Origin: Thaumarchaeota archaeon CSP1-1
Lineage (GTDB): Archaea > Thermoproteota > Nitrososphaeria > Nitrososphaerales > Nitrosopumilaceae
Assembly (NCBI GenBank): GCA_001443365.1
Contig: LDXL01000003.1
Coordinates: forward strand, 1-64,000
Length of the DNA: 64,000 nucleotides
Direction of reading: 5' to 3'
Part shown: positions 1 through 64,000 of the stretch, piece after piece
How positions within the stretch are numbered: the first letter of the stretch is position 1
How the letters are laid out: each line of letters starts with the position of its first letter
The notes under the pieces: generated by a model
What the model was told of the DNA's origin: nothing
Database searches by the model: none
What the model saw: the letters and a program-made list of their open reading frames with translations, nothing else
Program-made: the position numbers and the translations under genes

Positions 1-72
1 CCCCCATTAGTATTTGAAATAATTAATGAACATCTTAGTGGTCCTGATGTTCGTCTTGCAAAGTCATGTTAG
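1..72 (+). CDS. C-terminal end of an unidentified protein (partial)
   Basis: An open frame runs from the window edge to a TAG at 70-72 and encodes 23 residues ending in DVRLAKSC. It converges on hisI with a 5-nt gap, so the histidine operon ends here. The fragment is too short to recognise a family. It could be a chance open frame, but the tight convergent packing is typical of this genome. Confidence 0.4.
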   Translation, partial: PPLVFEIINEHLSGPDVRLAKSC

Positions 73-77
73 AACAA

Positions 78-407
78 TTATTTTTTCAAAGAATTGTGAA
101 AACAAACTTTTTCGCCAGTATGACATGCAGGGCCAGATGGCTCTACCATGTAAATAATTGCGTCTGAATCGCAGTCAACTAAAATTTTTTTTACTTTTTG
201 TATATTGCCTGATTCTTCTCCCTTCATCCAGAGTTTATTTCTTGATCTACTCCAGAACCAAGAGTTTCCTGTTTTTTTTGTAAGTTCAAGTGACTCTTTA
301 TTTGTATAAGCAAGTGTTAGGACATCTTTAGTGTTAATATCTTGTACAATTACTGGAACTAGTCCATCGCCTTTTTCAAAATCAATGTCATCAGTTGTTT
401 TTTCCAT
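78..407 (-). CDS. hisI: Phosphoribosyl-AMP cyclohydrolase
   Basis: Opens the adenine ring of phosphoribosyl-AMP to give ProFAR, the third step of histidine synthesis. The 109-residue protein has the family signature: WSRSRNKLWMKGE near residue 52, the metal-binding DCDSDA near residue 79, and CHTGEKVCF near residue 96, supplying the Zn and Mg ligands. The length fits a stand-alone HisI; no HisE domain is fused to it. It is the last gene of the minus-strand his operon, 24 nt after hisF, and starts with ATG. Identification is secure. Confidence 0.95.
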   Translation of the reverse strand: MEKTTDDIDFEKGDGLVPVIVQDINTKDVLTLAYTNKESLELTKKTGNSWFWSRSRNKLWMKGEESGNIQKVKKILVDCDSDAIIYMVEPSGPACHTGEKVCFHNSLKK

Positions 408-431
408 GTTATTATATCTCCATTTGTTTGT

Positions 432-1235
432 TTATAATCTTACGGGAATACCTCTTTCTTTTAGAAATTCTTTTACTCTGTCTACTGAATGAGTTTCATA
501 ATGAAATATTGATGCTGCAAGGGCTGCATCAACATTAGAGTTTTTGAAAATTTCTAGCATATGTTCAGGCTTGCCACATCCACCTGAGGCAATTACAGGT
601 ATATGGACAGAATTTACAATCTCTCTAGTGAGGAGTACATCGTAGCCATTTTTAGTTCCATCCATATCTATACTAGTAAGTAAAATTTCTCCTGCTCCAA
701 GTTTTTCAACTTTTTTTGCCCAGTCTATTGCATCCAATCCAGTTCCTTTTTTCCCACCATAGATAAAAACTTCAAACCAAAATTTTTGATTATCCTCAGA
801 GAAAATGTTTTTGCCATCTTCAACATTGTAATTTCTTTTGGCATCAATAGCAATAACTATACATTGTTTACCAAATAGTTCCATTAATTCTGTAATTATT
901 TCAGGATTTTTTACTGCACCAGTATTGATAGCAACCTTGTCAGCACCATTAAGTAAAATATCCCTTGCATGCTGAAGTGTTTTGATTCCTCCACCTACTG
1001 TAAAGGGAATGTTAATCACCTGTGCAACTTTGGATACTAGAGATTTGATGGTTTCACGTTGTTCTTGTGATGCAGTAATGTCAAGAAAGATTAGCTCGTC
1101 AGCTCCTTCTTTGCTATATTTTTCTGCTAATTGTACAGGATCACCTGCATCTTTTATTGAGGAAAAATGTAATCCCTTTACCACTCTTCCATCTGCAACA
1201 TCAAGACAGGGAATTACTCTTTTAGTTAGTGTCAA
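432..1235 (-). CDS. hisF: Imidazole glycerol phosphate synthase, cyclase subunit
   Basis: Condenses PRFAR with ammonia delivered by HisH to give imidazole glycerol phosphate and AICAR. The 267-residue TIM barrel carries the two catalytic aspartates, D12 (PCLD) and D131 (AIDAKRN), the phosphate-binding FTVGGGIKT near 79 and the C-terminal [11 protein letters not shown] loop. The start is a TTG whose last bases overlap the hisA stop (TTGA), a translational coupling signal. Length and motifs are normal. Confidence 0.96.
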
Positions 1236-1939
1236 GATATTTTTTTTGCCTCCTCTATAGAAACCAAATTTTCATAAAGTGCTTTTCCTAGTATTACACC
1301 ATATGCATTGTTTTGTTTTACTTTAATGACGTCATCAATATTTGAAATCCCTCCACTGGAAATTACATTTATGTTATTAATTTTACATGCTTTATGTAAG
1401 AATTCCAAGTCTGGCCCTTCTAGTGTTCCATCTTTATTTACATTAGTTAGGAGGAATTCTGAAAATCCCATTTCGATAAAATCCTTTATTCCTTCAATCA
1501 AATTTTTCCCAGTAGATTTTTGCCAGCCTTCTATCATAATATTGCCATCAATGTGATCAACAGAAATTACGATTCTTTTTTTTCCATAATTGCCAAGTAT
1601 ATTTTTTAGAATTTCTCTTTCTTTGAATGCTATTGTGCCTAAAACAATTCTTGATGCAAAGGAAAGCACTTTAGAGATAGTTGATTCATCGCGTAATCCT
1701 CCAGCAACTTGAACTGGAACAGATACTTGATTTACTAAATTTTTTATAATGTCCATATTTGACCCTCTTCCTAGTGCAGCATCAAGATCTACCAAGTGAA
1801 TCATATCTGCGCCTGCTTTTTCCCATTTTTTTGCAATATCAATGGGGTTTTCGCTATAGATTGTTTTTTTTTCAGGATCTCCTTTGTAAAGTCTCACTAC
1901 CTTTCCTTCCATTAGGTCTATTGCAGGAATGATTTTCAT
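1232..1939 (-). CDS. hisA: ProFAR isomerase
   Basis: Catalyses the Amadori rearrangement of ProFAR to PRFAR. This 235-residue half-barrel-duplicated TIM barrel is a paralogue of HisF. The catalytic aspartates D8 (PAIDLMEG) and D128 (ISVDHIDG) and the phosphate-binding VAGGLRDE and ISSGGISN loops are visible. It overlaps both neighbours by 4 nt. The tryptophan enzyme TrpF is not seen in the window, so a dual HisA/TrpF role cannot be judged from here. Confidence 0.95.
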
Positions 1940-2544
1940 TTTTTACACTCTCTTAGAAAGTTTCCAATCATTACCGAACCAATATTGCCAGATTTTTCAG
2001 GATGAAACTGAGTACCAAAAAAATTCTTGTATTCTACAACCGCAGGTACTTTCACTCCATAATCAGAATCTGCAACTATTACATCATCATTTTTTGGTTT
2101 GACACGATATGAATGGACAAAATAAACCCATGAGCCATTTGGAATTCCTTCAAGGATTTTGCTGGACCTTTCTATCTGAATATCATTCCATCCCATGTGG
2201 GGGATTTTCATTTCAGTTGGAAGTAAAATCACTTCACCATCAATTACTCCTAAACCTTTTTCCTTACCTTCCTCACTTTTTTCAAAAAACATTTCCATAC
2301 CAAGACATATTCCTAAAACGGGTGTGTCATTTCCTACGAAATCAACAAAGTCTGTTTTAGAATAATCTCGAATGCTTTTGATAGCTGGATCAAAGTTTCC
2401 AACACCTGGAAGAAGCAAACCAGAATAAGAGTTGACATTATCAAAGCTAGTAATTATTTCTACTTGAGCATCATTTTTTTCAAGAGAGTTTTTTAGACTG
2501 AATATATTACCTGCGCCATAATCAAAGATTGCTACCTTTACCAT
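1936..2544 (-). CDS. hisH: Imidazole glycerol phosphate synthase, glutamine amidotransferase subunit
   Basis: Supplies ammonia from glutamine to HisF. The 202-residue class I amidotransferase shows the full triad: nucleophile C80 in LGICLGME, and H181 and E183 in TQFHPEKS. The oxyanion-strand sequence LLLPGVGNFDP near 43 is also present. Its stop overlaps hisA and its start abuts the hisB stop, so HisH and HisF are separated only by hisA in the message. Confidence 0.95.
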   Translation of the reverse strand: MVKVAIFDYGAGNIFSLKNSLEKNDAQVEIITSFDNVNSYSGLLLPGVGNFDPAIKSIRDYSKTDFVDFVGNDTPVLGICLGMEMFFEKSEEGKEKGLGVIDGEVILLPTEMKIPHMGWNDIQIERSSKILEGIPNGSWVYFVHSYRVKPKNDDVIVADSDYGVKVPAVVEYKNFFGTQFHPEKSGNIGSVMIGNFLRECKK

Positions 2545-3131
2545 TACATTGCGCCTTTTGTACTTGGAATTCCCTTCTGCCTTGTGTCCTTTGAAGATGC
2601 AATTCGAAGTGCTACAGCTAGTGATTTTATGGCAGCCTCAATTTTGTGGTGATCATTTTCACCATACTTTACAGTAAGGTGAATACAGCTATTAAGATTC
2701 TGCAAGAGCGATTGTACAAAGTGCTCAATGTCCTCTTTTGACATTCCTTCTATTTTGGTTCGTGTAAAAGAGAGTGATATCTTAGAGTAAGGACGTTTTA
2801 CCAAGTCGATTGAAGCCTCTGCTAGTGATTCATCCATAGGAACTGAAGCATAACTAAATCGAATAATTCCAGAACGGTTTCCTAGAGCCTTATCTATTGC
2901 AGAACCAATTGTTATTGCAGTATCTTCAATAAGGTGGTGCTCTATGTTGTCTTTTGATTTTGATTTTACCTGTAAATCCATCATTGCATGTTTACCAAAG
3001 GCAGTAATCAAGTGATCAAGAAAGCTTATCCCAGTATTTACTGAGGTTTTACCATGTCCATCAAGGTTAACGCTAACTATAACCTCAGTTTCCTTCGTTG
3101 TACGATTAATTTTGCTGGTTCTTGGTTTCAT
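2544..3131 (-). CDS. hisB: Imidazoleglycerol-phosphate dehydratase
   Basis: Dehydrates imidazole glycerol phosphate to imidazole acetol phosphate. The 195-residue protein has the manganese-binding histidine motifs of the family, for example HHLIEDTAI near residue 66 and [10 protein letters not shown] near 160. It is monofunctional: no phosphatase domain is fused, unlike the enterobacterial HisB. The separate HAD gene 26 nt upstream may supply that activity. Start is ATG. Confidence 0.95.
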
Positions 3132-3157
3132 CGAAATCCCTAGCTTCTCAAATACCT

Positions 3158-4135
3158 CTAAACCAGATTTAATGCCTTCGGAAGTAGATCAATGGAATTT
3201 AGAATCAGTGTTACATTTTTTTCTTCAAATAATTTCTTTTTTTCTTCAGGATATTTGCTTGTTCCAATTATACCACAAAAAGTTATTTTGTTTCCCATCT
3301 CAGTTGCCTTTTGTGCCATGATAAAATCTTCCATTGAATCACCAACATATAGACAGTGTGAAGATCCAATGCCCTTGAAAGTTCTTATCAAAGAATTAGG
3401 ATTTGGTTTTGCAAGTTCTCGAGATTCGTCTTCTAAGAAGAGAGAGTTTCCGATATCAAACTCGTCTAATAGTTCTTCAAGTGAATAGCGGATTGATTCA
3501 ATACCTCTACCAGATACAATAGCAATTTTTTTACCAAGTTTCTTTTTTAAGATTTCAAGTAATTCCTTTTTTAAGAGTACAATATCGTTTTCAATTAATC
3601 CTTGTTCTGTAAAGTTAGAGTTTTTCTTAAATAATTTGAAATACAGTTTAGGTCCATAAAATATTTGATCAAATATAGAATAAAGAAGGTTGTCAAGATG
3701 ACGACCTGGATAATTTAATTTTTTTTTAAGTACGGTAATATTGGCATTAGAATTATCTAGAAATTTTTCTACGGATTTTATCCCTGTCTGATCTGCATTT
3801 TTTATTACTTCAAACACAAACTGGTTACCAGGTTTTTTAAGATTATTTGCAGCAGCTAATGAGAGTATTGCAGCATAAGTAAGATCAACTTCATCATTAA
3901 AACCTCCAGTTGCTTTAAACCCATCAATAATTTTAGAAGTAACAGGATCAAATTTTGGAATGTTAGCTATCTCCTTAAGGATATAGGCAGTAGTTCTTTG
4001 AATAGCAAGATCATAAGAATTTGAAACATCAACTAAGACTCCATCGCAATCAAAGATTATTCCATCAATATCTCGAATTTCATTAGCAGTGGATTCTTGA
4101 GCATAGATACCCTCTTCCAATTTTTTTAGTGTCAT
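3158..4135 (-). CDS. HAD-family hydrolase, candidate histidinol-phosphate phosphatase
   Basis: A 325-residue haloacid dehalogenase-type protein. Motif I is [11 protein letters not shown] (nucleophile D29, acid D31), motif II is IVSGRG, motif III includes the lysine of AKPNPNSL, and motif IV is VGDSMEDF. An unusually long helical cap of about 150 residues lies between motifs I and II. It overlaps hisC by 4 nt and is followed by hisB, so it is translated with histidine enzymes. No PHP-type HisK, DDDD-type HisB-N or inositol-phosphatase-type HisN is in the operon, so histidinol-phosphate dephosphorylation is the best inferred role. Fold and catalytic residues are certain; the substrate is inference. 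Confidence 0.75.
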
Positions 4136-5202
4136 TGTAAAAGATCACGTATAGCAAGCAAGAATTTTGAGTTCATTTCTTTAGTTCCTACAGTAACTCT
4201 TAAGCAACCTTGGTGTTTTCCAATCTTCCCAAGTTTTCTAATTGATATACCTTGTTCAACTAATGCAGTATAGATTCTTCGCTCAGCACCTTTGGCGTCA
4301 AACAATACAAAATTTGCTTTTGAATCAAAGACTTCAAAGGCGTTTGTTTTTCGTAGGTTTTCAATAATTCTTTTTCTTTCCTTTTTGATTAGAGTAGCAG
4401 CGTCTGACATAATTTTTGATTTTTGTAGTGCCAAAATCCCTGCTTCAATAGCAATAGTGTTTAATGGATAAGGATACTGAATTATGCGTGTAAAAACATC
4501 AGCTATTGCTTTGTTTGCAACAAAATAACCAAGACGTAATCCTGCTAGACCAAATTCTTTTGAAAATGTCCTAACAACGATTAGATTACTTTGAGATTTC
4601 ACCATATTTAGAACAGAATAATCTCCAAATTCTACATATGCCTCATCTATGATCACAGGTCCATCAAAATTTTTGATTAATTTTTCCAAGTCTTTTTTAG
4701 GAAACTGAAAACCTGTAGGATTATTTGGTGAATCCAAATATAATAAATCGGCATTTTTTGATTTTGACAGAAAGTTTTCTAAATCAAGCGTCATGTCCTT
4801 TGAAAAAGGGATTTTTATTGTTGGAATAGAGTATAACTTACAACGTTCTTCAAAAAATCCAAAAGTTGGATCCGATGTAAGTATACGAGTTTTCTTACTG
4901 CAAAAGTTTACTAATAATAAATCAAGAATTTGGTCTGAACCATTACCTACTCCAATCATAGAAGGAGAAACTTTAAGATTTTTTGATAACGCCTCAATTA
5001 GTTTTTCTATTCTTCCTAGTGGATATTCTCTAACATCTGAAATTTTTTTTGCACCATCAATGAGGTCTCTTTGAAATTGTTTGTTAATCACAAAATTCTC
5101 ATTTGAATCAAGTTTTAGTGCTTCTGATTGCTTTTCTGGTTTCTGATATCCCTGCAGACTAGATAGTTCTTTTATCTTTTTTTGAAACCATTCATTCTTC
5201 AT
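4132..5202 (-). CDS. hisC: Histidinol-phosphate aminotransferase
   Basis: PLP-dependent fold type I aminotransferase converting imidazole acetol phosphate to histidinol phosphate with glutamate. The 356-residue protein has the PLP lysine K215 in RTFSKEFGLAG, the LDSPNNPTG motif near 156, the aspartate of IIDEAYVEF near 186, and the N-terminal LDSNEN motif. It overlaps the HAD gene and hisD by 4 nt each. A paralogous aminotransferase at 28.4 kb belongs to cobalamin synthesis and differs at the N terminus. Confidence 0.93.
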   Translation of the reverse strand: MKNEWFQKKIKELSSLQGYQKPEKQSEALKLDSNENFVINKQFQRDLIDGAKKISDVREYPLGRIEKLIEALSKNLKVSPSMIGVGNGSDQILDLLLVNFCSKKTRILTSDPTFGFFEERCKLYSIPTIKIPFSKDMTLDLENFLSKSKNADLLYLDSPNNPTGFQFPKKDLEKLIKNFDGPVIIDEAYVEFGDYSVLNMVKSQSNLIVVRTFSKEFGLAGLRLGYFVANKAIADVFTRIIQYPYPLNTIAIEAGILALQKSKIMSDAATLIKKERKRIIENLRKTNAFEVFDSKANFVLFDAKGAERRIYTALVEQGISIRKLGKIGKHQGCLRVTVGTKEMNSKFLLAIRDLLQ

Positions 5203-6473
5203 TTCAAACGACTCCTCACTGCCTCATAGTGATTTGGGAGGCCTTCTGAACTACATAGAGCATTCATGTATTTTGAGATTTTACGTAGAGCAAGTTTAGA
5301 GGATTCAACTTCCGTTCCCAATTTCATAAAATCTAATACTGAAAGCGAACCTCTTACTTTTCCAAATCCATTTGTAGGAAGTATATGATTAGAGCCTAAC
5401 AAATAGTCACTGGCAGCTGATGGAGTGTTTTCTCCAAGTAGAACTAGTCCTGCAGTTCTAATTTTTGATGCAAATGATTTTGGTTTTTTAGTAATTATTT
5501 CAAGGTGTTCTGGTGCCAGTTTATTTGCTAATTGAATTATTTCATTTTCAGATTTACATACAGCTACAAAACCATTTTTTTCCAAACTTTTTTGAACTAT
5601 TTCCTTTCTTTTTATATTTCTAATTTTTTGTTTTAGAGATTTTATAATATTTTTTGCAACCTTTTCTGAAGTTGTCAATACAAAACAAAAAGTATCTACA
5701 CTGTGTTCAGCTTGAGAGATTAGATCAGATGATATCAATTCAGGATTTGCAGTTGAATCTGCAATAATACCAAGCTCAGTTGGTCCTGCAATCATATCTA
5801 TTGATACATCCTCACTTACCAATGATTTTGCAGTACTTACAAAAACATTACCTGGTCCTACGATTTTATCAACTAGCATGATAGAATTTGTACCATATGA
5901 AAGTGCAGCAATGGCTTGTGCACCTCCTATTTTGTAAATTTCATCTACTCCACAAATATCTGCCGTAACAAGAGTAAGAGGATCAATTGTTCCTTGTTTG
6001 TTTGGAGGAGAAACAACAACAATTCTTTTTACTCCTGCAATTTTTGCAGGAACAACTGACATTACTAATGAACTTGGGTATCTAGCAGAACCACCTGGTA
6101 CATAACAACCAACACTAGAAAGTGGAAAGAAAAGTTTCTTTATTATTACTCCATCTGTTTTAATTACAAAATCTTTCAGTTTATTTTTAACGGCTAATTC
6201 AGTTTTTGTTAATCGTTTTTTAGCAATTTTAATTGCATTTATCTGCTCTTTGGTTACTTTGGAATAGGAATCCTTTATTTCTCGTTTTGATACTTTTAGG
6301 GAGCCCTTAATAACTCCGCCAAACTTTTTTTCGTATTTTATTACTGCAGAATCGCCATTTTTTTTCACGTCTGCGATTATGGATTCGATGATTTTCTTGT
6401 TTTTTTTGGAGGGTTTAGGTGGGATTAATTCTGTGAATTTATCTATATCCCCAACAGTTATGATTTTCATCAA
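5199..6473 (-). CDS. hisD: Histidinol dehydrogenase
   Basis: NAD-dependent four-electron oxidation of histidinol to histidine, the last step. The 424-residue protein has the hallmark CYVPGGSARYPS near 123-134, the VGPGN nucleotide motif near 206, and the zinc ligands Q254 and H257 in SQAEHSVDTF. A further zinc histidine is expected in the C-terminal NHILPTNG segment. Length is standard. It overlaps hisG and hisC by 4 nt. Confidence 0.96.
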   Translation of the reverse strand: MMKIITVGDIDKFTELIPPKPSKKNKKIIESIIADVKKNGDSAVIKYEKKFGGVIKGSLKVSKREIKDSYSKVTKEQINAIKIAKKRLTKTELAVKNKLKDFVIKTDGVIIKKLFFPLSSVGCYVPGGSARYPSSLVMSVVPAKIAGVKRIVVVSPPNKQGTIDPLTLVTADICGVDEIYKIGGAQAIAALSYGTNSIMLVDKIVGPGNVFVSTAKSLVSEDVSIDMIAGPTELGIIADSTANPELISSDLISQAEHSVDTFCFVLTTSEKVAKNIIKSLKQKIRNIKRKEIVQKSLEKNGFVAVCKSENEIIQLANKLAPEHLEIITKKPKSFASKIRTAGLVLLGENTPSAASDYLLGSNHILPTNGFGKVRGSLSVLDFMKLGTEVESSKLALRKISKYMNALCSSEGLPNHYEAVRSRLK

Positions 6474-7447
6474 TTTTCCTCATCACGTTTTATCTCCTCT
6501 AGTTCTAATATCTGCCTAGTTTCGTGTACTACCAATCCTTGGGCAATCTTTCTGAGTTTTGGAACAATCTTGTAAAAGTCAGATTTTGGAATTACAGTGT
6601 TCACTCCATACCATCCCTTCTCGCTAAGAGGACTCACGGTTGGTTTTTTGAGGGATGGGACTTGTTGTAACAATTTTTTAAGATTTTTTTCCTCAACGTT
6701 AAGATAAATGTGCAGATATTTCCTTCCAATAACTGCTCCTCTCATCAAAGTTACTATATCAAAAATTTTTCCACGTTTGGATTTATCCCTCAATGAATTT
6801 TTATTTGCAACCAAGAATGCATTTGATTCTAGAACTTTATCTACAATTTTTAATTGGTTTTGTTTTAGAGTGGTTCCTGTTTCCGTAACATCCATTATGG
6901 CATCTACATCATCTGGGGGTTTTGCCTCTGTTGCACCAAATGATAAGTGAATTTGAACATTCTTGTTTGTGCCAAGTCTTACCCAAGGCGTCACAATAAG
7001 AGGATCTTTAGAACCATAAGATTTCTTATAGGATTTTAATTGTTTAATAAATTTAGAAGCGGTTGTAAGATATTCCGAAGATATTCTCAGGATTTTTTTC
7101 TGCTTAGCATATGCAGCTATCATGGCATCAAGATTTTTGTATTTATATTTATCAGGAATTGCAATTACAAGTTTTATTTTTCCATACTCTAAATCCAAAA
7201 TCGGTTCAACATTTGCTTTGGTTTCATCTATCCAGTCTTTTCCCGTAATCCCGACATCATACAACCCTTCTGATACCAAGTTTGGAATCTCTTGTGGTCT
7301 TAACATTTTCACAATTATTTGTGGATCATCTAGAAAAACTCGATAAGTTCTACTTGTACGGTTTACCTTTGTCCATGATTTTTCAAGTATTTTGAAGGTA
7401 GCTTCTTCAAGACTTCCTTTTGGAATAGCAAATTTTACTTTAGACAT
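6470..7447 (-). CDS. hisG: ATP phosphoribosyltransferase, long form
   Basis: Commits ATP and PRPP to histidine synthesis. At 325 residues it is the long HisG type. Two periplasmic-binding-protein-like lobes begin FAIPKGSLEE and include GLYDVGITGKDW. The PRPP-binding segment is DAIMDVTETGTTLKQN. A C-terminal domain of about 80 residues follows (from about YLHIYLNVE), which in the family binds histidine for feedback inhibition and replaces the HisZ requirement. It is first in the operon and has its own TATA element just upstream. Start is ATG. Confidence 0.94.
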   Translation of the reverse strand: MSKVKFAIPKGSLEEATFKILEKSWTKVNRTSRTYRVFLDDPQIIVKMLRPQEIPNLVSEGLYDVGITGKDWIDETKANVEPILDLEYGKIKLVIAIPDKYKYKNLDAMIAAYAKQKKILRISSEYLTTASKFIKQLKSYKKSYGSKDPLIVTPWVRLGTNKNVQIHLSFGATEAKPPDDVDAIMDVTETGTTLKQNQLKIVDKVLESNAFLVANKNSLRDKSKRGKIFDIVTLMRGAVIGRKYLHIYLNVEEKNLKKLLQQVPSLKKPTVSPLSEKGWYGVNTVIPKSDFYKIVPKLRKIAQGLVVHETRQILELEEIKRDEEN

Positions 7448-7469
7448 TTCTAGTCCTGTAGCATTTTAG

Positions 7470-7479
7470 GTATATAATT
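7470..7479 (-). promoter_or_regulatory. TATA box of the his operon
   Basis: On the minus strand the 38-bp gap before hisG contains AATTATATAC, a good archaeal TATA element. It is centred about 27 nt before the hisG ATG, so the transcript would be leaderless or nearly so. This separates the his operon from the HMG-CoA reductase gene upstream although both point the same way. Positioning is by eye. Confidence 0.55.
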
Positions 7480-7485
7480 TGGTGT

Positions 7486-8742
7486 TTAAGTTTGGTCAAG
7501 CAATTCCTTTGCTCTATTAAGTGAGATATTATTTTCCTGAACCATTTTCTGTACTATTTTATCTATCTGTTCAGGCTTGGCACCTGCTGCAGATGCAATA
7601 TTTTTGGCATGAAGCTTCATGTGACCTTTCTGTATTCCTTCTGTGGCTAGGGCCATTATTGCACTAAAGTTTTGAGCTAGTCCAACTGATGCCATAATAC
7701 ATGCAAGCTCTTGAGCTGAAGTAACTCCTAAGATTTTTGTACAAATTTTAGCCATTGGATGAACATTAATTATTCCACCAACAATTCCTACAGATAGAGG
7801 TAACTCAATATTTCCAATTAGATTTCCATTTTTATCTTTTGACCATTTGGTTAAAGAACCATATCGACCACTATGTGCAGCAAAAGCATTTGCTGCAGCT
7901 TCAATTGCTCGACTATCCTGACCTGTTGCATTTGCAACAGCAATGATACCATTCATAGTTCCTTTGTTATGAGTTACAGCACGATATTCGTCATTAACTG
8001 CAAATTGATATGCCAAAATTATATTGTCGATAACTTGTTCTCCACCTACTCCTTGTTTATCAAAGATTGCTGTAGCTCTTACCATTCTTCTTGTAGAGTA
8101 ATTTGATAAAATTCTAAGAACTACTCGTCCTCCAGTTAATTTTTCAATTAATGGCGCGATAGCCTCACACATTGTGTTTGTTACATTTGCACCCATCGCA
8201 TCGCCTACATCAATTAAAAGCTCAACAATTAACATAGGACCAACTTCTGTTTTGATCTCTTTACATGTGATCTCCTTTGCCCCTTTTCCCATCTTTGAAA
8301 GAGTCTGACTCTTAGAATTTGCAATGTCAAGAATTTCTTGCGAAGATTGCATAATTTTTGGTATAGAAGACTTTGTATCTGTATCTACTACTTGAATCTG
8401 ACCAATGCAAAATGATTCATCAGCTTTAGCTGAAAAACCTCCCTGAATTTTTGCAATTTTTGCAGCCTTTGATGCTGCAGCAATTACTGATGATTCTTCA
8501 ATTACCATAGGAACAAGGTAGTCTTTTTGGTTTACTTGGAAATTAGTTGCAATTCCAAGTGGTAATGAAAAAACTCCGATTGCGTTTTCGACCATTGTAT
8601 CTGCTTGTTCAAAGGAAATTCCTCCACCTGAATTTTTGATTATCTCTATTTCTGTTTCAGTTAAGTTAGAAAAATTTTTTACTATCTCAAGTTTCTCTTT
8701 CCTATTTTTTTCAAAAAATTTTGGAATAGAAGAATCGACCAA
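7486..8742 (-). CDS. mvaA: HMG-CoA reductase, class II type
   Basis: Reduces HMG-CoA to mevalonate, the committed step towards archaeal isoprenoid lipids. The 418-residue sequence resembles the class II (Pseudomonas mevalonii type) enzymes rather than the class I archaeal form. It has the ENAIGVFSLPLGIATNF segment near 52, the catalytic glutamate in VPMVIEESS (82-83), the lysine K260 in THNKGTMNGI, D276 in TGQDSRAIEA and H374 in IQKGHMKLHA. There is no membrane anchor. The start is TTG, 1 nt after the stop of the PQQ-type dehydrogenase, with a GAGG ribosome-binding site inside that gene's end, so the two are translationally linked. Confidence 0.92.
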   Translation of the reverse strand: MVDSSIPKFFEKNRKEKLEIVKNFSNLTETEIEIIKNSGGGISFEQADTMVENAIGVFSLPLGIATNFQVNQKDYLVPMVIEESSVIAAASKAAKIAKIQGGFSAKADESFCIGQIQVVDTDTKSSIPKIMQSSQEILDIANSKSQTLSKMGKGAKEITCKEIKTEVGPMLIVELLIDVGDAMGANVTNTMCEAIAPLIEKLTGGRVVLRILSNYSTRRMVRATAIFDKQGVGGEQVIDNIILAYQFAVNDEYRAVTHNKGTMNGIIAVANATGQDSRAIEAAANAFAAHSGRYGSLTKWSKDKNGNLIGNIELPLSVGIVGGIINVHPMAKICTKILGVTSAQELACIMASVGLAQNFSAIMALATEGIQKGHMKLHAKNIASAAGAKPEQIDKIVQKMVQENNISLNRAKELLDQT

Positions 8743-8743
8743 T

Positions 8744-9859
8744 TTACCTCAGAATCCTTACCAATTTATCATCAGAACTATCTGGAAATGCTTTGCCATC
8801 TGTATTTGATGTTATAAGGTATAGATAGCCATCAGGTCCCTCATTAACATCCCTTATTCGTCCCAAGCCACTCAAAATGCTTTTTTGATATTCAACCTCC
8901 CCACCAGTTATTTTCAGCCTATCTAGTTTCTCGGGTTTCATTGAAGCCATTATCATATCATTCTTGAATTCTAATTTATCTCCTGAATAAAATACAATTC
9001 CTCCAGGCTCTATTTCTGGATCATAACACATAATGGCATTAACAAAATCTCCATCACCTGAACATTGTTGTTCAGGCCAACCATAATTTTTCCCTTTAAT
9101 TATCAAATTGATTTCATCGTTTTTTGATGGTCCCGTTTCTGTGACATATAGGCTTCCTGATTTGTCCCAGGCCATTCCTCGAGGATTACTATGTCCGTAT
9201 GAGTAAACTTGTGAATTTGAAAATGGATTATCAGATGGAATTGAACCATCATCGTTTAATCTTAAAATTTTTCCTGCTAATGAATTTAAGTCTTGAGCGT
9301 CATGTGAAGAATCAGAACCTGCACCTGTTGCAACATATAGCTTATTGTCAGGTCCAAATTTCATCACTCCTCCGTTGCTAAACCTAGATCCTGGAATCTT
9401 GTCTAAAATAGTAATTGCGTCTTTTAACTTATTTTCAGATTCCGTTATTTTGAGAATTTTATTCCATAGATTTCCATTTTCTTCGTATGTAAAGTAAACA
9501 TAAAGAAAATGATTGTTTGTAAAATTTGGATGTGCCGCTATCCCAAGTAATCCTCCATCAAAGATGGTGGCAGTTCGAAAAGTAGCTAGAGGTTCTTCAA
9601 GCATGACATCTGATTCAATAACTCTTATTTTTCCAGTTCTTTCCGTTATGAAAATTTTATCATCTGCAAAAGCTAATGCCCATGGTTTTTCAAGATTAGT
9701 TGCAAGAATTTGTATAGTTTCATTTCCTGATTCTTGTAAATTTGGAGGCGGAATTGGAGGTGGCCCAGATGGTGAAGTAAGAATTACAATTGATGCAATA
9801 ATTGCTGCGATTATTCCAGCAATTCTAATTCTTTTATCCACAACGAAAAAACTTTTCAA
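8744..9859 (-). CDS. PQQ-dependent sugar dehydrogenase-like protein, membrane-anchored
   Basis: A 371-residue six-bladed beta-propeller of the soluble aldose dehydrogenase / GSDH family. An N-terminal membrane segment (about residues 12-30) and a proline-rich linker (GPPPIPPPN) precede ATNLEKPWALAFADD, the usual propeller start. Other family motifs are GGVMKFGPDNKLYV, SYGHSNPRGMAWD and ETGPSKNDEIN, which contribute PQQ and calcium contacts in characterised members. The catalytic domain would face the outside. The start is TTG. No PQQ biosynthesis genes are in the window, so cofactor loading is unproven; the natural substrate is unknown. Confidence 0.82.
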   Translation of the reverse strand: MKSFFVVDKRIRIAGIIAAIIASIVILTSPSGPPPIPPPNLQESGNETIQILATNLEKPWALAFADDKIFITERTGKIRVIESDVMLEEPLATFRTATIFDGGLLGIAAHPNFTNNHFLYVYFTYEENGNLWNKILKITESENKLKDAITILDKIPGSRFSNGGVMKFGPDNKLYVATGAGSDSSHDAQDLNSLAGKILRLNDDGSIPSDNPFSNSQVYSYGHSNPRGMAWDKSGSLYVTETGPSKNDEINLIIKGKNYGWPEQQCSGDGDFVNAIMCYDPEIEPGGIVFYSGDKLEFKNDMIMASMKPEKLDRLKITGGEVEYQKSILSGLGRIRDVNEGPDGYLYLITSNTDGKAFPDSSDDKLVRILR

Positions 9860-9891
9860 ATCCTATTAATCATTTCCAAATTTTTGATAAA

Positions 9892-9901
9892 GCGTATATA
9901 T
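9892..9901 (+). promoter_or_regulatory. TATA box for the initiator tRNA gene
   Basis: GCGTATATAT lies about 24-33 nt upstream of the tRNA 5' end at 9925, the normal archaeal TATA-to-start distance. The upstream neighbour is transcribed away from it, so this element can only serve the tRNA. Confidence 0.6.
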
Positions 9902-9924
9902 CACCCTGAAGTTACTTTTGATTT

Positions 9925-10052
9925 AGCGGGGTGGGGAAGTCAGACTACATAGGGCTAAGTCATCCCGGCGGGCTCATAATCATTAATGATGAGAAACCCG
10001 CAAATCAGTAGTTCAAATGGAGTTAAAACTCCTGAAAATCTACTCCCCGCTA
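9925..10052 (+). tRNA. Initiator tRNA-Met (CAT) with three apparent introns
   Basis: Acceptor strands AGCGGGG (9925-9931) and CCCCGCT (10045-10051) pair, with the A1-U72 pair and three G-C pairs in the anticodon stem (GCGGG/CCCGC) that mark archaeal initiators. The CAT anticodon is 9975-9977. Three insertions interrupt the cloverleaf. A 15-nt one in the D loop (about 9944-9958) leaves a canonical loop with G18G19 and A21. A 17-nt one sits at the canonical 37/38 site (9979-9995). A 21-nt one follows the TTCAAAT T loop (about 10019-10039) and can form GGAGT-TAAA-ACTCC. Removing 53 nt gives a 75-nt mature tRNA with discriminator A10052. Exact splice points of the D-loop and T-loop introns may shift by 1-2 nt. 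Confidence 0.9.
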
Positions 10053-10053
10053 G

Positions 10054-11382
10054 TTAGTTTCTGTATTTTTGATACCATTGAATAGTAGAATCAAATTTTT
10101 CTTCTTTGTTCATCCTTTTCATTCTTTGTTTAGGCCTAGTCAGATGTCTATATGCTGAAACTGCTGGAAGATACAATTTTGGTATTAATTTACGAGGGAT
10201 TTCATGAATAATTTTATTAGAGGCTTTTTTTCCGCATTTAATACATCGAAAACCTTGGTTTGTACCTTTTGATTTCATACTCTTGTTGCATTTTTTACAA
10301 ATTGGGTTTTCTAATCTGAGATCTTTTTCAAGTTTGATAATCTCAAGAAATTCAACATTTAAGATTCTTTGATGGTTCTTAGTAGCTTTTCTGATTCCTC
10401 CACCAAGACGTATTTTATCTCCTAGTATTAGCTGCTGAGCAATTGAAGTTATTTTTGTTGGTTCGTATACTGCACATGGTACCTCTTTTCCTAGTTTGGT
10501 TACTGAAAAAATAACATGTCCACCACGTTTCATTTCCGGTTTTTTTGAAACAATCCCAGTAATTGTACCTGATGTATATGGTTTTAATTCAAAAATATCA
10601 ATTTCATTTTTAAGGTGGTCACCAGTTCCTTGATTGGTTTTAAATGCCATATAGCCTTGTAACTTTTCTTGTGTTCGAATCATTTTAGATGCATAAAGTA
10701 CCGACTCCATATTCTCCCCTCGTAATCCGAAGAAAACTGGATCAGGACCATGTGGAGTAATTAAAACTCTATTTTTTTTATGATCAAAGCTGTTAAAAGT
10801 TATTGGATATGTTTTCTCTTGCATTAGCTTGACGCTTTCTTTATCTATTTTTCGTGTTTTTCCAATTTGTGATTTTTGTCTATAGCTTAACACCTCATAT
10901 GTATGATCTTCAAATTTGTAACCAATTGCACCAATTGCACCTACAAGTCCCTGGCCATTTCCAAGAGATAGTGTTTCTAATCTGTTTTTATGAGCAAAAT
11001 GCTTGGCATACTTTCTATTAATTAATCTCCATAACGCAAGCTTGCTAAATTCTGAAAAATTATCTGGTATGGTGTTTTTTTCATAAAATACAAGACCGGG
11101 ATTTGCGCCTCCTTGAGTATCAGAGTATTTTGTAACAAGTTGTTTTACCTTTCTTTTGATTTTTTCAGGTTTGTTAGTCTTTATTGATAGTGCAACAGCA
11201 CCATTTCCTCTAGTTTTCCAGGGAATATTTGGATTAAATCTAATAAGATAAGGATAATCAAGAAATTCTACCAATTCTTTTTTAAGATAATCTACAATTT
11301 TGTATGCAAGATAAGTGGTACACATAGCCTTTGGTGAATCTGTGTCATCAAACCCGATATGAAGAATGAAATCTTTTTTCAT
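10054..11382 (-). CDS. tiaS: tRNA-Ile2 agmatinylcytidine synthetase
   Basis: Attaches agmatine to C34 of the CAT-anticodon isoleucine tRNA so that it reads AUA, using ATP. The 442-residue protein begins with the signature HIGFDDTDSPKAMCTTYL; D12, D13 and D15 belong to the kinase-like catalytic domain. A central OB-fold segment (SGTITGIVSKKPEMKRGGH) and a C-terminal zinc ribbon (C362, C365, C380, C383) follow, as in Archaeoglobus TiaS. Its stop is 1 nt from the end of the convergently transcribed initiator tRNA. Start is ATG. Confidence 0.93.
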   Translation of the reverse strand: MKKDFILHIGFDDTDSPKAMCTTYLAYKIVDYLKKELVEFLDYPYLIRFNPNIPWKTRGNGAVALSIKTNKPEKIKRKVKQLVTKYSDTQGGANPGLVFYEKNTIPDNFSEFSKLALWRLINRKYAKHFAHKNRLETLSLGNGQGLVGAIGAIGYKFEDHTYEVLSYRQKSQIGKTRKIDKESVKLMQEKTYPITFNSFDHKKNRVLITPHGPDPVFFGLRGENMESVLYASKMIRTQEKLQGYMAFKTNQGTGDHLKNEIDIFELKPYTSGTITGIVSKKPEMKRGGHVIFSVTKLGKEVPCAVYEPTKITSIAQQLILGDKIRLGGGIRKATKNHQRILNVEFLEIIKLEKDLRLENPICKKCNKSMKSKGTNQGFRCIKCGKKASNKIIHEIPRKLIPKLYLPAVSAYRHLTRPKQRMKRMNKEEKFDSTIQWYQKYRN

Positions 11383-11477
11383 CTACTGGAATATGTTAAA
11401 TTTACTACATTTTTTAGTTGTCCTTTAGTAAGTTGGGATAGTTTAAATTAAAATCAACATAGGTTGGGGTATTACCC

Positions 11478-12473
11478 ATGATAAAAATAGATGAAGAGTC
11501 AATTTTCAAAGAAATTAAGGAAAGAAAAGCGGTTTCTGTAGCCCTTAATGCTCCAGATGGGCTACTTCCCAAGGTTCAAGAAACTGCTTCAAAGATAATG
11601 AAGAGATTTGGAATTCCTGCATATGTGCTTGCTGATACTACTTGGGGATCTTGTGATTTGAATTCTAATGGTGCAAAGGTTCTAGCTGCTGATGTTTTGT
11701 TTAATATTGGACATACAATCAGTTTGGATACAATTGAGAAAAATGTTGTAATGATTGATGCCTTTGATGACATATCTTTTGAAAAGATTGCAGAAAAATG
11801 TGTTAATATCTTAAAAGGAAAAACGATATCTCTCATAACTGATAGCCAGCATCTTCACCAGATTGAACCTGTAAAAAAAATTTTAGAAACTGGTGGAATT
11901 AAAGTTAAGATCGGAAAGGGTAAAGGTCAACTCAACGATGGTCAAGTTTTTGGTTGTGAGTTTTATCCCGCATCGGAAACCAAAGAGACAGTTGATGCAA
12001 ATGTGTTTTTAGGACAAAGCAACTTTCATGCTGCTGGAATTGCCCTATCTACAAACAAACCAACATATGTTCTTGATCCTTACTTTAATGAGATAAGAGA
12101 GGTCACAGAATTTGCTAATAAATTACAAAGAAAGGCAACATTAGCAATTTACAAAGCATCTGAAGCTAAAACATTTGGAATAATTGTTGGGTTAAAAGAA
12201 GGACAGTTATCAAAATTAACTGCGTTAAAATTCAAAAGAGAACTTGAAAAAGAGGGAAAAGAAGTTCAGTTATTTGCATTAACAAATATCACAAATGAAA
12301 GATTACAAAATATTAAAGGAATTGATGCGTTCATTCAAGTTGCATGTCCTAGAATTTCCACAGATAATCAATTTGATAAACCGCTCTTATCTACTCCACA
12401 AGCCACAGCACTTTTGAAGATTTTACGAAATGAGAGTATTGATGGTTACTTGCAAATTCCACATTGGTTGTGA
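11478..12473 (+). CDS. dph2: Diphthamide synthase, radical SAM-like Dph2
   Basis: Transfers the 3-amino-3-carboxypropyl group of SAM to the modified histidine of elongation factor 2, using a non-canonical [4Fe-4S] radical reaction. The 331-residue protein keeps the three widely spaced cluster cysteines: C59 (TWGSCD), C160 (VFGCEF) and C290 (VACPRIS), close to the positions in Pyrococcus Dph2. Each lies in one of three repeated domains. A monocistronic gene on the plus strand. Confidence 0.93.
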   Translation: MIKIDEESIFKEIKERKAVSVALNAPDGLLPKVQETASKIMKRFGIPAYVLADTTWGSCDLNSNGAKVLAADVLFNIGHTISLDTIEKNVVMIDAFDDISFEKIAEKCVNILKGKTISLITDSQHLHQIEPVKKILETGGIKVKIGKGKGQLNDGQVFGCEFYPASETKETVDANVFLGQSNFHAAGIALSTNKPTYVLDPYFNEIREVTEFANKLQRKATLAIYKASEAKTFGIIVGLKEGQLSKLTALKFKRELEKEGKEVQLFALTNITNERLQNIKGIDAFIQVACPRISTDNQFDKPLLSTPQATALLKILRNESIDGYLQIPHWL

Positions 12474-12864
12474 ACTACCCAATCCTAAATGGTGTGGGTT
12501 TTCTCTCTAAAGATTTGGTAAAATTATTTTAATTAAAGTTTGAATCGTAATCGAGGCTTTTACGCATTTAATTTGGAAAAAATACATATATACTTCTTTT
12601 CAAATAAATTTCCAAAATAAATTAAATACATAAATACTTGAATCAGTTTTTTTTTAATTTTTATTTAGTACCATTAATGACCATTTTATTTGACCATTTA
12701 TTTCCATTTTATGCAAAATTAGAGTACCTAAAAGTTTCAATATTCTTTAACATAGCCTAAAATGAAAAAAAGTATTAAACAAATAATCCAAATTTTGTTC
12801 AAATTTGATCAATTCTAGTTAATTTCTATAAACAATTATAATCATCAATAAAAAAAACAGCCCA
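12474..12864. other. AT-rich intergenic region before csl4
   Basis: About 390 bp with no convincing gene. Directly after the dph2 stop, ACCCA (12477-12481) and TGGGT (12495-12499) can pair and are followed by TTTT, a weak terminator candidate. Further on, ACATATATAC near 12592 resembles a TATA box without an obvious product. TTCTATAAAC near 12825 is placed correctly to serve the csl4 TTG start at 12865. The rest is low-complexity A+T sequence. Confidence 0.4.
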
Positions 12865-13416
12865 TTGTCTGATAATCAAGCTATTCCTGGAGACAAAATT
12901 GCCATTATTGAGGAATATGAAGGAGGTAAGAATACCTTTGAGGATGGACATAACGTAAGGGCTACTGTAGTTGGCACTACTGAGATCGACAAAAAAAATC
13001 GTATCGCACTAGTACATAATTTAAAGTTCACAGGAATACCAGAAGTTAATGATATAGTAGTTGGAACTGTTGCTGCTGTGATGTCATCAATGATAGCAGT
13101 ATCAATTAACTATGTAAATAATAATAGAACCAAATCTAATGTTGAATGTATTTGTCAAACTAGGCACTTACGAAAAAAAAATGTTGCATTAGTTAATGAT
13201 GTTGTTGTGCTCAAAATTATAGCGCACAAAAATGGAACTATTCACGCTACAATTAGTGAACCTGAGTTGGGAGTTTTGTATACAAAATGTAAAAAGTGTG
13301 GAGGAAAAGTTATTCCGATGAGAGATGCAATAAAATGTACAGAGTGTAATTGGATTGATGAAAGAAAATTATCTAATAATTTTGGAAAAAGTAATTTTGT
13401 AAAGCTAGGAGAGTAA
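12865..13416 (+). CDS. csl4: Exosome RNA-binding subunit Csl4
   Basis: Cap subunit of the archaeal exosome, binding RNA and recruiting DnaG. The 183-residue protein has an N-terminal strand-rich domain beginning after IPGDKIAIIEEYEGG, a central S1-type domain (about 60-135, VNDIVVGTVAAV), and a C-terminal zinc ribbon with C142, C145, C158 and C161. The TTG start is chosen because the next residues match the conserved N terminus and no ATG lies in frame before the domain. pheA starts 2 nt after its stop. Confidence 0.9.
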   Translation: MSDNQAIPGDKIAIIEEYEGGKNTFEDGHNVRATVVGTTEIDKKNRIALVHNLKFTGIPEVNDIVVGTVAAVMSSMIAVSINYVNNNRTKSNVECICQTRHLRKKNVALVNDVVVLKIIAHKNGTIHATISEPELGVLYTKCKKCGGKVIPMRDAIKCTECNWIDERKLSNNFGKSNFVKLGE

Positions 13417-13418
13417 AA

Positions 13419-14234
13419 ATGATTCGTGTTTCGTTCCAAGGTGAACGAGGTGCATATAGTGAAGCGGCAGCTTTATCATTCTTTGGTGAGAAAATTGAAA
13501 CTGTTCCTTTACCCACCTTTCTAGAGGTATTAAAAAATACACAAAATGATAAGACAGAATATTCTATTTTACCAATAGAAAATTCCATTGAAGGAAGTAT
13601 AGGAGAAAGTAATGATCTTCTTTATTTAACAACTCTAAATGTGGTTGGTGAAATTTATCATAGGATTAAGCATTGCCTAATTGGATTTGATTCTCTTGAA
13701 AAAATTGATACCGTTTATTCACACCCTCAGGCCTTAGGTCAATGTAGAAAATTTATTCAAGAACATAATTTCAAAACAGTTCCTACCTATGATACTGCAG
13801 GAAGTGTGAAAATTATCAAGGAATTAAACAAGGGCAATATAGCATGTATAGCGAGCAGGCAAGCCTCAGAAATTTTTCAAGTTCCAGTAATACTTGAAGG
13901 TATAGAAGACAATCCAAATAACACCACGAGGTTTTTAATTCTATCAAAAAGAAAAGCTAATGAATCAAAAAAAGATAAGACTTCAATTATTTTCTCGATA
14001 AAACACGAACCAGGAGCTTTGCATCATATTATTGAGAAAATTGCTGAATATGGAATCAATCTGACTAAGATCGAGTCAAGACCAAAAAAAAATACATCGT
14101 GGGAATATAATTTCTATGTTGACTTTGAAGGTAATGAAAACGATTCCAGGGTAAAAGAAATGCTAAATAAAATAAAAGAAAAAACTCTTTTTCTTAAAAT
14201 CTTGGGTTCCTATCCTAGTGCAGAGATGAATTAA
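13419..14234 (+). CDS. pheA: Prephenate dehydratase
   Basis: Converts prephenate to phenylpyruvate for phenylalanine synthesis. The 271-residue protein has the PDT domain with FQGERGAYSEAA near 6, PIENSIEGS near 52 and the catalytic NNTTRF motif (T169-T170-R171-F172). A C-terminal ACT domain (about 188-265) contains HEPGAL and ESRP, the phenylalanine-binding feedback site. No chorismate mutase domain is fused. It is 2 nt downstream of csl4, and its last 4 nt overlap the end of the convergent membrane-protein gene. Confidence 0.95.
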   Translation: MIRVSFQGERGAYSEAAALSFFGEKIETVPLPTFLEVLKNTQNDKTEYSILPIENSIEGSIGESNDLLYLTTLNVVGEIYHRIKHCLIGFDSLEKIDTVYSHPQALGQCRKFIQEHNFKTVPTYDTAGSVKIIKELNKGNIACIASRQASEIFQVPVILEGIEDNPNNTTRFLILSKRKANESKKDKTSIIFSIKHEPGALHHIIEKIAEYGINLTKIESRPKKNTSWEYNFYVDFEGNENDSRVKEMLNKIKEKTLFLKILGSYPSAEMN

Positions 14235-14698
14235 AATCCTCGCGGTTTTCTAATACTAAAACCAGAACTAAATCCTATAATGATAACTCCAGCTGTAATG
14301 ACAACAATGTGATATGTTATTAGGATAGGATCACTGAGGAATTGAAGAGTTCCGTTTATACGTAATTCTGAATCACCCGTATTTTGGATTTGCACTCTAC
14401 TATCTCCATCTACTAAATGAACCCATTCAAGGCTTAGCTCGTTTTTGTAATCTTGCTCAGAAATTTGTAATCCACCTCTTGGAGATGCTAGACTAAGCTT
14501 AAATGAATTACCGGTAATGTTAAGAAATTGTTTTGAGTGTACAGGAGCAGTAAATTGATAGGTTGTTGATTCGCCCAACCCAAAAGTTTCATCAATATTT
14601 TTAGTTTGAATCCCAAAGGATGTGACTAGAGCAAAAAGACCAATTGCAATAATAACCGAACCGACAACAATTCCGATTACAGTTCTCTTGCTTAACAC
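14231..14698 (-). CDS. Small protein with two membrane segments
   Basis: An unrecognised 155-residue protein. A hydrophobic segment at about 8-28 (VIGIVVGSVIIAIGLFALV) and another at about 126-148 flank an extracytoplasmic region of beta character (SKQFLNITGNSFKLSLASP). The C terminus is basic (IRKPRGF) and so probably cytoplasmic. It looks like a membrane-tethered beta-sandwich. It is followed on the minus strand by no partner and its end overlaps pheA by 4 nt. No function can be assigned. Confidence 0.65.
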   Translation of the reverse strand: MLSKRTVIGIVVGSVIIAIGLFALVTSFGIQTKNIDETFGLGESTTYQFTAPVHSKQFLNITGNSFKLSLASPRGGLQISEQDYKNELSLEWVHLVDGDSRVQIQNTGDSELRINGTLQFLSDPILITYHIVVITAGVIIIGFSSGFSIRKPRGF

Positions 14699-14733
14699 AA
14701 TGGGGTAGTTTTTTACGGTGAATAAATAATTAA

Positions 14734-16167
14734 CTACATTAAGGATACGTCGTGAGGCTGACTTTCAGCAAACCCAGCACCAGATATTTTAATAAATTCT
14801 GCATTTTCCTGCATCTGTTTTATTGTATGAGCTCCGCAGTAACTCAAGCCTGAGCGAACTCCACCAGTTAGCTGTTTTAAGATATCAGCGACACTGCCCT
14901 TGTAAGGAACCATCGCTTCAACGCCTTCAGCTACGTAGTCATTAAGATCATCTTCGATTGAAACATGCCCAATTTCTTTTGATTTACGGCCTAGCGATGC
15001 ATAAAATGAAGCCATTCCTCGATAAATTTTGAATCGCTTTCCGTTTTTAGATATGAATGAGCCTGGGCTTTCATCTGTTCCTCCCAGTATGCTTCCAACC
15101 ATTACAGAAGAAGCTCCAGCTGCTAAGGCTTTGGTCACATCACCAGAAGTTCTTATCCCACCATCTGAAATAATTGGTATGTCATGCTGTCGTCCAACTT
15201 TTGCGCAATCTAAGACTGCTGTTAATTGAGGAACACCAGAACCTGTAACTACACGAGTAATGCATATTGAGCCAGAACCAACACCAACTTTAACTGCGTC
15301 TACTCCTGCTTTGATTAGTTCTTCTGCACCTGCAGCAGTTGCTACATTTCCAGCAATTAATTCAGAATCAGGAAATGCTTTTTTTATGTGGCGAATTGTA
15401 TTAACTGCATTTTCACTATGTCCATGTGCAATATCTACTACTATGACATCTGCGCCTGCCTCCAAAAGAGATTCTGCTCTGTCCATAAAATCACCTTTTA
15501 CACCTACTGCTGCGCCAACAAGTGGCCTTCCTTTTTTGTCCTTTGATGCAACAGGATAATTTTCAATATTTGTAATATCTTTGGTTGTAATCAAACCCTT
15601 GATATGGTTTGATTCATCAACTAACGGTAATTTTTCTATCCTATTTTTGCGAAGAATTTCCTTGGCCTCATCTAAACTTAGTCCAGGCTTTGCTGTGACT
15701 ACATCCTTAGTCATGACATCCCTTACAAGCTGTGTAGATTCTGATTCAAACATTACATCTCTCCGAGTAAGGATACCAGCAAGTTTTGATTCAGAATCAG
15801 TAACTAAAAGTCCAGAAACACCTTTTTCTTTCATATAACGAATTGCGTCCTTTATGGTTTGTTTGGGACTAATGAAGTATGGATTTTCAATCATTACACT
15901 TCCAGATCGTTTTACTTTGAGAACTTCATTTGCTTCCTCTTCTATTGTAAGAAATCTGTGTATAATGCCTAATCCTCCCTCTCTAGCCATAGCAACTGCC
16001 ATTCCAGATTCAGTTACTGTATCCATGTTTGCACTGACAAGAGGAATGTTAAGAGAAATATTTCTAGAAAGTTTTGTCTCCAAGTTAGTTTGTGATCTAC
16101 TTGTTATATCAGAAAATTTAGGAACAAGAAGAACATCGTCAAAGGTTAATCCTTCTCTAAACTCCAA
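14734..16167 (-). CDS. guaB: IMP dehydrogenase
   Basis: Oxidises IMP to XMP with NAD, the rate-limiting step to GMP. The 477-residue TIM barrel is interrupted by a CBS-domain pair (about 93-205, starting [12 protein letters not shown]). The catalytic cysteine is C302 in GSGSICITR, and the mobile flap follows in [13 protein letters not shown]. GuaA, the next enzyme, is encoded about 2.3 kb away on the other strand, so the GMP branch is local but not an operon. Confidence 0.96.
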
Positions 16168-16186
16168 TGAAACCTATAGTCATGAT

Positions 16187-17068
16187 TTATGAAGCATTAT
16201 AAGCCTTTCTTGATTTTTTCTGAGCTAATGTTTGTACAAGCGTAACTGCATCTTTGGTTTCTCGTACATTATGAGTGCGAATAATATCTGCACCATTTAA
16301 CACTGCAATTGCTTCAGCTACAACTGAACCAAACAGTCGATCTTTTGGATTTTCTATTTTCAATAATTTTCCAATAAAAGATTTGTTTGAAACTGAAACA
16401 AGTAATGGTTGTCCCATCTTTATCGATTTTAAATTCTTTAGTATAAGTAAATCCCGTTCAAACCAATCTGAATTTATTTTTGTAAAAAATTGACCAGTTC
16501 CTGTTTTTCTAAAAAAGCCAATTGCAGGATCGAATACTATATTTTTTTTAGATATATTAACAGATTTAGCTAATGCAAAACTTTGTTTCAATAGAACTTT
16601 TAGTTTATTGAGTTGGTTTCCAGTTATCATTTTTTGGCTAAAAGCACATAACACAAGTGAGGGCTGATATTTTTCAATTACATTTACCATTTTTTTGTCA
16701 AATTTAAGCCCAGAAATGTCATTAAGAATCTCTGCACCTTCTTCAAGTGCATCTTTTGCAACACTTGCCCTACAAGTATCAACAGAAATAGGAAGATTAC
16801 AGACTCGTTGAATTGTCTTTATTGCTTGAATGATTCTCCTTGACTCTACTTTTTCGGATACATATGTGGATAAATATGGAGCAGTTGACATTCCTCCAAC
16901 ATCGATAAAGTTGGCACCATCGTCTGCCATTTGTCTTACTAAATTGCTTATAGCTAGTTTCTTTGTAACAATTGTTTTTTTGTAAAAGGACTCGGGACTT
17001 GTATTTAGAATTCCCATTATACGTACTGGATTTGTTCCTCCAACTGATACTCTCCCTAGTTTATTCAC
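16187..17068 (-). CDS. folP: Dihydropteroate synthase family protein
   Basis: TIM-barrel pterin-binding enzyme that joins a dihydropterin pyrophosphate to an aminobenzoate-type substrate. Motifs are VRIMGILNTSPESFY (pterin binding), GANFIDVGGMST, ISVDTCRASVAK and EILNDISGLKFD. The C-terminal SKKSFIG/IRTHNVRET segments carry the phosphate-binding lysine and RxH motif. An in-frame extension reaches 17092, but that would overlap the divergent mptE gene. The GTG at 17068 (NKLGRVSVGG) is the likelier start. Pairing with MptE suggests folate or tetrahydromethanopterin synthesis; the exact aminobenzoate substrate is not determined. Confidence 0.85.
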   Translation of the reverse strand: MNKLGRVSVGGTNPVRIMGILNTSPESFYKKTIVTKKLAISNLVRQMADDGANFIDVGGMSTAPYLSTYVSEKVESRRIIQAIKTIQRVCNLPISVDTCRASVAKDALEEGAEILNDISGLKFDKKMVNVIEKYQPSLVLCAFSQKMITGNQLNKLKVLLKQSFALAKSVNISKKNIVFDPAIGFFRKTGTGQFFTKINSDWFERDLLILKNLKSIKMGQPLLVSVSNKSFIGKLLKIENPKDRLFGSVVAEAIAVLNGADIIRTHNVRETKDAVTLVQTLAQKKSRKAYNAS

Positions 17069-17102
17069 ATGATTTATGATTAGGATTACCAATTTGAGTC
17101 AT

Positions 17103-17855
17103 ATGACAGTCTTAGGATGGGAAAAAAGATATTCAGAGATATTAAAGGAATTTGGTTATAGTAAAAAAAGTGATCTTGAATCAGCAAAATTACTTAATTC
17201 CCTTCTGAAAAATAAATTTCCTCTCAATAAATTACGAAGTAAAGTGTTTGAACAAAATGTATTCGTTATAGGTGCAGGACCATCTCTTCTATCTTGTATA
17301 CCAGTATTGAAAAGATTTAGTTTCATCACAAAAATTGTTGCAGATGGAGCTGCAAAAGCACTAATTGAAAATAATATCATGCCAGATATTTTAGTAACTG
17401 ATCTTGATGGTGATGAAAAATCATTAAAAAAAATTGGAAAAGGCAAAACTATCATGGTAGTTCATGCACATGGGGATAATTTTGATAAGTTAGAATTGGT
17501 TTCCAAATTCAAAAATTGTATTGGTACTACTGAGGCAAAGTCATTTGGAAAAATTCACAATTTTGGAGGTTTTACAGATGGGGATAGATGTGTCTTTCTT
17601 GCTAAGCACTTTAAGGCAAAAAAAATAATTCTGTTTGGAATGGATTTTGGAAACAAAATTGGCAAGTATTCAAAAACAAAAATTACAAGTAAGAAAACAA
17701 AAATTAAAAAACTTAGGCGAGGAAAAAAACTTCTTGAATGGATAGCATCAAAAAATTCTTCAGATCTGTATACAACCTCAAAACCCATTAAGGGATTTAA
17801 AAAAATCTACTACAATGAGCTTGAAAGTGTTCTTGCAGATGAGAATGCGTTTTAA
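17103..17855 (+). CDS. mptE: MptE-like 6-hydroxymethyldihydropterin pyrophosphokinase (DUF115)
   Basis: Archaeal enzymes of this DUF115 family pyrophosphorylate 6-hydroxymethyl-7,8-dihydropterin, replacing bacterial FolK. The protein shows FVIGAGPSLL (nucleotide loop), KIVADGAAKAL, PDILVTDLDGD and FGGFTDGDRCVF, then FGMDFGNKIGKYS, all typical of the family. The ATG at 17103 is preferred; the frame stays open upstream to a non-ATG start at 17076. It is divergent from folP, giving the two successive pterin steps a shared 34-bp promoter region. Confidence 0.85.
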   Translation: MTVLGWEKRYSEILKEFGYSKKSDLESAKLLNSLLKNKFPLNKLRSKVFEQNVFVIGAGPSLLSCIPVLKRFSFITKIVADGAAKALIENNIMPDILVTDLDGDEKSLKKIGKGKTIMVVHAHGDNFDKLELVSKFKNCIGTTEAKSFGKIHNFGGFTDGDRCVFLAKHFKAKKIILFGMDFGNKIGKYSKTKITSKKTKIKKLRRGKKLLEWIASKNSSDLYTTSKPIKGFKKIYYNELESVLADENAF

Positions 17856-17879
17856 TACAGTATCTATCTAACAAGAATT

Positions 17880-18422
17880 ATGGAGTTTTCAGAAGAACAA
17901 GTACGAGATATTTTGGAGTTAAAAGATCGGATAACCCAACAGATCGAAAAGCACAAAGAAGAGATTGAAAGTCTTGAAAAAAATTTAACGGTTTTAAATG
18001 TAATACTCAAGCAATCTAGTTTTACAAAAGCATCTTTACTTGAAGCTTCAACAACATCATCAAAATTTGAATCACCAATTCCATTAACAAAAACCTCTGA
18101 TGGCTCAGTTATTGCAAATGCGTACGTTACACCAGAACAGGTTTCAATTATTTTAGAGGAGGGCGTAGGCTTGCAACCTGAAACTCCCCCATTCAAATCA
18201 TTTTTCGTTGAAAGAATAATTGGGGAGATGAAGAAAAAGGATAACGCTGAAGCAGAAAACGGAAAAATCCAAAGAGAATCAATTATTGATTGTATTATTA
18301 ACAAAAATGGCAGCAAAATTAGAGAGATTATTATCAAAAATTATCGTCAGAAGGAACGAATTAACGAAATTATCAACACAGCTGCTTGGTCTCTATCAAA
18401 AATGATTGATAATTCAAGTTAG
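17880..18422 (+). CDS. Conserved-looking coiled-coil protein upstream of guaA
   Basis: An unrecognised 180-residue protein. Residues 5-45 form a charged coiled coil (QVRDILELKDRITQQIEKHK), followed by a Ser/Thr-rich linker. A basic helical C-terminal half (about 115-178) contains FFVERIIGEMKKKD and SKIREIIIKNYRQKERINE. Acid and base patterning suggests a soluble nucleic-acid- or protein-binding factor. It starts with ATG and guaA starts 8 nt after its stop, so they are co-transcribed; that does not reveal its role. Confidence 0.8.
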   Translation: MEFSEEQVRDILELKDRITQQIEKHKEEIESLEKNLTVLNVILKQSSFTKASLLEASTTSSKFESPIPLTKTSDGSVIANAYVTPEQVSIILEEGVGLQPETPPFKSFFVERIIGEMKKKDNAEAENGKIQRESIIDCIINKNGSKIREIIIKNYRQKERINEIINTAAWSLSKMIDNSS

Positions 18423-18430
18423 GGGAAATC

Positions 18431-19954
18431 ATGGAAAAAATTGTAGTATTAGATTTTGGATCGCAGTATAGTCACTTGATTTGTAGAAGAATTCGAGATT
18501 TTTCAGTATTAGCAGAACTTGTACCTTACGATATTTCTCTTGATGAGCTAAAAAAACTGGAACCAAAAGGGATTATTTTCTCTGGAGGTCCATCTAGTGT
18601 CTACATTTCAGATGCACCTATGCCAGCAAAGGAAATTTTTGAAATGAAATTACCAATTTTAGGAATATGTTATGGTCATCAGTTAATCGTAAACAATTTT
18701 GGAGGAAAGGTAAAACGAGCTAACAAAGAATATGGCTCTTCCCTACTAACAATTGATAACGATTCTGATTTACTAAGTGGGATAGGTGGGCCAATTAGAG
18801 CATGGATGAGTCATGGTGATGAAGCAGAACAAGTTCCATCTAGTTTTAAAACAATAGGACATACTGAAACTGTAAGTGCTGCAGCCATTGCAGATCAGGA
18901 GAATTCTATTTATGGTATTCAATTTCATCCAGAAGTAGTTCATACAGAACAGGGCACTACAATTCTGAAAAATTTTGCATTAAAAATTTGTAAAGTCAAA
19001 CAAGAATGGACAATGGAAACTTTTGTAGAAAATACAGTGAATGAAATTTCTAAGATAGATGGTAATGTCTTATGTGGAGTGAGTGGCGGAATTGATTCTA
19101 CGGTAGCTGCCTTACTTATTCACAAAGCAATTGGAGATAGACTAAAATGTATTTTTGTAGATAATGGACTTTTAAGATTAAATGAGGAAAGAGAAATAGA
19201 AGAGATGTTTAGAAAAAATTTTGCTGTAAATTTTAGTTCCGTTAATGCAAAACAACAGTTTTTATCAAAACTAAAGGGAATTACTGATCCGGAGCAAAAA
19301 AGAAAAATTGTTGGTGAAGAATTTATTAGAATTTTTACAGATTTTGCACAAAAAAATGGACCATTCAAGTGGCTTGCTCAAGGAACATTATATCCGGATG
19401 TTATTGAAAGTGGTGTATCAAAAGGTCCTGCTGCAATAATTAAAACACATCATAATGTTGGTGGCTTACCAAAGTGGCTTAATCTTGAGATACTAGAACC
19501 TTTACGTGAATTATACAAAGATGAGGTCAGAAAAGTAGCAGAAATTCTTGGTGTTCCAAAAAATTTATTGATGCGTCATCCTTTTCCTGGACCTGGTCTT
19601 GCTGTAAGAATAATTGGAGAGGTTACAGATAAGAAGTTAGAAATAGCAAAAATTGCAAGTAAAATAGTTGAAGAAGAATTAGAGGAGGCTGAACTTTATG
19701 ATAAGGTCTGGCAAGCATATGCAGCAGTTGGTGATGACCGAGCTGTTGGAGTTGTAGGAGATGAGAGAAAATATGGAAATATTGTAATGATTCGTGTTGT
19801 TGATTCTATTGATGCTATGACTGCAGATTGGACAAGACTTCCACATGGATTACTTGAAAAGATTAGTAATAGAATAACTAATGAAATCGAAGATGTAACT
19901 TGGGTTACCTATGTTGTATCTAGCAAACCGCCAGCAACTATAGAACCACAGTGA
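18431..19954 (+). CDS. guaA: GMP synthase (glutamine-hydrolysing)
   Basis: Amidates XMP to GMP. The 507-residue protein is the fused two-domain form. The amidotransferase domain has C80 in GICYGHQL and H166/E168 in QFHPEVV. The ATP-pyrophosphatase domain carries the P-loop VSGGIDSTV (about 217-225). The C-terminal dimerisation domain ends PPATIEPQ, as is usual. Many archaea split GuaA into two genes, so the fused form is worth noting. An AGGGGAAATC site precedes the ATG. Confidence 0.96.
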   Translation: MEKIVVLDFGSQYSHLICRRIRDFSVLAELVPYDISLDELKKLEPKGIIFSGGPSSVYISDAPMPAKEIFEMKLPILGICYGHQLIVNNFGGKVKRANKEYGSSLLTIDNDSDLLSGIGGPIRAWMSHGDEAEQVPSSFKTIGHTETVSAAAIADQENSIYGIQFHPEVVHTEQGTTILKNFALKICKVKQEWTMETFVENTVNEISKIDGNVLCGVSGGIDSTVAALLIHKAIGDRLKCIFVDNGLLRLNEEREIEEMFRKNFAVNFSSVNAKQQFLSKLKGITDPEQKRKIVGEEFIRIFTDFAQKNGPFKWLAQGTLYPDVIESGVSKGPAAIIKTHHNVGGLPKWLNLEILEPLRELYKDEVRKVAEILGVPKNLLMRHPFPGPGLAVRIIGEVTDKKLEIAKIASKIVEEELEEAELYDKVWQAYAAVGDDRAVGVVGDERKYGNIVMIRVVDSIDAMTADWTRLPHGLLEKISNRITNEIEDVTWVTYVVSSKPPATIEPQ

Positions 19955-19989
19955 GATTTCAAAAAGATGCTGTACTTTTGAAAGTGCAA

Positions 19990-20202
19990 TCAGTTTTTAG
20001 TTTCCATGTAAAAATTTGCTACAGATCTTTGGATTAAGGCCTCAATTTTTAGTAGATTTTGGAGATAATTTTTATCAAATCTGGTTTCAACTTTTGAAAA
20101 GTATACTAGGTCAAGACTCTGTTCAAACATCCTATCTTGCATATTTCTTAATTTTCTTTCATAGTCAGCTAGCATACTATTTCCACTTTTGATATAATAC
20201 AA
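19990..20202 (-). CDS. Small helical protein of unknown function
   Basis: Encodes up to 70 residues; the second methionine (residue 10, MLADYERKLRNMQ) is the likelier start. The sequence is entirely helical and charged (ADYERKLRNMQDRMFEQSLD) with hydrophobic heptad positions. It is convergent with guaA and has a 35-nt gap to it. No family is recognised. The short length leaves some doubt that it is expressed. Confidence 0.5.
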   Translation of the reverse strand: MYYIKSGNSMLADYERKLRNMQDRMFEQSLDLVYFSKVETRFDKNYLQNLLKIEALIQRSVANFYMETKN

Positions 20203-20287
20203 AACCTTAACAGATTTTATAAATAGAATTTTGTTAGAAACGTACGAACAATCAATTTCGGCTAAATTGGTTAATCTAGATTATATG

Positions 20288-20389
20288 TCATTTTCTAAAA
20301 ACAATCCATAACCTTGTTCCAACAAAGACTGTTACAGCAGCAATAATTAATCCAATTGTAATGAATTGCCCAATTTCCTCCTCAGTCAC
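20288..20389 (-). CDS. 33-residue single-pass membrane protein
   Basis: A GTG start overlaps the TGA of the ROK kinase gene (GTGA), followed by codons for VTEEEIGQFITIGLIIAAV and a TGA at 20288-20290. The centre (about 10-29) is a membrane helix, preceded by three glutamates and followed by a basic tail (RLWIVFRK). A GAGGAGG-like stretch lies inside its own second to fifth codons. The 4-nt overlap with the kinase is the pattern used by translationally coupled genes here, which supports it as real. Function unknown. Confidence 0.55.
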   Translation of the reverse strand: MTEEEIGQFITIGLIIAAVTVFVGTRLWIVFRK

Positions 20390-21255
20390 AATAAACTAGC
20401 TCCAAAAACTCCTGCTGAATCACCAAGTTGATTTTTTAAAATTGGTGTCTCTACCAGATCACTGAATACCTTATCGTATACGGCATCTCGTCCTTCATCA
20501 TAAAGAAATGAAATGTTAGAAATACCTCCCCCTAAAACTATAACATCAGGATCTAAAATATCTATAACGTTTGCTAACCCAATTCCAAAGTTTTCCAGAA
20601 ATTCTTTTTTCCATTGTTGTCCTTTTTCAGTATCAAGATTATGAATAATTGAAGGTAGTGATTCAGTTTTTCCTGTAAGTTCAGTCCATCTTTTTTCTAG
20701 GGCAGGTCCACTGATGTAAGTTTCAACACATCCTAGTTTACCACAATAACATTTGTTTCCATTAATTCTGAGAGTGTGGTGTCCCCATTCACCAGCGATG
20801 TAGGTTCTACCTCTGTGAACCTCCCCATTGATTACTATTCCACCTCCAACTCCAGTTCCTATTATTACACCAAACACGACCTTGTGATTTTTTGCTGCAC
20901 CCAAGGTGGCCTCAGCTAATGCAAAACAATTTGCGTCATTATCTATCGCAATTTCTTGATCTAGAGCTTGTTTTAGATCCTCTTTTAGAGGCATGCCTAT
21001 AAGACATTGCGTGTTACTGTTTTTTATTAGGCCAGATTTTTTAGATATTGCACCAGGAGCACTAACTCCTATTGTAACATTGTTACTTGCTTTTATTTTT
21101 AGTTCCTCTACTAGAGAAACAATAGAATTTATGATTGATTTGTAACCTTTCTCTTGTTGTGTTGGAATACGCGTTCTTTCAACTACATTGAAGCTATCAT
21201 CAAGTAAAATCCCTTCAATTTTTGTACCACCAAGATCAATTCCTATTTTATTCAC
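20386..21255 (-). CDS. ROK-family sugar kinase
   Basis: A 289-residue ATP-dependent hexose or N-acetylhexosamine kinase. It has GIDLGGTKIEGILLDD at residues 4-19 (phosphate loop), the catalytic aspartate in IAIDNDANCFALAE, GVIIGTGVGGGIV, and the ROK zinc site made by the histidine of GEWGHHTL and cysteines of CYCGKLGCVE. ADP-dependent glucokinases are common in archaea, so a ROK type is of interest. Substrate (glucose, N-acetylglucosamine or N-acetylmannosamine) cannot be read from sequence. A 33-residue membrane protein follows with a 4-nt overlap. Confidence 0.85.
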   Translation of the reverse strand: MNKIGIDLGGTKIEGILLDDSFNVVERTRIPTQQEKGYKSIINSIVSLVEELKIKASNNVTIGVSAPGAISKKSGLIKNSNTQCLIGMPLKEDLKQALDQEIAIDNDANCFALAEATLGAAKNHKVVFGVIIGTGVGGGIVINGEVHRGRTYIAGEWGHHTLRINGNKCYCGKLGCVETYISGPALEKRWTELTGKTESLPSIIHNLDTEKGQQWKKEFLENFGIGLANVIDILDPDVIVLGGGISNISFLYDEGRDAVYDKVFSDLVETPILKNQLGDSAGVFGASLL

Positions 21256-21327
21256 AATACCAAATCACAACTGTGTGTTTTGAAGTTTTCAGTTAAAAAT
21301 GGTGATAAAAAGATTCTAGTTAATTAG

Positions 21328-22950
21328 TTACATATGTGGTGGCATTGGGCCACCATGAGATCCACCGGAAATTGCTATAACATCATCAATTCTCAAAATC
21401 ATGCATGCAGTTTCGGTAGCAGACTTGATAATCTGCTCCTTTACAACCACTGGTTCGACAATGTCTTGAGCATACATGTCGGCAATCTTGCCCTTTCTTG
21501 CATCGATTCCTGTCCATTTCAGGCCTTGAGATTGCTTTGCTCTAAGATTTGTCATAGTATCGATTGGATCCATTCCAGCATTTTCTGCAATTGTTAATGG
21601 AATAACTTCAAGTGCTTCAGCATATTTTGTGATTGCAAGTTGTTCTCTTCCATCAAAGCTGTCTGCCCATTCTTTTAGATTTGATGCTAGAAATGCCTCT
21701 GGAGCTCCACCACCACCAACTATTGATGGTTTTTCAATTACATCTTTTACAACCATAAGAGCGTCATGAATTGAACGATCAACCTCATCAACTACTCTTT
21801 GAGAGCCGCCACGTATCAAAAGTGTCACTGATTGTGGGTTTCTGCAGCCTTCAACAAATACCCATTTATCTGATTCAACCTTTTTCTGATGGACTAGCTC
21901 GGCATAACCTAGATCTTTTTCAGTCAAGTCATCAATATTAGTTGTAACTCTACCACCAGTTGCCTTGGCAAGCTTTGTCATGTCACTTTCCTTAACTCGT
22001 CTAACGGCTAGAATTCCATGCTTAGCCAGATAGTGTTGTGCAATGTCATCAATACCTTTTTGACATATGAGTACATTTGCACCTGCTTCATGAATTTTTT
22101 CTACCATAGTTTTTAGCATTCTGTTTTCTTCCTCTAGGAACATCTGCATTTGAGTAGGATCACTAATTCTGATTTCAGCACTCATTTCAGTTTTTTCAAT
22201 TTCTAGAGCAGCGTTAATTAGAGCAATTTTAGCTCTTTCAATTTTTGTTGGCATACCACTGTGAACAATCTCTTTGTCAAGGACAATTCCCTTTATTAGC
22301 GCAGTATCTAATATAGAGGCACCTGATTTTTTCTCAACTTTAATGTTGTCAAGATCAACAGTATATTTTTCTGCCTTTTTTATTGCAACTTTTAAAATTG
22401 CGTCAACTACTATTTTTGAGAGAGTTTCACTATCCTCAGAGACTAATTTTGATTGCATGCTGGTCTGTGCAATTTTCAGTAAAGAAACTCGATCATCAGG
22501 TGAGATGGTTTTTGCAATATCAGATAGTAATTGTAATGCCTTTTCAGCTGCTGCTTGATAACCCTCTACTATTACAGAGGAGTGAACATCTTTGCTCAAC
22601 AGCTGTTCAGCCTTTTCAAGTAAGGCACCTGCAAAGATAACTGAGGAGGTTGTGCCATCGCCAACCTCATTATCCATAGTCTTTGAGATCTCAACTATCA
22701 TTTTGGCTGCTGGATGCTGGACATCAATTTCTTTAAGAATGGTTGCTCCATCATTTGTAATTGTAACATCCCCAATGGGATCAACTAGCATCTTATCCAA
22801 ACCTCGAGGTCCTAGACTTGTTTTAACCAAATCTGCAACTAGTTTTGCAGCAGCAATATTGTTTTTTTGAGCGTCTTTACCTTTCTGCTGAAGAGCACTC
22901 TCTTTAAGCACTAAAACTGGTCCTTGTGGGGTTTGTTGAATTGATGCCAT
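21328..22950 (-). CDS. ths: Thermosome subunit (group II chaperonin)
   Basis: ATP-driven protein-folding complex of the archaeal cytosol. The 540-residue subunit contains the nucleotide-site motifs [14 protein letters not shown]-like segment near 47, [12 protein letters not shown] near 97 and the C-terminal [11 protein letters not shown]. The tail is [12 protein letters not shown], glycine- and methionine-rich as in other group II chaperonins. It has its own promoter region (72 nt before the ROK gene, 43 nt from adenine deaminase). Thaumarchaea usually encode a second subunit elsewhere. Confidence 0.96.
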
Positions 22951-22993
22951 ATAATTCGTTTCAAATGCGTGGAATACCCCTTTTTAAGATTAC

Positions 22994-24754
22994 TTAGTTG
23001 AAAGGTGGGATGAAGGATCTATTTTTTACATCAACTATTCCGCTATACAGAATTCTAATTGCAGGTAATGCAAGAAAGGGCAAGAAAAGCGGAATTAAAT
23101 GAGGTTTTTTGAATTTACATCCTGATTCTACAATTGTAGAATTCAAATCTGCAAAGTTTTGATGTACTTTCTCAAAAGAGTCAGTTGAAATAATTCCTGC
23201 CATTTGAAGTGGTAAAGAAGAAAGAGTATTGCCATTTTTAACAACAGTCATTCCGCCCTGTGATTTAACTAAATTGTTTGCTGCAATGGTCATATCTTTA
23301 TCATTTGAACCGATTACAATTAGATCGTTTTCATGAAAATTCCATGTGGAAGCAAAAGCACCTATTTGTGATCCAAAGTTTTTTAGAAATCCAATAGCAT
23401 GTTTTTTTGAACCATATGTCCTATCAAATGCTGCCACCTTCCAGACATCTTTATCTTCTGATGCTAACACATTTCCATCTTTTGTCTTAAGCTCAGTCTC
23501 CTCTTTTTTAGTAATAATTTCAGTCTGCATGGTAATCAAATTAGCAGTAACAGAAGAGGATTTTGATTTTACATGAAAAATATTTTCAGAAAATTTTTTA
23601 AGTTTTACAGTATTCCTAATCCACTTTGGAATAGTTTTTGGCTGTATTTTAGTAATAACTTTTCCATTTGATACAACAAGTTTACCTCCAACAAAAACTT
23701 TGTTTGGGAGCATTGTGGTAAGATTGTCAAAAACTAAAATATCAGCAAGTTTTCCTGGAGCTATTCCTCCAAGGTCTTTTCCCAGGTTATAATAATCAAA
23801 ACAGTTCTTTGAAGCCATTGTAATTGCGTCAATTGGATCTAATCCTAATTTTATGGATTCTCGTACACAATGATCGATATGACCGTAATGTGACAGATCA
23901 AGTGGATCTATTCCATCAGAACAAAACATCAGTCTTTCAGTATTTGTTTCGTGGTTCATCACACCAGGTAAAATTTCCTTCAGATCACGTCTAATAGAGC
24001 CCTCACGAATCATTATCCACATACCAAGTCTAAGCCGCTCTAAAACTTGTTCAAAATTAACAGGTTCGTGACATGAAAGTATTCCAGATGAAACGTATGC
24101 GTTTAGTTTTTTTCCAGAAGCACCAGCGGTATGGCCGTTAATGATACAATCGTTATCTAGCATCATAGCTAAAGTCTTCATAGTTTTTGAATCCCTTTTT
24201 GTAACCTTTGTCCAAGAAAATACTTCGCCAAGACCTAGTACATTTGGTAATTTTATTGCGGTTTTTTCTTGAATTGCACTAAGGGTTTTTCCATGACTAA
24301 ATTTTCTGTCAACTGGCAGACCGCCTGGCACAACATGAAAAAATCGAATTGGAAGATTTTGAGTGAGTTTTACAAATTCCCTAAATCCACGGTATCCACA
24401 AACGCTTACAATATCAATCGGATCAGAAAAGAGTGATGTTACACCACATAGAAGTGATTTTTTTGCAAGCTCAGAGGGCAAAACAAACTGATCAATGTGA
24501 ATGTGAGGGTCGGCAAATCCAGGTGTTACATATTTTCCTTGTAAATCCATTACAATAGTTTTTGAACCTAATGTGTGTGATGCGTCTAGGCCAACATAAG
24601 CAATTCTTTCATTTACTATTGCAATTTGGGTTTGTGGTAAAATTTCATGTGAGTAAACATTCACAAGAGAACAATTTTTTAGAATGAGGTCTGCTTTTTT
24701 TTCTCCCATTGCAACTGCATTTAAAATTGGAATTGCTGAGGAAAGATTTTCCAC
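22994..24754 (-). CDS. ade: Adenine deaminase
   Basis: Hydrolyses adenine to hypoxanthine and ammonia. The 586-residue protein matches the AdeC/YerA family: an N-terminal amidohydrolase barrel with the metal-binding TPGFADPHIHID, GLGEVFSWTKV, NGHTAGASGK, LMFCSDGIDP, followed by the family-specific C-terminal domain (from about 410, TITMQTEI-like, with AFASTWNFHEND). Product ammonia would be useful to an ammonia oxidiser, which is inference. Starts with ATG, divergent from rpl44e. Confidence 0.9.
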   Translation of the reverse strand: MENLSSAIPILNAVAMGEKKADLILKNCSLVNVYSHEILPQTQIAIVNERIAYVGLDASHTLGSKTIVMDLQGKYVTPGFADPHIHIDQFVLPSELAKKSLLCGVTSLFSDPIDIVSVCGYRGFREFVKLTQNLPIRFFHVVPGGLPVDRKFSHGKTLSAIQEKTAIKLPNVLGLGEVFSWTKVTKRDSKTMKTLAMMLDNDCIINGHTAGASGKKLNAYVSSGILSCHEPVNFEQVLERLRLGMWIMIREGSIRRDLKEILPGVMNHETNTERLMFCSDGIDPLDLSHYGHIDHCVRESIKLGLDPIDAITMASKNCFDYYNLGKDLGGIAPGKLADILVFDNLTTMLPNKVFVGGKLVVSNGKVITKIQPKTIPKWIRNTVKLKKFSENIFHVKSKSSSVTANLITMQTEIITKKEETELKTKDGNVLASEDKDVWKVAAFDRTYGSKKHAIGFLKNFGSQIGAFASTWNFHENDLIVIGSNDKDMTIAANNLVKSQGGMTVVKNGNTLSSLPLQMAGIISTDSFEKVHQNFADLNSTIVESGCKFKKPHLIPLFLPFLALPAIRILYSGIVDVKNRSFIPPFN

Positions 24755-24849
24755 ATAAACTATTGTTTTCAGAACCTATTATAGATTCAAAGCGATGTTT
24801 AAATTACCGTCAAGGGAGGTTTTTCATATTGAACTTACCCAAGGAGATT

Positions 24850-25110
24850 ATGAGATATTGTCCTAAATGTAACACGCATACAAAACAAAAGATGACTCAA
24901 TACAAAGCTGGAAAACGAAGAGGTTCAGCAATTGGTGAACGAAGGCACGCCGAAGACAAGAAAGGATATGGTGGACAGAAATTTCCAAAACTTGCAAAGC
25001 CTGCAAAAACTACAAAAAAATTCACGCCTATTCTAACGTGTACTATATGTAAGAAGAAATGGAATAAATCTGGAATAAGAATTCGAAAAGTCGAGTTGGT
25101 AGCAAAATGA
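24850..25110 (+). CDS. rpl44e: Ribosomal protein L44e
   Basis: Zinc-binding large-subunit protein, 86 residues from the ATG at 24850. Zinc ligands are C4 and C7 (YCPKCN) and C64 and C67 (LTCTICKK); the basic KRRGSAIGERRH lies between. A strong AAGGAG site sits just before this ATG. The frame is open back to 24709, but that extension overlaps the divergent adenine deaminase and is not homologous, so it is discarded. Overlaps rps27e by 4 nt. Confidence 0.95.
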   Translation: MRYCPKCNTHTKQKMTQYKAGKRRGSAIGERRHAEDKKGYGGQKFPKLAKPAKTTKKFTPILTCTICKKKWNKSGIRIRKVELVAK

Positions 25111-25304
25111 AAAAAGAGCATATACTCATTCCTAAACCTAGTAGTAAATTCCAGAAAGTAAAGTGTAAAGAATGTGATGAAGAAAATATCGTTTATTCAC
25201 ATGCCTCAACATCTGTAACATGCAAATCATGTGGCAATGTTATTGCAGAGCCATCAGGGGCAGTAGCAACTCTTCACGGTGAAATTTCAGGAAGCGCCGA
25301 GTAG
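25107..25304 (+). CDS. rps27e: Ribosomal protein S27e
   Basis: Zinc-ribbon protein of the small subunit, 65 residues with C20, C23, C39 and C42 (KCKECDEEN, TCKSCGN) and the usual C-terminal GGxA-like end (SGAVATLHGE). ATG overlaps the L44e stop by 4 nt, the classic archaeal L44e-S27e pair. Its last 18 nt overlap the end of the convergent cobY gene. Confidence 0.95.
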   Translation: MKKEHILIPKPSSKFQKVKCKECDEENIVYSHASTSVTCKSCGNVIAEPSGAVATLHGEISGSAE

Positions 25305-25871
25305 TCGGTAATCTTCCACAGTGTTTAGATTAAATGCGATCCTTTTATCATTTAATATATGATAGATTTCTTCAACCGAATCAAGATTATTAATTTCATT
25401 TGCATTTATTATTGAAACACCGGTAAAGTGACATTCTTTATTTTGAAAGATAACAGAGAAATCAGATTTTAAGCCAAGAGAGATTAGAAAGTCCCTTGTC
25501 ACAAGATAGCTTGTCCAGATTTTATCATGATGATGTGAGTTAACAATTTTTTTTACAATTACATCATCAAGTAATGGTAAATCTCCTGATACTACAAATA
25601 TGTCATCTTTGATTGAACGTAGAATCAGGTTTAGATCCTCCACATATCCTTTACCAGTTGTTTCAAATGTCTCAATCCCAGCATTTTGTAACATTTCTTT
25701 AGTTTTAGGAGAGTTGGGGCTAGTTGCTGCAATTATTTTTGAAAAGCAATTTGAATTTTGAAGGGCAAAGACCACATGTAAAATTGTGGGATGTATATGT
25801 TTTAGTAAGAGTTTTTCTTCATTTGTTTTCATCCGGCTTCCTTTGCCCCCTGCCATAACTAGTCCTATCAT
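25287..25871 (-). CDS. cobY: Adenosylcobinamide-phosphate guanylyltransferase, archaeal type
   Basis: Activates adenosylcobinamide phosphate with GTP, the non-orthologous archaeal replacement for bacterial CobU. The 194-residue nucleotidyltransferase has the N-terminal LVMAGGKGSRMK signature, the EEKLLLKH lysine segment and FVVSGDLPLLDDV with the metal-binding aspartate. It is last in the cobalamin operon and overlaps cobS by 4 nt. Its 3' end overlaps rps27e on the other strand. Confidence 0.9.
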   Translation of the reverse strand: MIGLVMAGGKGSRMKTNEEKLLLKHIHPTILHVVFALQNSNCFSKIIAATSPNSPKTKEMLQNAGIETFETTGKGYVEDLNLILRSIKDDIFVVSGDLPLLDDVIVKKIVNSHHHDKIWTSYLVTRDFLISLGLKSDFSVIFQNKECHFTGVSIINANEINNLDSVEEIYHILNDKRIAFNLNTVEDYRLLGAS

Positions 25872-26593
25872 ACTGATGCAAAAATTACAAGAGAAGACAA
25901 CCGTGTTATCTCGTTAGTAGCACCTAAAACATCTCCGGTTATGCCCCCAAAGCTTCGAGTGGAGAGTGCAAGAATAAACAATGTAAAAGCAATACCTGCT
26001 CCAAAGACGATTAATCCTGTTGTTCCCCCTATAATCACTAAAGGAATGATGGTAATTGTTCCTGCTATAGCCAATCTTCTTTTATCTTTCATTATTTGCA
26101 CGAATGGAGAATTTGAGCCAACTGCTGCCGAACGACCAAGACTTGCTTGTAATACCATGGAGAATTTTGATAATATTTCACTTAAAAGGATGGCTTGGAA
26201 GAGTACAAAGCCACTCATCAAAGATAGTGCTAAGATCATTCCTACAACATAGAGAACTATGGAGAGAATTCCCGCAGAACCTGTTGAAACATCTTTCATA
26301 GCTTGTAATTTTTTTTCTTTTTTTCCTTTTGTCATCAATCCATCAGCAAAGTCAGCAAGGCCATCTATGTGGTGTATTCCTGTGATGATTGCTAACGCGG
26401 CTACCACCAAGAGTGATACGATGAGTGGATCCAAAAATAATGATAAGCCTAAAGCAATTGAACCTATGATTAATCCAATAACAATTCCCACAATTGGAAA
26501 GATGTACATGTATTTTGCAACAGTTTCAAGATTGGTGTTGCTTGCAGGAATTATTGTTAGAAATGAAAATACGGAGCCAATTTCTCTAAGCAT
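25868..26593 (-). CDS. cobS: Adenosylcobinamide-GDP ribazoletransferase (cobalamin synthase)
   Basis: Integral membrane enzyme that joins adenosylcobinamide-GDP to the alpha-ribazole ligand. It shows FSFLTIIPAS near the start, the HHIDGLADFADGLM aspartate motif, and several hydrophobic helices ending in FGGITGDVLGATNEITR, all hallmarks of the family. A start five codons further upstream (26608) is possible but increases overlap with cbiB; MLREIGSVFSF at 26593 fits the family better. Confidence 0.93.
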   Translation of the reverse strand: MLREIGSVFSFLTIIPASNTNLETVAKYMYIFPIVGIVIGLIIGSIALGLSLFLDPLIVSLLVVAALAIITGIHHIDGLADFADGLMTKGKKEKKLQAMKDVSTGSAGILSIVLYVVGMILALSLMSGFVLFQAILLSEILSKFSMVLQASLGRSAAVGSNSPFVQIMKDKRRLAIAGTITIIPLVIIGGTTGLIVFGAGIAFTLFILALSTRSFGGITGDVLGATNEITRLSSLVIFASV

Positions 26594-27557
26594 GAATCCA
26601 CCAGCCAAGATAAGATAAAATGATCATTACTGGAATTGTAAAAATCACACAGAATAAAATCGATGTTACCTTCATCAATGCAATTGCAGAGTATAGATGA
26701 GATTTTGTAAGATCTTGGTTTCCTTCACCAATACAATAATGATCAATTTTTTCAAATCTTGCCCCTAATGCCCCTGCAAGGGCAGCCATAGGATAACCTG
26801 CATTAGGACTTTCAGTATTTTTACCATCTCTTTTCATTATTTGATACGATTTTTTCCAATCGTTGCCAAGGATCATTGCACCAATAACCATTACAAAACT
26901 TGTTATTCTTGCAGGAAGATAATTAAGTACATTATCGCAATTTGCTCCAAACCATCCTATATTTCTAAAAATACTAGTTTTGTAACCAATCATAGAATCA
27001 ATTGTGTTAACTATTCGATAGATGAACGCACCTGGAATTCCAAAAAAAGTGAAATAAAATAATGGGCCAGTAACTCCATCTACAGTATTCTCACTAATAC
27101 TTTCAAGAGTACCTGAGAGTAGGTGATTTTTGTCCAAATCCTTCGTATTTCTCTTTACAATCATGGATAGATTAGTTCTAGCAGCCTCAAGATCATTTTT
27201 CTCTATTGACAACATTACAGCCATGGCGTGCTTTTCCATGCCACGTATTGCAATTGTTGTTTTGAGTAATATTACACCAACTACAACTGATATAATTGAT
27301 GCAACAAATTCAATTGGGATGTTATTAATTTCAATATTTAGAAAAACAAGAATTGTTGCTACAAAAGCAGTTACTGATACAACTAAAATTATTCCACCGA
27401 TCTTTTCTACGTTAGGAGATTTGTTTTTTATAATTGGAACAATCTTTGCTATCAAAGTTCCAATCCATGAAGTAGGGTGAAATTTGTTTTTGGGATCACC
27501 TACGATAAGATCTAAAATTAGCGCAAATGTAACCACTAAAATAGATTCAAGTATCAT
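26586..27557 (-). CDS. cbiB: Adenosylcobinamide-phosphate synthase
   Basis: Membrane enzyme (CbiB, also called CobD in aerobic-pathway naming) that attaches the aminopropanol phosphate arm to adenosylcobyric acid. The 323-residue protein has DLIVGDPKNKFHPTSWIG near 16, the ESISENTVDGVTGPLFYF segment near 152 and SPNAGYPMAALAGALG near 248, with about five hydrophobic helices. Overlaps cobQ by 4 nt and cobS by 8 nt. Confidence 0.94.
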   Translation of the reverse strand: MILESILVVTFALILDLIVGDPKNKFHPTSWIGTLIAKIVPIIKNKSPNVEKIGGIILVVSVTAFVATILVFLNIEINNIPIEFVASIISVVVGVILLKTTIAIRGMEKHAMAVMLSIEKNDLEAARTNLSMIVKRNTKDLDKNHLLSGTLESISENTVDGVTGPLFYFTFFGIPGAFIYRIVNTIDSMIGYKTSIFRNIGWFGANCDNVLNYLPARITSFVMVIGAMILGNDWKKSYQIMKRDGKNTESPNAGYPMAALAGALGARFEKIDHYCIGEGNQDLTKSHLYSAIALMKVTSILFCVIFTIPVMIILSYLGWWIHA

Positions 27558-28381
27558 TTGATGAGTCTCTCTATAGCTTTGATGTTAATACTTGAATTTA
27601 CTAATTTACTTAATTTTTCTATCTCTCTATCCATTATCTTGATGTTTTTCTCGTTCCAGATCATGGTTTTAGGTTTGACGCCTAGTGAGTCCTCTTCAGG
27701 TAGTGAAAAGTTGGCCATAGGTATTGTTCCAAATACAGGTTTTCCTGTGTTTTGTTTAATTTTTCTAAATCCAGGTTTTAGAATCTCAAGATCGCCTCTG
27801 AACTTGTTAAAGACAAATCCTTTGACTAGTTTTCTATATTTTTGATCAAGTAATTGTAATGTCCCTACAATACTTGCAAAAGACCCACCTCGATCTGTAT
27901 CTGTAATTAAAATTACTGGCGAGTTAGATTTCACTGCTACTCTCATATTTGCAATATCAAATTTTTCTAGATTAATCTCAGCTGGAGAACCAGCTCCCTC
28001 CATTATTATCAGATCATATTTTTTTCTAAGTATATCAAGTGAATCAGAAATTAGATTTAGACCGTGTGGTAAAACGAATTTTTTGTAATATTCATTTGCA
28101 TAAAGTTTTTTATAGAATTTTCCTTGCAAAAAAACAGAGCTTCTATAATTTCCAAGTGGTTTTAGTAGGATTGGGTTCATGTGAGGTGAAATTTCCGCCC
28201 TAGCTGCTATTGCTTGCATTGCCTGAGCACGAGAAATCTCAAAATCCTTATCTTTGTAAGAGTAATTTGACATATTTTGTGATTTAAATGGAGATACACT
28301 ATATCCTGAATTTGAAAAAATTCTACACAGTGCAGCAACTAAAATAGTTTTACCTGCTCCTGATGAAGTACCTTGGATCAT
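27554..28381 (-). CDS. cobQ: Cobyric acid synthase, short form lacking the amidotransferase domain
   Basis: CobQ amidates four side chains of adenosylcobyrinic diamide. The 275-residue product keeps the entire N-terminal synthetase domain: P-loop GTSSGAGKT at 4-12, SPFKSQNMSNYS, EISRAQAMQA, MEGAGSPAEINL, ITDTDRGGSFASIVGT. Full-length CobQ is near 480-500 residues with a triad-type glutamine amidotransferase at the C terminus, and that half is absent. The stop overlaps cbiB, so no room is left for a frameshifted remainder. Either ammonia or another protein feeds it, or the missing domain is encoded elsewhere. Confidence 0.85.
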   Translation of the reverse strand: MIQGTSSGAGKTILVAALCRIFSNSGYSVSPFKSQNMSNYSYKDKDFEISRAQAMQAIAARAEISPHMNPILLKPLGNYRSSVFLQGKFYKKLYANEYYKKFVLPHGLNLISDSLDILRKKYDLIIMEGAGSPAEINLEKFDIANMRVAVKSNSPVILITDTDRGGSFASIVGTLQLLDQKYRKLVKGFVFNKFRGDLEILKPGFRKIKQNTGKPVFGTIPMANFSLPEEDSLGVKPKTMIWNEKNIKIMDREIEKLSKLVNSSINIKAIERLIK

Positions 28382-28397
28382 TAGTGACTTTGTTAAG

Positions 28398-29474
28398 TTA
28401 AATCGCCTCCAATTCTTTGATGAGTTTTATATTATCTTTGTGTGTTTTTACTGCAATTCGTATGTAATTATTATTTAATCCTCGAAACGAGTTACAATCT
28501 CGTATCAAAATTTTTTTCTTAAGTAATTTTTTTTGTAAAATATTAGATTTTGTTTTAGTTTTAATTAAAATAAAGTTAGCATCTGTATGTAAACATGAGA
28601 ATCCATCGATTTTTGAAATTGCTTTTCGTAAAATCTTTGTTTCTTTATGAATTATTTTAGAAGTTTCATCCAAGTAATTATGATAACAAAGTGCCGCACT
28701 TGCAGCCTTTTGGGCAATGCCACTTACGTTCCAAGGAATTTTTATATTATTTAGTATTGTAACGAGTTTTTTATTTCCTAGACCATATCCAATTCTAATA
28801 CCAGCTAATCCAAATGATTTAGTTAATGAACGTAAAACAAAAAGATTGTTATATTTTTTCAAGTATCTAACAACTGATTGTTTGGGATCCGATAGTTCAA
28901 TGAAACACTCATCCACAAAAACTAAGGTTGATCTTTTCTGTGATGTGACAATTATTTTTTGCATTTTCTTTCTAGAGATTAGAATTCCTGTTGGATTGTT
29001 TGGATTACATATGAATATGCATCCTTTTTTAGGAATTTTTTTAATAAAAGTGTCCAGATCGTAGTTTAGATTCATCGTTTTGAAAAACATTAACTTAGAA
29101 CCTTGTAGTTTTGCTGCTACCTCGTATTCACTAAATGTTGGAATTGGGATTAGCACGGGGGTTTTTTTATTTAGAAAGGCCTGACAAAAGTTGTAAATAA
29201 TTTCAGTTGCACCGTTTCCTACAACTATTTGATCTTCTGGAACTTTAGTGTACCATTTTAGATTTTTTCGTAATTCAGAAGAATCAGAATCTGGATAGAC
29301 AGACAGTATTTTCATTTGTTTTGTAAGATATTTTTTAACACCTGGATGGTATCCGAGTGGATTAATGTTTGAACTATAATCGATTATTCCTTGTTTTTTT
29401 GATTTTACTGAATACAGTCCTCCATGTATGTGAGGTTTGTGTTCTTTGACATTTGGGTTTGGAATTAATTTCAA
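28398..29474 (-). CDS. cobD: Threonine-phosphate decarboxylase-like aminotransferase
   Basis: PLP enzyme, by context making (R)-1-amino-2-propanol phosphate for the cobalamin arm. It has the N-terminal HGG-x-DYSSNINPLG pattern that separates these enzymes from HisC, NPNNPTG near 157, the FVDECFIEL aspartate and the PLP lysine K219 in RSLTKSFGLAG. First in the five-gene cobalamin operon, 16 nt before cobQ. The paralogue hisC is at 4.1 kb. Family placement is secure; decarboxylase over aminotransferase rests on the N-terminal motif and the operon. Confidence 0.83.
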   Translation of the reverse strand: MKLIPNPNVKEHKPHIHGGLYSVKSKKQGIIDYSSNINPLGYHPGVKKYLTKQMKILSVYPDSDSSELRKNLKWYTKVPEDQIVVGNGATEIIYNFCQAFLNKKTPVLIPIPTFSEYEVAAKLQGSKLMFFKTMNLNYDLDTFIKKIPKKGCIFICNPNNPTGILISRKKMQKIIVTSQKRSTLVFVDECFIELSDPKQSVVRYLKKYNNLFVLRSLTKSFGLAGIRIGYGLGNKKLVTILNNIKIPWNVSGIAQKAASAALCYHNYLDETSKIIHKETKILRKAISKIDGFSCLHTDANFILIKTKTKSNILQKKLLKKKILIRDCNSFRGLNNNYIRIAVKTHKDNIKLIKELEAI

Positions 29475-29560
29475 TGAATTAAACTAGGTTCTGTGGGATT
29501 TAGTGTGTTTTGGTTAAGCTCACTAAAAGATTATTAACAGAACACGAAGGAATTTGATCT

Positions 29561-30640
29561 GTGAAAAAAAAAGTAGCGATTATTGGGGTAACAGGCTCAG
29601 TAGGCCAAGAATTCGTAGTGTCACTTAGGGATCATCCTTGGTTTGAGGTAACTCAAATTGCAGCTTCTGAAAGATCTGCGGGGAAAAAGTATCTGGATGC
29701 CATTAAGGATCCTAATAGTGGAATTACGAACTGGCAAGTAGGAGGAAACATTCCAGATTATATCAAAGACATGACAGTGGTATCAGTAGATGATCTCAAA
29801 GTAAAAGATCTTGATCTCGTATTCTCATCAATTGAAAGTGAGGCAGCCAAAGAAATAGAGGCTCGTTTTGCAAAAGATGTGCCTGTAATCAGTACATCAT
29901 CAGCGTATAGATATGAAGATGATGTTCCTATTCTGATACCTGGAATCAATGATGAACAGGCTGATTTGCTTGATATTCAAAAGAAGAATCGTAACTGGAA
30001 GGGCTTTGTAGCTCCTCTTCCCAATTGTACTACAACTGGACTTGCAATTACAATGAAACCACTTTATGAAGAGTATGGTGCAAAGAAGGTTTTGATGACA
30101 TCAATGCAGGCAATTTCCGGTGCAGGAAGGGCTCCAGGTGTATCAGCTATGGATGTTACAGATAATATTATTCCGTATATTCCAAAAGAGGAACAAAAGG
30201 TTAGAATTGAAACTGCGAAGATACTTGGTAAACTAAAGAATGGAAAGATAGAACCAGCTAATATCAAGGTAAGCTGCACCTGCACACGAGTACCAGTAAT
30301 TGATGGACATACCGAATCAGTGTTTGTTGAAACATCAGAACCAATTGATCCAAAATCAGCAAAGAAATCCTATGAGGAATATTCAAAAAACATCTCGGTA
30401 GCTGGTTTGCCATCTGCTCCCCCAGATTACTTACTAGTCTATGATGACCCTACAAGACCACAACCAAGAATCGAACGAGAAATTAACGACGGCATGACTA
30501 CCACAATTGGTAGATTAGAAGAAGAAACCCTATTTGATCATGGAATCAAGTACATGTTATTCTCACATAACAAGAAGATGGGTTCTGCAAAGGGGGCAGT
30601 ACTTTTAGCGGAAATGCTATACAAAAAAGGTAAAATCTAA
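29561..30640 (+). CDS. asd: Aspartate-semialdehyde dehydrogenase family protein
   Basis: NADP-dependent acyl-phosphate reductase fold of 359 residues. The nucleotide loop is IIGVTGSVGQEF (8-19), the catalytic cysteine C156 lies in PLPNCTTTGL, and SGAGRAPGVSAMD follows. This is the archaeal/fungal-type Asd of lysine, threonine and methionine synthesis. In Sulfolobales a close paralogue is malonyl-CoA reductase of the hydroxypropionate/hydroxybutyrate cycle, so that role cannot be excluded here. Start is GTG. Followed by an Lrp-type regulator on the same strand. Confidence 0.85.
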   Translation: MKKKVAIIGVTGSVGQEFVVSLRDHPWFEVTQIAASERSAGKKYLDAIKDPNSGITNWQVGGNIPDYIKDMTVVSVDDLKVKDLDLVFSSIESEAAKEIEARFAKDVPVISTSSAYRYEDDVPILIPGINDEQADLLDIQKKNRNWKGFVAPLPNCTTTGLAITMKPLYEEYGAKKVLMTSMQAISGAGRAPGVSAMDVTDNIIPYIPKEEQKVRIETAKILGKLKNGKIEPANIKVSCTCTRVPVIDGHTESVFVETSEPIDPKSAKKSYEEYSKNISVAGLPSAPPDYLLVYDDPTRPQPRIEREINDGMTTTIGRLEEETLFDHGIKYMLFSHNKKMGSAKGAVLLAEMLYKKGKI

Positions 30641-30710
30641 ACTAATTTTATAAAAATTTCAATAATAGCTTTATTAGTTAGATATTTCTGAACGATCTTT
30701 ACTGGTTCTT

Positions 30711-31169
30711 ATGGCAAAAATTGATGATTTAGATCTCCAAATTTTATCTGAATTAAGTGAGGATGCATCTATTTCTGTTCCTAAACTATCAAAGAAAATC
30801 AAAGTAAATTCTTCTGTGGTGTATAGTAGGATAAAGAGACTTGTTAAACGGAAACTAATTGAACGTTTTACCATTGTTGTAAACGACCTAGAGTTAGGAT
30901 ATCAAGTAAAGGCCTTGGCTGGACTCAATATGGATTCCAAACAACGCGATAATGTAATTGATGAGCTTTTCAAGATTGATGGAGTACGTGAGATCGCTGA
31001 AGTCACTGGTAGATTTGATATTTTAGTAACAATGTATGCAAAAACACTAGATGGGATGCACAAACTTATTTCTGATAAGATCGGTCGAATTCAAGGGGTA
31101 ATAAGCTCTGAGAGCTTCATTGAGATGAAGACTAGGACAAAGTCGATGCCTTATATGCCTTCAAAGTAG
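30711..31169 (+). CDS. Lrp/AsnC-family transcriptional regulator
   Basis: 152 residues: an N-terminal helix-turn-helix (about 5-60, LQILSELSEDASISVPKLSK then VYSRIKRLVKRKLIERFT) and a C-terminal RAM ligand-binding domain (about 70-145, with GVREIAEVTGRFDILVTMYA). Such proteins form octamers and sense amino acids. It lies 70 nt downstream of asd and 50 nt upstream of ctaB. Its regulatory targets are not evident. Confidence 0.88.
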   Translation: MAKIDDLDLQILSELSEDASISVPKLSKKIKVNSSVVYSRIKRLVKRKLIERFTIVVNDLELGYQVKALAGLNMDSKQRDNVIDELFKIDGVREIAEVTGRFDILVTMYAKTLDGMHKLISDKIGRIQGVISSESFIEMKTRTKSMPYMPSK

Positions 31170-31221
31170 CCTTGGTACATTTAATTTTAAGAAAGACCAG
31201 TTTTGGACAAGGTATTGATTA

Positions 31222-32148
31222 ATGCAAAAAGCAAAAGTTGAATCTCGCATCAAGGTTTACTATGAGCTTACAAAGCCAAAAATTTGGTATCTTCTAGTGT
31301 TTACTGCTTTTGCCGCTGCAATTACTGCATCAAACATCTATTCCATTGAGATCTTACCAGCAACATGGGCTTTGATGTTATTTGGCGTTGCTGCAGGTTC
31401 AGCAGCTGCAAATACACTGACTAATTTTCATGACAGAGACATTGATGCAATAATGGAGAGGACGAAGGGAAGACCAATTCCAAGTGGAAGAATTGCGCCA
31501 GAAAAGGCTCGTGACTTTGGTTTGGTGTTAGCTGGAATATCGTTAGCTTGTGCATTTGCTATTTCCTACACTACATCATTTTGGCAGGGAATTTTAGCTG
31601 GCTCGTTTATGGCCTTTGGTTTAGCCGATAATATCTTTGTGTATAGTTATTTACTGAAGAGACGAAGTTGGACGAACATTATTCTTGGTGGCTTTTCAGG
31701 GGGAGCCCCAGCAATGATAGGATATGTTATAGTAACAACTCAAGGATTATGGAATCTTGGTTTGGTAATGGCAGCTCTTGTCTTTGTATGGATTCCAATG
31801 CACATATGGGCATTGACACTGCACTTCAGGGATGACTACAATAAAGTCAATGTTCCAATGCTGACAGCAACTCGTTCAGAAGGAACAGCTGCTAGAATTA
31901 TAGCTGGAACCACATTAATGATGGTGCTGTTTTCTATAGTTCCATTTTTTCTCACTCATGAAGATGGAACATCTGTAATGGGTCAAGTGTACCTGTATAC
32001 TGCAATAGCTTCTGGAATATTGATGATAGTTTTGAGTGGTTGGGTTATCAAAAAACCAACTGAACGATCCTCATGGATTCTTTTCAAGTTCTCAAGCCCA
32101 TACTTGGCAGTATTATTTATCGCTCTGATGGTAGACTCTGCATTCTAA
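31222..32148 (+). CDS. ctaB: Heme O synthase (protoheme IX farnesyltransferase)
   Basis: Integral membrane UbiA-type prenyltransferase making heme O for terminal oxidases. It has the first aspartate motif in NFHDRDIDAIMERT, followed by KGRPIPSGRI, a signature of CtaB, and the second motif region WIPMHIWALTLHFRDDYNKV near 195. About eight membrane helices; 308 residues is normal. Starts with ATG. Confidence 0.95.
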   Translation: MQKAKVESRIKVYYELTKPKIWYLLVFTAFAAAITASNIYSIEILPATWALMLFGVAAGSAAANTLTNFHDRDIDAIMERTKGRPIPSGRIAPEKARDFGLVLAGISLACAFAISYTTSFWQGILAGSFMAFGLADNIFVYSYLLKRRSWTNIILGGFSGGAPAMIGYVIVTTQGLWNLGLVMAALVFVWIPMHIWALTLHFRDDYNKVNVPMLTATRSEGTAARIIAGTTLMMVLFSIVPFFLTHEDGTSVMGQVYLYTAIASGILMIVLSGWVIKKPTERSSWILFKFSSPYLAVLFIALMVDSAF

Positions 32149-32178
32149 AACGAGTCTAAACTAAAGATAGCCACCTGG

Positions 32179-32364
32179 ATGTTCATTTTGAACACAAATT
32201 TGATTAAAAGAAAAATTTGTTTATTAAAAATATTGACGCAATACTGTAAGAAATGTGGAAAAAAACTGAAAAATATTTCGTCTGAAGGAAGTTACTGTTC
32301 ATTAGAATGTGCTTATAACATCTATGAGATTAATTTTGATAAAATTACTGTAACACGACCTTAG
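32179..32364 (+). CDS. Small protein with a four-cysteine zinc-knuckle pattern
   Basis: Up to 61 residues; a TTG giving TQYCKKCGKKLKN is a likelier start. Cysteines are arranged CKKC and CSLEC about 17 residues apart, a treble-clef-like zinc site. It follows ctaB by 30 nt on the same strand. No family recognised. Kept because the cysteine spacing is unlikely by chance in an AT-rich frame. Confidence 0.45.
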   Translation: MFILNTNLIKRKICLLKILTQYCKKCGKKLKNISSEGSYCSLECAYNIYEINFDKITVTRP

Positions 32365-32382
32365 TGTCTCAAAAACAGATTA

Positions 32383-33150
32383 TCACCATTGCATCAAAAA
32401 TGAACCAACAGTACCAAACATTACATTTTTGATCCTGTTTGCAAGATCCATTATTACTTTGAGTTGCTCTCTAATTATTTCGTCTTTCTTTGATAATTCT
32501 TCTTCAAGCGATCGAATTTTTTCTTCAAGATCAGCTACTTTGTCAGCCCCTTTCTGAGCATCAATGATTTTTGGTTCAGAGTCTGAAATATCTACATCTA
32601 GTGTAAGATATCTTGTTTCATGTGCTTGGGGCAATTCAGATTTTATTTCATCTAGTCTATTATGGAGTTTTTCTAATCTGTCCTCACCTATGTATTGCCA
32701 AACTGAATCATTATACAACATTATACAATCACTTGCAGCTTCTCCATACTTTTGTAATCTAAACTGTTGTTCAGTTAAAAATTGATATTGCGGATACCAG
32801 TCTTCACAATTTTGCATATTTTGGAGTTGTATTCTTTTTTCACTTTGTTTTTTGTAATCAATTTCAACATTTTTGTATTCATTTGTAATTTCGGTTTCAC
32901 AGTTTCTTTTTGCAATAGTTTTTGCAGCCTCAGTTACTGATTTGTCTGCCATAACTTTTTCTTGACATTCTTGAATTAGCTCACGAATAATAATATCTAC
33001 TTCATCATGAGATACATTTTGGGCATAGGTGGGGATGATTAGTCCCATTCCCGCAAAGAAAAATAACGGAAAGACTACATTCATGCCTAACAATCCCATA
33101 ATTTTATTACTTAAGTGATGTGTATAATTTCTTAGCGAAGCAAAATGCAC
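32383..33150 (-). CDS. Secreted coiled-coil protein
   Basis: 255 residues with no recognised family. A hydrophobic segment at about 16-43 (IMGLLGMNVVFPLFFFAGMG, ending near AQN) is a signal or anchor. The mature part has charged helices with four cysteines, and a strong coiled coil at about 200-235 (VADLEEKIRSLEEELSKKDE). The end is REQLKVIMDLANRI followed by a hydrophobic tail. The same coiled coil plus EQ[IL]KVI ending occurs in the secreted protein at 34777-35433. Probable cell-surface protein. Confidence 0.7.
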   Translation of the reverse strand: MHFASLRNYTHHLSNKIMGLLGMNVVFPLFFFAGMGLIIPTYAQNVSHDEVDIIIRELIQECQEKVMADKSVTEAAKTIAKRNCETEITNEYKNVEIDYKKQSEKRIQLQNMQNCEDWYPQYQFLTEQQFRLQKYGEAASDCIMLYNDSVWQYIGEDRLEKLHNRLDEIKSELPQAHETRYLTLDVDISDSEPKIIDAQKGADKVADLEEKIRSLEEELSKKDEIIREQLKVIMDLANRIKNVMFGTVGSFLMQW

Positions 33151-33213
33151 AACATTGTTTTTATTAAAAATTCTAAATAGAATATGAAGAGTTTTTGGTA
33201 TTAACTAAAATTT

Positions 33214-33285
33214 TTACATTATTCCTAAAAGCCCTGCTAGTTTTGCCATAAATGTAGTCAATATTCCAAAAATATCTAACATCAT
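33214..33285 (-). CDS. Possible 23-residue hydrophobic peptide
   Basis: The frame starts ATG ATG and encodes MMLDIFGILTTFMAKLAGLL plus three residues before a TAA. It is strongly amphipathic and hydrophobic, unlike random AT-rich translation, but no ribosome-binding site or homologue can be shown. Reported as a possibility only. Confidence 0.2.
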   Translation of the reverse strand: MMLDIFGILTTFMAKLAGLLGIM

Positions 33286-33623
33286 TGCATAATGTGAATG
33301 AGAGGTATAAGAAATGGATTATGTGGAAATTGAACAAAATTAGTCTTTACGTTAGTTAGTAGTGTAAACAACCTTCCATTTTGTGTCTTGATTCAAACAT
33401 TTTTCATTTTTCCTTCTTAAATTATATAGGAACTTAAGGCCAGAAACGGTAAGTACTCTGGTGACAGTTCCAGTACTGATTGAAGGTTGATCTTGAGTAT
33501 TTAGATCATACTGATGATTTCTACGAAAGTGCTTTAATACAATTTTACAAATCAGTTCTAAGCATAGCCCAGACCACACTTGAACTATTCCCAGACCAAC
33601 GCCGGGGAGTAATCATACCATGT

Positions 33624-33647
33624 GAGGGGAGGTGCCGGCCTCCCCTC
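33624..33647. repeat. GC-rich inverted repeat
   Basis: GAGGGGAGG (33624-33632) and CCTCCCCTC (33639-33647) pair perfectly around the loop TGCCGG; one more T-A pair extends it. In a genome of roughly one third G+C this 9-10-bp GC stem is conspicuous. It is not followed by a T-run, so a simple terminator is unlikely. It is about 70 nt upstream of the CAP-domain gene. Confidence 0.7.
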
Positions 33648-33718
33648 ATTAATAAAATAGGATTGCACTGATCTGTTCTTCGGAAATCTTATCTAATTAC
33701 ATCGGGTTATGGAGATCC

Positions 33719-34492
33719 TTGAGTGTAAGTATTGGATTAGTATTAATTCCAATTTTTCTAATAGGTATAGCCTTTGGTTTAGGAATAATCGAATTTTCCC
33801 CGCAAGGAGGCAGTATATTTGTACAAAGTCTTCAGAATACCAAGGACGAGATATTAGATCTTGCACAAGGTAAAACTATCATCAATGAAAGTCTTGATAA
33901 AGCAAATACCTCAGTAGGTGAGGCTACAGAAGAGAGTAGTAAAAAACTGGATAATGTAATAAAATATGCTCAGAAAAAGGTAAATCCTTCACAAGCTGAT
34001 GAAAACAAACCAGAGTTTGATGTTCAACAAATTGAATACCTAGTTCATGAGCTTACAAATCAAGAACGAAAAAACTATGGTCTTTCACAATTAGCATTTA
34101 ATTCAGAAATTATGCAGATTGCACGAGGACATAGTCTTGATATGGCATCTAGAGAATATTTTGCACATGAAACCCCAGAAGGTTTTACTCCTTCAGATAG
34201 AGCGGAGCAGTCAGGATATTCTTGTCAAAAAATAGTTGGCCTGCTAATCTATTCAGGAATTGCAGAAAATATCTTTCAGGGATATCTTTTTGATTCCTAT
34301 TATACTGTAAATGGCGAAATTACATCATATGATTGGAATACAGAAGAAGAAATAGCAAAGACTACTGTTGATGGATGGATGAATTCTCCAGGTCACCGAG
34401 AAAATATACTAACAGAGGTTTTTGATAGAGAGGGCATTGGTGTTGAAATTACACAAGATTACAAAGTGTATGTTACTCAGAATTTTTGTTGA
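33719..34492 (+). CDS. Secreted CAP-domain (SCP-like) protein
   Basis: 257 residues. An N-terminal membrane segment (about 5-25, GLVLIPIFLIGIAFGLGIIE) precedes a spacer and a C-terminal CAP domain (about 115-257). The domain shows LTNQERKNYGLSQLAFN, the metal-type histidine in IARGHSLDMASREYFAHETP, GIAENIFQG and WMNSPGHRENIL. CAP proteins are extracellular; archaeal and bacterial members are of unknown catalytic role. Start is TTG with GGAG 6 nt before. Confidence 0.85.
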   Translation: MSVSIGLVLIPIFLIGIAFGLGIIEFSPQGGSIFVQSLQNTKDEILDLAQGKTIINESLDKANTSVGEATEESSKKLDNVIKYAQKKVNPSQADENKPEFDVQQIEYLVHELTNQERKNYGLSQLAFNSEIMQIARGHSLDMASREYFAHETPEGFTPSDRAEQSGYSCQKIVGLLIYSGIAENIFQGYLFDSYYTVNGEITSYDWNTEEEIAKTTVDGWMNSPGHRENILTEVFDREGIGVEITQDYKVYVTQNFC

Positions 34493-34776
34493 TTAGAGAT
34501 TATTTAAAAAATTGATAACTTATCAATTCTTCGCGTGTCTTACAACCAAGATTTCTATATTTGATGTATGATAACTATTACTACTCAAGTTTTCTAGTAT
34601 TTTCTGATATTGAGACTGGACTTGAAACGTCTTTGATATAGATTCTTATTTTATTGGCCATTAACAACAAAGTACGTACAGAGAGAGAATCTGGCACAAA
34701 ATCTACTTCTATGATGTTGCAGGTCAAAAAGTCACAACTTAGTTACTGAATAGTAAAATTCTCAATTTGAGGTCAT

Positions 34777-35433
34777 ATGAATAAGAAGCTTATTTCAGTG
34801 CTTGCTACAATTGTGCTGTTGGGAACACTAACAGGTGTTTCAGAAGCAAAGTCAAGTACACCGTTTGGTTATACCTCAACTGGGGTAGATATTGTAGATT
34901 TTGAGCTTGATTTCAAAGACATTGAGGTAATGCTTGATGTTCAAGTAACTGAGATTCCATCAACCCTTGAGATTACATTTGAACGAGAGTTTTTTGATTC
35001 AACAAACTTAGACCAAGATAGCGAATTTACAATAATTGCTGATGGTGATCTTGTGTATTATGACGAGATTGTTACGAACTCAAAGCTTCGAACTCTCAAA
35101 TTTAATTTATCTTCTGACGTTGAACTAGTTGAGATTTTTGGAACACATCTCAAAGGGATTATAGCACAAGATCCAATAATTGAAGTTACTGAGGAAATTC
35201 TAACTACTCAAGTTGAACAGGCTGGGAAAATAAACGAGTTAATAGAAGAAAACCAAGTGCTTCGCGAGGAAAATAATATTCTTAAAGAAGAAAATGAAGA
35301 GCTAGATGGTAGAATTTTTGAGCTCGAAAATCTAGTTTCCGCTTTGGAAGTACAAGTTACCAATCTCAATACAATTGTCACAGAACAGATAAAAGTAATT
35401 TACAATTGGGTTCTAGGTTATTCAATTAATTAG
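34777..35433 (+). CDS. Secreted protein with beta domain and C-terminal coiled coil
   Basis: 218 residues. A signal peptide (MNKKLISVLATIVLLGTL, ending near SEAKS) is followed by a beta-rich domain (about 30-130), then a coiled coil (about 145-200; KINELIEENQVLREENNILK) ending TEQIKVIYNWVLG. The C-terminal arrangement matches the protein at 32383-33150. No enzymatic motif. Likely a surface protein typical of this lineage. ATG with a GAGG site upstream. Confidence 0.75.
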   Translation: MNKKLISVLATIVLLGTLTGVSEAKSSTPFGYTSTGVDIVDFELDFKDIEVMLDVQVTEIPSTLEITFEREFFDSTNLDQDSEFTIIADGDLVYYDEIVTNSKLRTLKFNLSSDVELVEIFGTHLKGIIAQDPIIEVTEEILTTQVEQAGKINELIEENQVLREENNILKEENEELDGRIFELENLVSALEVQVTNLNTIVTEQIKVIYNWVLGYSIN

Positions 35434-35441
35434 AATACTAC

Positions 35442-35693
35442 CTAATAATTAAAATCTAATTTTTTTATTTTTTCCATTCGTGCCAAGTGTTCTTTGATTG
35501 TGGAATTTATAGAAGCTAAACATTCAGCAGTTTCGGCTGCATCATTTTTTAAATTTGAGATTTTTTCTTTCGCATGGTCAAACTCAGCATAAGATGTTTG
35601 TTCTGTGGCGTTTATGATCTCAACTGATGCAGCATCCTTAATTTCCAATTTCGATAAAGGTTTTGTCATTACTTTGCCTATGATTTTTGTCAA
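35442..35693 (-). CDS. Small helical protein of unknown function
   Basis: 83 residues (possibly 75 from the second methionine), mostly helical with an alternating charged and hydrophobic pattern (FDHAKEKISNLKNDAAETAE). One cysteine. No membrane segment and no known family. Converges on the secreted protein gene with an 8-nt gap. Confidence 0.5.
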   Translation of the reverse strand: MTKIIGKVMTKPLSKLEIKDAASVEIINATEQTSYAEFDHAKEKISNLKNDAAETAECLASINSTIKEHLARMEKIKKLDFNY

Positions 35694-35810
35694 TTAACAA
35701 CTTGTTTGTAAATTTATTGCAACAGATCGCTATTTAAAAAAAGAACTGAAAGGGCATACATCCTAGAACCTAAAAATTCCCTTTCGACTATTCAGATCTT
35801 CTTTTTTATT

Positions 35811-36149
35811 CTAATACCAGATATCTGGTTCAAATGGGTTTGATCTTTCTTTTTTTTCTAATTTTTCTAAAACAGGAGACCATTCAGAATTTTCTTCTTT
35901 TGTCTGAGCAATAGCATTTTTGTACATTAGTTCAAATGTCCACTTTAAAATTTCACTCCATATAGCCTCTAGTGACTCTTCGTCTGTCCAAAAAACACTG
36001 GTTTTAACTGTAGTCATAGCTACAATATTCCTTGAATTAGTTTCAGGTTCCACTTTCCATTTTGCAAGTACCTTATCACAAAATTCCAAGATTTCTTTCT
36101 TTGATAGAACTAAGCGATCAGGATCAAACTCTTTGGTATCTTTTTTCAT
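35811..36149 (-). CDS. Hypothetical acidic protein divergent from the repeat protein
   Basis: 112 residues from the ATG at 36149; the frame is open to 36188 but the extra residues are hydrophobic and poorly placed. It has a RLVLSKKEILEFCDKVLAKW start, a strand region (NSRNIVAMTTVKTSVFW) and an acidic helical end. No family recognised. It is divergent from the 19-residue-repeat protein at 36247 with about 100 bp between the starts, so they may share control. Confidence 0.6.
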   Translation of the reverse strand: MKKDTKEFDPDRLVLSKKEILEFCDKVLAKWKVEPETNSRNIVAMTTVKTSVFWTDEESLEAIWSEILKWTFELMYKNAIAQTKEENSEWSPVLEKLEKKERSNPFEPDIWY

Positions 36150-36246
36150 TATAATTACTAAAATACTGCTCAGCGATAAATGTTGCAAGTCAACTCGATT
36201 TGAGGATAAAGGATCAATTTATGAGGGATAACAACAAAATCCAATC

Positions 36247-36657
36247 ATGTCTAAAAGCAGTAAACCTACTAATGATTGGGATAAGCTATGGCAAGAATAC
36301 TCCAAGGTATTAGAGAAATGGAAAGAGGTATTTGAGACATTTCAGAACACAACTCTGGAAATGCAAAAAAAATACAATGAAGTCATTGGGATAGCAGCTA
36401 ACGAATCAAGTAAAGATACCATGAAGCAATTTGGTGAAAATTGGCAAAAAGCAATGAGTAAATCTGGAGTAGATATATTCAAACAATTTAGTGATAATTG
36501 GGAAAAAGCAATGAATGAATATACTTCAAATGCATTCAAACAATTTGGCGAGAGCTGGCAAAAAGCAATGAGTCAGTCTGGAATGGAATCATTCAAGTCC
36601 TATGGTGAAATGATGAGCAAGTTTGCAGAAACTTGGAAAAATATGTGGCCAAAATAA
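36247..36657 (+). CDS. Helical protein made of 19-residue repeats
   Basis: 136 residues. After a charged helix (WDKLWQEYSKVLEKWKEVFE), four tandem copies of a 19-residue unit begin at residues 57, 76, 95 and 114. The consensus is approximately xxFKQFGExWQKAMSxSGx; the last copy has diverged. The sequence ends ETWKNMWPK. Each unit would form one amphipathic helix with conserved Phe, Trp and Met on one face. The composition recalls phasins or lipid-surface proteins, which is only a resemblance. No signal peptide. Starts with ATG. Confidence 0.75.
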   Translation: MSKSSKPTNDWDKLWQEYSKVLEKWKEVFETFQNTTLEMQKKYNEVIGIAANESSKDTMKQFGENWQKAMSKSGVDIFKQFSDNWEKAMNEYTSNAFKQFGESWQKAMSQSGMESFKSYGEMMSKFAETWKNMWPK

Positions 36658-36803
36658 TAAATCAAAATATAATGATAAATGTGAATCGCCTAAACAAATG
36701 CATCTAACTTATAGGAAACAGAAAAACAACAGTCAATCCATTCCTAAAAATAATCCTTAATCCATACGATTTGATTATATATGGTAAGATTAATCAAAAC
36801 GTA

Positions 36804-37601
36804 ATGACAATATCAAAATCTCTGGCATACGCTATTATTCCCATTTTTGTGATCGCATTAGCCACAGGATTTACAATTACTCCAAGTGCCTTTGATGTAT
36901 ACGCAGATTCTGAAGGGTATAGTGGAGTTGGACTCCGACCAACATTAGGGATTGATAATAGAGGATATACACTGATAGAAGATGGGTTGACAATTAATGG
37001 GCAAACCTTTAAGGCTGAATATTTTTCTCAAACAATTCAGACACAAACCGTTAAGGTAAATCAACCAATTGACATTACTTTACACCTTTTCGTAAAAGGA
37101 GGTCTCAATAACTTAGCCCATGCATCATTGGCAGTTAATAACGGAGAAGAAAGCAAACATATCCAGTGGAATCAAGACTTTAAAGGAACACAAACTGTTT
37201 CTGTGTCTGATAATGAGTTTTTCAAAAACGTTATGGTAAAATCTCGTGCAGATCCAAATAATCCTAATGCCGTATTCCTAAATTTTAAATTCCAAATTTC
37301 TGAGAAAACAGAAACAAGTACGCTAAAGATTGTTACATGGAATTCAGCTCGTGAAGCTTGGACTAATTACTTTCATGATGCCATAAAGGTAGACGAAACT
37401 ATCTTAGACGCAAAGAGCCAAACGCCAGATATGAATGAAATCAAATCTCCATTAAAGCAAACAAGAGATGGAGTTAGTGCAAGTAATGTCAAATGCGATT
37501 TAGGAAAAAAATTAATGATCAAAAACAATGGCACTCCAATTTGTGTGAGTCCAGCAAGCGCCTCTAAACTAGTTGCGATGGGTTGGGCAAAACAAGCATA
37601 A
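36804..37601 (+). CDS. Secreted beta-rich protein with C-terminal KCDLGK-type motif
   Basis: About 265 residues from the ATG at 36804; the frame opens at 36771 but the shorter start gives a proper signal peptide (KSLAYAIIPIFVIALATGF, ending near VYADS). The mature protein is beta-rich with a pattern like immunoglobulin-type folds. The C terminus (about 225-265) holds VKCDLGKKLMIKNNGTPICV and KLVAMGWAKQA, a short cysteine-paired motif that looks like a separate module. Function unknown; probably surface exposed. Confidence 0.7.
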   Translation: MTISKSLAYAIIPIFVIALATGFTITPSAFDVYADSEGYSGVGLRPTLGIDNRGYTLIEDGLTINGQTFKAEYFSQTIQTQTVKVNQPIDITLHLFVKGGLNNLAHASLAVNNGEESKHIQWNQDFKGTQTVSVSDNEFFKNVMVKSRADPNNPNAVFLNFKFQISEKTETSTLKIVTWNSAREAWTNYFHDAIKVDETILDAKSQTPDMNEIKSPLKQTRDGVSASNVKCDLGKKLMIKNNGTPICVSPASASKLVAMGWAKQA

Positions 37602-37698
37602 TTTGAACCACAACTTTTTCTTTTTATTTTTCAAATTTTAATGATAAGAGCATCTATCGTTGTGATTAACTACAAACAATAAATTTTGAAAATAGATT

Positions 37699-39033
37699 CT
37701 ATGATTTTAGATAATCTTTTAGAAAAATTTTATCCTGTTTTGGAATTTTTGCAATCTCAAAGCCTTCCTTTCTTTTTGAAAGTGATTTAGTTGCATCAAT
37801 TCCAAGCTTTGCTGTTTTCAATCTTTTTTGATCACTTGATGGATCCAAACTAGAACCGCGAACGTTTTTTATTATCAGTAAACCCCTATCTGCCTGAAAT
37901 CTTGTTGCTATTGCATACTCTACTGATACGGCATCATTAGGATTAATGTCATCATCTACTATTGTAACCATTTTCAAAGAGCGGTGCGTTTCAAATGTCT
38001 TTTTGATGATATATTTAACATCAGTTTCTTTTCTTTTTTTAATCTGGACAACTGCATGAAGCCAATTACAGCCACCATTTGTCATAGAAACTTGCTTTGT
38101 TTGTGGAAAAGCCTTCTTTAAGTTTCGATTCAGCTTGGCCTCAATTGGCATTCCCATTAACAACCTATGCTCAGAATAACCAGATAGTACATCATGAAAT
38201 ATGGGATTATTTCGATAATACAATGACTCTAACTCAAAGACTGGTTGCAAGCGAGCAAAATCATATGTCCGAAGCATCTCAACCATCCATTCCTTGTGAG
38301 TTTTGTTACGCAATATTCTGCCTTCCATAACGATTTCTGCTCCTGATGGTACGAACATTCCAGAGTATGGGCATTCTGCCAAGCGAAGTTTTCCACCTAA
38401 AATGGAATTTGCAATATCAAGTTCATCTTTTCCCCAATCTGCCTGATATGCCCCTGCAATAGAAATAGCAGGGTGAACTCCAATGGTTATTGCAACTTTA
38501 AGATCCTTGTTTTGCTTTTTTGCATGCATAAATGCCCGATGAAGATCACGACCTTCAACCATTCTTACTGAAAAGTGCTTTTTGTCAAGTGGTAGTAATC
38601 TGTGAAAAGAAGAATTCTGAGTCCCTTTTTCTGGATTTTTGGAATAAATTATTGATGAAGTGATAAATGGTCCTGGTTCTTTTTCAAAGTGAGAAACTAT
38701 AGGTAAAATGGAAATATCTGAGGAATGATTCTCCATAAATTGACCTTTTGAAATTTTCTTAGGTTTTTGGGAATGTTCAATTGCACGAATTACTTTTTCA
38801 TGAATATTGGGTTCTTGTGAGCCTACTGCTTGGGCAAATCTTGCCCTTGTTCCAACTAGGTTGGATACTAGTCTGAATTTTTTTCCGTTAATTTTCTCAA
38901 ATAACAAAGCATGGGACCCATCTACCTTGGATGTAACTGCAGCAATCTCATATTTTGTTGAGACATTTCGTTTAATGGTTTTAAGATCCCCCGTCTTTTT
39001 CAACAATCCCAGATAACTTCTCAAATCAGTCAA
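37699..39033 (-). CDS. UbiD-family prenylated-FMN decarboxylase
   Basis: 444 residues of the UbiD fold: MTDLRSYLGLLKK at the start, GPFITSSIIYSKNP near 121, the flavin-binding SVRMVEGRDLHRAF, GAYQADWGKDELDIA, and RLAECPYSGMFVPSGAE, which contains the conserved glutamate segment. In archaea one UbiD paralogue is anhydromevalonate phosphate decarboxylase of the archaeal mevalonate pathway. That role is plausible because HMG-CoA reductase is also in the window, but menaquinone or other aromatic decarboxylation cannot be excluded. No UbiX gene nearby. Overlaps the next upstream gene by 4 nt. Confidence 0.85.
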   Translation of the reverse strand: MTDLRSYLGLLKKTGDLKTIKRNVSTKYEIAAVTSKVDGSHALLFEKINGKKFRLVSNLVGTRARFAQAVGSQEPNIHEKVIRAIEHSQKPKKISKGQFMENHSSDISILPIVSHFEKEPGPFITSSIIYSKNPEKGTQNSSFHRLLPLDKKHFSVRMVEGRDLHRAFMHAKKQNKDLKVAITIGVHPAISIAGAYQADWGKDELDIANSILGGKLRLAECPYSGMFVPSGAEIVMEGRILRNKTHKEWMVEMLRTYDFARLQPVFELESLYYRNNPIFHDVLSGYSEHRLLMGMPIEAKLNRNLKKAFPQTKQVSMTNGGCNWLHAVVQIKKRKETDVKYIIKKTFETHRSLKMVTIVDDDINPNDAVSVEYAIATRFQADRGLLIIKNVRGSSLDPSSDQKRLKTAKLGIDATKSLSKRKEGFEIAKIPKQDKIFLKDYLKS

Positions 39034-39368
39034 GCTCGTACCATCTCCATTATTTCACCCATCAGAATCTTTGAACATTCATTGCCAAGCTCTCTGTCTG
39101 CATACAGAGAAACCACCCCTATTCCCTTTATAGAAGTGGAGATTTTTTCGGCAATTAATTTTAAAAAAAAAGAATCGGTTTTGGCAGGTATTACCGTGGC
39201 TGAAGTAGCTGCAGGGCCAGACCCAATAGAAACAACCATTGAACCAATTTTCTGCCCATTTTCACTAACAGAAACAAAGGTTCCATTATCGAAGGAAAGC
39301 AACTGAATTAAAAATTTACGAGCGCCCACGGCAAGAATCTTTTTTGTATAACCTGGCGTGGACATCAA
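39030..39368 (-). CDS. Conserved small protein, possibly proteasome-chaperone-like
   Basis: 112 residues with alternating strands and helices: ILAVGARKFLIQLLSFDNGT, then SMVVSIGSGPAATSATVIPA and a closing GNECSKILMGEIMEMV helix. The small alpha-beta shape and ending recall the PAC3/PAC4 type proteasome assembly chaperones; this is a weak visual impression. It overlaps the UbiD gene by 4 nt, so they are co-translated, and the zinc protein gene lies 16 nt upstream. Confidence 0.6.
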   Translation of the reverse strand: MMSTPGYTKKILAVGARKFLIQLLSFDNGTFVSVSENGQKIGSMVVSIGSGPAATSATVIPAKTDSFFLKLIAEKISTSIKGIGVVSLYADRELGNECSKILMGEIMEMVRA

Positions 39369-39384
39369 TAAGCTTCGACGAAAC

Positions 39385-39636
39385 TTATGCCTTTATTGCT
39401 ATCGCTTCTGCCATTCTTTCTATCTTAGTATCGGCTTCAACTCTTGCTCTAAGTTTTGCTTTATACTTGAGATTTCGTGGTTTGGTTCTTAGGCGGTATC
39501 CACAGCATGGGCACCACAAACCTTCCCATTTGATGAAGATTTCACAGATTTGACATCGTCTCTGTCCAGAAGCATACCTTCCGGTTCCTACAGGCTTTTG
39601 AGCCTTATATCGAACACAAATTCCTTTACAAGTCAT
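39385..39636 (-). CDS. Small zinc-ribbon protein of a thaumarchaeal type
   Basis: 83 residues. CKGIC at the start, then RRCQICEIFIKWEGLWCPCCG in the middle give two CxxC pairs suited to zinc. A very basic segment (RLRTKPRNLKYKAKLRARVE) follows. The overall pattern suggests a nucleic-acid-binding zinc ribbon. I recall similar multi-copy proteins in this lineage, but this has not been checked. Start is ATG. Confidence 0.75.
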   Translation of the reverse strand: MTCKGICVRYKAQKPVGTGRYASGQRRCQICEIFIKWEGLWCPCCGYRLRTKPRNLKYKAKLRARVEADTKIERMAEAIAIKA

Positions 39637-39897
39637 TTTTCATCAGTTCCTAGTCTAATTTAGTATAACATTCATAACTATTTAAGCATGGATCGATAAT
39701 TTCTATAAATTTTGGATCGTTTTTTTGTAAAATTTTCATTGATCGCTCTTTTAATAAAAACAGATTTCAGTTTTAGAAGAAAAACTCTATAAATATTTAT
39801 CGTTTTTTCTGAAAATCGTATTTTTTGAAATTTTCATAATTGTTCAGTTCAAACAATAAAAAGTTTTAAAACCAATGATCTTTTTTGTATAATTTTT

Positions 39898-40551
39898 TTA
39901 TCCGGTTCTAGAGAGTGGTAAAATAAAATGTCGGTAGCCTTCCCTTTGTGTAATGTATTTTGCAGACATCATGTCTCGCTTTCCTCTCTGATTATAGTTC
40001 TTTACTTTGAGTGAAGTTCTTCTTTCGTCTACAAATTCAAATTCAAAATCAGAACAAAATCTCAGGTTAAGTAATGCAATTATCTCTTTTGCAAGATTCA
40101 TGTTCCCGTTGCCAATTTTTACAATTTTTCTTTCAGCCTTCAGCTCTGCTAGAATTTTGGCAACATGCATTACCAGATCTTCTATAGAAGTAAAAATTGA
40201 CCTTTCGATTTCCTTTCCAAAGTAAAACACCGAAAGTCCGGTTCTTTGCCCTGGATCAATTCCAAGCACTAGATCATTTTTGTCAAGGCCTCCTTCTAAT
40301 TTTTGAATCATTAAACCTCGAATCACTGCAGGCTCTTTATCTATGATTTCTTCATGAAGTATAGGTTTTTGAGAAAACTTAGGTGACTCTTTGAATGTAG
40401 TTAGAATTAAGCTACCCTCATAGGTATTAATCTCCTCAGGAAGAAGCGAATCATATTGTAATTTTAGAGTATTTAGAGCCTTGACAAATTTGTAATAGGG
40501 TCTCCCATAGGTTGTAGCAATTCCAATTCGAGCTTGGTTTAATGGGTCGAT
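39898..40551 (-). CDS. RNase H-fold protein without a standard start codon
   Basis: A reading frame of about 217 codons. The C-terminal part has an RNase H-like motif, LVLGIDPGQRTGLSVFYFG, then EIIALLNLRF and DERRTSLKV, which could supply acidic residues of a nuclease. The first ordinary start in frame is GTG at 40326, but 75 sense codons upstream look protein-like (RIGIATTYGRPYYKFVKAL, YDSLLPEEI). No ATG, GTG or TTG occurs between the TAA at 40576-40578 and that region, so initiation may be at ATC 40551 or ATT 40575. Related to predicted RNase H-fold nucleases; role unknown. Confidence 0.65.
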   Translation of the reverse strand: MDPLNQARIGIATTYGRPYYKFVKALNTLKLQYDSLLPEEINTYEGSLILTTFKESPKFSQKPILHEEIIDKEPAVIRGLMIQKLEGGLDKNDLVLGIDPGQRTGLSVFYFGKEIERSIFTSIEDLVMHVAKILAELKAERKIVKIGNGNMNLAKEIIALLNLRFCSDFEFEFVDERRTSLKVKNYNQRGKRDMMSAKYITQREGYRHFILPLSRTG

Positions 40552-40581
40552 GATTTTGTTTCGCCTATGTAAAATTTAGGT

Positions 40582-40974
40582 TTATGCCTTCAGAACTGTT
40601 GACACAACATGGTCAACTGCTTCATTAAACTTGGTATCGATTTTATTTTGAACGTCTTTTAGGTTCATATCACCTGCTGTCAAAATTCTTTGAGATTCAG
40701 ATTTAGCCTTTTCACGAGCATCAGAAATTATAGTTTCTGCCTCTTTGGTAGCCATTTGAATAACCTGCTCGCGTAATTGGTCAATTTCCTTTTGGGCTTT
40801 TTGATTTAGCTGTTTTTTCATATCTGCAAGATTTTCATTAAGAGAATCAATGTTAGATTCTAAACCAGATAGCGCCTTGATAATTTTATCAACAGTACCT
40901 GGTGAAACAGAGGTAGATAGAATCTCTTTTGTTATTGTCTTTGGGGTTGCTTTTTTTGAACCCTTGAATTTCAA
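40582..40974 (-). CDS. Coiled-coil protein resembling A-type ATPase subunit H
   Basis: 130 residues. A short basic N terminus precedes a helix-rich body (GLESNIDSLNENLADMKKQL) and the segment EAETIISDAREKAKSESQRI, which matches the alanine- and charge-patterned peripheral-stalk helices of A/V-ATPase subunit H. The end is VDHVVSTVLKA, also subunit H-like. No other ATPase gene is nearby, so the assignment is tentative. It could be an unrelated coiled coil. Starts with ATG, 37 nt downstream of the NAC gene. Confidence 0.55.
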   Translation of the reverse strand: MKFKGSKKATPKTITKEILSTSVSPGTVDKIIKALSGLESNIDSLNENLADMKKQLNQKAQKEIDQLREQVIQMATKEAETIISDAREKAKSESQRILTAGDMNLKDVQNKIDTKFNEAVDHVVSTVLKA

Positions 40975-41011
40975 GTTAAATCAAAACCTCCAAATCCATT
41001 AATTAAATCCT

Positions 41012-41353
41012 TCATTTAGTTGTAAGAAGTAATATGGCTCTTGCAAGATCGCCCTTTGCCTCAGTTAATGCATTAATTGCTTGTTCCTCACCTACACTAG
41101 CCTGTTGGCAAACTAGTTGAATGTCTTCTTCACTAAATACTGGAACCTCTCTTTCCTTTTCCTCATAGCTTTCTGCAACTACCTGAAAAATAGAATTATC
41201 CTTTGCTTTCATTTCAGTTACCGAAGGTTTGGGAATTATAATCTCTTTTTTGTCGGTTTTGATAATGACCTCTTGAACGTTTGGGATCTCTGTCATATCA
41301 AGACCCATCTTATCCATCATCCTTCGCATTTGGCGATTACCACCGCGCATCAT
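41012..41353 (-). CDS. nac: Nascent polypeptide-associated complex protein
   Basis: Ribosome-bound chaperone that meets emerging chains. The 113-residue archaeal homodimer form has the N-terminal RQMRRMMDKMGLDM, the NAC beta-barrel (IPNVQEVIIKTDKKEIII) and a C-terminal UBA domain (EEDIQLVCQQASVGEEQAIN). Overlaps the PUA gene by 4 nt. Length and domain order are standard. Confidence 0.95.
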   Translation of the reverse strand: MMRGGNRQMRRMMDKMGLDMTEIPNVQEVIIKTDKKEIIIPKPSVTEMKAKDNSIFQVVAESYEEKEREVPVFSEEDIQLVCQQASVGEEQAINALTEAKGDLARAILLLTTK

Positions 41354-41826
41354 AATGAACGATCTCCTTTATTCTGACTTTTTAAACTATCCCTAATTTT
41401 TATTGCCACTCCTCTATTTTGGGATTGAATCATTTCTGATGAAAGAACTGCTCTTCCTACAGCTATTACTTTGCTTTTGAATAAAACTGGAACGTCGGAT
41501 GAGATTTGTATGTTTTTTCCACACCATACCACATGATTACAAAAAACGGAACGTCCCTCTTCGACGAAAGGTTTCGAGTCTATATCAATCTCAAGGCAGT
41601 TTTCTTTGAATTTTTTACTTTTGAGTAACATTTGAGCAAATAGAGGGGTAATAGCCAAGCCACCATCTATTCGTAATGTACAAAGGAGTTTTTCATCATG
41701 AAAGACGCTTCGAATTCTTCCGTTTTTCTTAGAATAGGTAATCTCAATTTTTTTTGGTAAGAATTTTGAAACTCCATTTCCAAACAAGGCATCTATTGTG
41801 TGATGGAGTTTTTCAACTGGTTCCAT
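41350..41826 (-). CDS. PUA-domain RNA-binding protein
   Basis: 158 residues. The C-terminal half (about 75-150) is a PUA domain: GRSVFCNHVVWCGKNIQISS, then VLFKSKVIAVGRAVLSSEMI and RGVAIKIRD. The N-terminal half (LHHTIDALFGNGVSKFLP) resembles pre-PUA domains of archaeal RNA-modification proteins. It precedes nac with a 4-nt overlap, consistent with a ribosome- or tRNA-linked job. Exact substrate unknown. Confidence 0.8.
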   Translation of the reverse strand: MEPVEKLHHTIDALFGNGVSKFLPKKIEITYSKKNGRIRSVFHDEKLLCTLRIDGGLAITPLFAQMLLKSKKFKENCLEIDIDSKPFVEEGRSVFCNHVVWCGKNIQISSDVPVLFKSKVIAVGRAVLSSEMIQSQNRGVAIKIRDSLKSQNKGDRSL

Positions 41827-41878
41827 ATTAATTCAAAAATGCTATTCTAAATATTTGTTAACCCATGGACTATATTTT

Positions 41879-41897
41879 ATATCGATATCTATATAGA
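41879..41897. promoter_or_regulatory. Overlapping palindromes before the AbrB-PhoU regulator
   Basis: ATATCGATAT (41879-41888) and TCTATATAGA (41888-41897) are perfect palindromes sharing one base, about 22-40 nt upstream of the regulator's ATG. They cover the expected TATA position, so a bound regulator could block transcription; autoregulation is inferred. The AT-rich composition makes short palindromes fairly common. Confidence 0.35.
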
Positions 41898-41918
41898 ATA
41901 CTCAAAAAAATATAGATT

Positions 41919-42968
41919 ATGGAAGAACGGAATGATACAAGAAAAATTCAGTTTACTGGAAAATCATCCTACATTGTCTCATTACCAAAACAATGGATAT
42001 TGGATCTTGGTCTAAAACAAGGGGATCCCATTAATGTTGTTAGACAGGGTGCTTCAACTTTACAAATTTCTCCAACGCAATACAATACAAGAACTCTTCA
42101 AATTGAAGATGCAACTTTTGAGGTTGAGCCCGATGATGATAATATATCAATAGTGAGGAGATTAATTTCACTCTACTTTCTTGGATTTAAAACGATTAAC
42201 GTCATACCCAAAACTGGCAGATTTAAACCAGCTCAAAGAACTGCTGTAAAAGACGCGGTAAAAAAAATGTTAATGGGAACAGAGATTATTTCTGATTCTA
42301 CGGAAGGAATTACAATTCAGGTACTAGTAAATTTACTAGAGCTTTCAGTAAATGGTGCTTTTAAAAGAATGATACACCTTGCCAAATCAATGCTGAGTGA
42401 TGCATTACTGGCAGTAAAAGAATCAAATTTTGAACTGGCTCAAGAAGTAATTAATGCTGATGATGAAGTTGATAGATTTGGTTTTTACATTATTCGTCAG
42501 CTAAAAATTGCTATTCAAAACGAGTACATGTTAAAAGAGATGGGATTTAAAAATATGAGAGATTGTTTGGATTTCAGGTTAGTTGTTAAAAATATTGAAA
42601 GGACTGGAGATCATGCTGTTATTATCGCACAAGATTTGTTAGAATTTAAAAAACCAATTAAAAAAGAGATTCTCTCCAAAATTCAAGAAATGAATGGTTT
42701 TGCTCTATCATTTTTAGATGATGCTTGTCTTGCTCTCTTTAAGGAAGATTTTGTCCAAGCAGAAAAGATCATACAAAAATCAACCGAAATTACTAAATAT
42801 GAAAAAAAGGTTCTTGATGCTACTAAATCACTAAAGGATGATGAAGAAATCTTCATAGTAAGAAGAATGATTGAAAATATTCGAAGAATTGCAGAATATG
42901 CAAGTGATATTACCGAAATAGTTCTTAACATGAATGTGGAAAAAATTCTTCAAAAACCAAAAACATGA
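41919..42968 (+). CDS. AbrB-type DNA-binding plus PhoU-domain regulator
   Basis: 349 residues. An N-terminal SpoVT/AbrB swapped-hairpin domain (about 8-50, RKIQFTGKSSYIVSLPKQWI) is joined to two PhoU helical repeats (about 130-340, containing DDEVDRFGFYIIRQLKIAI and NIERTGDHAVIIAQDLLEF, the latter with PhoU metal-binding residues). Such fusions are archaeal phosphate-responsive regulators. It starts the operon with hflX, trm56 and tfe. Confidence 0.88.
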   Translation: MEERNDTRKIQFTGKSSYIVSLPKQWILDLGLKQGDPINVVRQGASTLQISPTQYNTRTLQIEDATFEVEPDDDNISIVRRLISLYFLGFKTINVIPKTGRFKPAQRTAVKDAVKKMLMGTEIISDSTEGITIQVLVNLLELSVNGAFKRMIHLAKSMLSDALLAVKESNFELAQEVINADDEVDRFGFYIIRQLKIAIQNEYMLKEMGFKNMRDCLDFRLVVKNIERTGDHAVIIAQDLLEFKKPIKKEILSKIQEMNGFALSFLDDACLALFKEDFVQAEKIIQKSTEITKYEKKVLDATKSLKDDEEIFIVRRMIENIRRIAEYASDITEIVLNMNVEKILQKPKT

Positions 42969-42982
42969 ATTGTTGGTAGAAA

Positions 42983-44089
42983 ATGAAAACTGCGATATTA
43001 ATTACCTATGACATAAATGATTCAGTAAATGAAGCATTAGCCCTGTGTGATACCGCAAATTACAGAGTTTCCAAGATAATCAAGCAAGATTATTTGCTAC
43101 GAGCAAAGTTTGGAATTGGTGAAGGAAAAGTTGATGAGATAAAGGAGTTAATTAAAAAATTAAGGCCTGATGTAATTATTTATGATGAAATTCTAAAGCC
43201 AAGACAAAACTACAATTTGGCGTCTAAATTAAAAATTCCCATTATTGACAGAGAGACATTGATTTTGGAAATCTTCGTGAATCATGCAGTAAGTTCTGAA
43301 TCAAAACTTCAGATAAAGTTGGCACAACTTCGTTACGAAATGTCAAGAGCAAAAGAAACGGTACGTCTAGCTAAACAGGGAGAACAGCCCGGATTTTTAG
43401 GTATAGGAAAATTTGAAGTTGATGTATATTACAATGACATCAAACACAGAATAGAAAGTATAAAATCAAAGCTAAAAAAAGCTGGAAAACAACGTGCGCT
43501 TCACAGACAATCAAGAGACCGACTGGGTTTTAAAACAATTTCATTAGCAGGATACACCTCAGCAGGAAAGACTACGTTGTTTAATCTGTTAACTGGAGAA
43601 GATCGCCAAAAAGGAAAGGAACTTTTTACAACTCTCTCAACTACGACACGGAGGCTTAACATAGACAGAAAAGCTGTGTTAATTTCAGATACTGTGGGAT
43701 TTATCAGTAGACTTCCTGCTTACATGATTGAGGCGTTTAGATCAACTCTTGAAGAGCTTCTTTACACAGATATTGTAATTGTAGTTGTTGATGCTAGTGA
43801 TCTCCAAACAGAATTAAAAAAGAAATTTCAAAGTTGCACAAAAACTCTTAATGAGTTAGGAGTGGAACCAGATAAGATGATTTTTGCTTTAAACAAATCT
43901 GATCTCATTAAACCAGATAAGGTTATAGAAAATACAAAATATCTAAAACTAGATGAAACTAAAAAATGGATTCCTATTTCAGCCGTAACTGGAGAAAACA
44001 TTTTAGAATTAAAGGATTTAATTGGAAGGATGTTAGAATTAGAGAAATTTGAAATGACCAAAAAACCCATCAAAGCAGAGCTAGACTGA
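42983..44089 (+). CDS. hflX: HflX-type ribosome-associated GTPase
   Basis: 368 residues. The N-terminal HflX domain (about 1-165, [39 protein letters not shown]) precedes the G domain: P-loop [13 protein letters not shown], the switch [16 protein letters not shown] near 308 and a terminal SAVTGE. HflX binds the 50S subunit and can split stalled ribosomes. 14 nt after the regulator gene, 4 nt before trm56. Confidence 0.94.
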
Positions 44090-44093
44090 ATTT

Positions 44094-44630
44094 ATGAATT
44101 TTGAAGTGCTACGAATTGGTCAGAGAGTGGTAAGAGATGACCGTGTTACAACACACGTAGCTCTAGTTGCTCGCGCATTTGGTGCTTCAAAAATTTACAT
44201 GAATGAAGTAAATCCAGAAATTAAAGATACTCTAAACAAAATTAATCGTACTTGGGGAGGAAATTTTGAAATTGAGTTCATTTCTGATTGGAAAAAGGTA
44301 ATCAAAGAAAAAAAAACAAATTCTGTAAAAATTGTTCACTTGACTATGTATGGAGAAAATATAAACAAACTAATTACCTCTCTACAAAAAGAGGAAAACA
44401 TTCTCATAGTTGTAGGTGCGGAAAAAGTTCCACGCGAAGTTTACGATTTTGCAGATTATAATGTAGCAATAGGAAATCAACCACATTCTGAAATTAGTGC
44501 ACTTGCAGTATTGTTAGATAGAATTCAGGAAGGTAGTCAGTTTTTGACAAAATTTGAAAATCCAGCTAGAGAAATAATCCCAACAAAACGAGGAAAAAAT
44601 GTAATCATGAAAGAAACAATGGATAAATAA
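44094..44630 (+). CDS. trm56: tRNA (cytidine-56 2'-O)-methyltransferase
   Basis: Archaea-specific SPOUT enzyme methylating C56 in the T loop. The 178-residue protein begins EVLRIGQRVVRDDRVTTHVA and contains the SAM-knot segments LIVVGAEKVPREVYDFAD and YNVAIGNQPHSEISALAVLL. The initiator tRNA in this window has an apparent intron just after the T loop, so processing must precede or tolerate this modification. Starts with ATG, 4 nt after hflX. Confidence 0.94.
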   Translation: MNFEVLRIGQRVVRDDRVTTHVALVARAFGASKIYMNEVNPEIKDTLNKINRTWGGNFEIEFISDWKKVIKEKKTNSVKIVHLTMYGENINKLITSLQKEENILIVVGAEKVPREVYDFADYNVAIGNQPHSEISALAVLLDRIQEGSQFLTKFENPAREIIPTKRGKNVIMKETMDK

Positions 44631-44655
44631 TGGAATGTAAGGGATGTAATTAGCC

Positions 44656-45168
44656 TTGATTGACAAATACGAAGATCCATTTGTGCGGATTTCGACAATG
44701 ATAGGTGGAGATGAATATCTCAAAGTAGCAAGATCCCTTTTGAAATCAGAGGATGCAACTGATGAAGAAATTGCAAGCTCTACTGGATTACGAATTAACA
44801 TGGTAAGAAAGGTACTTTACGATCTTTTTGGGAAGGCATTGATTACTGGAATTAGAGTTAAAGATGAAAAGAAGGGATGGTTCGTATACCGATGGCGTTC
44901 AAGGAGAGATGAAGTAGAAAATTTTATTGAGGGTCAAAAAAAGAAAATCTCTGAAAGGCTTCAACAGAGATCAGATTATGAAAATTCTTCAGATTTTTAT
45001 CATTGTGGAAATAATGATTGCTCAAGGGTTACCTTTGAAAATGCGTTAGAGCTATTCTTCAAATGCCCCTCATGTGGTCTTGTATTAAACTTGAAGAAAA
45101 ATGATAAATCAAAAAAGGCATTTGCTTATAAAATTGATCAAATTAAAAAAGATATGAGACAAAATTAA
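44656..45168 (+). CDS. tfe: Transcription factor E, alpha subunit
   Basis: Helps open promoters with RNA polymerase. The 170-residue protein has an N-terminal winged helix (about 10-80, LLKSEDATDEEIASSTGLRI) and a zinc ribbon with C117, C122, C137 and C140. Start is TTG at 44656, 25 nt after trm56; the first residues IDKYEDPFVR fit the family. Last gene of the operon beginning at 41919. Confidence 0.93.
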   Translation: MIDKYEDPFVRISTMIGGDEYLKVARSLLKSEDATDEEIASSTGLRINMVRKVLYDLFGKALITGIRVKDEKKGWFVYRWRSRRDEVENFIEGQKKKISERLQQRSDYENSSDFYHCGNNDCSRVTFENALELFFKCPSCGLVLNLKKNDKSKKAFAYKIDQIKKDMRQN

Positions 45169-45392
45169 ACTAAATTTCGTTTATTCTCATTTATTCTCTT
45201 GATTACTCTGTAGTTCTCTTTCATTTTTTTAAATATTGGGCAAACTGTATTTATTACATACGCCAATAATTTCTCAATTAACTGAATTGCTGTTCAATTG
45301 AACGCACAAAATGTCAATAAGCACATGAAGTTAAAACTAAAAACATGATTAATGATTTAGCTATTTCTAGAAGGGAATAGGTGAGGTTTACT

Positions 45393-45650
45393 TTGGCAGG
45401 CATCTATACAAAAGAGGAAGCATTAGAAGATATGCTACAAAATGGAGAACTAGAAAGTGAAGAAGCAATAATGAATGATAAAGAAAGGTTTGGAAGAGTC
45501 AGAACAAGTCTTATGAAACAACTGAGAACAAAATATGGGGATGATATTGCCAATAGGGCACTTTATAGAATTAACAAACGAATCTCAGAAGGATCTTTAA
45601 TGATAAAAGCAAATCTTAGTACCATTAATAGTCCCAAAACTGAAATTTAA
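45393..45650 (+). CDS. Small charged protein of unknown function
   Basis: 85 residues from a TTG at 45393 (AGIYTKEEALEDMLQNG), preceded by AGGTGAGG at a good distance. A GTG at 45381 would add four residues but lies inside that ribosome-binding site. The sequence is helical, with an acidic first half and a basic second half (LMKQLRTKYGDDIANRALYR). No family recognised. Confidence 0.6.
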   Translation: MAGIYTKEEALEDMLQNGELESEEAIMNDKERFGRVRTSLMKQLRTKYGDDIANRALYRINKRISEGSLMIKANLSTINSPKTEI

Positions 45651-45691
45651 GCTACTAAAAGTACTATATGATTGAGGGTAGAAATTAGACT

Positions 45692-45844
45692 ATGATGACA
45701 GAGCCTCCGAAATCAGAAGGGTCGGAAGAGATTTGTCCGATTTGCAACAAGCCTAAAAGTAGACACACTCCAGAAGAAATATTGACATGTTCAAAAAAGA
45801 TTAGAGAATTTCAAGATGCCAAAGAAGGAGAATCTGGAAATTAA
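45692..45844 (+). CDS. Small zinc-finger protein
   Basis: 50 residues starting ATG ATG, with EEICPICNKPKSRHTPEEI in the middle and a last cysteine in LTCSKKI. The CPIC pair, H25 and C33 make a plausible mononuclear zinc site. The ends are acidic and glycine-rich. It converges directly on the next gene with no gap (TAA at 45842-45844, next stop from 45845). Length and motif suggest a regulatory zinc finger, function unknown. Confidence 0.6.
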   Translation: MMTEPPKSEGSEEICPICNKPKSRHTPEEILTCSKKIREFQDAKEGESGN

Positions 45845-46813
45845 TTAACCGTCGGGATTAAGATACCAAAAAATAGTTTTATTTTCAGCTGAATCCTTGC
45901 CCCATCGTAATTTACCATCATTATCGAAATAACTTTGGCTTGATTCATCAGCGAATCCATACTTGATATTTAATTCAGAATTATAATCAACTATTTCATT
46001 CTTAGTTATAGCTGCCTTTCTTTGGAAAATTTTCATTGCATTTACACTAGTTTCGCCATTTTCTATCGCCGTTTGTTTAGCTGCATGTGCTTCAATATGC
46101 TGTTTTTCTGTTAAGTTAAACTGACCCCAAAAGATGACTTGAACGGTTTCATCAATACTTTGAACAAATCTATCAAAAGCAAGTCTTGGTGTATTAAATT
46201 CGAATTCTTTTTCAAAACTTAATAGATCTTCTTTGAGTACATTTTGTGAGGTTTGTCTTTGTTCATCTATGAAATTTTTACGATTCTCGATTTCTAGCTG
46301 TTTTTTTTCTGCTTCTTCCTGTTGTTTTTTCACCTTCTCCATATGTTGAAGAATGATTTGGGAAAGTGGATTTTTGGTTAATCCTTCTTCAATTAATGAT
46401 GGAAATTGGTTAATTGCAGTTAAATCAAATTCTGGAATTGTTGGAGGAATGCCATTAACAAAATAGGATGTGCTGATTATATTCATTCCATATCCTTCCT
46501 TAGTTGATATAACGTTTACAGCATAATCACCAGGTTGTGCCGGAGTTTTTAGTTCGATATAGAAAGATCCTACATTATTTGTAGTGGAAGTTATAGTTTC
46601 TGTTGCAAATGAAATTTTTACTTGGACGCCTGAGACAGGATTTCCTCCTTGGTCTTTTACATTACCTACAATTATTGGAAATTCGCCATCTTCAAGGGGA
46701 TTATTTAGAGGCCAAGCCGTGGTAACCAAGTCTCCAAATGTTGAATAAGCATACGATACTATAGTAGAAAGCATTACTAGTGATAGAATTACTGCATAAC
46801 CTACCTTTCTCAT
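45845..46813 (-). CDS. Secreted protein with carboxypeptidase-regulatory-like domain
   Basis: 322 residues. Signal peptide (GYAVILSLVMLSTIVSYAYS) then a beta-sandwich (about 45-115, IVGNVKDQGGNPVSGVQVKI, GSFYIELKTPAQPGDYAV), as in CNA-B or carboxypeptidase-regulatory-like domains. A long helix follows (about 155-200; MEKVKKQQEEAEKKQLEIEN), then a C-terminal domain ending KTIFWYLNPDG. Likely surface-attached or exported; no enzyme motif. Confidence 0.72.
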   Translation of the reverse strand: MRKVGYAVILSLVMLSTIVSYAYSTFGDLVTTAWPLNNPLEDGEFPIIVGNVKDQGGNPVSGVQVKISFATETITSTTNNVGSFYIELKTPAQPGDYAVNVISTKEGYGMNIISTSYFVNGIPPTIPEFDLTAINQFPSLIEEGLTKNPLSQIILQHMEKVKKQQEEAEKKQLEIENRKNFIDEQRQTSQNVLKEDLLSFEKEFEFNTPRLAFDRFVQSIDETVQVIFWGQFNLTEKQHIEAHAAKQTAIENGETSVNAMKIFQRKAAITKNEIVDYNSELNIKYGFADESSQSYFDNDGKLRWGKDSAENKTIFWYLNPDG

Positions 46814-47028
46814 ATCAGTCTCTTTTGAATTTCAAAATTAAGCCCCTAGATGATGTGTTTTTATCAGCAGATGAAATTTTTTTGAGTGGGGTTTCCTACC
46901 CGTATAATTCAGTAGCAAGATTAATTAATTTCTCAAAAATTGGAGTTATTTTTGAAAAAAGAATTCTGTTTTTCTCAATTTTCCTTTTACAAATTTTCAA
47001 ATTTTAATTTAGAAGGTTATGGATCTAA

Positions 47029-47080
47029 TAGTCTAGATCAATCAAACTGGACGTAATAATACATATCAACTAGTCTAGAT
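47029..47080. repeat. Pair of 10-bp direct repeats upstream of a membrane-protein gene
   Basis: TAGTCTAGAT occurs at 47029-47038 and again at 47071-47080, exactly 42 bp apart, about four helical turns. Each contains CTAG-T-CTAG-like half symmetry. The second copy ends 12 bp before the GTG start at 47092. Such phasing suggests a two-site operator, but no regulator is identified. Confidence 0.3.
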
Positions 47081-47091
47081 TATCTTTTACA

Positions 47092-47481
47092 GTGGGTACA
47101 GAAAATCTATCGTTTTGGAGTTTGTCGTCTGATAGATTTGGACATGTTTTGGAAAGAATCGGGAATCAAATTGGCAAAATAACCACTAATCTTGTTTCTA
47201 GTTCTTCTCCTATGACAACTGCCGATAAAGTAGGATTGGTTTTTACAATAATTGTTTTTAGTATAATACTTACTCCTATTGCGTTAAGTGATACTGATCC
47301 ATATCATCTCAAATGGATATTAGAAGAGGTAAAAGATAGCGTACCATTAATAGAGGATTTTTTGGGGAATCATGGTGATAGCCAGTATACTGTAATTATC
47401 CACCTGAAATCTTCACCTGAATCCCATTTAGATACTACAGAGAAGGTTATTCTAGGAAAATATAGAACTATAACAAATTAA
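47092..47481 (+). CDS. Single-pass membrane protein of unknown function
   Basis: 129 residues. The N-terminal 45 residues are polar and Ser-rich; one hydrophobic segment at about 48-66 (GLVFTIIVFSIILTPIAL) is followed by an acidic exterior-like region (ILEEVKDSVPLIEDFLG) and a short strand (YTVIIHLKSS). GTG start. Its 3' end overlaps the convergent arfC gene by 4 nt. Not recognised. Confidence 0.5.
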   Translation: MGTENLSFWSLSSDRFGHVLERIGNQIGKITTNLVSSSSPMTTADKVGLVFTIIVFSIILTPIALSDTDPYHLKWILEEVKDSVPLIEDFLGNHGDSQYTVIIHLKSSPESHLDTTEKVILGKYRTITN

Positions 47482-48128
47482 CTGTAATGTAAGACAATTT
47501 CGTTTCCTAACTGGCAAATTTTTTTCAATTTTAATTTTGTAGATTTATGAATATGAGAAAATCCTTCTCCTTCAACCAACGTAATGGCATTTTGTCCACC
47601 AACAAGATAGGGCGTAATTGTAACTATAAGCTCATCTACTAGTCCTAGTTTGATAAATTCCCAATTAACAGTACCACCACCTTCCACAAGAAGAGTTTTA
47701 ATTTTTTTCTTTGATAGAGACTTCAAAAGACTTTTGATGTTTACTCGATTTTTGCCTATTACCATTATCTCTAGTGGATGTTTCTTTAGTTTGGAAATAT
47801 TTTGTCTTGATGCTTTTTTAGAAACAGCTACTATTGTAGGGATTTTTTTACAAGTTCTAATAATTTGAGATTTTTGGTTGATAGTTGCCTTGGAATCCAA
47901 AACAATGCGTAATGGGTTTTTACCTTTAACATATCTGACTGTTAAAAGGGGATCATCTCTCTTTACCGTATTAGAACCAACCAAAATAGCATCTACTTTT
48001 GAGCGTAATATGTGAATTCGAACTTTATCTTGTTTTGAAGATAACTCAGAATCACCGGTCTTTGTGGCTATTTTTCCATCAAGACTCATTGCTGCGCTGA
48101 GAATCACTCTAGGTCTAGATTTTTCCAT
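47478..48128 (-). CDS. arfC: Diaminohydroxyphosphoribosylaminopyrimidine reductase, archaeal type
   Basis: NADPH-dependent reduction of the ribosyl group of 2,5-diamino-6-ribosylamino-4(3H)-pyrimidinone 5'-phosphate in riboflavin synthesis. About 216 residues with the RibD reductase fold: RPRVILSAAMSLDGKIATKT near the start, AILVGSNTVKRDDPLLTVR near 51, LVEGGGTVNWEFIK near 155 and VDELIVTITPYLVGG. No deaminase domain is fused, unlike bacterial RibD. Start at 48128 (MEKSRPRV) is preferred to one six codons earlier. Overlaps the amidohydrolase by 14 nt. Confidence 0.9.
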   Translation of the reverse strand: MEKSRPRVILSAAMSLDGKIATKTGDSELSSKQDKVRIHILRSKVDAILVGSNTVKRDDPLLTVRYVKGKNPLRIVLDSKATINQKSQIIRTCKKIPTIVAVSKKASRQNISKLKKHPLEIMVIGKNRVNIKSLLKSLSKKKIKTLLVEGGGTVNWEFIKLGLVDELIVTITPYLVGGQNAITLVEGEGFSHIHKSTKLKLKKICQLGNEIVLHYS

Positions 48129-49305
48129 GAACAATTTTTCCTCCAATCATTACTGCTCGAATTGTAGATTCACTAGCTCTATGTACAATTGAAGCATATG
48201 GATTATGCATTGGTTCTAAGTCTATTGCATGTTTGTCAATGAATACACAGTCTGCATATTTACCAATTTCAATGACGCCAATATTTTTTTGTAAAAGTTT
48301 TCCCGCATTTACTGTTGCCATCTTTAGAATTTGTTTTGGTGCAATTCTTTTACGATTCAAACCCATTGTAACTTTCCAGAGATAATCCATTTCGCGAAAC
48401 ATGTCAGGAGAATTTATCATTACATTATCTGTTCCAATTGCAATATTACAACCTGCATTGATCATACTTCCTGCATTAGGAATACCTTCTGCCAATGCAG
48501 AGTTTGCTCGTGGACAAATCACAATACCCCTAGTCTTCTTGGCAACTTGATGTAAATCTCTATGCGATGCATAGGTCATATGAACAAGAAAGTGAGGTTT
48601 TAACAATAATGCACGTTGTGTCTCAGTTTTTTTCATTGTTCTTTTTGATAGATTTGAGCTCTGAATTGTTTCTTCAGAATGGATAGCTTTAATCTTCGGA
48701 ATTCTGGAATAAAATTTTAGGAGAGAATTGCTGTTTTCGTTTGGTCCACTAATACCTAGTCCATCACAGTTTTTTAAAAGAGTGTCAAGTTCTGCTCTTT
48801 TTGAATTAGGAAATGAAATATTATTTCTAATTTGTTTATGATCTTGGTAATATTCTAGCCTTCCAAGTATAATGGATCTTATTGGCAAAGATGATAGTAC
48901 TTTTTTTAGAAGAAGTATTCCATCCAGTCCGCCTTCTCTAAAATCAACAAATGTTGTAGTACCATTTCTTATCATAGAAATGCATGTGTTTTTCATAAAA
49001 TTTGCAAGATGTGAGGGCTTTGATTCTGTTAGGATTTTTTGTTTCGCGCCTATAATAGGATGAATTTTTGCTTCAACATCGCTGTTTAATAAAATATCCT
49101 TTGCAATAGAGTCTCCTATGTGAGTATGTGAATTAATTAAACCTGGAATTACAATTAATCCTTCACAGTCAATTGAATCCTCTTTTGAGTTTGGTCTAAG
49201 GTTTGGTTTTATTTTTTTAAAAATTTCTTCAGAAACTTTCAGATTTGTAGAGGAAATAAAAGTTAATTCTTTACCGTAAAGGATGCTTGCATTTTTTAAA
49301 AGCAT
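48115..49305 (-). CDS. Amidohydrolase-superfamily enzyme inside the riboflavin operon
   Basis: 396 residues of the TrzN / SAH-deaminase-like branch. Active-site residues are intact: H60 and H62 (NSHTHIGDS), H209 and catalytic E212 (AIHSEE), H242 (LVHMTY) and D293 (GTDNVM), the pattern of mononuclear-metal deaminases. It lies between GTP cyclohydrolase III and ArfC and overlaps both. The archaeal route needs a formamide hydrolase (ArfB) and a pyrimidine deaminase, and neither is visible. Deamination of the 2,5-diamino-6-ribitylamino intermediate is the best guess, with formamide hydrolysis the alternative. Family certain, substrate inferred. Confidence 0.8.
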   Translation of the reverse strand: MLLKNASILYGKELTFISSTNLKVSEEIFKKIKPNLRPNSKEDSIDCEGLIVIPGLINSHTHIGDSIAKDILLNSDVEAKIHPIIGAKQKILTESKPSHLANFMKNTCISMIRNGTTTFVDFREGGLDGILLLKKVLSSLPIRSIILGRLEYYQDHKQIRNNISFPNSKRAELDTLLKNCDGLGISGPNENSNSLLKFYSRIPKIKAIHSEETIQSSNLSKRTMKKTETQRALLLKPHFLVHMTYASHRDLHQVAKKTRGIVICPRANSALAEGIPNAGSMINAGCNIAIGTDNVMINSPDMFREMDYLWKVTMGLNRKRIAPKQILKMATVNAGKLLQKNIGVIEIGKYADCVFIDKHAIDLEPMHNPYASIVHRASESTIRAVMIGGKIVHGKI

Positions 49306-50051
49306 GATGTTTCTACAATTTCTGGTTTTTCTTTTCCAGAATCGCGAATCTCCCTTATTTTATCAAGCGATTGTGTTGCTAGCTTGGCAGCCTCACGTGA
49401 GGTTTTTCCAATTCCAATCCCACAATTAAGTAATATACCAAGATCTTTTTTTGTTCTATCAATGAACTCCCTTGCCATTTCTTTTGCATCATCATTTGCA
49501 ACAACCATAAAATTATCACCACCCATAAAGAACGCCATTGATTTTCTATCTAAGAAAAATTCAGACATTAAGGAATATAGTTTAAACATTATTGAAGATA
49601 TTTCGTATGGAGATTTTGTTTTTCGTTTAGACGATAAATTATCTACATCAAAGTGCATAATAGTTACTTTCTGTTCAGAATATCCATTAACAAAACCATA
49701 GATATTATGTTCTTTGTTTAAAATTACTGGATATTGTTTTCCCTCGTAAGCTTTTAAATTTGCATCAAATGGGGTCTTAGCAAATCCAATAGACATTGAT
49801 AGTTTTAGTTCAAAGGATTCTTCGAGTTTTTTTTGAATTGAAATATGATCATCAAGAGTTAATCCATTAGTTACAACAAAAAACTCATCTGATCTGTTCA
49901 GAAATGCCAAACAATTTCTCTCAGAGAATAATTTTTGAACTTGTTTGTATAATGAGGCTTGAAACATTTGGAGTTCATGTTCTCTGTCGCTACCCAAAGT
50001 AAGTGTCCAAGGGCCATACTCATTGATTTTGATGATTGTGAGTTGAATCAA
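49296..50051 (-). CDS. arfA: GTP cyclohydrolase III (ArfA)
   Basis: Opens GTP to the formylated aminopyrimidine (FAPy) that begins archaeal riboflavin and F420 synthesis. The 251-residue protein begins MIQLTIIKINEYGPWT and has two ferredoxin-like/GGDEF-related halves, with IMHFDVDNLS near 130 carrying metal-binding aspartates and FFMGGDNFMVVAN near 173. Its start is 1 nt after ribH and it overlaps the amidohydrolase by 10 nt, so it is part of the rib operon. Bacterial RibA is not present. Confidence 0.92.
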   Translation of the reverse strand: MIQLTIIKINEYGPWTLTLGSDREHELQMFQASLYKQVQKLFSERNCLAFLNRSDEFFVVTNGLTLDDHISIQKKLEESFELKLSMSIGFAKTPFDANLKAYEGKQYPVILNKEHNIYGFVNGYSEQKVTIMHFDVDNLSSKRKTKSPYEISSIMFKLYSLMSEFFLDRKSMAFFMGGDNFMVVANDDAKEMAREFIDRTKKDLGILLNCGIGIGKTSREAAKLATQSLDKIREIRDSGKEKPEIVETSCF

Positions 50052-50052
50052 T

Positions 50053-50466
50053 TTACCTAATTTTTTCTAGTTCCTCTGAAATTTTCATTACTGCTTCTAC
50101 TGCCCTTTCTGAAACTGGTCTGATTCGTGCGTAAGCCTGTCTTTCTTCTATTCCAGGTCCTGTAATGCCTAATGAAACTGGTTTTTTGTGTTTTAATGAA
50201 AGTTTTGTAAGACGTGTTGCAGTAGCATTTGCAATTAGCTCATCATGTTTTGTCTGTCCTTTAATTACTGTCCCAAGTGTCACTACACCATCAACCTCTT
50301 TTTTTTCAAGTAATGTATCTATAATTAATGGCATATCAAAAATGCCAGGAACTTTACATGTGAATTTAACATTTAATTTAAGAGATTTTGCTTTTTCTAA
50401 AGCTACTTCTAGCATTCTAGATGTTACTTTGTCATTAAATTCTGATACCACTATTGCAATATTCAA
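50053..50466 (-). CDS. ribH: 6,7-dimethyl-8-ribityllumazine synthase
   Basis: Condenses the ribitylaminopyrimidine with dihydroxybutanone phosphate. The 137-residue protein has IAIVVSEFNDKVTSRML (substrate loop), CKVPGIFDMPLIID, VTLGTVIKGQTKHDE with the catalytic histidine, and GITGPGIEERQAYAR. It is likely to assemble as a capsid-like or pentameric complex. 2 nt after ribB, 1 nt before arfA. Confidence 0.95.
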   Translation of the reverse strand: MNIAIVVSEFNDKVTSRMLEVALEKAKSLKLNVKFTCKVPGIFDMPLIIDTLLEKKEVDGVVTLGTVIKGQTKHDELIANATATRLTKLSLKHKKPVSLGITGPGIEERQAYARIRPVSERAVEAVMKISEELEKIR

Positions 50467-50468
50467 AA

Positions 50469-51143
50469 TTAATGCACCTTGGCGTATTCTAACAATTCTT
50501 TGCCATCAATAAATGGAATGGCATTTTGTTTTGCATATTTTTTTGCTTTTTCCACTGAAAGGGCTGAATATGTTTCTGCATCCATCATTTCACAAATAGC
50601 AGATACAGGATTTAATTTAGCAAGGTCTGTCAAATAGATCGACATTTCGGTATGTCCACGTCTGTTTGAAAGTAAACCATTTGCAGCAATCAATAGAGGA
50701 ACATGTCCAGGTGTTTTAAATGATGAAATAAACTTGTTGTGTTGGTTATCTGCCTTGTGGAGATTTGCCATTTCACGAATAGTAAGGGCTCTATCTCGAT
50801 CAGTAATTCCCGTGTAAGTTTGATAATGGTTAATTGAGATTGAAAAAGTTGGATGATCCCCATATGGAGCTAATCCCATAATCATTTCCCTTGATTTTGA
50901 GTCAAAATGAGCAGAACTAGACAAAATGTCATGCATGTAATTAAGACCAAGCTCTTTCCCAAGAGAGCTGTTTATTGCAAGACATATCAAACCTCCTGCG
51001 TGCTGTCGCATTCGTGCGATGTGCTCTGGTGTAACAAACTCTGCTGCAACAACCATATCGATTTCATTTTCTCGTCCACTCGAATCATGAAGTAGTACAA
51101 ATTCACCTCTTTTTAGAGATGATAGTGCGTCATCAAGTGACAT
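50469..51143 (-). CDS. ribB: 3,4-dihydroxy-2-butanone-4-phosphate synthase
   Basis: Makes the four-carbon unit from ribulose 5-phosphate, releasing formate. The 224-residue monofunctional RibB has FVLLHDSSGRENEIDMV (metal-binding glutamate), GGLICLAI and the signature HTEMSIYLTDLAKLNPVSAI. No GTP cyclohydrolase II domain is fused. The promoter region directly upstream carries an 18-bp palindrome and TATA box. Confidence 0.95.
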   Translation of the reverse strand: MSLDDALSSLKRGEFVLLHDSSGRENEIDMVVAAEFVTPEHIARMRQHAGGLICLAINSSLGKELGLNYMHDILSSSAHFDSKSREMIMGLAPYGDHPTFSISINHYQTYTGITDRDRALTIREMANLHKADNQHNKFISSFKTPGHVPLLIAANGLLSNRRGHTEMSIYLTDLAKLNPVSAICEMMDAETYSALSVEKAKKYAKQNAIPFIDGKELLEYAKVH

Positions 51144-51163
51144 GATAAAAAGTAATTTTCTCT

Positions 51164-51201
51164 AATTATATAGTTTACTAAAAAATTGGTAATTACCAAT
51201 T
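51164..51201 (-). promoter_or_regulatory. Promoter and palindromic operator of the ribB operon
   Basis: On the minus strand AACTATATAATT (51164-51176) is a TATA box about 25 nt before the ribB ATG. Just upstream lies the perfect 18-bp palindrome AATTGGTAATTACCAATT (51184-51201). Its position in front of the TATA/BRE fits a regulator site; a riboflavin regulator is one candidate, by inference. It is also within the 3' side of ribE, which ends at 51215. Confidence 0.55.
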
Positions 51202-51214
51202 AAGTAGTAATAAA

Positions 51215-51805
51215 TTAGGTTTGTTTTAGAATGTATTTTCCTAAAATATCAGTTTCAATATTAATCTTGTCGCCCACTTTTTTTGATTGAAAGTTGGTAA
51301 TTTTGATTGTATGGGGGATTAAACAAACTGAAGCATTGTTTTTTGTGACATCAACTACTGTCAGACTTATCCCATCAATTGCGATAGATCCTTTTTTAAC
51401 AACAAATTTTACTAATTTTTTTGGAACTTCAAACCATACTTTGATTTCTTTAGGTTTTTTTTCAATTTTTTTTATTATTCCAACACCATCCACATGACCT
51501 AATACAAAGTGTCCTTCCATCCTATCACCTATTTTTAAGCTACGCTCAATGTTGACTTTGTCACCGGACACCAAGTTTCCAAGATCAGTTTTTTTTATCG
51601 TTTCATCAATCATCTCAAAATCACATTTATTTTTTGAAATTTTAGTAGCAGAAAGACATACACCATTTAATGCCACACTCTGTCCCACTTTGAGTCCTTT
51701 AGCATGCTTTCCTAAATCTACTGTCATCTGAAATGCACTACGATTTTTGGTATTTTGGCTAATTTTTTCTATTTTGCCTACGCCTTGAATTATTCCAGTG
51801 AACAT
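51215..51805 (-). CDS. ribE: Riboflavin synthase, bacterial alpha-chain type
   Basis: Dismutates two dimethylribityllumazines to riboflavin. The 196-residue protein has the two lumazine-binding beta-barrel repeats (about 1-95 and 96-190), each starting with GIIQGVGKIEKI-like or GHFVLGHVDGVGIIKKI sequences, with VGQSVALNGVCLS and KGSIAIDGISLTV. Many archaea use an unrelated RibC; here it is the bacterial type. It is upstream of ribB with 71 bp between, so it may have its own transcript or read through. Confidence 0.94.
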   Translation of the reverse strand: MFTGIIQGVGKIEKISQNTKNRSAFQMTVDLGKHAKGLKVGQSVALNGVCLSATKISKNKCDFEMIDETIKKTDLGNLVSGDKVNIERSLKIGDRMEGHFVLGHVDGVGIIKKIEKKPKEIKVWFEVPKKLVKFVVKKGSIAIDGISLTVVDVTKNNASVCLIPHTIKITNFQSKKVGDKINIETDILGKYILKQT

Positions 51806-51908
51806 AGATTGATTAATTTAATTCTGTATAAAAAGTATCAATTCGTATTGAAGATTTTTACACTACAAGATTCATCTGAAGAGTGTATTGGTTTCTGGTA
51901 CAAAACTT

Positions 51909-52760
51909 ATGGAAAAGATCCTTTATGGCGTTGCTAAACAATGGATTGCTGGAGAAACAATAGATGATGCTTTAGAATCTGTGAGAGATGCCTATAAGAA
52001 AGGTAGACATGCAATTGTAAACAAATTAGGAGAGTATCATACCTCTAAACCACTAATTATTAAAACAGTAAAAGAGTATCAACTAATTTCTTCATCATTT
52101 AGAAAATGGAAAGTAAGAGGCGCTATATCTGTCAAACCTACACAAGTAGGACTTTCAATAAGTAGAAAAGAATGTTTAAGAAATTTTGAAACAATTATTA
52201 AAAATGCTTCTTTATCACACACTTTTGTATGGATTGATATGGAATCTTCAGATCATACTGATGAAACTATAGAAATTTATCATAATCTATTTGCTAGGTA
52301 CGAAAGGTTAGGATTAGCGATTCAAGCAAATCTAAAGAGGACCAAAAATGATCTAATTGATTTACTTGAATATGGAGCAAAAATACGTCTAGTAAAAGGA
52401 GCATACAATGAGGATGGAAAGATTGCTTATAAATCAAAAAACAAGATTGATGAAAACTATCTAAGACTAATGAAGTTACTTTTTAGAGATGGAAATGAAT
52501 TTGGGATTGCAACTCATGATTCAAGCATGATTAATCAGGCAATACGACTTTCAAAAATATACGAACGTAAATTTGAATTTCAGATGCTCAAAGGAATTCG
52601 TGATGAGCTAAAGCCCGATCTTGCCAGAAAGGGATTTGTTGTATCTGATTATATTCCCTATGGAACAAATTGGCTTCCTTATTCTATTCGTAGAGTAAAG
52701 GAAAGAAAACGAAATATCTTACTTCTTGGAAGCTCTTTTATTCAATCACATCGAGTTTGA
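51909..52760 (+). CDS. Proline dehydrogenase
   Basis: FAD enzyme oxidising proline to pyrroline-5-carboxylate. About 283 residues from the ATG at 51909 (MEKILYGVAKQW), as a TIM barrel: GAISVKPTQVGLSI, FVWIDMESSDHTDET, AIQANLKRTKNDL, IRLVKGAYNEDG, GIATHDSSM, FEFQMLKGIRDEL and PYGTNWLPYSIRRVKER. It is the short monofunctional type. The reading frame extends back to 51888. Its end overlaps the P5C dehydrogenase gene on the other strand by 19 bp. Confidence 0.92.
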   Translation: MEKILYGVAKQWIAGETIDDALESVRDAYKKGRHAIVNKLGEYHTSKPLIIKTVKEYQLISSSFRKWKVRGAISVKPTQVGLSISRKECLRNFETIIKNASLSHTFVWIDMESSDHTDETIEIYHNLFARYERLGLAIQANLKRTKNDLIDLLEYGAKIRLVKGAYNEDGKIAYKSKNKIDENYLRLMKLLFRDGNEFGIATHDSSMINQAIRLSKIYERKFEFQMLKGIRDELKPDLARKGFVVSDYIPYGTNWLPYSIRRVKERKRNILLLGSSFIQSHRV

Positions 52761-54307
52761 GTCTGGGCTCGCATAAATTGTTGTAGATAGTTTTCACCAC
52801 CGGCTCCCTTTCCTGTAGATCCGGAATGTTTCCAACCAACAAATGGTTGACTGCGTACTAAAGCTGCAGTTGTAGCACTCGCTGCTCTATTTGCATACAC
52901 TGTACCTGCTTGAATTTTATCAAAAAAATCATCAACTTGTTTTTTGTCATCACTAAATATTCCAGCCGTCAAACCATATTCAGATTGGTTTGCAAGATTT
53001 ATTGCTTCATCAAAATCGTCATACTGGTCTATGCATAGAAAAGGCAAAAACAATTCTTCCTTCATTAATTTATGATCTCTTGGAAGTTTTGTGACTATAG
53101 TAGGAGTAACATAGTAACCATTTTGATGCTGAGAATCATTCAAAATAGTTCCTCCTACAAGAATTTCTCCATCTTTTTTAGCTAATTCTACTGCTGCTTC
53201 GAATTTTTTCTTTGCAGCCTCATTGATAACAGGTCCCAAAAAAACATCTCTTTTCCAAGGAAGTCCAATTTTAAGTGATTTTGTTTTCTCTATTAGCTTT
53301 TCAATGAATTTATCTGCAATCTCTTTTTGTACGTAGACCCTAGAGCATGCACTACATTTTTGTCCTCCATATCCAAATGCAGCTCTCATAACTCCATCTG
53401 TTGCCTTTTCAAGATTCGCATGTTTTGTAACGATAGTTGGATTTTTTCCTCCCATCTCAGAAATGAATGGTTTGGTTTCATTTTGAGTGAAAGTTTTGTA
53501 TCCAGACATTCCTACTTCTCTCGAACCAGTAAATGCAATTCCATCAACATCTGGGCTTTCTATGAGAGTCTTACCCACGACACTTCCAGGCCCTGTTACA
53601 AAGTTAATGGCTCCAGCTGGTAACTTCTTGTAAATTGCGTTTACAAATTCAAATGAAGAAAGTGGAGTGTCACTAGCAGGTTTTAAGACTGTTGTGTTTC
53701 CTGTAATTAAAGCTCCAGTAGTCATTCCGATTGCTATAGCTGATGGAAAATTAAAGGGAGCAATAATCCCCCATACCCCATATGGTTTAAGGATGGTTCG
53801 AGTTTTTTCTTTTGGATTAGGATGTTCAGTTTCTTTTGAAAATCCTTTATTAATTTCCAATTGATAAGCATAAAATCTCATAAAGTCAATTGCTTCATCA
53901 ACATCTCCCATAGCTTCGATTCTGGTTTTTCCATTTTCAAAGGACATAATTGCTGATAGACGAAATTTTTGTTTTGAAAACAAGTCAGCACATTCTTTGA
54001 AAATTTTTGCTCTAGTTTGATATGGAGTATTACTCCATTCAAAGAATGCATCCTTTGCTGATTTTATAGCATTATTGGTATCATTCGCGGTTCCTTTGGG
54101 AAACTTAGCAACAATAATTGTCGTATCAGATGGCGATTTTACTTCAAATTGTATTTTAGAAAAAATTTCTTTCCCGTTAATTATTAAAGGATATTCTTTG
54201 TTTAAATTATTTTTTACTTGTTCAACTGCTTTTTCAAATTGTTCATGAAATACATCAGTTGCATTATTTGCTATTGCATTTCCCCATGTGAATTCATTTT
54301 CAAACAT
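52742..54307 (-). CDS. 1-pyrroline-5-carboxylate dehydrogenase
   Basis: NAD-dependent oxidation of glutamate semialdehyde to glutamate, completing proline breakdown. The 521-residue aldehyde dehydrogenase has WGIIAPFNFPSAIAIGM near 184, VLKPASDTPLSS, the GSREVGMSGY cofactor loop, the general base in PFISEMGGKN, the catalytic cysteine in GQKCSACSRVYV and the C-terminal QPFVGWKHSGSTG. The next gene on the other strand is proline dehydrogenase, converging by 19 bp. Confidence 0.92.
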   Translation of the reverse strand: MFENEFTWGNAIANNATDVFHEQFEKAVEQVKNNLNKEYPLIINGKEIFSKIQFEVKSPSDTTIIVAKFPKGTANDTNNAIKSAKDAFFEWSNTPYQTRAKIFKECADLFSKQKFRLSAIMSFENGKTRIEAMGDVDEAIDFMRFYAYQLEINKGFSKETEHPNPKEKTRTILKPYGVWGIIAPFNFPSAIAIGMTTGALITGNTTVLKPASDTPLSSFEFVNAIYKKLPAGAINFVTGPGSVVGKTLIESPDVDGIAFTGSREVGMSGYKTFTQNETKPFISEMGGKNPTIVTKHANLEKATDGVMRAAFGYGGQKCSACSRVYVQKEIADKFIEKLIEKTKSLKIGLPWKRDVFLGPVINEAAKKKFEAAVELAKKDGEILVGGTILNDSQHQNGYYVTPTIVTKLPRDHKLMKEELFLPFLCIDQYDDFDEAINLANQSEYGLTAGIFSDDKKQVDDFFDKIQAGTVYANRAASATTAALVRSQPFVGWKHSGSTGKGAGGENYLQQFMRAQTQTRCD

Positions 54308-54420
54308 AATAGTAATACATACATGCCATATTTTAAATGAATAAAAAATTTGTTAATGAAATTCTATGGCAACACAAAAACTAGTGATTTTTACATTATA
54401 AGATATATCTAGTTGATTCT

Positions 54421-54473
54421 AGTCTTCACGTCGCAGTCCAGCGCAAAGAAGTAGATAAAATTCTACTTTTTTT
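54421..54473 (+). ncRNA. Candidate small RNA or structured element
   Basis: A TATA-like TTATAAGATAT near 54397-54407 is followed 20 nt later by an unusually GC-rich stretch (TCTTCACGTCGCAGTCCAGC region, 54423-54444). Then comes a perfect hairpin AAGTAGA (54449-54455) with TCTACTT (54462-54468), ending in seven Ts (54467-54473). Read on the plus strand this is promoter, short body and terminator, about 50 nt. No known RNA family, box C/D, or tRNA pattern is recognised. It could instead be only the 3' end of the ureohydrolase transcript. Confidence 0.4.
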
Positions 54474-54483
54474 ATTTTAATTT

Positions 54484-55371
54484 CTATTTACAGGAAGAAA
54501 TTACCTCAGAAATCATTCTAGATGCAAGATGTGATGTTCTGTCTTTGATATCATAGCTTGGACAGACCTCCATTATATCCATGCCAATAATTCCTTGTTC
54601 TACTATAGCTTTTAGAAGATACACTGCTTCGATATTTTTTAGACCCAATGGTACTGGAACTGAAACGCCTGGGGCAAAAGCAGGATCAACACAATCCATA
54701 TCAAATGAAACGTAGACATTCTTGCCAATTGTTTTCAAAATTGATTTTGAAATTTCTTTTACCCCTTTTTCTAATATATCAAAAGGAGTAATGACCTTGA
54801 TGTCGTATTTTTTTAGATTATCTAGTTCTTCCTGTTCTGGAGTTCTAATTCCTATCTGCAGGCTAGTTTTTAGATCGATATTGGGTAAAACATCGTAAAA
54901 AACTGATCCGTAATAGTTCTGGGTTGAACTCACCAAGTCAGGGTGGGCATCAAAATATACCAAAGAGAGTGGGGCTTTTTTCTTTGAAATTGCTTTTATT
55001 ATATCCTTGGAAATGGAATGATCGCCTCCCATCACAATTGGAATTTTTGATTTTGAAATAATTCTTTCAAAAACCTCATCAATCTGATTCTTTGAGATGT
55101 TTCCGTAATCTAGGACTTTTTTTCGTCCTATTCCATTAAACGGAAGACCAAGAGATTTTTTTCCTTCTCTAGTGTAAGAGTCTCGTAAATTTGAAATCTC
55201 ACGGATGAAATGAGGAGCTTCAGATGCTCCTTTTCTGAGAGCATGAGATTGAGATTCATCTGGAATTCCAAGAATTACAATTTCTGATTGCTCAAAGTCA
55301 TCAGTGTTGGCCCAACAAATGGTCTTTTCCATATTTCTTTTAATTTTTCTCTCTAGAAATTGTTTACTCAA
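54484..55371 (-). CDS. Ureohydrolase family protein (agmatinase/arginase-like)
   Basis: Binuclear manganese (or nickel) hydrolase releasing urea from a guanidino substrate. All ligands are present: H118 (GGDHS), D141, H143, D145 (FDAHPD), D224 and D226 (FDMDCVDP). The 295-residue protein ends DRTSHLASRMISEV, as in the agmatinase branch. Substrate (agmatine, arginine or guanidine) cannot be told from sequence. An internal ATG (residue 14, MEKTICWANTDD) is an alternative start. A urea product could feed urease where present. Confidence 0.85.
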   Translation of the reverse strand: MSKQFLERKIKRNMEKTICWANTDDFEQSEIVILGIPDESQSHALRKGASEAPHFIREISNLRDSYTREGKKSLGLPFNGIGRKKVLDYGNISKNQIDEVFERIISKSKIPIVMGGDHSISKDIIKAISKKKAPLSLVYFDAHPDLVSSTQNYYGSVFYDVLPNIDLKTSLQIGIRTPEQEELDNLKKYDIKVITPFDILEKGVKEISKSILKTIGKNVYVSFDMDCVDPAFAPGVSVPVPLGLKNIEAVYLLKAIVEQGIIGMDIMEVCPSYDIKDRTSHLASRMISEVISSCK

Positions 55372-55409
55372 ACTGCCTTAGGTATTAATTACTATTTTAC
55401 TATGCTATT

Positions 55410-56066
55410 TTGTTGCCTAGTCAATATTTTGTAGAAACAGCTGATTTTGAGAGTTTTGCCAGGTTTGTTTGTGCATTAAAGGAGAATCCTTTAAGGGTAT
55501 ATTCACATGACTTGAATAAAAAAAAGGTCTTATCTAGCAGAAGAGTTCTTGCAAACTCTCTTTTTTCAATTTATACTGTTGCACCTAATAGTGGTAGATA
55601 TATTTCATATAATATAAAAAATGGTAGAGAAGAATGCAGTGTAGTAAGTTCCACAAAATCATTTTCACAATATGCACCAATTGTTCATCTAAGTGCACTG
55701 CCATCAACATTAATCATTAATCCAAAAAAAATTCAAGATAAATTCACTCCAATAAAAGTTGAGGACTTAGGAAGTCTTGCAAGGTTAACATATGATCCAG
55801 AATTGCCAGATGAACCAGACTTGACGCTTTTTATGTTTCCACAAAAAACAAAATGGATAATTGGATATATCACATCACTTAATTTAGAAGATACATTGTA
55901 TTTTTTTAATCATGTAACACTTGATAAAGAACCTACAAAACCATTCTTACAATATTCAACTAATGATGACAAGACTCCAATATTTACAGACAAGTTTCAA
56001 CATGGTTTATCATATTTACCTGTTGTTAAACTAAAAGAATATCATCCAATTTTTGGATTAAATTAA
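55410..56066 (+). CDS. Conserved-looking protein of unknown function
   Basis: 218 residues from a TTG. Soluble mixed alpha-beta protein with a TADFESFARFVCALKENPLR start, several strand-rich stretches (FSIYTVAPNSGRYISYN, TKWIIGYITSLNLEDT) and a basic KKKVLSSRR patch. No transmembrane segment or metal motif. Codon use and composition match the neighbours. It is divergent from the ureohydrolase with 38 nt between the starts. No family recognised. Confidence 0.65.
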   Translation: MLPSQYFVETADFESFARFVCALKENPLRVYSHDLNKKKVLSSRRVLANSLFSIYTVAPNSGRYISYNIKNGREECSVVSSTKSFSQYAPIVHLSALPSTLIINPKKIQDKFTPIKVEDLGSLARLTYDPELPDEPDLTLFMFPQKTKWIIGYITSLNLEDTLYFFNHVTLDKEPTKPFLQYSTNDDKTPIFTDKFQHGLSYLPVVKLKEYHPIFGLN

Positions 56067-56100
56067 CAAAACAAAGTTAGAAAATTAATTATAACTTAAA

Positions 56101-56475
56101 TTATTTTTTCTTTTCTTCAAAATCGTCATCTTCATCGTCATATTCTTCGTCTTCGTTCATATCTGTAGGTACTTCTAACGGTTTTTTTTCCTCTGGAATA
56201 ATATCTGGAATTAGTTCTGCCATTTTCTCACCTATGTCAATGTCCCCTGCACCCATTAGGGTTAGAGTGGACTTTATATTAGTTAATTTTCGGATATCAC
56301 CTATAATTGCTTCTTTAAGTTTCTCCTGGTTTTCTGATTCTACTTTAGCAATAATATCATAAACTCCTAAAGTACCATGAATCTCCTTGATAGAGTCCAT
56401 CTTTTTTAATTCCTTAATTATTGACTCTTCATAACCAGTATCGCAATTTATTAAAACATAAGCTCTTTCCATCAC
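56101..56475 (-). CDS. Stand-alone RAM (Lrp ligand-binding) domain protein with acidic tail
   Basis: 124 residues. The first 80 (AYVLINCDTGYEESIIKEL, GTLGVYDIIAKVES) form a single AsnC/Lrp C-terminal ligand-binding domain without any DNA-binding helix-turn-helix. The last 35 are highly acidic (NEDEEYDDEDDDFEEKKK). Such proteins can oligomerise with Lrp regulators or act as small-molecule sensors. Start is ATG, possibly the second of two. Confidence 0.8.
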   Translation of the reverse strand: MMERAYVLINCDTGYEESIIKELKKMDSIKEIHGTLGVYDIIAKVESENQEKLKEAIIGDIRKLTNIKSTLTLMGAGDIDIGEKMAELIPDIIPEEKKPLEVPTDMNEDEEYDDEDDDFEEKKK

Positions 56476-56649
56476 GATTTAGTTATGGATTAAAGAAAAA
56501 AAGATTTGCCAGTTTTATACCAAATTTATTACAAATTGCTTGAATAATTCCTAATTTTTGCAATTGTATTGCAAGGTAGTATATTTGGAAATTTTTTCAA
56601 ATTGTATAGATATTCTAAGATCCTAGAATTGGATTTCATTGGTAATGAG

Positions 56650-56674
56650 TGGTAATTACTACCATAGTTTATAT
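56650..56674 (+). promoter_or_regulatory. Inverted repeat and TATA box of the aldehyde dehydrogenase gene
   Basis: TGGTA (56650-56654) and TACCA (56660-56664) flank ATTAC, directly before TTTATAT (56668-56674), itself about 25 nt before the ATG at 56697. The core GGTAATTAC is identical to the centre of the rib operon palindrome at 51184-51201, hinting at a shared regulator type. The match is short and AT-rich, so chance is possible. Confidence 0.4.
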
Positions 56675-56696
56675 CCCTAGTTTAGTGAGCCGTAGC

Positions 56697-58061
56697 ATGA
56701 AAATAAAAACTGTAAACCCAGCAACAGAAGAAATCCTAGCTGAGTATGATACCTTAACCGAAGAACAAGTGAATCATGAAGTAAATGATTCTAGAAAGGT
56801 CTATGAGTCAATATGGAAAAAATTTGACATTTCTGAGAGAGCCAAGCTTCTACGAAACCTTGGACATATGTTACAACAAAGAAAGAAGGAATATGCAACT
56901 ATAATTACAAACGAGATGGGAAAACCAATTACCGAATCTTTGGCAGAAGTTGAGAAATGTAGTTGGGTGTGTGAGTATTATGCAGATAATGGGGGAAAAT
57001 TCTTAGAACCTGAATTTATTGAAACAAATGCAAAAGACAGCTACGTTCGCTTTGATCCCTTAGGTGTAATAGGTTGCATAATGCCGTGGAACTTTCCATT
57101 CTGGCAGGTATTGAGATTTTGTGTCCCTGCCTTATTTGCTGGAAATACAGTATTACTAAAACATTCAAGTGTTTGTCCATTATCAGGAAATACCATTCAA
57201 AAGGCATTTGAAGAAGCTGGATTTCCAAAAGGAGTATTTCGACACCTAGTAGGAAATTACGTTGTTGGTGAAGCACTGGCAAGAGCAAATGTTGATGCAG
57301 TTTCAATTACTGGAAGTACAAGAGCAGGAAAAAGAGTTGCGGAAATTGCAAGTCAGCAGTTACATAAATTTATTTTAGAACTTGGTGGAAGTGATCCATT
57401 TATTGTATTAAAAGATGCTAATATTGATAAAGCAGCAGAAATTGGAGTTAAATCCAGATTTCTAAATAATGGTCAGAGTTGTATAGCTGCTAAAAGATTC
57501 ATAGTTGAACAAGATGTAATTGAAGAATTTACAAAGAAATTCATTGAAAATGTAGAAAAACAAGTAGTAGGTGATCCATTAGATCCTAAAACAACCATTG
57601 GTCCTCTAGTACGAGATAGTTCACGAGATACAATCGTAAACCAAATTGGACAGTCAGCTCTAAAAGGTGCTAAAGTTTTGGTAGGAGGAAATGTTCCCCA
57701 GATGAAAGGATATTTCTTTAATCCAACTGTTGTAGGAAAAGTAACTCCAGATATGTCAATATCACGTGAAGAGGTATTTGGTCCAGTTGCTCCAATTATT
57801 GCAGCACGAAATCCAACTGAAGCCATTAGATTTGCAAATGATACAGAATTTGGCTTGGGTTCCAGTATTTGGTCTGAAAAATTTGCCAAAGAGAACAACT
57901 TGGTTAAGGATATAGAGGCTGGAATGGTTTTTGTAAATTCTATGGTAATTTCTGATCCACGAATTCCATTTGGTGGTATCAAAAATTCAGGAATTGGAAG
58001 AGAGTTATCAAATTACGGTTTGAAAGAATTTGTTAACATAAAATCGGTCATTATGAATTGA
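56697..58061 (+). CDS. NAD(P)-dependent aldehyde dehydrogenase, succinate-semialdehyde type
   Basis: About 454 residues from the ATG at 56697 (MKIKTVNPATEEI), the natural start for this family; the frame is open to 56649. Motifs: MPWNFPFWQVLRF, VLLKHSSVCPLSG, ITGSTRAGKRVA, the general base in FILELGGSDPFIVL and the nucleophile in NNGQSCIAAKRF. End RELSNYGLKEFVNIKSV. Presence of the general base glutamate argues for hydrolytic oxidation, not CoA acylation. Substrate may be succinate semialdehyde; the hydroxybutyrate cycle context makes that plausible but unproven. Confidence 0.87.
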   Translation: MKIKTVNPATEEILAEYDTLTEEQVNHEVNDSRKVYESIWKKFDISERAKLLRNLGHMLQQRKKEYATIITNEMGKPITESLAEVEKCSWVCEYYADNGGKFLEPEFIETNAKDSYVRFDPLGVIGCIMPWNFPFWQVLRFCVPALFAGNTVLLKHSSVCPLSGNTIQKAFEEAGFPKGVFRHLVGNYVVGEALARANVDAVSITGSTRAGKRVAEIASQQLHKFILELGGSDPFIVLKDANIDKAAEIGVKSRFLNNGQSCIAAKRFIVEQDVIEEFTKKFIENVEKQVVGDPLDPKTTIGPLVRDSSRDTIVNQIGQSALKGAKVLVGGNVPQMKGYFFNPTVVGKVTPDMSISREEVFGPVAPIIAARNPTEAIRFANDTEFGLGSSIWSEKFAKENNLVKDIEAGMVFVNSMVISDPRIPFGGIKNSGIGRELSNYGLKEFVNIKSVIMN

Positions 58062-58067
58062 TTGAAA

Positions 58068-58175
58068 ATGAGTAAGTGCCATTGTGAAAATTGTAATTGT
58101 ACTATAGAAGGATTACATGATCGTATTGATTTTGTTTGCCCCTTCTGTAAAGCTGGAAATCATATCCACAATTGA
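58068..58175 (+). CDS. 35-residue cysteine-rich metal-binding protein
   Basis: Begins KCHCENCNCT and continues to FVCPFCKAGNHIHN: six cysteines (4, 6, 9, 11, 24, 27) and four histidines in 35 residues. The two cysteine groups could form one or two zinc sites. It starts with ATG 6 nt after the aldehyde dehydrogenase stop, so it is likely co-transcribed. Reminiscent of metallothionein or a tiny zinc ribbon; function unknown. Confidence 0.65.
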   Translation: MSKCHCENCNCTIEGLHDRIDFVCPFCKAGNHIHN

Positions 58176-58193
58176 TTTTTTCAAAAATTTATT

Positions 58194-59051
58194 TTATCTA
58201 TTAGCCAAATCGAACAAAGCTTTTGCGCGTTTGTAATGAACTTCATCGATCATCTTTCCATCTACTGTTGTAGCTCCCTTCCCTTTCTTTGTTGATTTTT
58301 CATATGTGTTACATACTTTTTCTGCCCATTCTAGCTCTGTTTTGTTTGGATGAAATGTTTTATGTATAATTAAAATTTGATCAGGATGAATTATGGTTTT
58401 TCCAACATATCCAAGACTTTTCCCAATTTTACAATCTTCTATCAAACCTTTTTCATCTTTTAGATCCTGCCATATGGCATCTAATGCATAAACTCCTACT
58501 GCTTTAGCTTCTATCGGAATTTTCGCTCTGGCAAATTTGGCACCTTCTGGTTGTTTTGTATATTCAATGCCCATATCATTGAGAAAATCAAATACTCCAA
58601 AAACAATAGCTGAAATTCGTTTGCTTGCTGAAGCAATCTCGTGTGTATTAGCCACACCTTCAGCTGATTCTATAGATGGTATTAGTCCAATTGGTTGCAA
58701 TTTTTGCTTTTTTTCTAAAAGTGCTAATGTTTTTTCAATTTTTTTTAGCTCTATGGCATTGTTTACTTTTGGTATTACTATTCCATCAATTCCTTTTTGA
58801 ACTATTTCCTTTAGATCGTCTTGGATTTTGCCAGACGTAGGGGAGTTAGTCCTGACATAAACTTCAGAAGTATATTGAGATCGAGTTTTTAATGCATCTT
58901 TGATTAGATTTCTAGCATTTTTCTTTTCTGAATCTGGTACAGAATCTTCTAAATCAAAACAAACAATGTCAGCAGAAAGTGTTTTTGCTTTTTCTAGAAA
59001 ACGGGGATTATTTCCTGGAACAAAAATCAGACTTCTGAAAAGTCGTGCCAT
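58194..59051 (-). CDS. CitE / HpcH-family lyase
   Basis: 285-residue TIM-barrel C-C lyase of the citrate lyase beta / malyl-CoA lyase family. Motifs: SLIFVPGNNPRFLEKA, IVCFDLEDSVPDSEK (metal-binding acidic residues), PKVNNAIELKKIE, GLIPSIESAEGVANTHEI with the catalytic-type glutamate, and VGKTIIHPDQ. There are no alpha or gamma citrate lyase subunits nearby, so it likely acts alone on an acyl-CoA such as malyl- or citramalyl-CoA. 7 nt after the MDR dehydrogenase gene, so co-transcribed. Confidence 0.85.
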   Translation of the reverse strand: MARLFRSLIFVPGNNPRFLEKAKTLSADIVCFDLEDSVPDSEKKNARNLIKDALKTRSQYTSEVYVRTNSPTSGKIQDDLKEIVQKGIDGIVIPKVNNAIELKKIEKTLALLEKKQKLQPIGLIPSIESAEGVANTHEIASASKRISAIVFGVFDFLNDMGIEYTKQPEGAKFARAKIPIEAKAVGVYALDAIWQDLKDEKGLIEDCKIGKSLGYVGKTIIHPDQILIIHKTFHPNKTELEWAEKVCNTYEKSTKKGKGATTVDGKMIDEVHYKRAKALFDLANR

Positions 59052-59058
59052 TAATTGA

Positions 59059-60138
59059 TTAGGCCCCTTCTGGCTTCATTAAGATTTTGCCAAAAAGACC
59101 TTTTCCAGTTAACATCTTTGTATGAGCTTCTGCTGCTTTCTCAAAAGAGTAAACAGAATCAATTGCAGCCTTTATCTTTCCTTGTCCCATCCAGTAGAAT
59201 CCTTGTTCAAGCTCAGCTCTTGTTCCCTGGGTGGAACCTAGGATGTTTGTTCCTTTAAAGAAAATATGTCGTAGGTCAGTTTTTGCATCATATCCTGTAG
59301 TTGCCCCACATGAAACTAGAGTTGCACCGTATTTGAGTAAAGTAAGTTGTTGGTTCCAGTGAGTCTGACCTATATGATCAAATGATACATCAATTCCAGG
59401 AGATACACCAGTTTTTTTGGAGATCTCTTTAGTAATTCCACGAACTTCTTTGTGCCAGTCTTCCTTTCTGTGGTCAACTGCATAATCAGCACCAAGTTCT
59501 TTTAGCTTGTCTAGTTTATCAGGGCTGGCTGTAGCAATTACAGTACAATTGTAAAGTTTGGCAATTTGAATACCAAAGCTTCCTACTCCAGAACCACCGC
59601 CCATAATTAGAACTGTTTGTCCTGGTCTAATTTTGGCTCTGCCTACTAGCATATGCCACGATGTTAAAAGTGTCATTGAAGCTGCTGCAGCTTCATCATA
59701 GCTGACACTATCTGGAATTTTTAGAATATTTACCTCAGGTAGATGAGTTACTTCAGAGAAAGCTCCCCAATTTGGTCCTGTTTGAAATCCCCAGATTGTT
59801 CGTTTATCACAATCGTATTCACGTCCATCAGTACATGCAGTACAAACTCTACAAGACATGTTCGAATGAGATACAACTCTATCACCTACTTTGATGTTAG
59901 TAACTTCATCACCAACAGCAATTACATCACCTGCTGCATCTGATCCAGAAATATGTGGAAGAGGAACTGGAACTGGATTTCCTCGCATGCCCCAGATATC
60001 ATTATAGTTTAATGCTGCTGCCTTTACTTTGAAAACTACTTCATTTGGCTTGGGTTTTGGATCATCAATATCCTTAATTTTTAGAATTTTCTTAAAATTA
60101 TCATCAGGTGCGTATTCTTCATAAACGACCCCTTTCAT
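59059..60138 (-). CDS. Medium-chain zinc-type dehydrogenase/reductase
   Basis: 359 residues of the MDR superfamily with LNYNDIWGMRG near the N terminus, HISGSDAAGDVIAVG, the structural-zinc set in CRVCTACTDGREYDC, and the cofactor loop VLIMGGGSGVGSFGIQIA. The architecture resembles crotonyl-CoA or acryloyl-CoA reductase-type MDRs rather than simple alcohol dehydrogenases. Such a reductase is missing from the hydroxypropionate/hydroxybutyrate cycle of these archaea, so it is a candidate, by inference. Leads the small operon with the CitE-like lyase. Confidence 0.82.
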   Translation of the reverse strand: MKGVVYEEYAPDDNFKKILKIKDIDDPKPKPNEVVFKVKAAALNYNDIWGMRGNPVPVPLPHISGSDAAGDVIAVGDEVTNIKVGDRVVSHSNMSCRVCTACTDGREYDCDKRTIWGFQTGPNWGAFSEVTHLPEVNILKIPDSVSYDEAAAASMTLLTSWHMLVGRAKIRPGQTVLIMGGGSGVGSFGIQIAKLYNCTVIATASPDKLDKLKELGADYAVDHRKEDWHKEVRGITKEISKKTGVSPGIDVSFDHIGQTHWNQQLTLLKYGATLVSCGATTGYDAKTDLRHIFFKGTNILGSTQGTRAELEQGFYWMGQGKIKAAIDSVYSFEKAAEAHTKMLTGKGLFGKILMKPEGA

Positions 60139-60181
60139 GAATACGATCGCCTTGTATCCCCTAATTATATTTTCTCAGAGA

Positions 60182-60460
60182 TTACCGTCGATTAATTTTG
60201 AAATCCCGTTTTGGTTGTTGTATAGATAATAGAATTTGCTTGAGTTGATCATCAGTTACAGGTGGTCTTACCCTACCCTGGGAAGCAAGATTTATCAAAT
60301 AATTTTCTACGGTGTTTGCTACATCTGGTTTAACCATCTTTACATTGTTTAATCTGAGTCGTGCATCAGAAGAAAGAATTTGTTTTAAAATAATTTCTTT
60401 TTGAGCAGCAAATTCTGGTTCATTTGGTTGATAATTTTCATCAGAGTCGGGTGAACTCAT
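60182..60460 (-). CDS. PDCD5-family DNA-binding protein (TFAR19-like)
   Basis: 92 residues forming a helical bundle with EFAAQKEIILKQILSSDARL, then the core LNNVKMVKPDVANTVENYLI and the end TDDQLKQILLSIQQPKRDFK. The acidic N-terminal tail precedes the helical bundle, as in archaeal and human PDCD5. Role in archaea is unsettled. It follows rps19e by 9 nt, a common arrangement. Confidence 0.9.
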   Translation of the reverse strand: MSSPDSDENYQPNEPEFAAQKEIILKQILSSDARLRLNNVKMVKPDVANTVENYLINLASQGRVRPPVTDDQLKQILLSIQQPKRDFKINRR

Positions 60461-60469
60461 GACATTACA

Positions 60470-60922
60470 CTAAGAGTATACCTTCAATTGTGGAGTTTCA
60501 GCAACAAGTTGTGATAAAATTTCAGTTGCAAGTCTATCTAGCTTTTGCATGCCATTTTTAGAAACAACTCTACCTTTTCCTGCAACCTTCTCAATGTATC
60601 CTAATTTTTCTAATCCTTGAACGGCTTTTCTAATAATTACACCACCAGCATCCTTGTGGTTTCTAGCACCGTATCCAACTGCTTTACCACCACCATACAC
60701 TTTACGTAAATCATGTATTCCCATCGGACCATGAAGGTATATTTTTCGTAATATTGAAGCACATCTAGTATGCCACCAATCTGGTTTTTGTGGAGGTTTG
60801 TCAGCATGAGATCCTGTCTTAACAAAAGGAGCCCAACTTGGTGCTGGTATGTCTTCATTTTTTAAAATCTCAGTTAATTTATCTATCAACAAGTCTGCTG
60901 GTACGTCATACACTTTTGCCAT
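60470..60922 (-). CDS. rps19e: Ribosomal protein S19e
   Basis: 150 residues: KVYDVPADLLIDKLTEILK, PSWAPFVKTGSHADKPPQ, WWHTRCASILRKIYLHGPMG and GYGARNHKDAGG, all family signatures, then a winged-helix end. Required for 40S-type subunit maturation in archaea. It lies between rnp4 and the PDCD5 gene in the same direction. Confidence 0.96.
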   Translation of the reverse strand: MAKVYDVPADLLIDKLTEILKNEDIPAPSWAPFVKTGSHADKPPQKPDWWHTRCASILRKIYLHGPMGIHDLRKVYGGGKAVGYGARNHKDAGGVIIRKAVQGLEKLGYIEKVAGKGRVVSKNGMQKLDRLATEILSQLVAETPQLKVYS

Positions 60923-60953
60923 AAAAAATCAAACTTTCAAATCGTCTTATAAA

Positions 60954-61256
60954 TCATTGAGCTATTACTTTGCGATAAATATGGCCACAAAAGCGACATG
61001 TTACTCGAATAGATTTTAGTGAGGTTCTCCCAATCCGGATTCTAGAATTTACACCCGGGACAATGAAGTTTTTACATTTTTTACAAAAATTCATTTTAAT
61101 TTCATATGGCATTGCAATACGATATCTAGTACTGATCTTTTTTGCAAGATCTGCCTGTCTTTGAGCTAATTTTGGAAATGTTCTTGAATTAGAAATTGCA
61201 TTTTTAATTAGTATCTGAATTCTTTCTAGCGCAATAATTTTTGTGCTTTGTTTCAT
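60954..61256 (-). CDS. rnp4: RNase P protein component 4 (Rpp21)
   Basis: Part of the RNase P holoenzyme that trims tRNA 5' ends. 100 residues with the helical N terminus (ALERIQILIKNAISNSRTFP) and a zinc ribbon: C58, C61, C87, C90. Start is ATG. It is 49 nt downstream of a tRNA-Gly gene on the same strand, an RNase P substrate next to an RNase P subunit. Confidence 0.94.
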   Translation of the reverse strand: MKQSTKIIALERIQILIKNAISNSRTFPKLAQRQADLAKKISTRYRIAMPYEIKMNFCKKCKNFIVPGVNSRIRIGRTSLKSIRVTCRFCGHIYRKVIAQ

Positions 61257-61304
61257 GTTTTAATGAAAAGAAATCCCCTTAAAATTTGGATCATTTAATA
61301 AAAA

Positions 61305-61377
61305 TGCGGTCGCCGGGATTTGAACCCGGGTGACGGGCTTGGAAGGCCAGCGTACTACCAGGCTATACTACGACCGC
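61305..61377 (-). tRNA. tRNA-Gly (TCC)
   Basis: Reading on the minus strand: acceptor GCGGTCG pairs CGACCGC (61371-61377 with 61306-61312), D stem GTAT/GTAC with AGCCTGGTA loop, anticodon loop CTTCCAA (61339-61345; anticodon TCC at 61341-61343), T arm CCGGG-TTCAAAT-CCCGG, discriminator A at 61305. No intron. The anticodon stem CTGGC/GCCCG has a U28-C42 mismatch. It is 22 nt after nep1 and 49 nt before rnp4, in the same direction. Confidence 0.95.
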
Positions 61378-61399
61378 ATAAAAGAGAAAACTCGACAGC

Positions 61400-62068
61400 C
61401 TACATAAAAATGGTTTTTTCATATTCGTAAAGAACTCTACTGATTACAACGTGTGATTCTAATGGAGTGTCATCTACATTTACTATGTATTCAAATCTTT
61501 TTTTTATTTCATTAGAGAAATGACCTTTTGGAAATCCACCAATAACAAGGCATGAATCATCGGTTAATTTTTTTGCCACGTCTTCACATGAGCTGGAAAC
61601 TCCCTGTGTGGATAAGCCTATGACTCTTTTTGGATTTATTTCCTTTAATAACTGATCAAATGTCATATCCTTTATTTCAAGAAGATTTTTTCCATCTGCC
61701 TGAATTACTTTTTCCAAAAATAGCTTTTCTACTAATCCAGCAAATCTATGATATGATTTTGGTAGGTGTACATCATTTGCTATGAAAATGACTTTATCTT
61801 CAATGGTATGTACATATACTGAGATTTTTTTTTTATAATAAAGAGGAATTGTACATGCCTCCAATAATGAAATATGTACTAGATCAGGTCTTCCTCTTTT
61901 TATTTCATTTTTGATTCCTTTCATTGCCCCATAATGCCATGAATTATCTAAGAGAATCTCTGACGGATTTTTTCCAAGTTTTCGACTATGAGAGATAACT
62001 GAATTGTGATGATGTAGTTCTTTTGGAACTAACTCAAGTGAGGATTCAGCTAGTATCAATGAAAGCAT
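61400..62068 (-). CDS. nep1: rRNA pseudouridine N1-methyltransferase Nep1
   Basis: Methylates the pseudouridine of 16S rRNA helix 35 and aids small-subunit assembly. The 222-residue SPOUT protein begins LSLILAESSLELVPKEL and has GRPDLVHISLLEACTIPLYY, the insertion VYVHTIEDKVIFIANDVHLP, FAGLVEKLFLE and the knot LVIGGFPKGHFSNEI. Start codon shares a base with the stop of the upstream gene. Confidence 0.94.
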   Translation of the reverse strand: MLSLILAESSLELVPKELHHHNSVISHSRKLGKNPSEILLDNSWHYGAMKGIKNEIKRGRPDLVHISLLEACTIPLYYKKKISVYVHTIEDKVIFIANDVHLPKSYHRFAGLVEKLFLEKVIQADGKNLLEIKDMTFDQLLKEINPKRVIGLSTQGVSSSCEDVAKKLTDDSCLVIGGFPKGHFSNEIKKRFEYIVNVDDTPLESHVVISRVLYEYEKTIFM

Positions 62069-63246
62069 TATTGATATGCAATAATTCCAGCTTCAATAAG
62101 ATATTTTATGCCTGAGACAAAATCCTCATCAGAGATTAATCCTAATGACCACCATTCCGCGTTATTTCTAACCCATGATGGAATTTCTTCTGATGGTTCA
62201 GAATTTTTTTCAACTTTCTGAATTTTCATAATGCCATTTTGAATTAAAAATTCGATTCCATTTAGAAAATCAGAATCAGTGATAGTTTCTTCAGACCACC
62301 AAGCCGCATTATTTTTTATCCATTGTGGGATTTCCTGATTAGAGTTAGTTTTTGGATTATCTTCTGGAAAGGCGTATAACCAAACTGTTCCAGACTTTGT
62401 TTTATCTTTAAGACTACCTGAAATTACAATATCCTCTTGATGAAAGGAAACAGATAATTCGTTAGTGTTTATTCCACGATAAGTGACCTTAATTCCTGAA
62501 TCAACTAACTGCGGATGATCAAACCTACTAGTTATTTTCTTAAAAAATTCTCCATTTTCAGTTTCTATTGGGTTTATTTTTTCTAGAAAAAATACTCCAC
62601 CTTCTTTACTGACTAGTTGAGATGCAAATTCTTCTTGTAGAGGATTAATTACAATATGTTGTTTGTCAGAGTAAGAATAATCGATTTTATCAGTTGGTGT
62701 TTTATTACAAACGTCATTACGCCATTCTTGGGATGAAGAAATTGCATCAAGCATTAATTGACCGTGAAGTAGTTCATGATATATGATGACAAGGTTATCT
62801 ACTTTTTGAGAACGCTGATCTTTTTCTTCAGTGGGGTTAATTACATCTGGATTAAGCTTTATAGTATTATCACAATCCATTGTGATAATTCCTTTAGAGC
62901 TTGTCGTAATTTTGCACTGCCATGAATAAGTTCCACCAACTATGACTCCACCTTCATGTTCTTCAGGTACGGTAAAACCAGCAAGACGAGTTTCAGCTAC
63001 ATTCACAACTAAGTCATTAACATCTTCAATGTTACATGGAAAAGTAACAATTCTTGGCTTTTCAAATGTATTCAAAATACCAGAAACATCTTTTTTGTCA
63101 ATATCGAGTTTTAGAAATTGTTCTAAAAGATTTTTGAACATTTTTTGCTCTTCTATTGATGGATCAATAAACTTGTCTTCAAAGGAATCAATACTTCCAG
63201 AAACCAGTGGAACAATTAGTAAAATAAGTAAATTCAAAAGTATCAT
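62068..63246 (-). CDS. Secreted HELLH-motif protein with two C-terminal repeats
   Basis: 392 residues. A signal segment (about 1-18, LLNLLILLIVPLVSG) precedes a metallopeptidase-like domain with H157-E158-L-L-H161 (IIYHELLHGQL). Two copies of a 37-residue repeat start at 306 and 355 (IPQWIKNNAAWWSE..., IPSWVRNNAEWWSL...), each with the pattern IPxWxxNNAxWW and DxDFxxGIxxLI, separated by a 12-residue linker. The repeats look like a thaumarchaeal surface-binding module. A third zinc ligand is not identified. Shares one base with nep1. Confidence 0.75.
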   Translation of the reverse strand: MILLNLLILLIVPLVSGSIDSFEDKFIDPSIEEQKMFKNLLEQFLKLDIDKKDVSGILNTFEKPRIVTFPCNIEDVNDLVVNVAETRLAGFTVPEEHEGGVIVGGTYSWQCKITTSSKGIITMDCDNTIKLNPDVINPTEEKDQRSQKVDNLVIIYHELLHGQLMLDAISSSQEWRNDVCNKTPTDKIDYSYSDKQHIVINPLQEEFASQLVSKEGGVFFLEKINPIETENGEFFKKITSRFDHPQLVDSGIKVTYRGINTNELSVSFHQEDIVISGSLKDKTKSGTVWLYAFPEDNPKTNSNQEIPQWIKNNAAWWSEETITDSDFLNGIEFLIQNGIMKIQKVEKNSEPSEEIPSWVRNNAEWWSLGLISDEDFVSGIKYLIEAGIIAYQ

Positions 63247-63265
63247 GATTTAATCAGAATGATTT

Positions 63266-64000
63266 TTAAGAATTTGTACTCATTTGTACCTGTTTTGTAA
63301 ATTCATTCCATGCGGGTTTTTTATTCCCATTAATATCAATTAGCCCGGAATTACATATGTAATGATTTAATCGTTCAATCACAAATTCGTTACTACCTAA
63401 ATCTGATGAGCCACCAATACTGATTTGCTCTTCAGTTTTTTCTGGAGTCATAACACATGTTCCTTCTGGTCTATCAAACTGTCGATACCAAGTAACAAAT
63501 TCAAGTTGTGGTTGATTTGTTTGATAGAAATCATATACCTTTTTTACAAATTCAGTTTGTTCCACTTCAGTTCCATTTACAAATTCTGATGTGCTCCAAC
63601 TTATTTCAAAAATTCCCTTTTTCTTATCAGGGACAAGCTTCATTATAGTCTCTAGATCTTCCCTTGCCTCCTGAGGAGTTTTGTTTATTTCGTTAAGAGC
63701 ATCTACTGGCAAATAACTAAAAGCAACAAAATCACCTACATCTAATTGTTCTACTATATGACTAAGATTTTTGTTAATAATACCATGTAATGAAAATGCA
63801 TTACCAAATTTTACATCTGGATGTTTTTCTTTTAAAGGTCCATATACACCATCAAAAAGTTCTTTGTAAACTGGAATATTTTGTTCAGAGTATCTGAAAT
63901 ATTCTTCTGTATCCCCTGCAATAATAACAGTGTCTATTATGTTATATCGTGTTAGTATAACATCAAGAACTTTGATAAGATTGTCTTCTGAAATTGAACC
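63266..64000 (-). CDS. Glycoside-hydrolase-like TIM-barrel protein (C-terminal part, truncated by the window)
   Basis: The frame runs without a stop from 64000 to a stop at 63266, so the 5' end is outside the window; the TTG at 63712 is only internal. The 244 visible residues include VVIIAGDTEEYF-like and DVKFGNAFSLHGIINKN segments, FVAFSYLPVDALN, an acidic strand FEISWSTSEF, and the ending NGNKKPAWNEFTKQV, as seen in glycoside hydrolase barrels. The catalytic pair cannot be assigned. Possibly exported, like its neighbour. Confidence 0.6.
   Translation of the reverse strand, partial: GSISEDNLIKVLDVILTRYNIIDTVIIAGDTEEYFRYSEQNIPVYKELFDGVYGPLKEKHPDVKFGNAFSLHGIINKNLSHIVEQLDVGDFVAFSYLPVDALNEINKTPQEAREDLETIMKLVPDKKKGIFEISWSTSEFVNGTEVEQTEFVKKVYDFYQTNQPQLEFVTWYRQFDRPEGTCVMTPEKTEEQISIGGSSDLGSNEFVIERLNHYICNSGLIDINGNKKPAWNEFTKQVQMSTNS

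Follow-up and report, generated by a model that had tools for sequence, protein, structure and literature searches.

Archaeal tRNA genes with up to three introns are established, as the available portions of PMC8450103, PMC4390854, PMC3218864 and PMC3293823 describe. In the Thermoproteales, pre-tRNA-Glu(UUC) of Pyrobaculum calidifontis and pre-tRNA-Pro(UGG) of P. islandicum each carry three short introns of the bulge-helix-bulge (BHB) type (available part of PMC4390854). Here we analyzed a comparable arrangement in an initiator tRNA. The gene occupies positions 9925-10052 on the forward strand of the window, by which we mean the whole 64,000-nucleotide stretch of contig LDXL01000003.1 from Thaumarchaeota archaeon CSP1-1, and an archaeal initiator tRNA-Met can be read in it only once three segments are removed. 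From its sequence and that of its relatives, it is almost certainly a functional single-copy initiator gene of the Nitrosopumilaceae type, with independent BHB introns at three sites, 18/19, 37/38 and 59/60 (position numbers follow our own alignment to the standard tRNA scheme).

The layout alternates four exons with three introns. Exon 1 (9925..9943; tRNA positions 1-18) matches intron-free orthologues and is followed by a 15-nt intron in the D loop between G18 and G19 (9944..9958), which is missing in several relatives. Exon 2 (9959..9978; positions 19-37) holds the CAU anticodon, and the 17-nt intron behind it (9979..9995) lies at the canonical 37/38 site with a CTCA/TGAG central helix. Exon 3 (9996..10017; positions 38-59) leads into a 21-nt intron in the T loop at 59/60 (10018..10038), which has a TTCA/TGAA central helix, the T stem as outer helix and a GGAGT/ACTCC inner stem. 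Exon 4 (10039..10052; positions 60-73) ends on discriminator A73, with no encoded CCA.

Archaeal initiators are marked by a canonical cloverleaf with an A1-U72 pair, a CAU anticodon and three G-C pairs where the anticodon stem meets its loop. All of these marks are present in the spliced form, a 75-nt product with A1-U72, G29-31:C39-41, G18G19 and A21, which ARAGORN labels tRNA-Met(cat). The first 74 of its 75 bases are identical to the intron-free initiators of G132, G147, G152, G169 and G181, in a comparison whose search pattern ends at position 72 of standard numbering. A pattern search of the 10-contig, 98% complete assembly returned one initiator copy, and at this completeness there is a small chance that a second one, free of introns, exists.

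Comparison with relatives allowed us to confirm the intron boundaries, because orthologues naturally have or lack each intron. Among the three other genomes of the same genus, two (G001 and G002) carry introns in both the D and the anticodon loop and the third, G003, in the D loop only, so that the T-loop intron is missing from all three and the anticodon intron from G003. The D intron has one possible placement. The anticodon intron has three equivalent placements, with the full 3-4-3 BHB only at 9979-9995, and the T intron has five, with the full BHB at 10018-10038. An earlier note on this DNA had read the locus as an initiator tRNA-Met interrupted by introns of 15, 17 and 21 nt. That identity agrees with the A1-U72, G-C and CAU marks and with the ARAGORN label after splicing, and the three lengths are correct, their boundaries being those of the intron-lacking orthologues. 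The coordinates it gave for the D intron (9944-9958) and the anticodon intron (9979-9995) stand as they were, while its T-side segment (10019-10039) is an equivalent frame of the same intron, the full BHB lying one base to the left. Its 75-nt spliced molecule with G18G19 and A21 is likewise what we read from the sequence.

The central helix has four of four pairs at each junction: AGUC:GGCU in the D loop, CUCA:UGAG at the anticodon and UUCA:UGAA in the T loop. The core at all three is a 4-bp helix flanked by 3-nt bulges, with an irregular outer helix in the D loop. At 37/38 this makes a full archaeal BHB, with the anticodon stem as outer helix. The 59/60 junction also agrees with the archaeal BHB definition, its TTCA/TGAA helix being all Watson-Crick and its outer helix being the T stem. 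The 18/19 junction has the core helix and the 5′ bulge but no regular outer helix, since on the 3′ side the intron strand is separated from the D stem by six bases instead of three, and one of its four core pairs is G-U (3/4 Watson-Crick). It is a relaxed BHB. The BHB fold for which the earlier note proposed testing each junction is complete at two sites and relaxed at the third.

Chance pairing was considered as a source of these helices and rejected, as shuffled introns rarely reach four central pairs and the orthologues show the boundaries. When each intron was shuffled 20,000 times, with G-U allowed and all equivalent placements tried, four of four pairs were reached in 1.5% (D), 1.9% (anticodon) and 4.3% (T) of shuffles, giving a joint chance of about 1e-5 if the three are independent. 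Counting Watson-Crick pairs only, the observed 3, 4 and 4 pairs were matched by 8.3%, 0.6% and 1.4% of shuffles. The predicted precursor fold has a minimum free energy of -42 kcal/mol (z -3.0) and includes the core helices of the D and anticodon junctions; the four core pairs of the T loop are left open in a symmetric internal loop, and the T-arm insert folds as its own hairpin. Across D introns (n=98), exon position 16 and its intron partner are C:G in 55 cases, U:G in 23, U:A in 18 and C:A in 2. These counts are as expected of a paired helix (Fisher p 1e-6, the rows being related and kinship ignored). In the T intron of locus L145 the stem keeps its pairing through a two-sided change, from GGAG..CTCC to AGAG..CTCT.

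ARAGORN was run on all eight combinations of intron removal, and it reported tRNA-Met(cat) only with the D and T inserts both removed: in both modes with all three introns out, and in intron-tolerant mode only with the anticodon intron kept. All six combinations with neither or one of the D and T inserts removed gave no gene, so this search for a folding that leaves the D and T loops uncut, which would have counted against the earlier note, returned none. The unspliced initiator gene was not found by ARAGORN in default mode, the Rfam tRNA model had no match at E up to 1 across 8500-11500, and the 37 tRNA matches found genome-wide do not include this gene. Finders without models of noncanonical introns can therefore miss an essential initiator gene entirely, as ARAGORN in default mode and the Rfam tRNA model do here.

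That both finders overlook the unspliced gene is also what a decaying, non-functional initiator copy would show, its D- and T-loop inserts being lesions. We consider this highly improbable, as the gene is the sole initiator found in a 98% complete genome, its exons do not depart from those of intron-free orthologues, and in many relatives inserts occupy these two sites and pair in the same way. A real tRNA with one canonical intron, whose mature form would retain the D- and T-loop segments as expanded loops, has an equally slight chance of being correct. The hairpin of the T-arm insert makes a bulky arm imaginable, but retention would push G18 and G19 apart and disrupt the T loop, close orthologues lack exactly these inserts while their exons are identical, and BHB cores are found at the D and T junctions. 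A functional gene with three introns is the reading we follow below.

The genome encodes the enzymes that such a gene would use. Splicing endonuclease is represented by two PF01974 genes: a 178-aa protein aligns over nearly its full length to the tRNA-splicing endonuclease chain 3p1z_B (E 1.2e-39), and a 190-aa protein, a more distant paralogue, has its best match in 5x89_A (E 8.8e-26) and also matches 1a79. Both subunit types of an (alpha-beta)2 enzyme are thus encoded, forming a putative heterotetramer, and a single gene encodes the RtcB ligase (E 2.4e-179). The available part of PMC4090602 assigns the Thaumarchaeota a two-subunit splicing endonuclease. This type fits the D junction, whose core is correct but whose distance to the D stem is six bases instead of three. 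In the processing that we propose, the precursor would fold with normal acceptor, anticodon and T stems, and each exon loop would form four base pairs with the 3′ portion of its own intron, presenting paired 3-nt bulges. The two-subunit endonuclease would then cleave each bulge behind its second base, and RtcB would join the exons into the 75-nt initiator. Transcription, cleavage, ligation, heterotetramer assembly and the order of removal are steps that we infer.

A TATATAT box (9895..9901, forward strand), read from the sequence, precedes the tRNA 5′ end by 24-30 nt and is a probable promoter element; the AAAGC stretch before it may be a BRE. A TATATA box at about 24-30 nt upstream is present in all 17 loci whose upstream sequence was inspected, the window included. 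On the reverse strand, at 10054..11382, lies tiaS (tRNA-Ile2 agmatidine synthetase), assigned by synteny and by an NCBIfam NF040849 match (E 1.8e-112) that is below the curated cut-off at 376 of 600 bits. It is convergent with the initiator gene, with a single nucleotide between its stop codon and the tRNA 3′ end. A convergent tiaS within 700 nt accompanies 92 of the 139 initiator loci that have 600 nt or more of downstream sequence, Nitrososphaeraceae records included, a count that takes in distant archaea and repeated loci. Two other loci were observed to carry unusual inserts. An apparent tRNA-Gln(TTG), L210 (G000:C10:21780-22060), has an insert of about 20 nt between acceptor strand AGCCCGG and the D arm, possibly an intron near position 7/8. 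An apparent tRNA-Arg(CCT), L211 (G000:C7:53110-53410), has extra sequence between the D arm and the anticodon arm that is possibly a noncanonical intron.

We parsed 143 distinct initiator precursors from 169 loci, a non-random set in which long precursors were sought: 8 have no intron, 50 have one, 72 have two and 13 have three. Some anticodon introns that the parse put at 38/39 or 36/37, where core pairing was tied or frame-shifted, were provisionally taken as 37/38 variants. One-base differences in D-loop length (L038, L130 and others) were excluded as introns, and two loci first parsed as three-intron, L081 and L102, were dropped because the parsed product lacked GCTCATAA. Records named as Nitrososphaeraceae mostly have two introns, in the D loop and the T stem. 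L073, L082 and similar loci of that type pair a D intron with a T-stem intron of 24-37 nt (parsed at 51/52 or 52/53), an arrangement unlike that of the window's family.

Of 200 genomes sampled from the window's family, 12 have a three-intron initiator, the window's own counted, and these twelve represent 3 of 22 genera. A pattern with a long 3′ half matched 13 of the 200, twelve of which were confirmed on their loci by coordinates or sequence; the thirteenth, G075, has D and T introns (L145). A shorter pattern alone matched a further 156 genomes (157 with G075), including G206, which has D and T introns (L194), and 31 of the 200 matched neither. Ten of the 93 named-genome loci from the long pattern have three introns. 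Nine of these belong to the window's family, including the cultured-strain record Ca. Nitrosotenuis chungbukensis MY2, and the tenth is UBA141, identical in sequence to G046 and from another family of the order. With 12 of 200 family genomes and one genome of another family carrying three introns, the gene is no unique case, and the rarity that the earlier note implied was overstated. A limited search of the open-access literature returned no report of a three-intron initiator. The gene is an uncommon instance of a known arrangement, and the natural series of intron states to which it belongs is unusually clear. As the family presents one initiator gene with zero, one, two and three introns, intron gain and loss, and any cost of initiator splicing, become directly testable.

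The three introns differ in how patchily they occur. We used a tree of the adjacent tiaS protein for 64 of 66 chosen loci, leaving out L042 and L195, which have no usable tiaS. On this tree, which is built on one gene, favours T-intron carriers and has unsettled bootstrap values and many weak deep forks, the D, anticodon and T introns require a minimum of 3, 4 and 10 changes, respectively. These counts show the patchiness of the T intron, not a rate. The row closest to the window is L040 (G003), with the D intron only.

Whether the 59/60 intron was ancestral to the family and lost many times, or was regained or moved between genomes, is a choice in which we lean towards ancestry, and repeated loss is the simplest account. 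Alike sequences of 20-22 nt with a shared GGAG..CTCC-type stem occur at the same site in five genera, and sister rows differ by the T intron only, as in L075 and L173, whose D and anticodon introns are identical. Against ancestry, the window's intron aligns better with g17, g18 and g12 (scores of 12 to 17; 11 for L110 of g17) than with g9 (4 to 11), yet g9 lies in the window's sister group on the tiaS tree (93/91); sequences of 20 nt are too short for such scores to settle the origin. It seems unlikely that the 59/60 intron is a small mobile or laterally exchanged element that has repeatedly come and gone at one T-loop site of this essential single-copy gene within a single family. A search of the genome with up to three mismatches found no source for the T intron, only its own copy. 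With G18 and G19 held apart by the D intron and the T loop interrupted by the T intron, the tRNA elbow would form only after both excisions; under the mobile-element reading, this need would place initiator supply under the control of splicing.

Among known systems, the Thermoproteales cases share with the window gene the combination of canonical and noncanonical sites in one tRNA gene. They are elongators of hyperthermophilic Crenarchaeota, whereas the window gene is an initiator of the Nitrosopumilaceae type. The permuted initiator of Thermofilum pendens is also an archaeal initiator disrupted at 59/60 and 37/38, but the break at 59/60 comes from a circular permutation instead of an intron, and a D-loop intron is not listed in the available part of PMC3218864. 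The tRNA-Ile(UAU) of the red alga Cyanidioschyzon merolae is unlike the window gene in being a eukaryotic, nuclear elongator (available part of PMC9602550). Closer to the window is the UBA141 initiator (L147, equal to L074 of G046), with introns in the D, anticodon and T loops. It belongs to another family of the order, its introns of 20, 13 and 31 nt are unrelated, and its core pairing is weaker, with 3/4 pairs at two junctions. The nearest equivalents are L104, L090, L111, L116, L110, L182, L183, L075, L100, L143 and L158, from Ca. Nitrosotenuis and other Nitrosopumilaceae-type genomes, which share with the window the gene, the three sites and the core helices, and differ from it in genus and in intron sequence.

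Follow-up and report, generated by a model that had tools for sequence, protein, structure and literature searches.

Which protein carries out the deamination step of riboflavin synthesis in Archaea? The reactions of the pathway are known, and in bacteria and fungi the deamination is the work of an unrelated protein. The question is raised by a stretch of 64,000 nucleotides from Thaumarchaeota archaeon CSP1-1, of the ammonia-oxidizing type (contig LDXL01000003.1, positions 1 to 64,000; hereafter the window), where an open reading frame for an amidohydrolase-superfamily protein (48115 to 49305, minus strand, 396 amino acids) lies within the riboflavin cluster. The original prediction offered two roles for this protein, the unassigned pyrimidine deaminase or a non-orthologous replacement for the hydrolase ArfB. 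Here, we report the gene, its operon, conservation, fold class, catalytic layout and phyletic pattern as computed, and we predict with good confidence that its product is the pyrimidine deaminase common to the archaeal riboflavin and F420 pathways.

The cluster is ordered ribE-ribB-ribH-arfA-amidohydrolase-arfC, with all genes on the minus strand. The first gene, ribE (riboflavin synthase; 51215 to 51805), scored 215 bits with TIGR00187, above the cut-off, and matched Lum_binding; it is followed by ribB (50469 to 51143; TIGR00506 above cut-off, PF00926), ribH (lumazine synthase; 50053 to 50466; TIGR00114 above cut-off, PF00885) and arfA (GTP cyclohydrolase III; 49296 to 50051; PF05165, 163 bits). 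As originally predicted, the amidohydrolase gene sits inside the operon and overlaps arfA by 10 nucleotides and arfC by 14, and both overlaps were read directly in the sequence: its 5′ end is ATGCTTTTAA, in which the TAA is the arfA stop codon, and its 3′ end is ATGGAAAAATCTAG, which contains the arfC ATG. The arfC gene (47478 to 48128; TIGR01508 archaeal reductase, above cut-off) could also begin further upstream (TTG at 48146). Its 222-amino-acid product, the reductase, consisted of RibD_C alone in profile searches, in agreement with the earlier reading that this ArfC has no deaminase domain. Just past ribE (51888 to 54307), the window holds a convergent pair, a proline dehydrogenase gene (plus strand) and an aldehyde-dehydrogenase-like gene (minus strand).

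The gene lies between arfA and arfC in 24 of 24 sampled genomes of the same family, in the order ribB-ribH-arfA-gene-arfC. Among 80 loci of the genome collection, arfC lay on the same strand and no more than 300 bp away in 71, arfA in 69, and one or the other in 74; the linked loci came from Nitrosopumilales, Nitrosotalea, Nitrososphaerales, Hecatellales, one Bathyarchaeote (L037) and two Asgard lineages (L069 and L072). Homologues from other families in the phylum have diverged (about 25 to 37% identity where measured) and have kept their linkage to rib genes: to arfC in families f33, f14, f31 and f27; to ribH-arfA, and mostly also ribB-ribC, in f18; to ribB-ribC-ribH in f15, where arfC and arfA head the same cluster; to arfA in f30; and to ribB/ribC in f3. 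Genes for the F420 precursor belong to the same picture, as the amidohydrolase gene stands directly upstream of cofG and cofH at two Bathyarchaeota loci and cofH adjoins the homologue in f31. Linkage to riboflavin and F420-precursor genes thus extends beyond one genus. The substrate of CofH is 5-amino-6-ribitylaminouracil, which is also the dephosphorylated product of the proposed deamination. An enzyme of nucleoside or base salvage is hard put to explain the linkage to cofG and cofH, and a role as ArfB would account for it only as an upstream step.

There are exceptions to this pattern. The copy in families f9, f21 and f11 is diverged and stands away from rib genes, and a few ArfC-bearing genomes (in f2, f22 and f34) gave no recognizable amidohydrolase match, so that either another deaminase must act there or the ArfC-like gene is something else. 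Relatives were also found with no rib genes nearby on contigs labelled Acidimicrobiia/Acidimicrobiales and Gemmatimonadetes (L096:5004-6269, L075:270-1535 and L088:221-1492). At L096, the neighbors are hydantoinase, CaiB-type CoA-transferase, amidase and LLM oxidoreductase genes, which suggests a catabolic offshoot; the wider family is therefore not of a single function. Two further contigs with bacterial labels (L050 and L077; bacterium ES-bin-123 and Phycisphaerae) hold a complete or partial thaumarchaeal riboflavin cluster and are therefore likely misbinned or mislabelled. In a groundwater archaeon (L055:4989-6206; G151:C142:5814-6989), the homologue has one in-frame TGA, from sequencing error, decay or recoding.

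In the CSP1-1 genome (1.36 Mb, 98% complete), a single RibD_C gene was found, and searches returned no GTP cyclohydrolase II and no RibD-type deaminase. A RibD deaminase elsewhere in the genome had been named in advance as evidence against the prediction; the sole PF00383 protein is ComEB/dCMP-deaminase-like. This protein has the cytidine-deaminase fold of RibD and Rib2 and could in principle perform the deamination, leaving the amidohydrolase some other pathway role, but no rib gene was seen in the stretch around its gene, and M. jannaschii and S. acidocaldarius, both with riboflavin pathway genes, gave no PF00383 match at all. We regard this reading as barely credible. Across the phylum, a fused RibD exceeded the model cut-off in 0 of 151 genomes. 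In one Helarchaeota genome, a RibD-deaminase-like domain was seen within a 1006-amino-acid open frame (G153:C5:907424-907849).

Where the amidohydrolase match is strong, the reductase is present too: ArfC occurs in each of the 45 genomes that scored 110 bits or more, and ArfA went undetected in three of them (G097, G103 and G018), so the amidohydrolase tracks the reductase and not the cyclohydrolase. These 45 genomes are related to one another and do not represent 45 independent events; it is better to count by family. Of the 14 named control genomes, the four archaea and no others matched the amidohydrolase family NF005552 at E ≤ 1e-50 (M. jannaschii, H. volcanii, S. acidocaldarius and M. acetivorans), and RibD exceeded its cut-off in ten, which we take as the bacteria because PF00925 matched in exactly those ten. 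The amidohydrolase is thus complementary to RibD-type deaminases, both in the controls and in the phylum.

The protein belongs to Amidohydro_1 (PF01979) and to NF005552/PRK07213, named "chlorohydrolase" (320 bits against a curated cut-off of 294, over positions 2 to 377 of 382). Its AlphaFold model (pLDDT, 94.4) gave, as best Foldseek matches in the PDB, SAH/adenosine deaminases, AtzA/TrzN, the isocytosine deaminase Vcz and guanine deaminases. With a Foldseek probability of 1.00 to deaminases and the motifs HxH, H, HxxE, H and D on a TIM barrel (by Pfam and Foldseek), it has the layout of the mononuclear deaminases of the amidohydrolase superfamily and lies outside the cytidine-deaminase fold of RibD/Rib2. 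The six residues first picked out as the mononuclear-metal deaminase layout (H60, H62, H209, E212, H242 and D293) were invariant in 38 aligned relatives and, in a wider set, in all 34 members of the clade, which upholds that assignment. We propose H60, H62, H209 and D293 as metal ligands and E212 and H242 as general acid/base.

The best PDB matches by sequence and by fold are thus enzymes of the SAH/MTA, 5′-deoxyadenosine or guanine deaminase type, as would be expected of a salvage deaminase that stands in the operon by chance. We judge such a role unlikely. The protein scored far below the cut-offs of the corresponding models, with 69.5 bits against 779 for SAH/MTA deaminase, 104.8 against 522 for 5′-deoxyadenosine deaminase (NF005557) and 65.8 against 375.4 for guanine deaminase (TIGR02967). 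In the tree, its family forms a group apart from 11 SAH-deaminase-like paralogs of the same phylum (support, 100/100), and it has the diagnostic residues D65, K88, E124 and N294; the usual residues of the paralogs at these positions are M, E, P and G/S. K88 stands at the Glu column of the WPxE motif of SAH deaminase, in which the Glu binds the ribose hydroxyls; a lysine there would suit a phosphorylated ribityl chain. Genomes of family f18 have both proteins, an SAH-deaminase-type paralog away from rib genes and the amidohydrolase beside arfA. An adenine-deaminase-like protein of 586 amino acids (387 bits against a cut-off of 472.5) is encoded elsewhere in the window, in the region matching G000:C3:23675-24532.

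The second proposed role was that of a non-orthologous ArfB, which would remove formate from the ArfA product (the FAPy nucleotide). The overlap with arfA speaks for it, and the original prediction saw no creatininase-like ArfB. This holds within the window, but the genome has a single creatininase-family gene (G000:C4:166607-167263; L002:1474-2205). The models leave its product unnamed, since it scored below both cut-offs, with 40 bits for ArfB (cut-off, 180) and a better 134 bits for MftE (cut-off, 172), a result that also leaves some room for the amidohydrolase as ArfB. Against this, each of the 24 genomes of the same family has a single creatininase-family gene, and among the 59 sampled genomes with ArfA, 58 have a creatininase-family gene. 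Its relatives adjoin arfA in f9 (L130 and L131) and f27 (L132), and a further creatininase-like open reading frame adjoins the amidohydrolase at L122. From their position beside arfA and their presence in the ArfA-bearing genomes, the creatininase-family protein is the better ArfB candidate and is probably ArfB, although its nearest models are MftE and creatininase.

The amidohydrolase itself did not match the ArfB model (NF033501, creatininase fold); it has an active site of deaminase type and is found with arfC where arfA is lacking (genomes G103 and G018). ArfB is biochemically established in M. jannaschii (Grochowski 2009, reference 4 of PMC9478397), which also has a strong member of NF005552. 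We therefore hold the ArfB role to be unlikely and drop that half of the original prediction. An ArfB homologue elsewhere in the genome had been named in advance as counterevidence; the creatininase-family gene bears on that half only.

The role as pyrimidine deaminase stands, in accord with the conserved context, the co-occurrence with ArfC, the lack of RibD-type deaminases, the fold and active site of an aromatic-base deaminase and the linkage to cofG/cofH. The reductase acts ahead of the deaminase in Archaea (Graupner et al. 2002, reference 246 in PMC8305020), and the expected substrate is therefore the ribityl product of ArfC, 2,5-diamino-6-ribitylamino-4(3H)-pyrimidinone 5′-phosphate. We infer substrate, chemistry and metal as follows. 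One divalent metal, bound by H60, H62, H209 and D293, would activate a water molecule for attack on C2 of the isocytosine-type ring; E212 and H242 would shuttle protons, and ammonia would leave. The product would be 5-amino-6-ribitylaminouracil 5′-phosphate, which after dephosphorylation would pass to RibH for riboflavin and to CofG/CofH for the F420 precursor. The TIM-barrel enzyme would thereby replace the unrelated cytidine-deaminase-fold domain of RibD/Rib2.

If this is true, the gap would be filled for ammonia-oxidizing archaea, Sulfolobales-like lineages, Bathyarchaeota and some Asgard lineages, and Archaea on one side and bacteria and fungi on the other would clearly exemplify how unrelated folds can serve the same reaction. 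On balance, we favor the wider view that most Archaea use this unrelated amidohydrolase, and not a cytidine-deaminase-fold enzyme, for riboflavin and F420, coupled to the reductase by overlapping genes. The operon is itself a ready enzyme set for a single-tube test. The assignment may also correct two misleading labels, "chlorohydrolase" and "cytosine deaminase". The second has entered discussions of nitrogen scavenging: in sponge ammonia oxidizers, genes for a creatininase (PF02633) and a "cytosine deaminase" (COG0402) have been read as possible creatinine use (PMC7848895). We infer that this COG0402 gene is the amidohydrolase of the riboflavin cluster, and the two sponge genes may be ArfB and the proposed deaminase.

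Among known systems, HVO_2483/MJ0699 has been predicted for this pathway position. A 2021 review (PMC8305020) counts three gaps among the riboflavin enzymes of Haloferax, two of them with predicted candidates; its Table 6 gives HVO_2483 as 34% identical to MJ0699, credits the prediction to Rodionova et al. 2017 and has the entry follow arfC and precede the phosphatase gap. These proteins are predicted for the same gap as our amidohydrolase and are probably of the same family. As M. jannaschii and H. volcanii both carry strong NF005552 members, a deaminase role has probably already been proposed in print, on computational grounds, for euryarchaea, and the protein is probably the putative non-homologous replacement for the RibD/Rib2 deaminase predicted before; HVO_2483/MJ0699 are euryarchaeal, whereas the gene described here belongs to a thaumarchaeal operon. 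A literature search for MJ0699 and HVO_2483 returned only this review, and no biochemical proof of an archaeal deaminase at this step was found in the literature searched. NF005552/PRK07213, which the protein matches from end to end with a score above the curated cut-off and which among the controls had strong matches only in archaea, has no assigned pathway step, unlike the role proposed here, and its name appears to be inherited from distant similarity.

SAH/MTA deaminases (TM0936, 4dyk and 4gbd) have the same fold and the same metal and catalytic layout, but belong to the other group of the tree, and the amidohydrolase differs from them in Lys for Glu at 88 and Asn for Gly/Ser at 294, beside the D65 and E124 that replace mostly Met and Pro of the SAH-deaminase-like paralogs. 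The isocytosine deaminase Vcz (7ww2 and 8is4) and guanine deaminase share the fold (TM-score, about 0.8) and cleave the 2-amino group from an isocytosine-type ring, the same type of bond as in the proposed reaction; they are only ~16 to 21% identical to the amidohydrolase, take free bases as substrates and lie outside vitamin synthesis. The bacterial RibD N-domain and fungal Rib2 would share the proposed kind of reaction and have the same reductase family as partner, but theirs is the cytidine-deaminase fold and this is a TIM-barrel amidohydrolase, and the two are not homologous.
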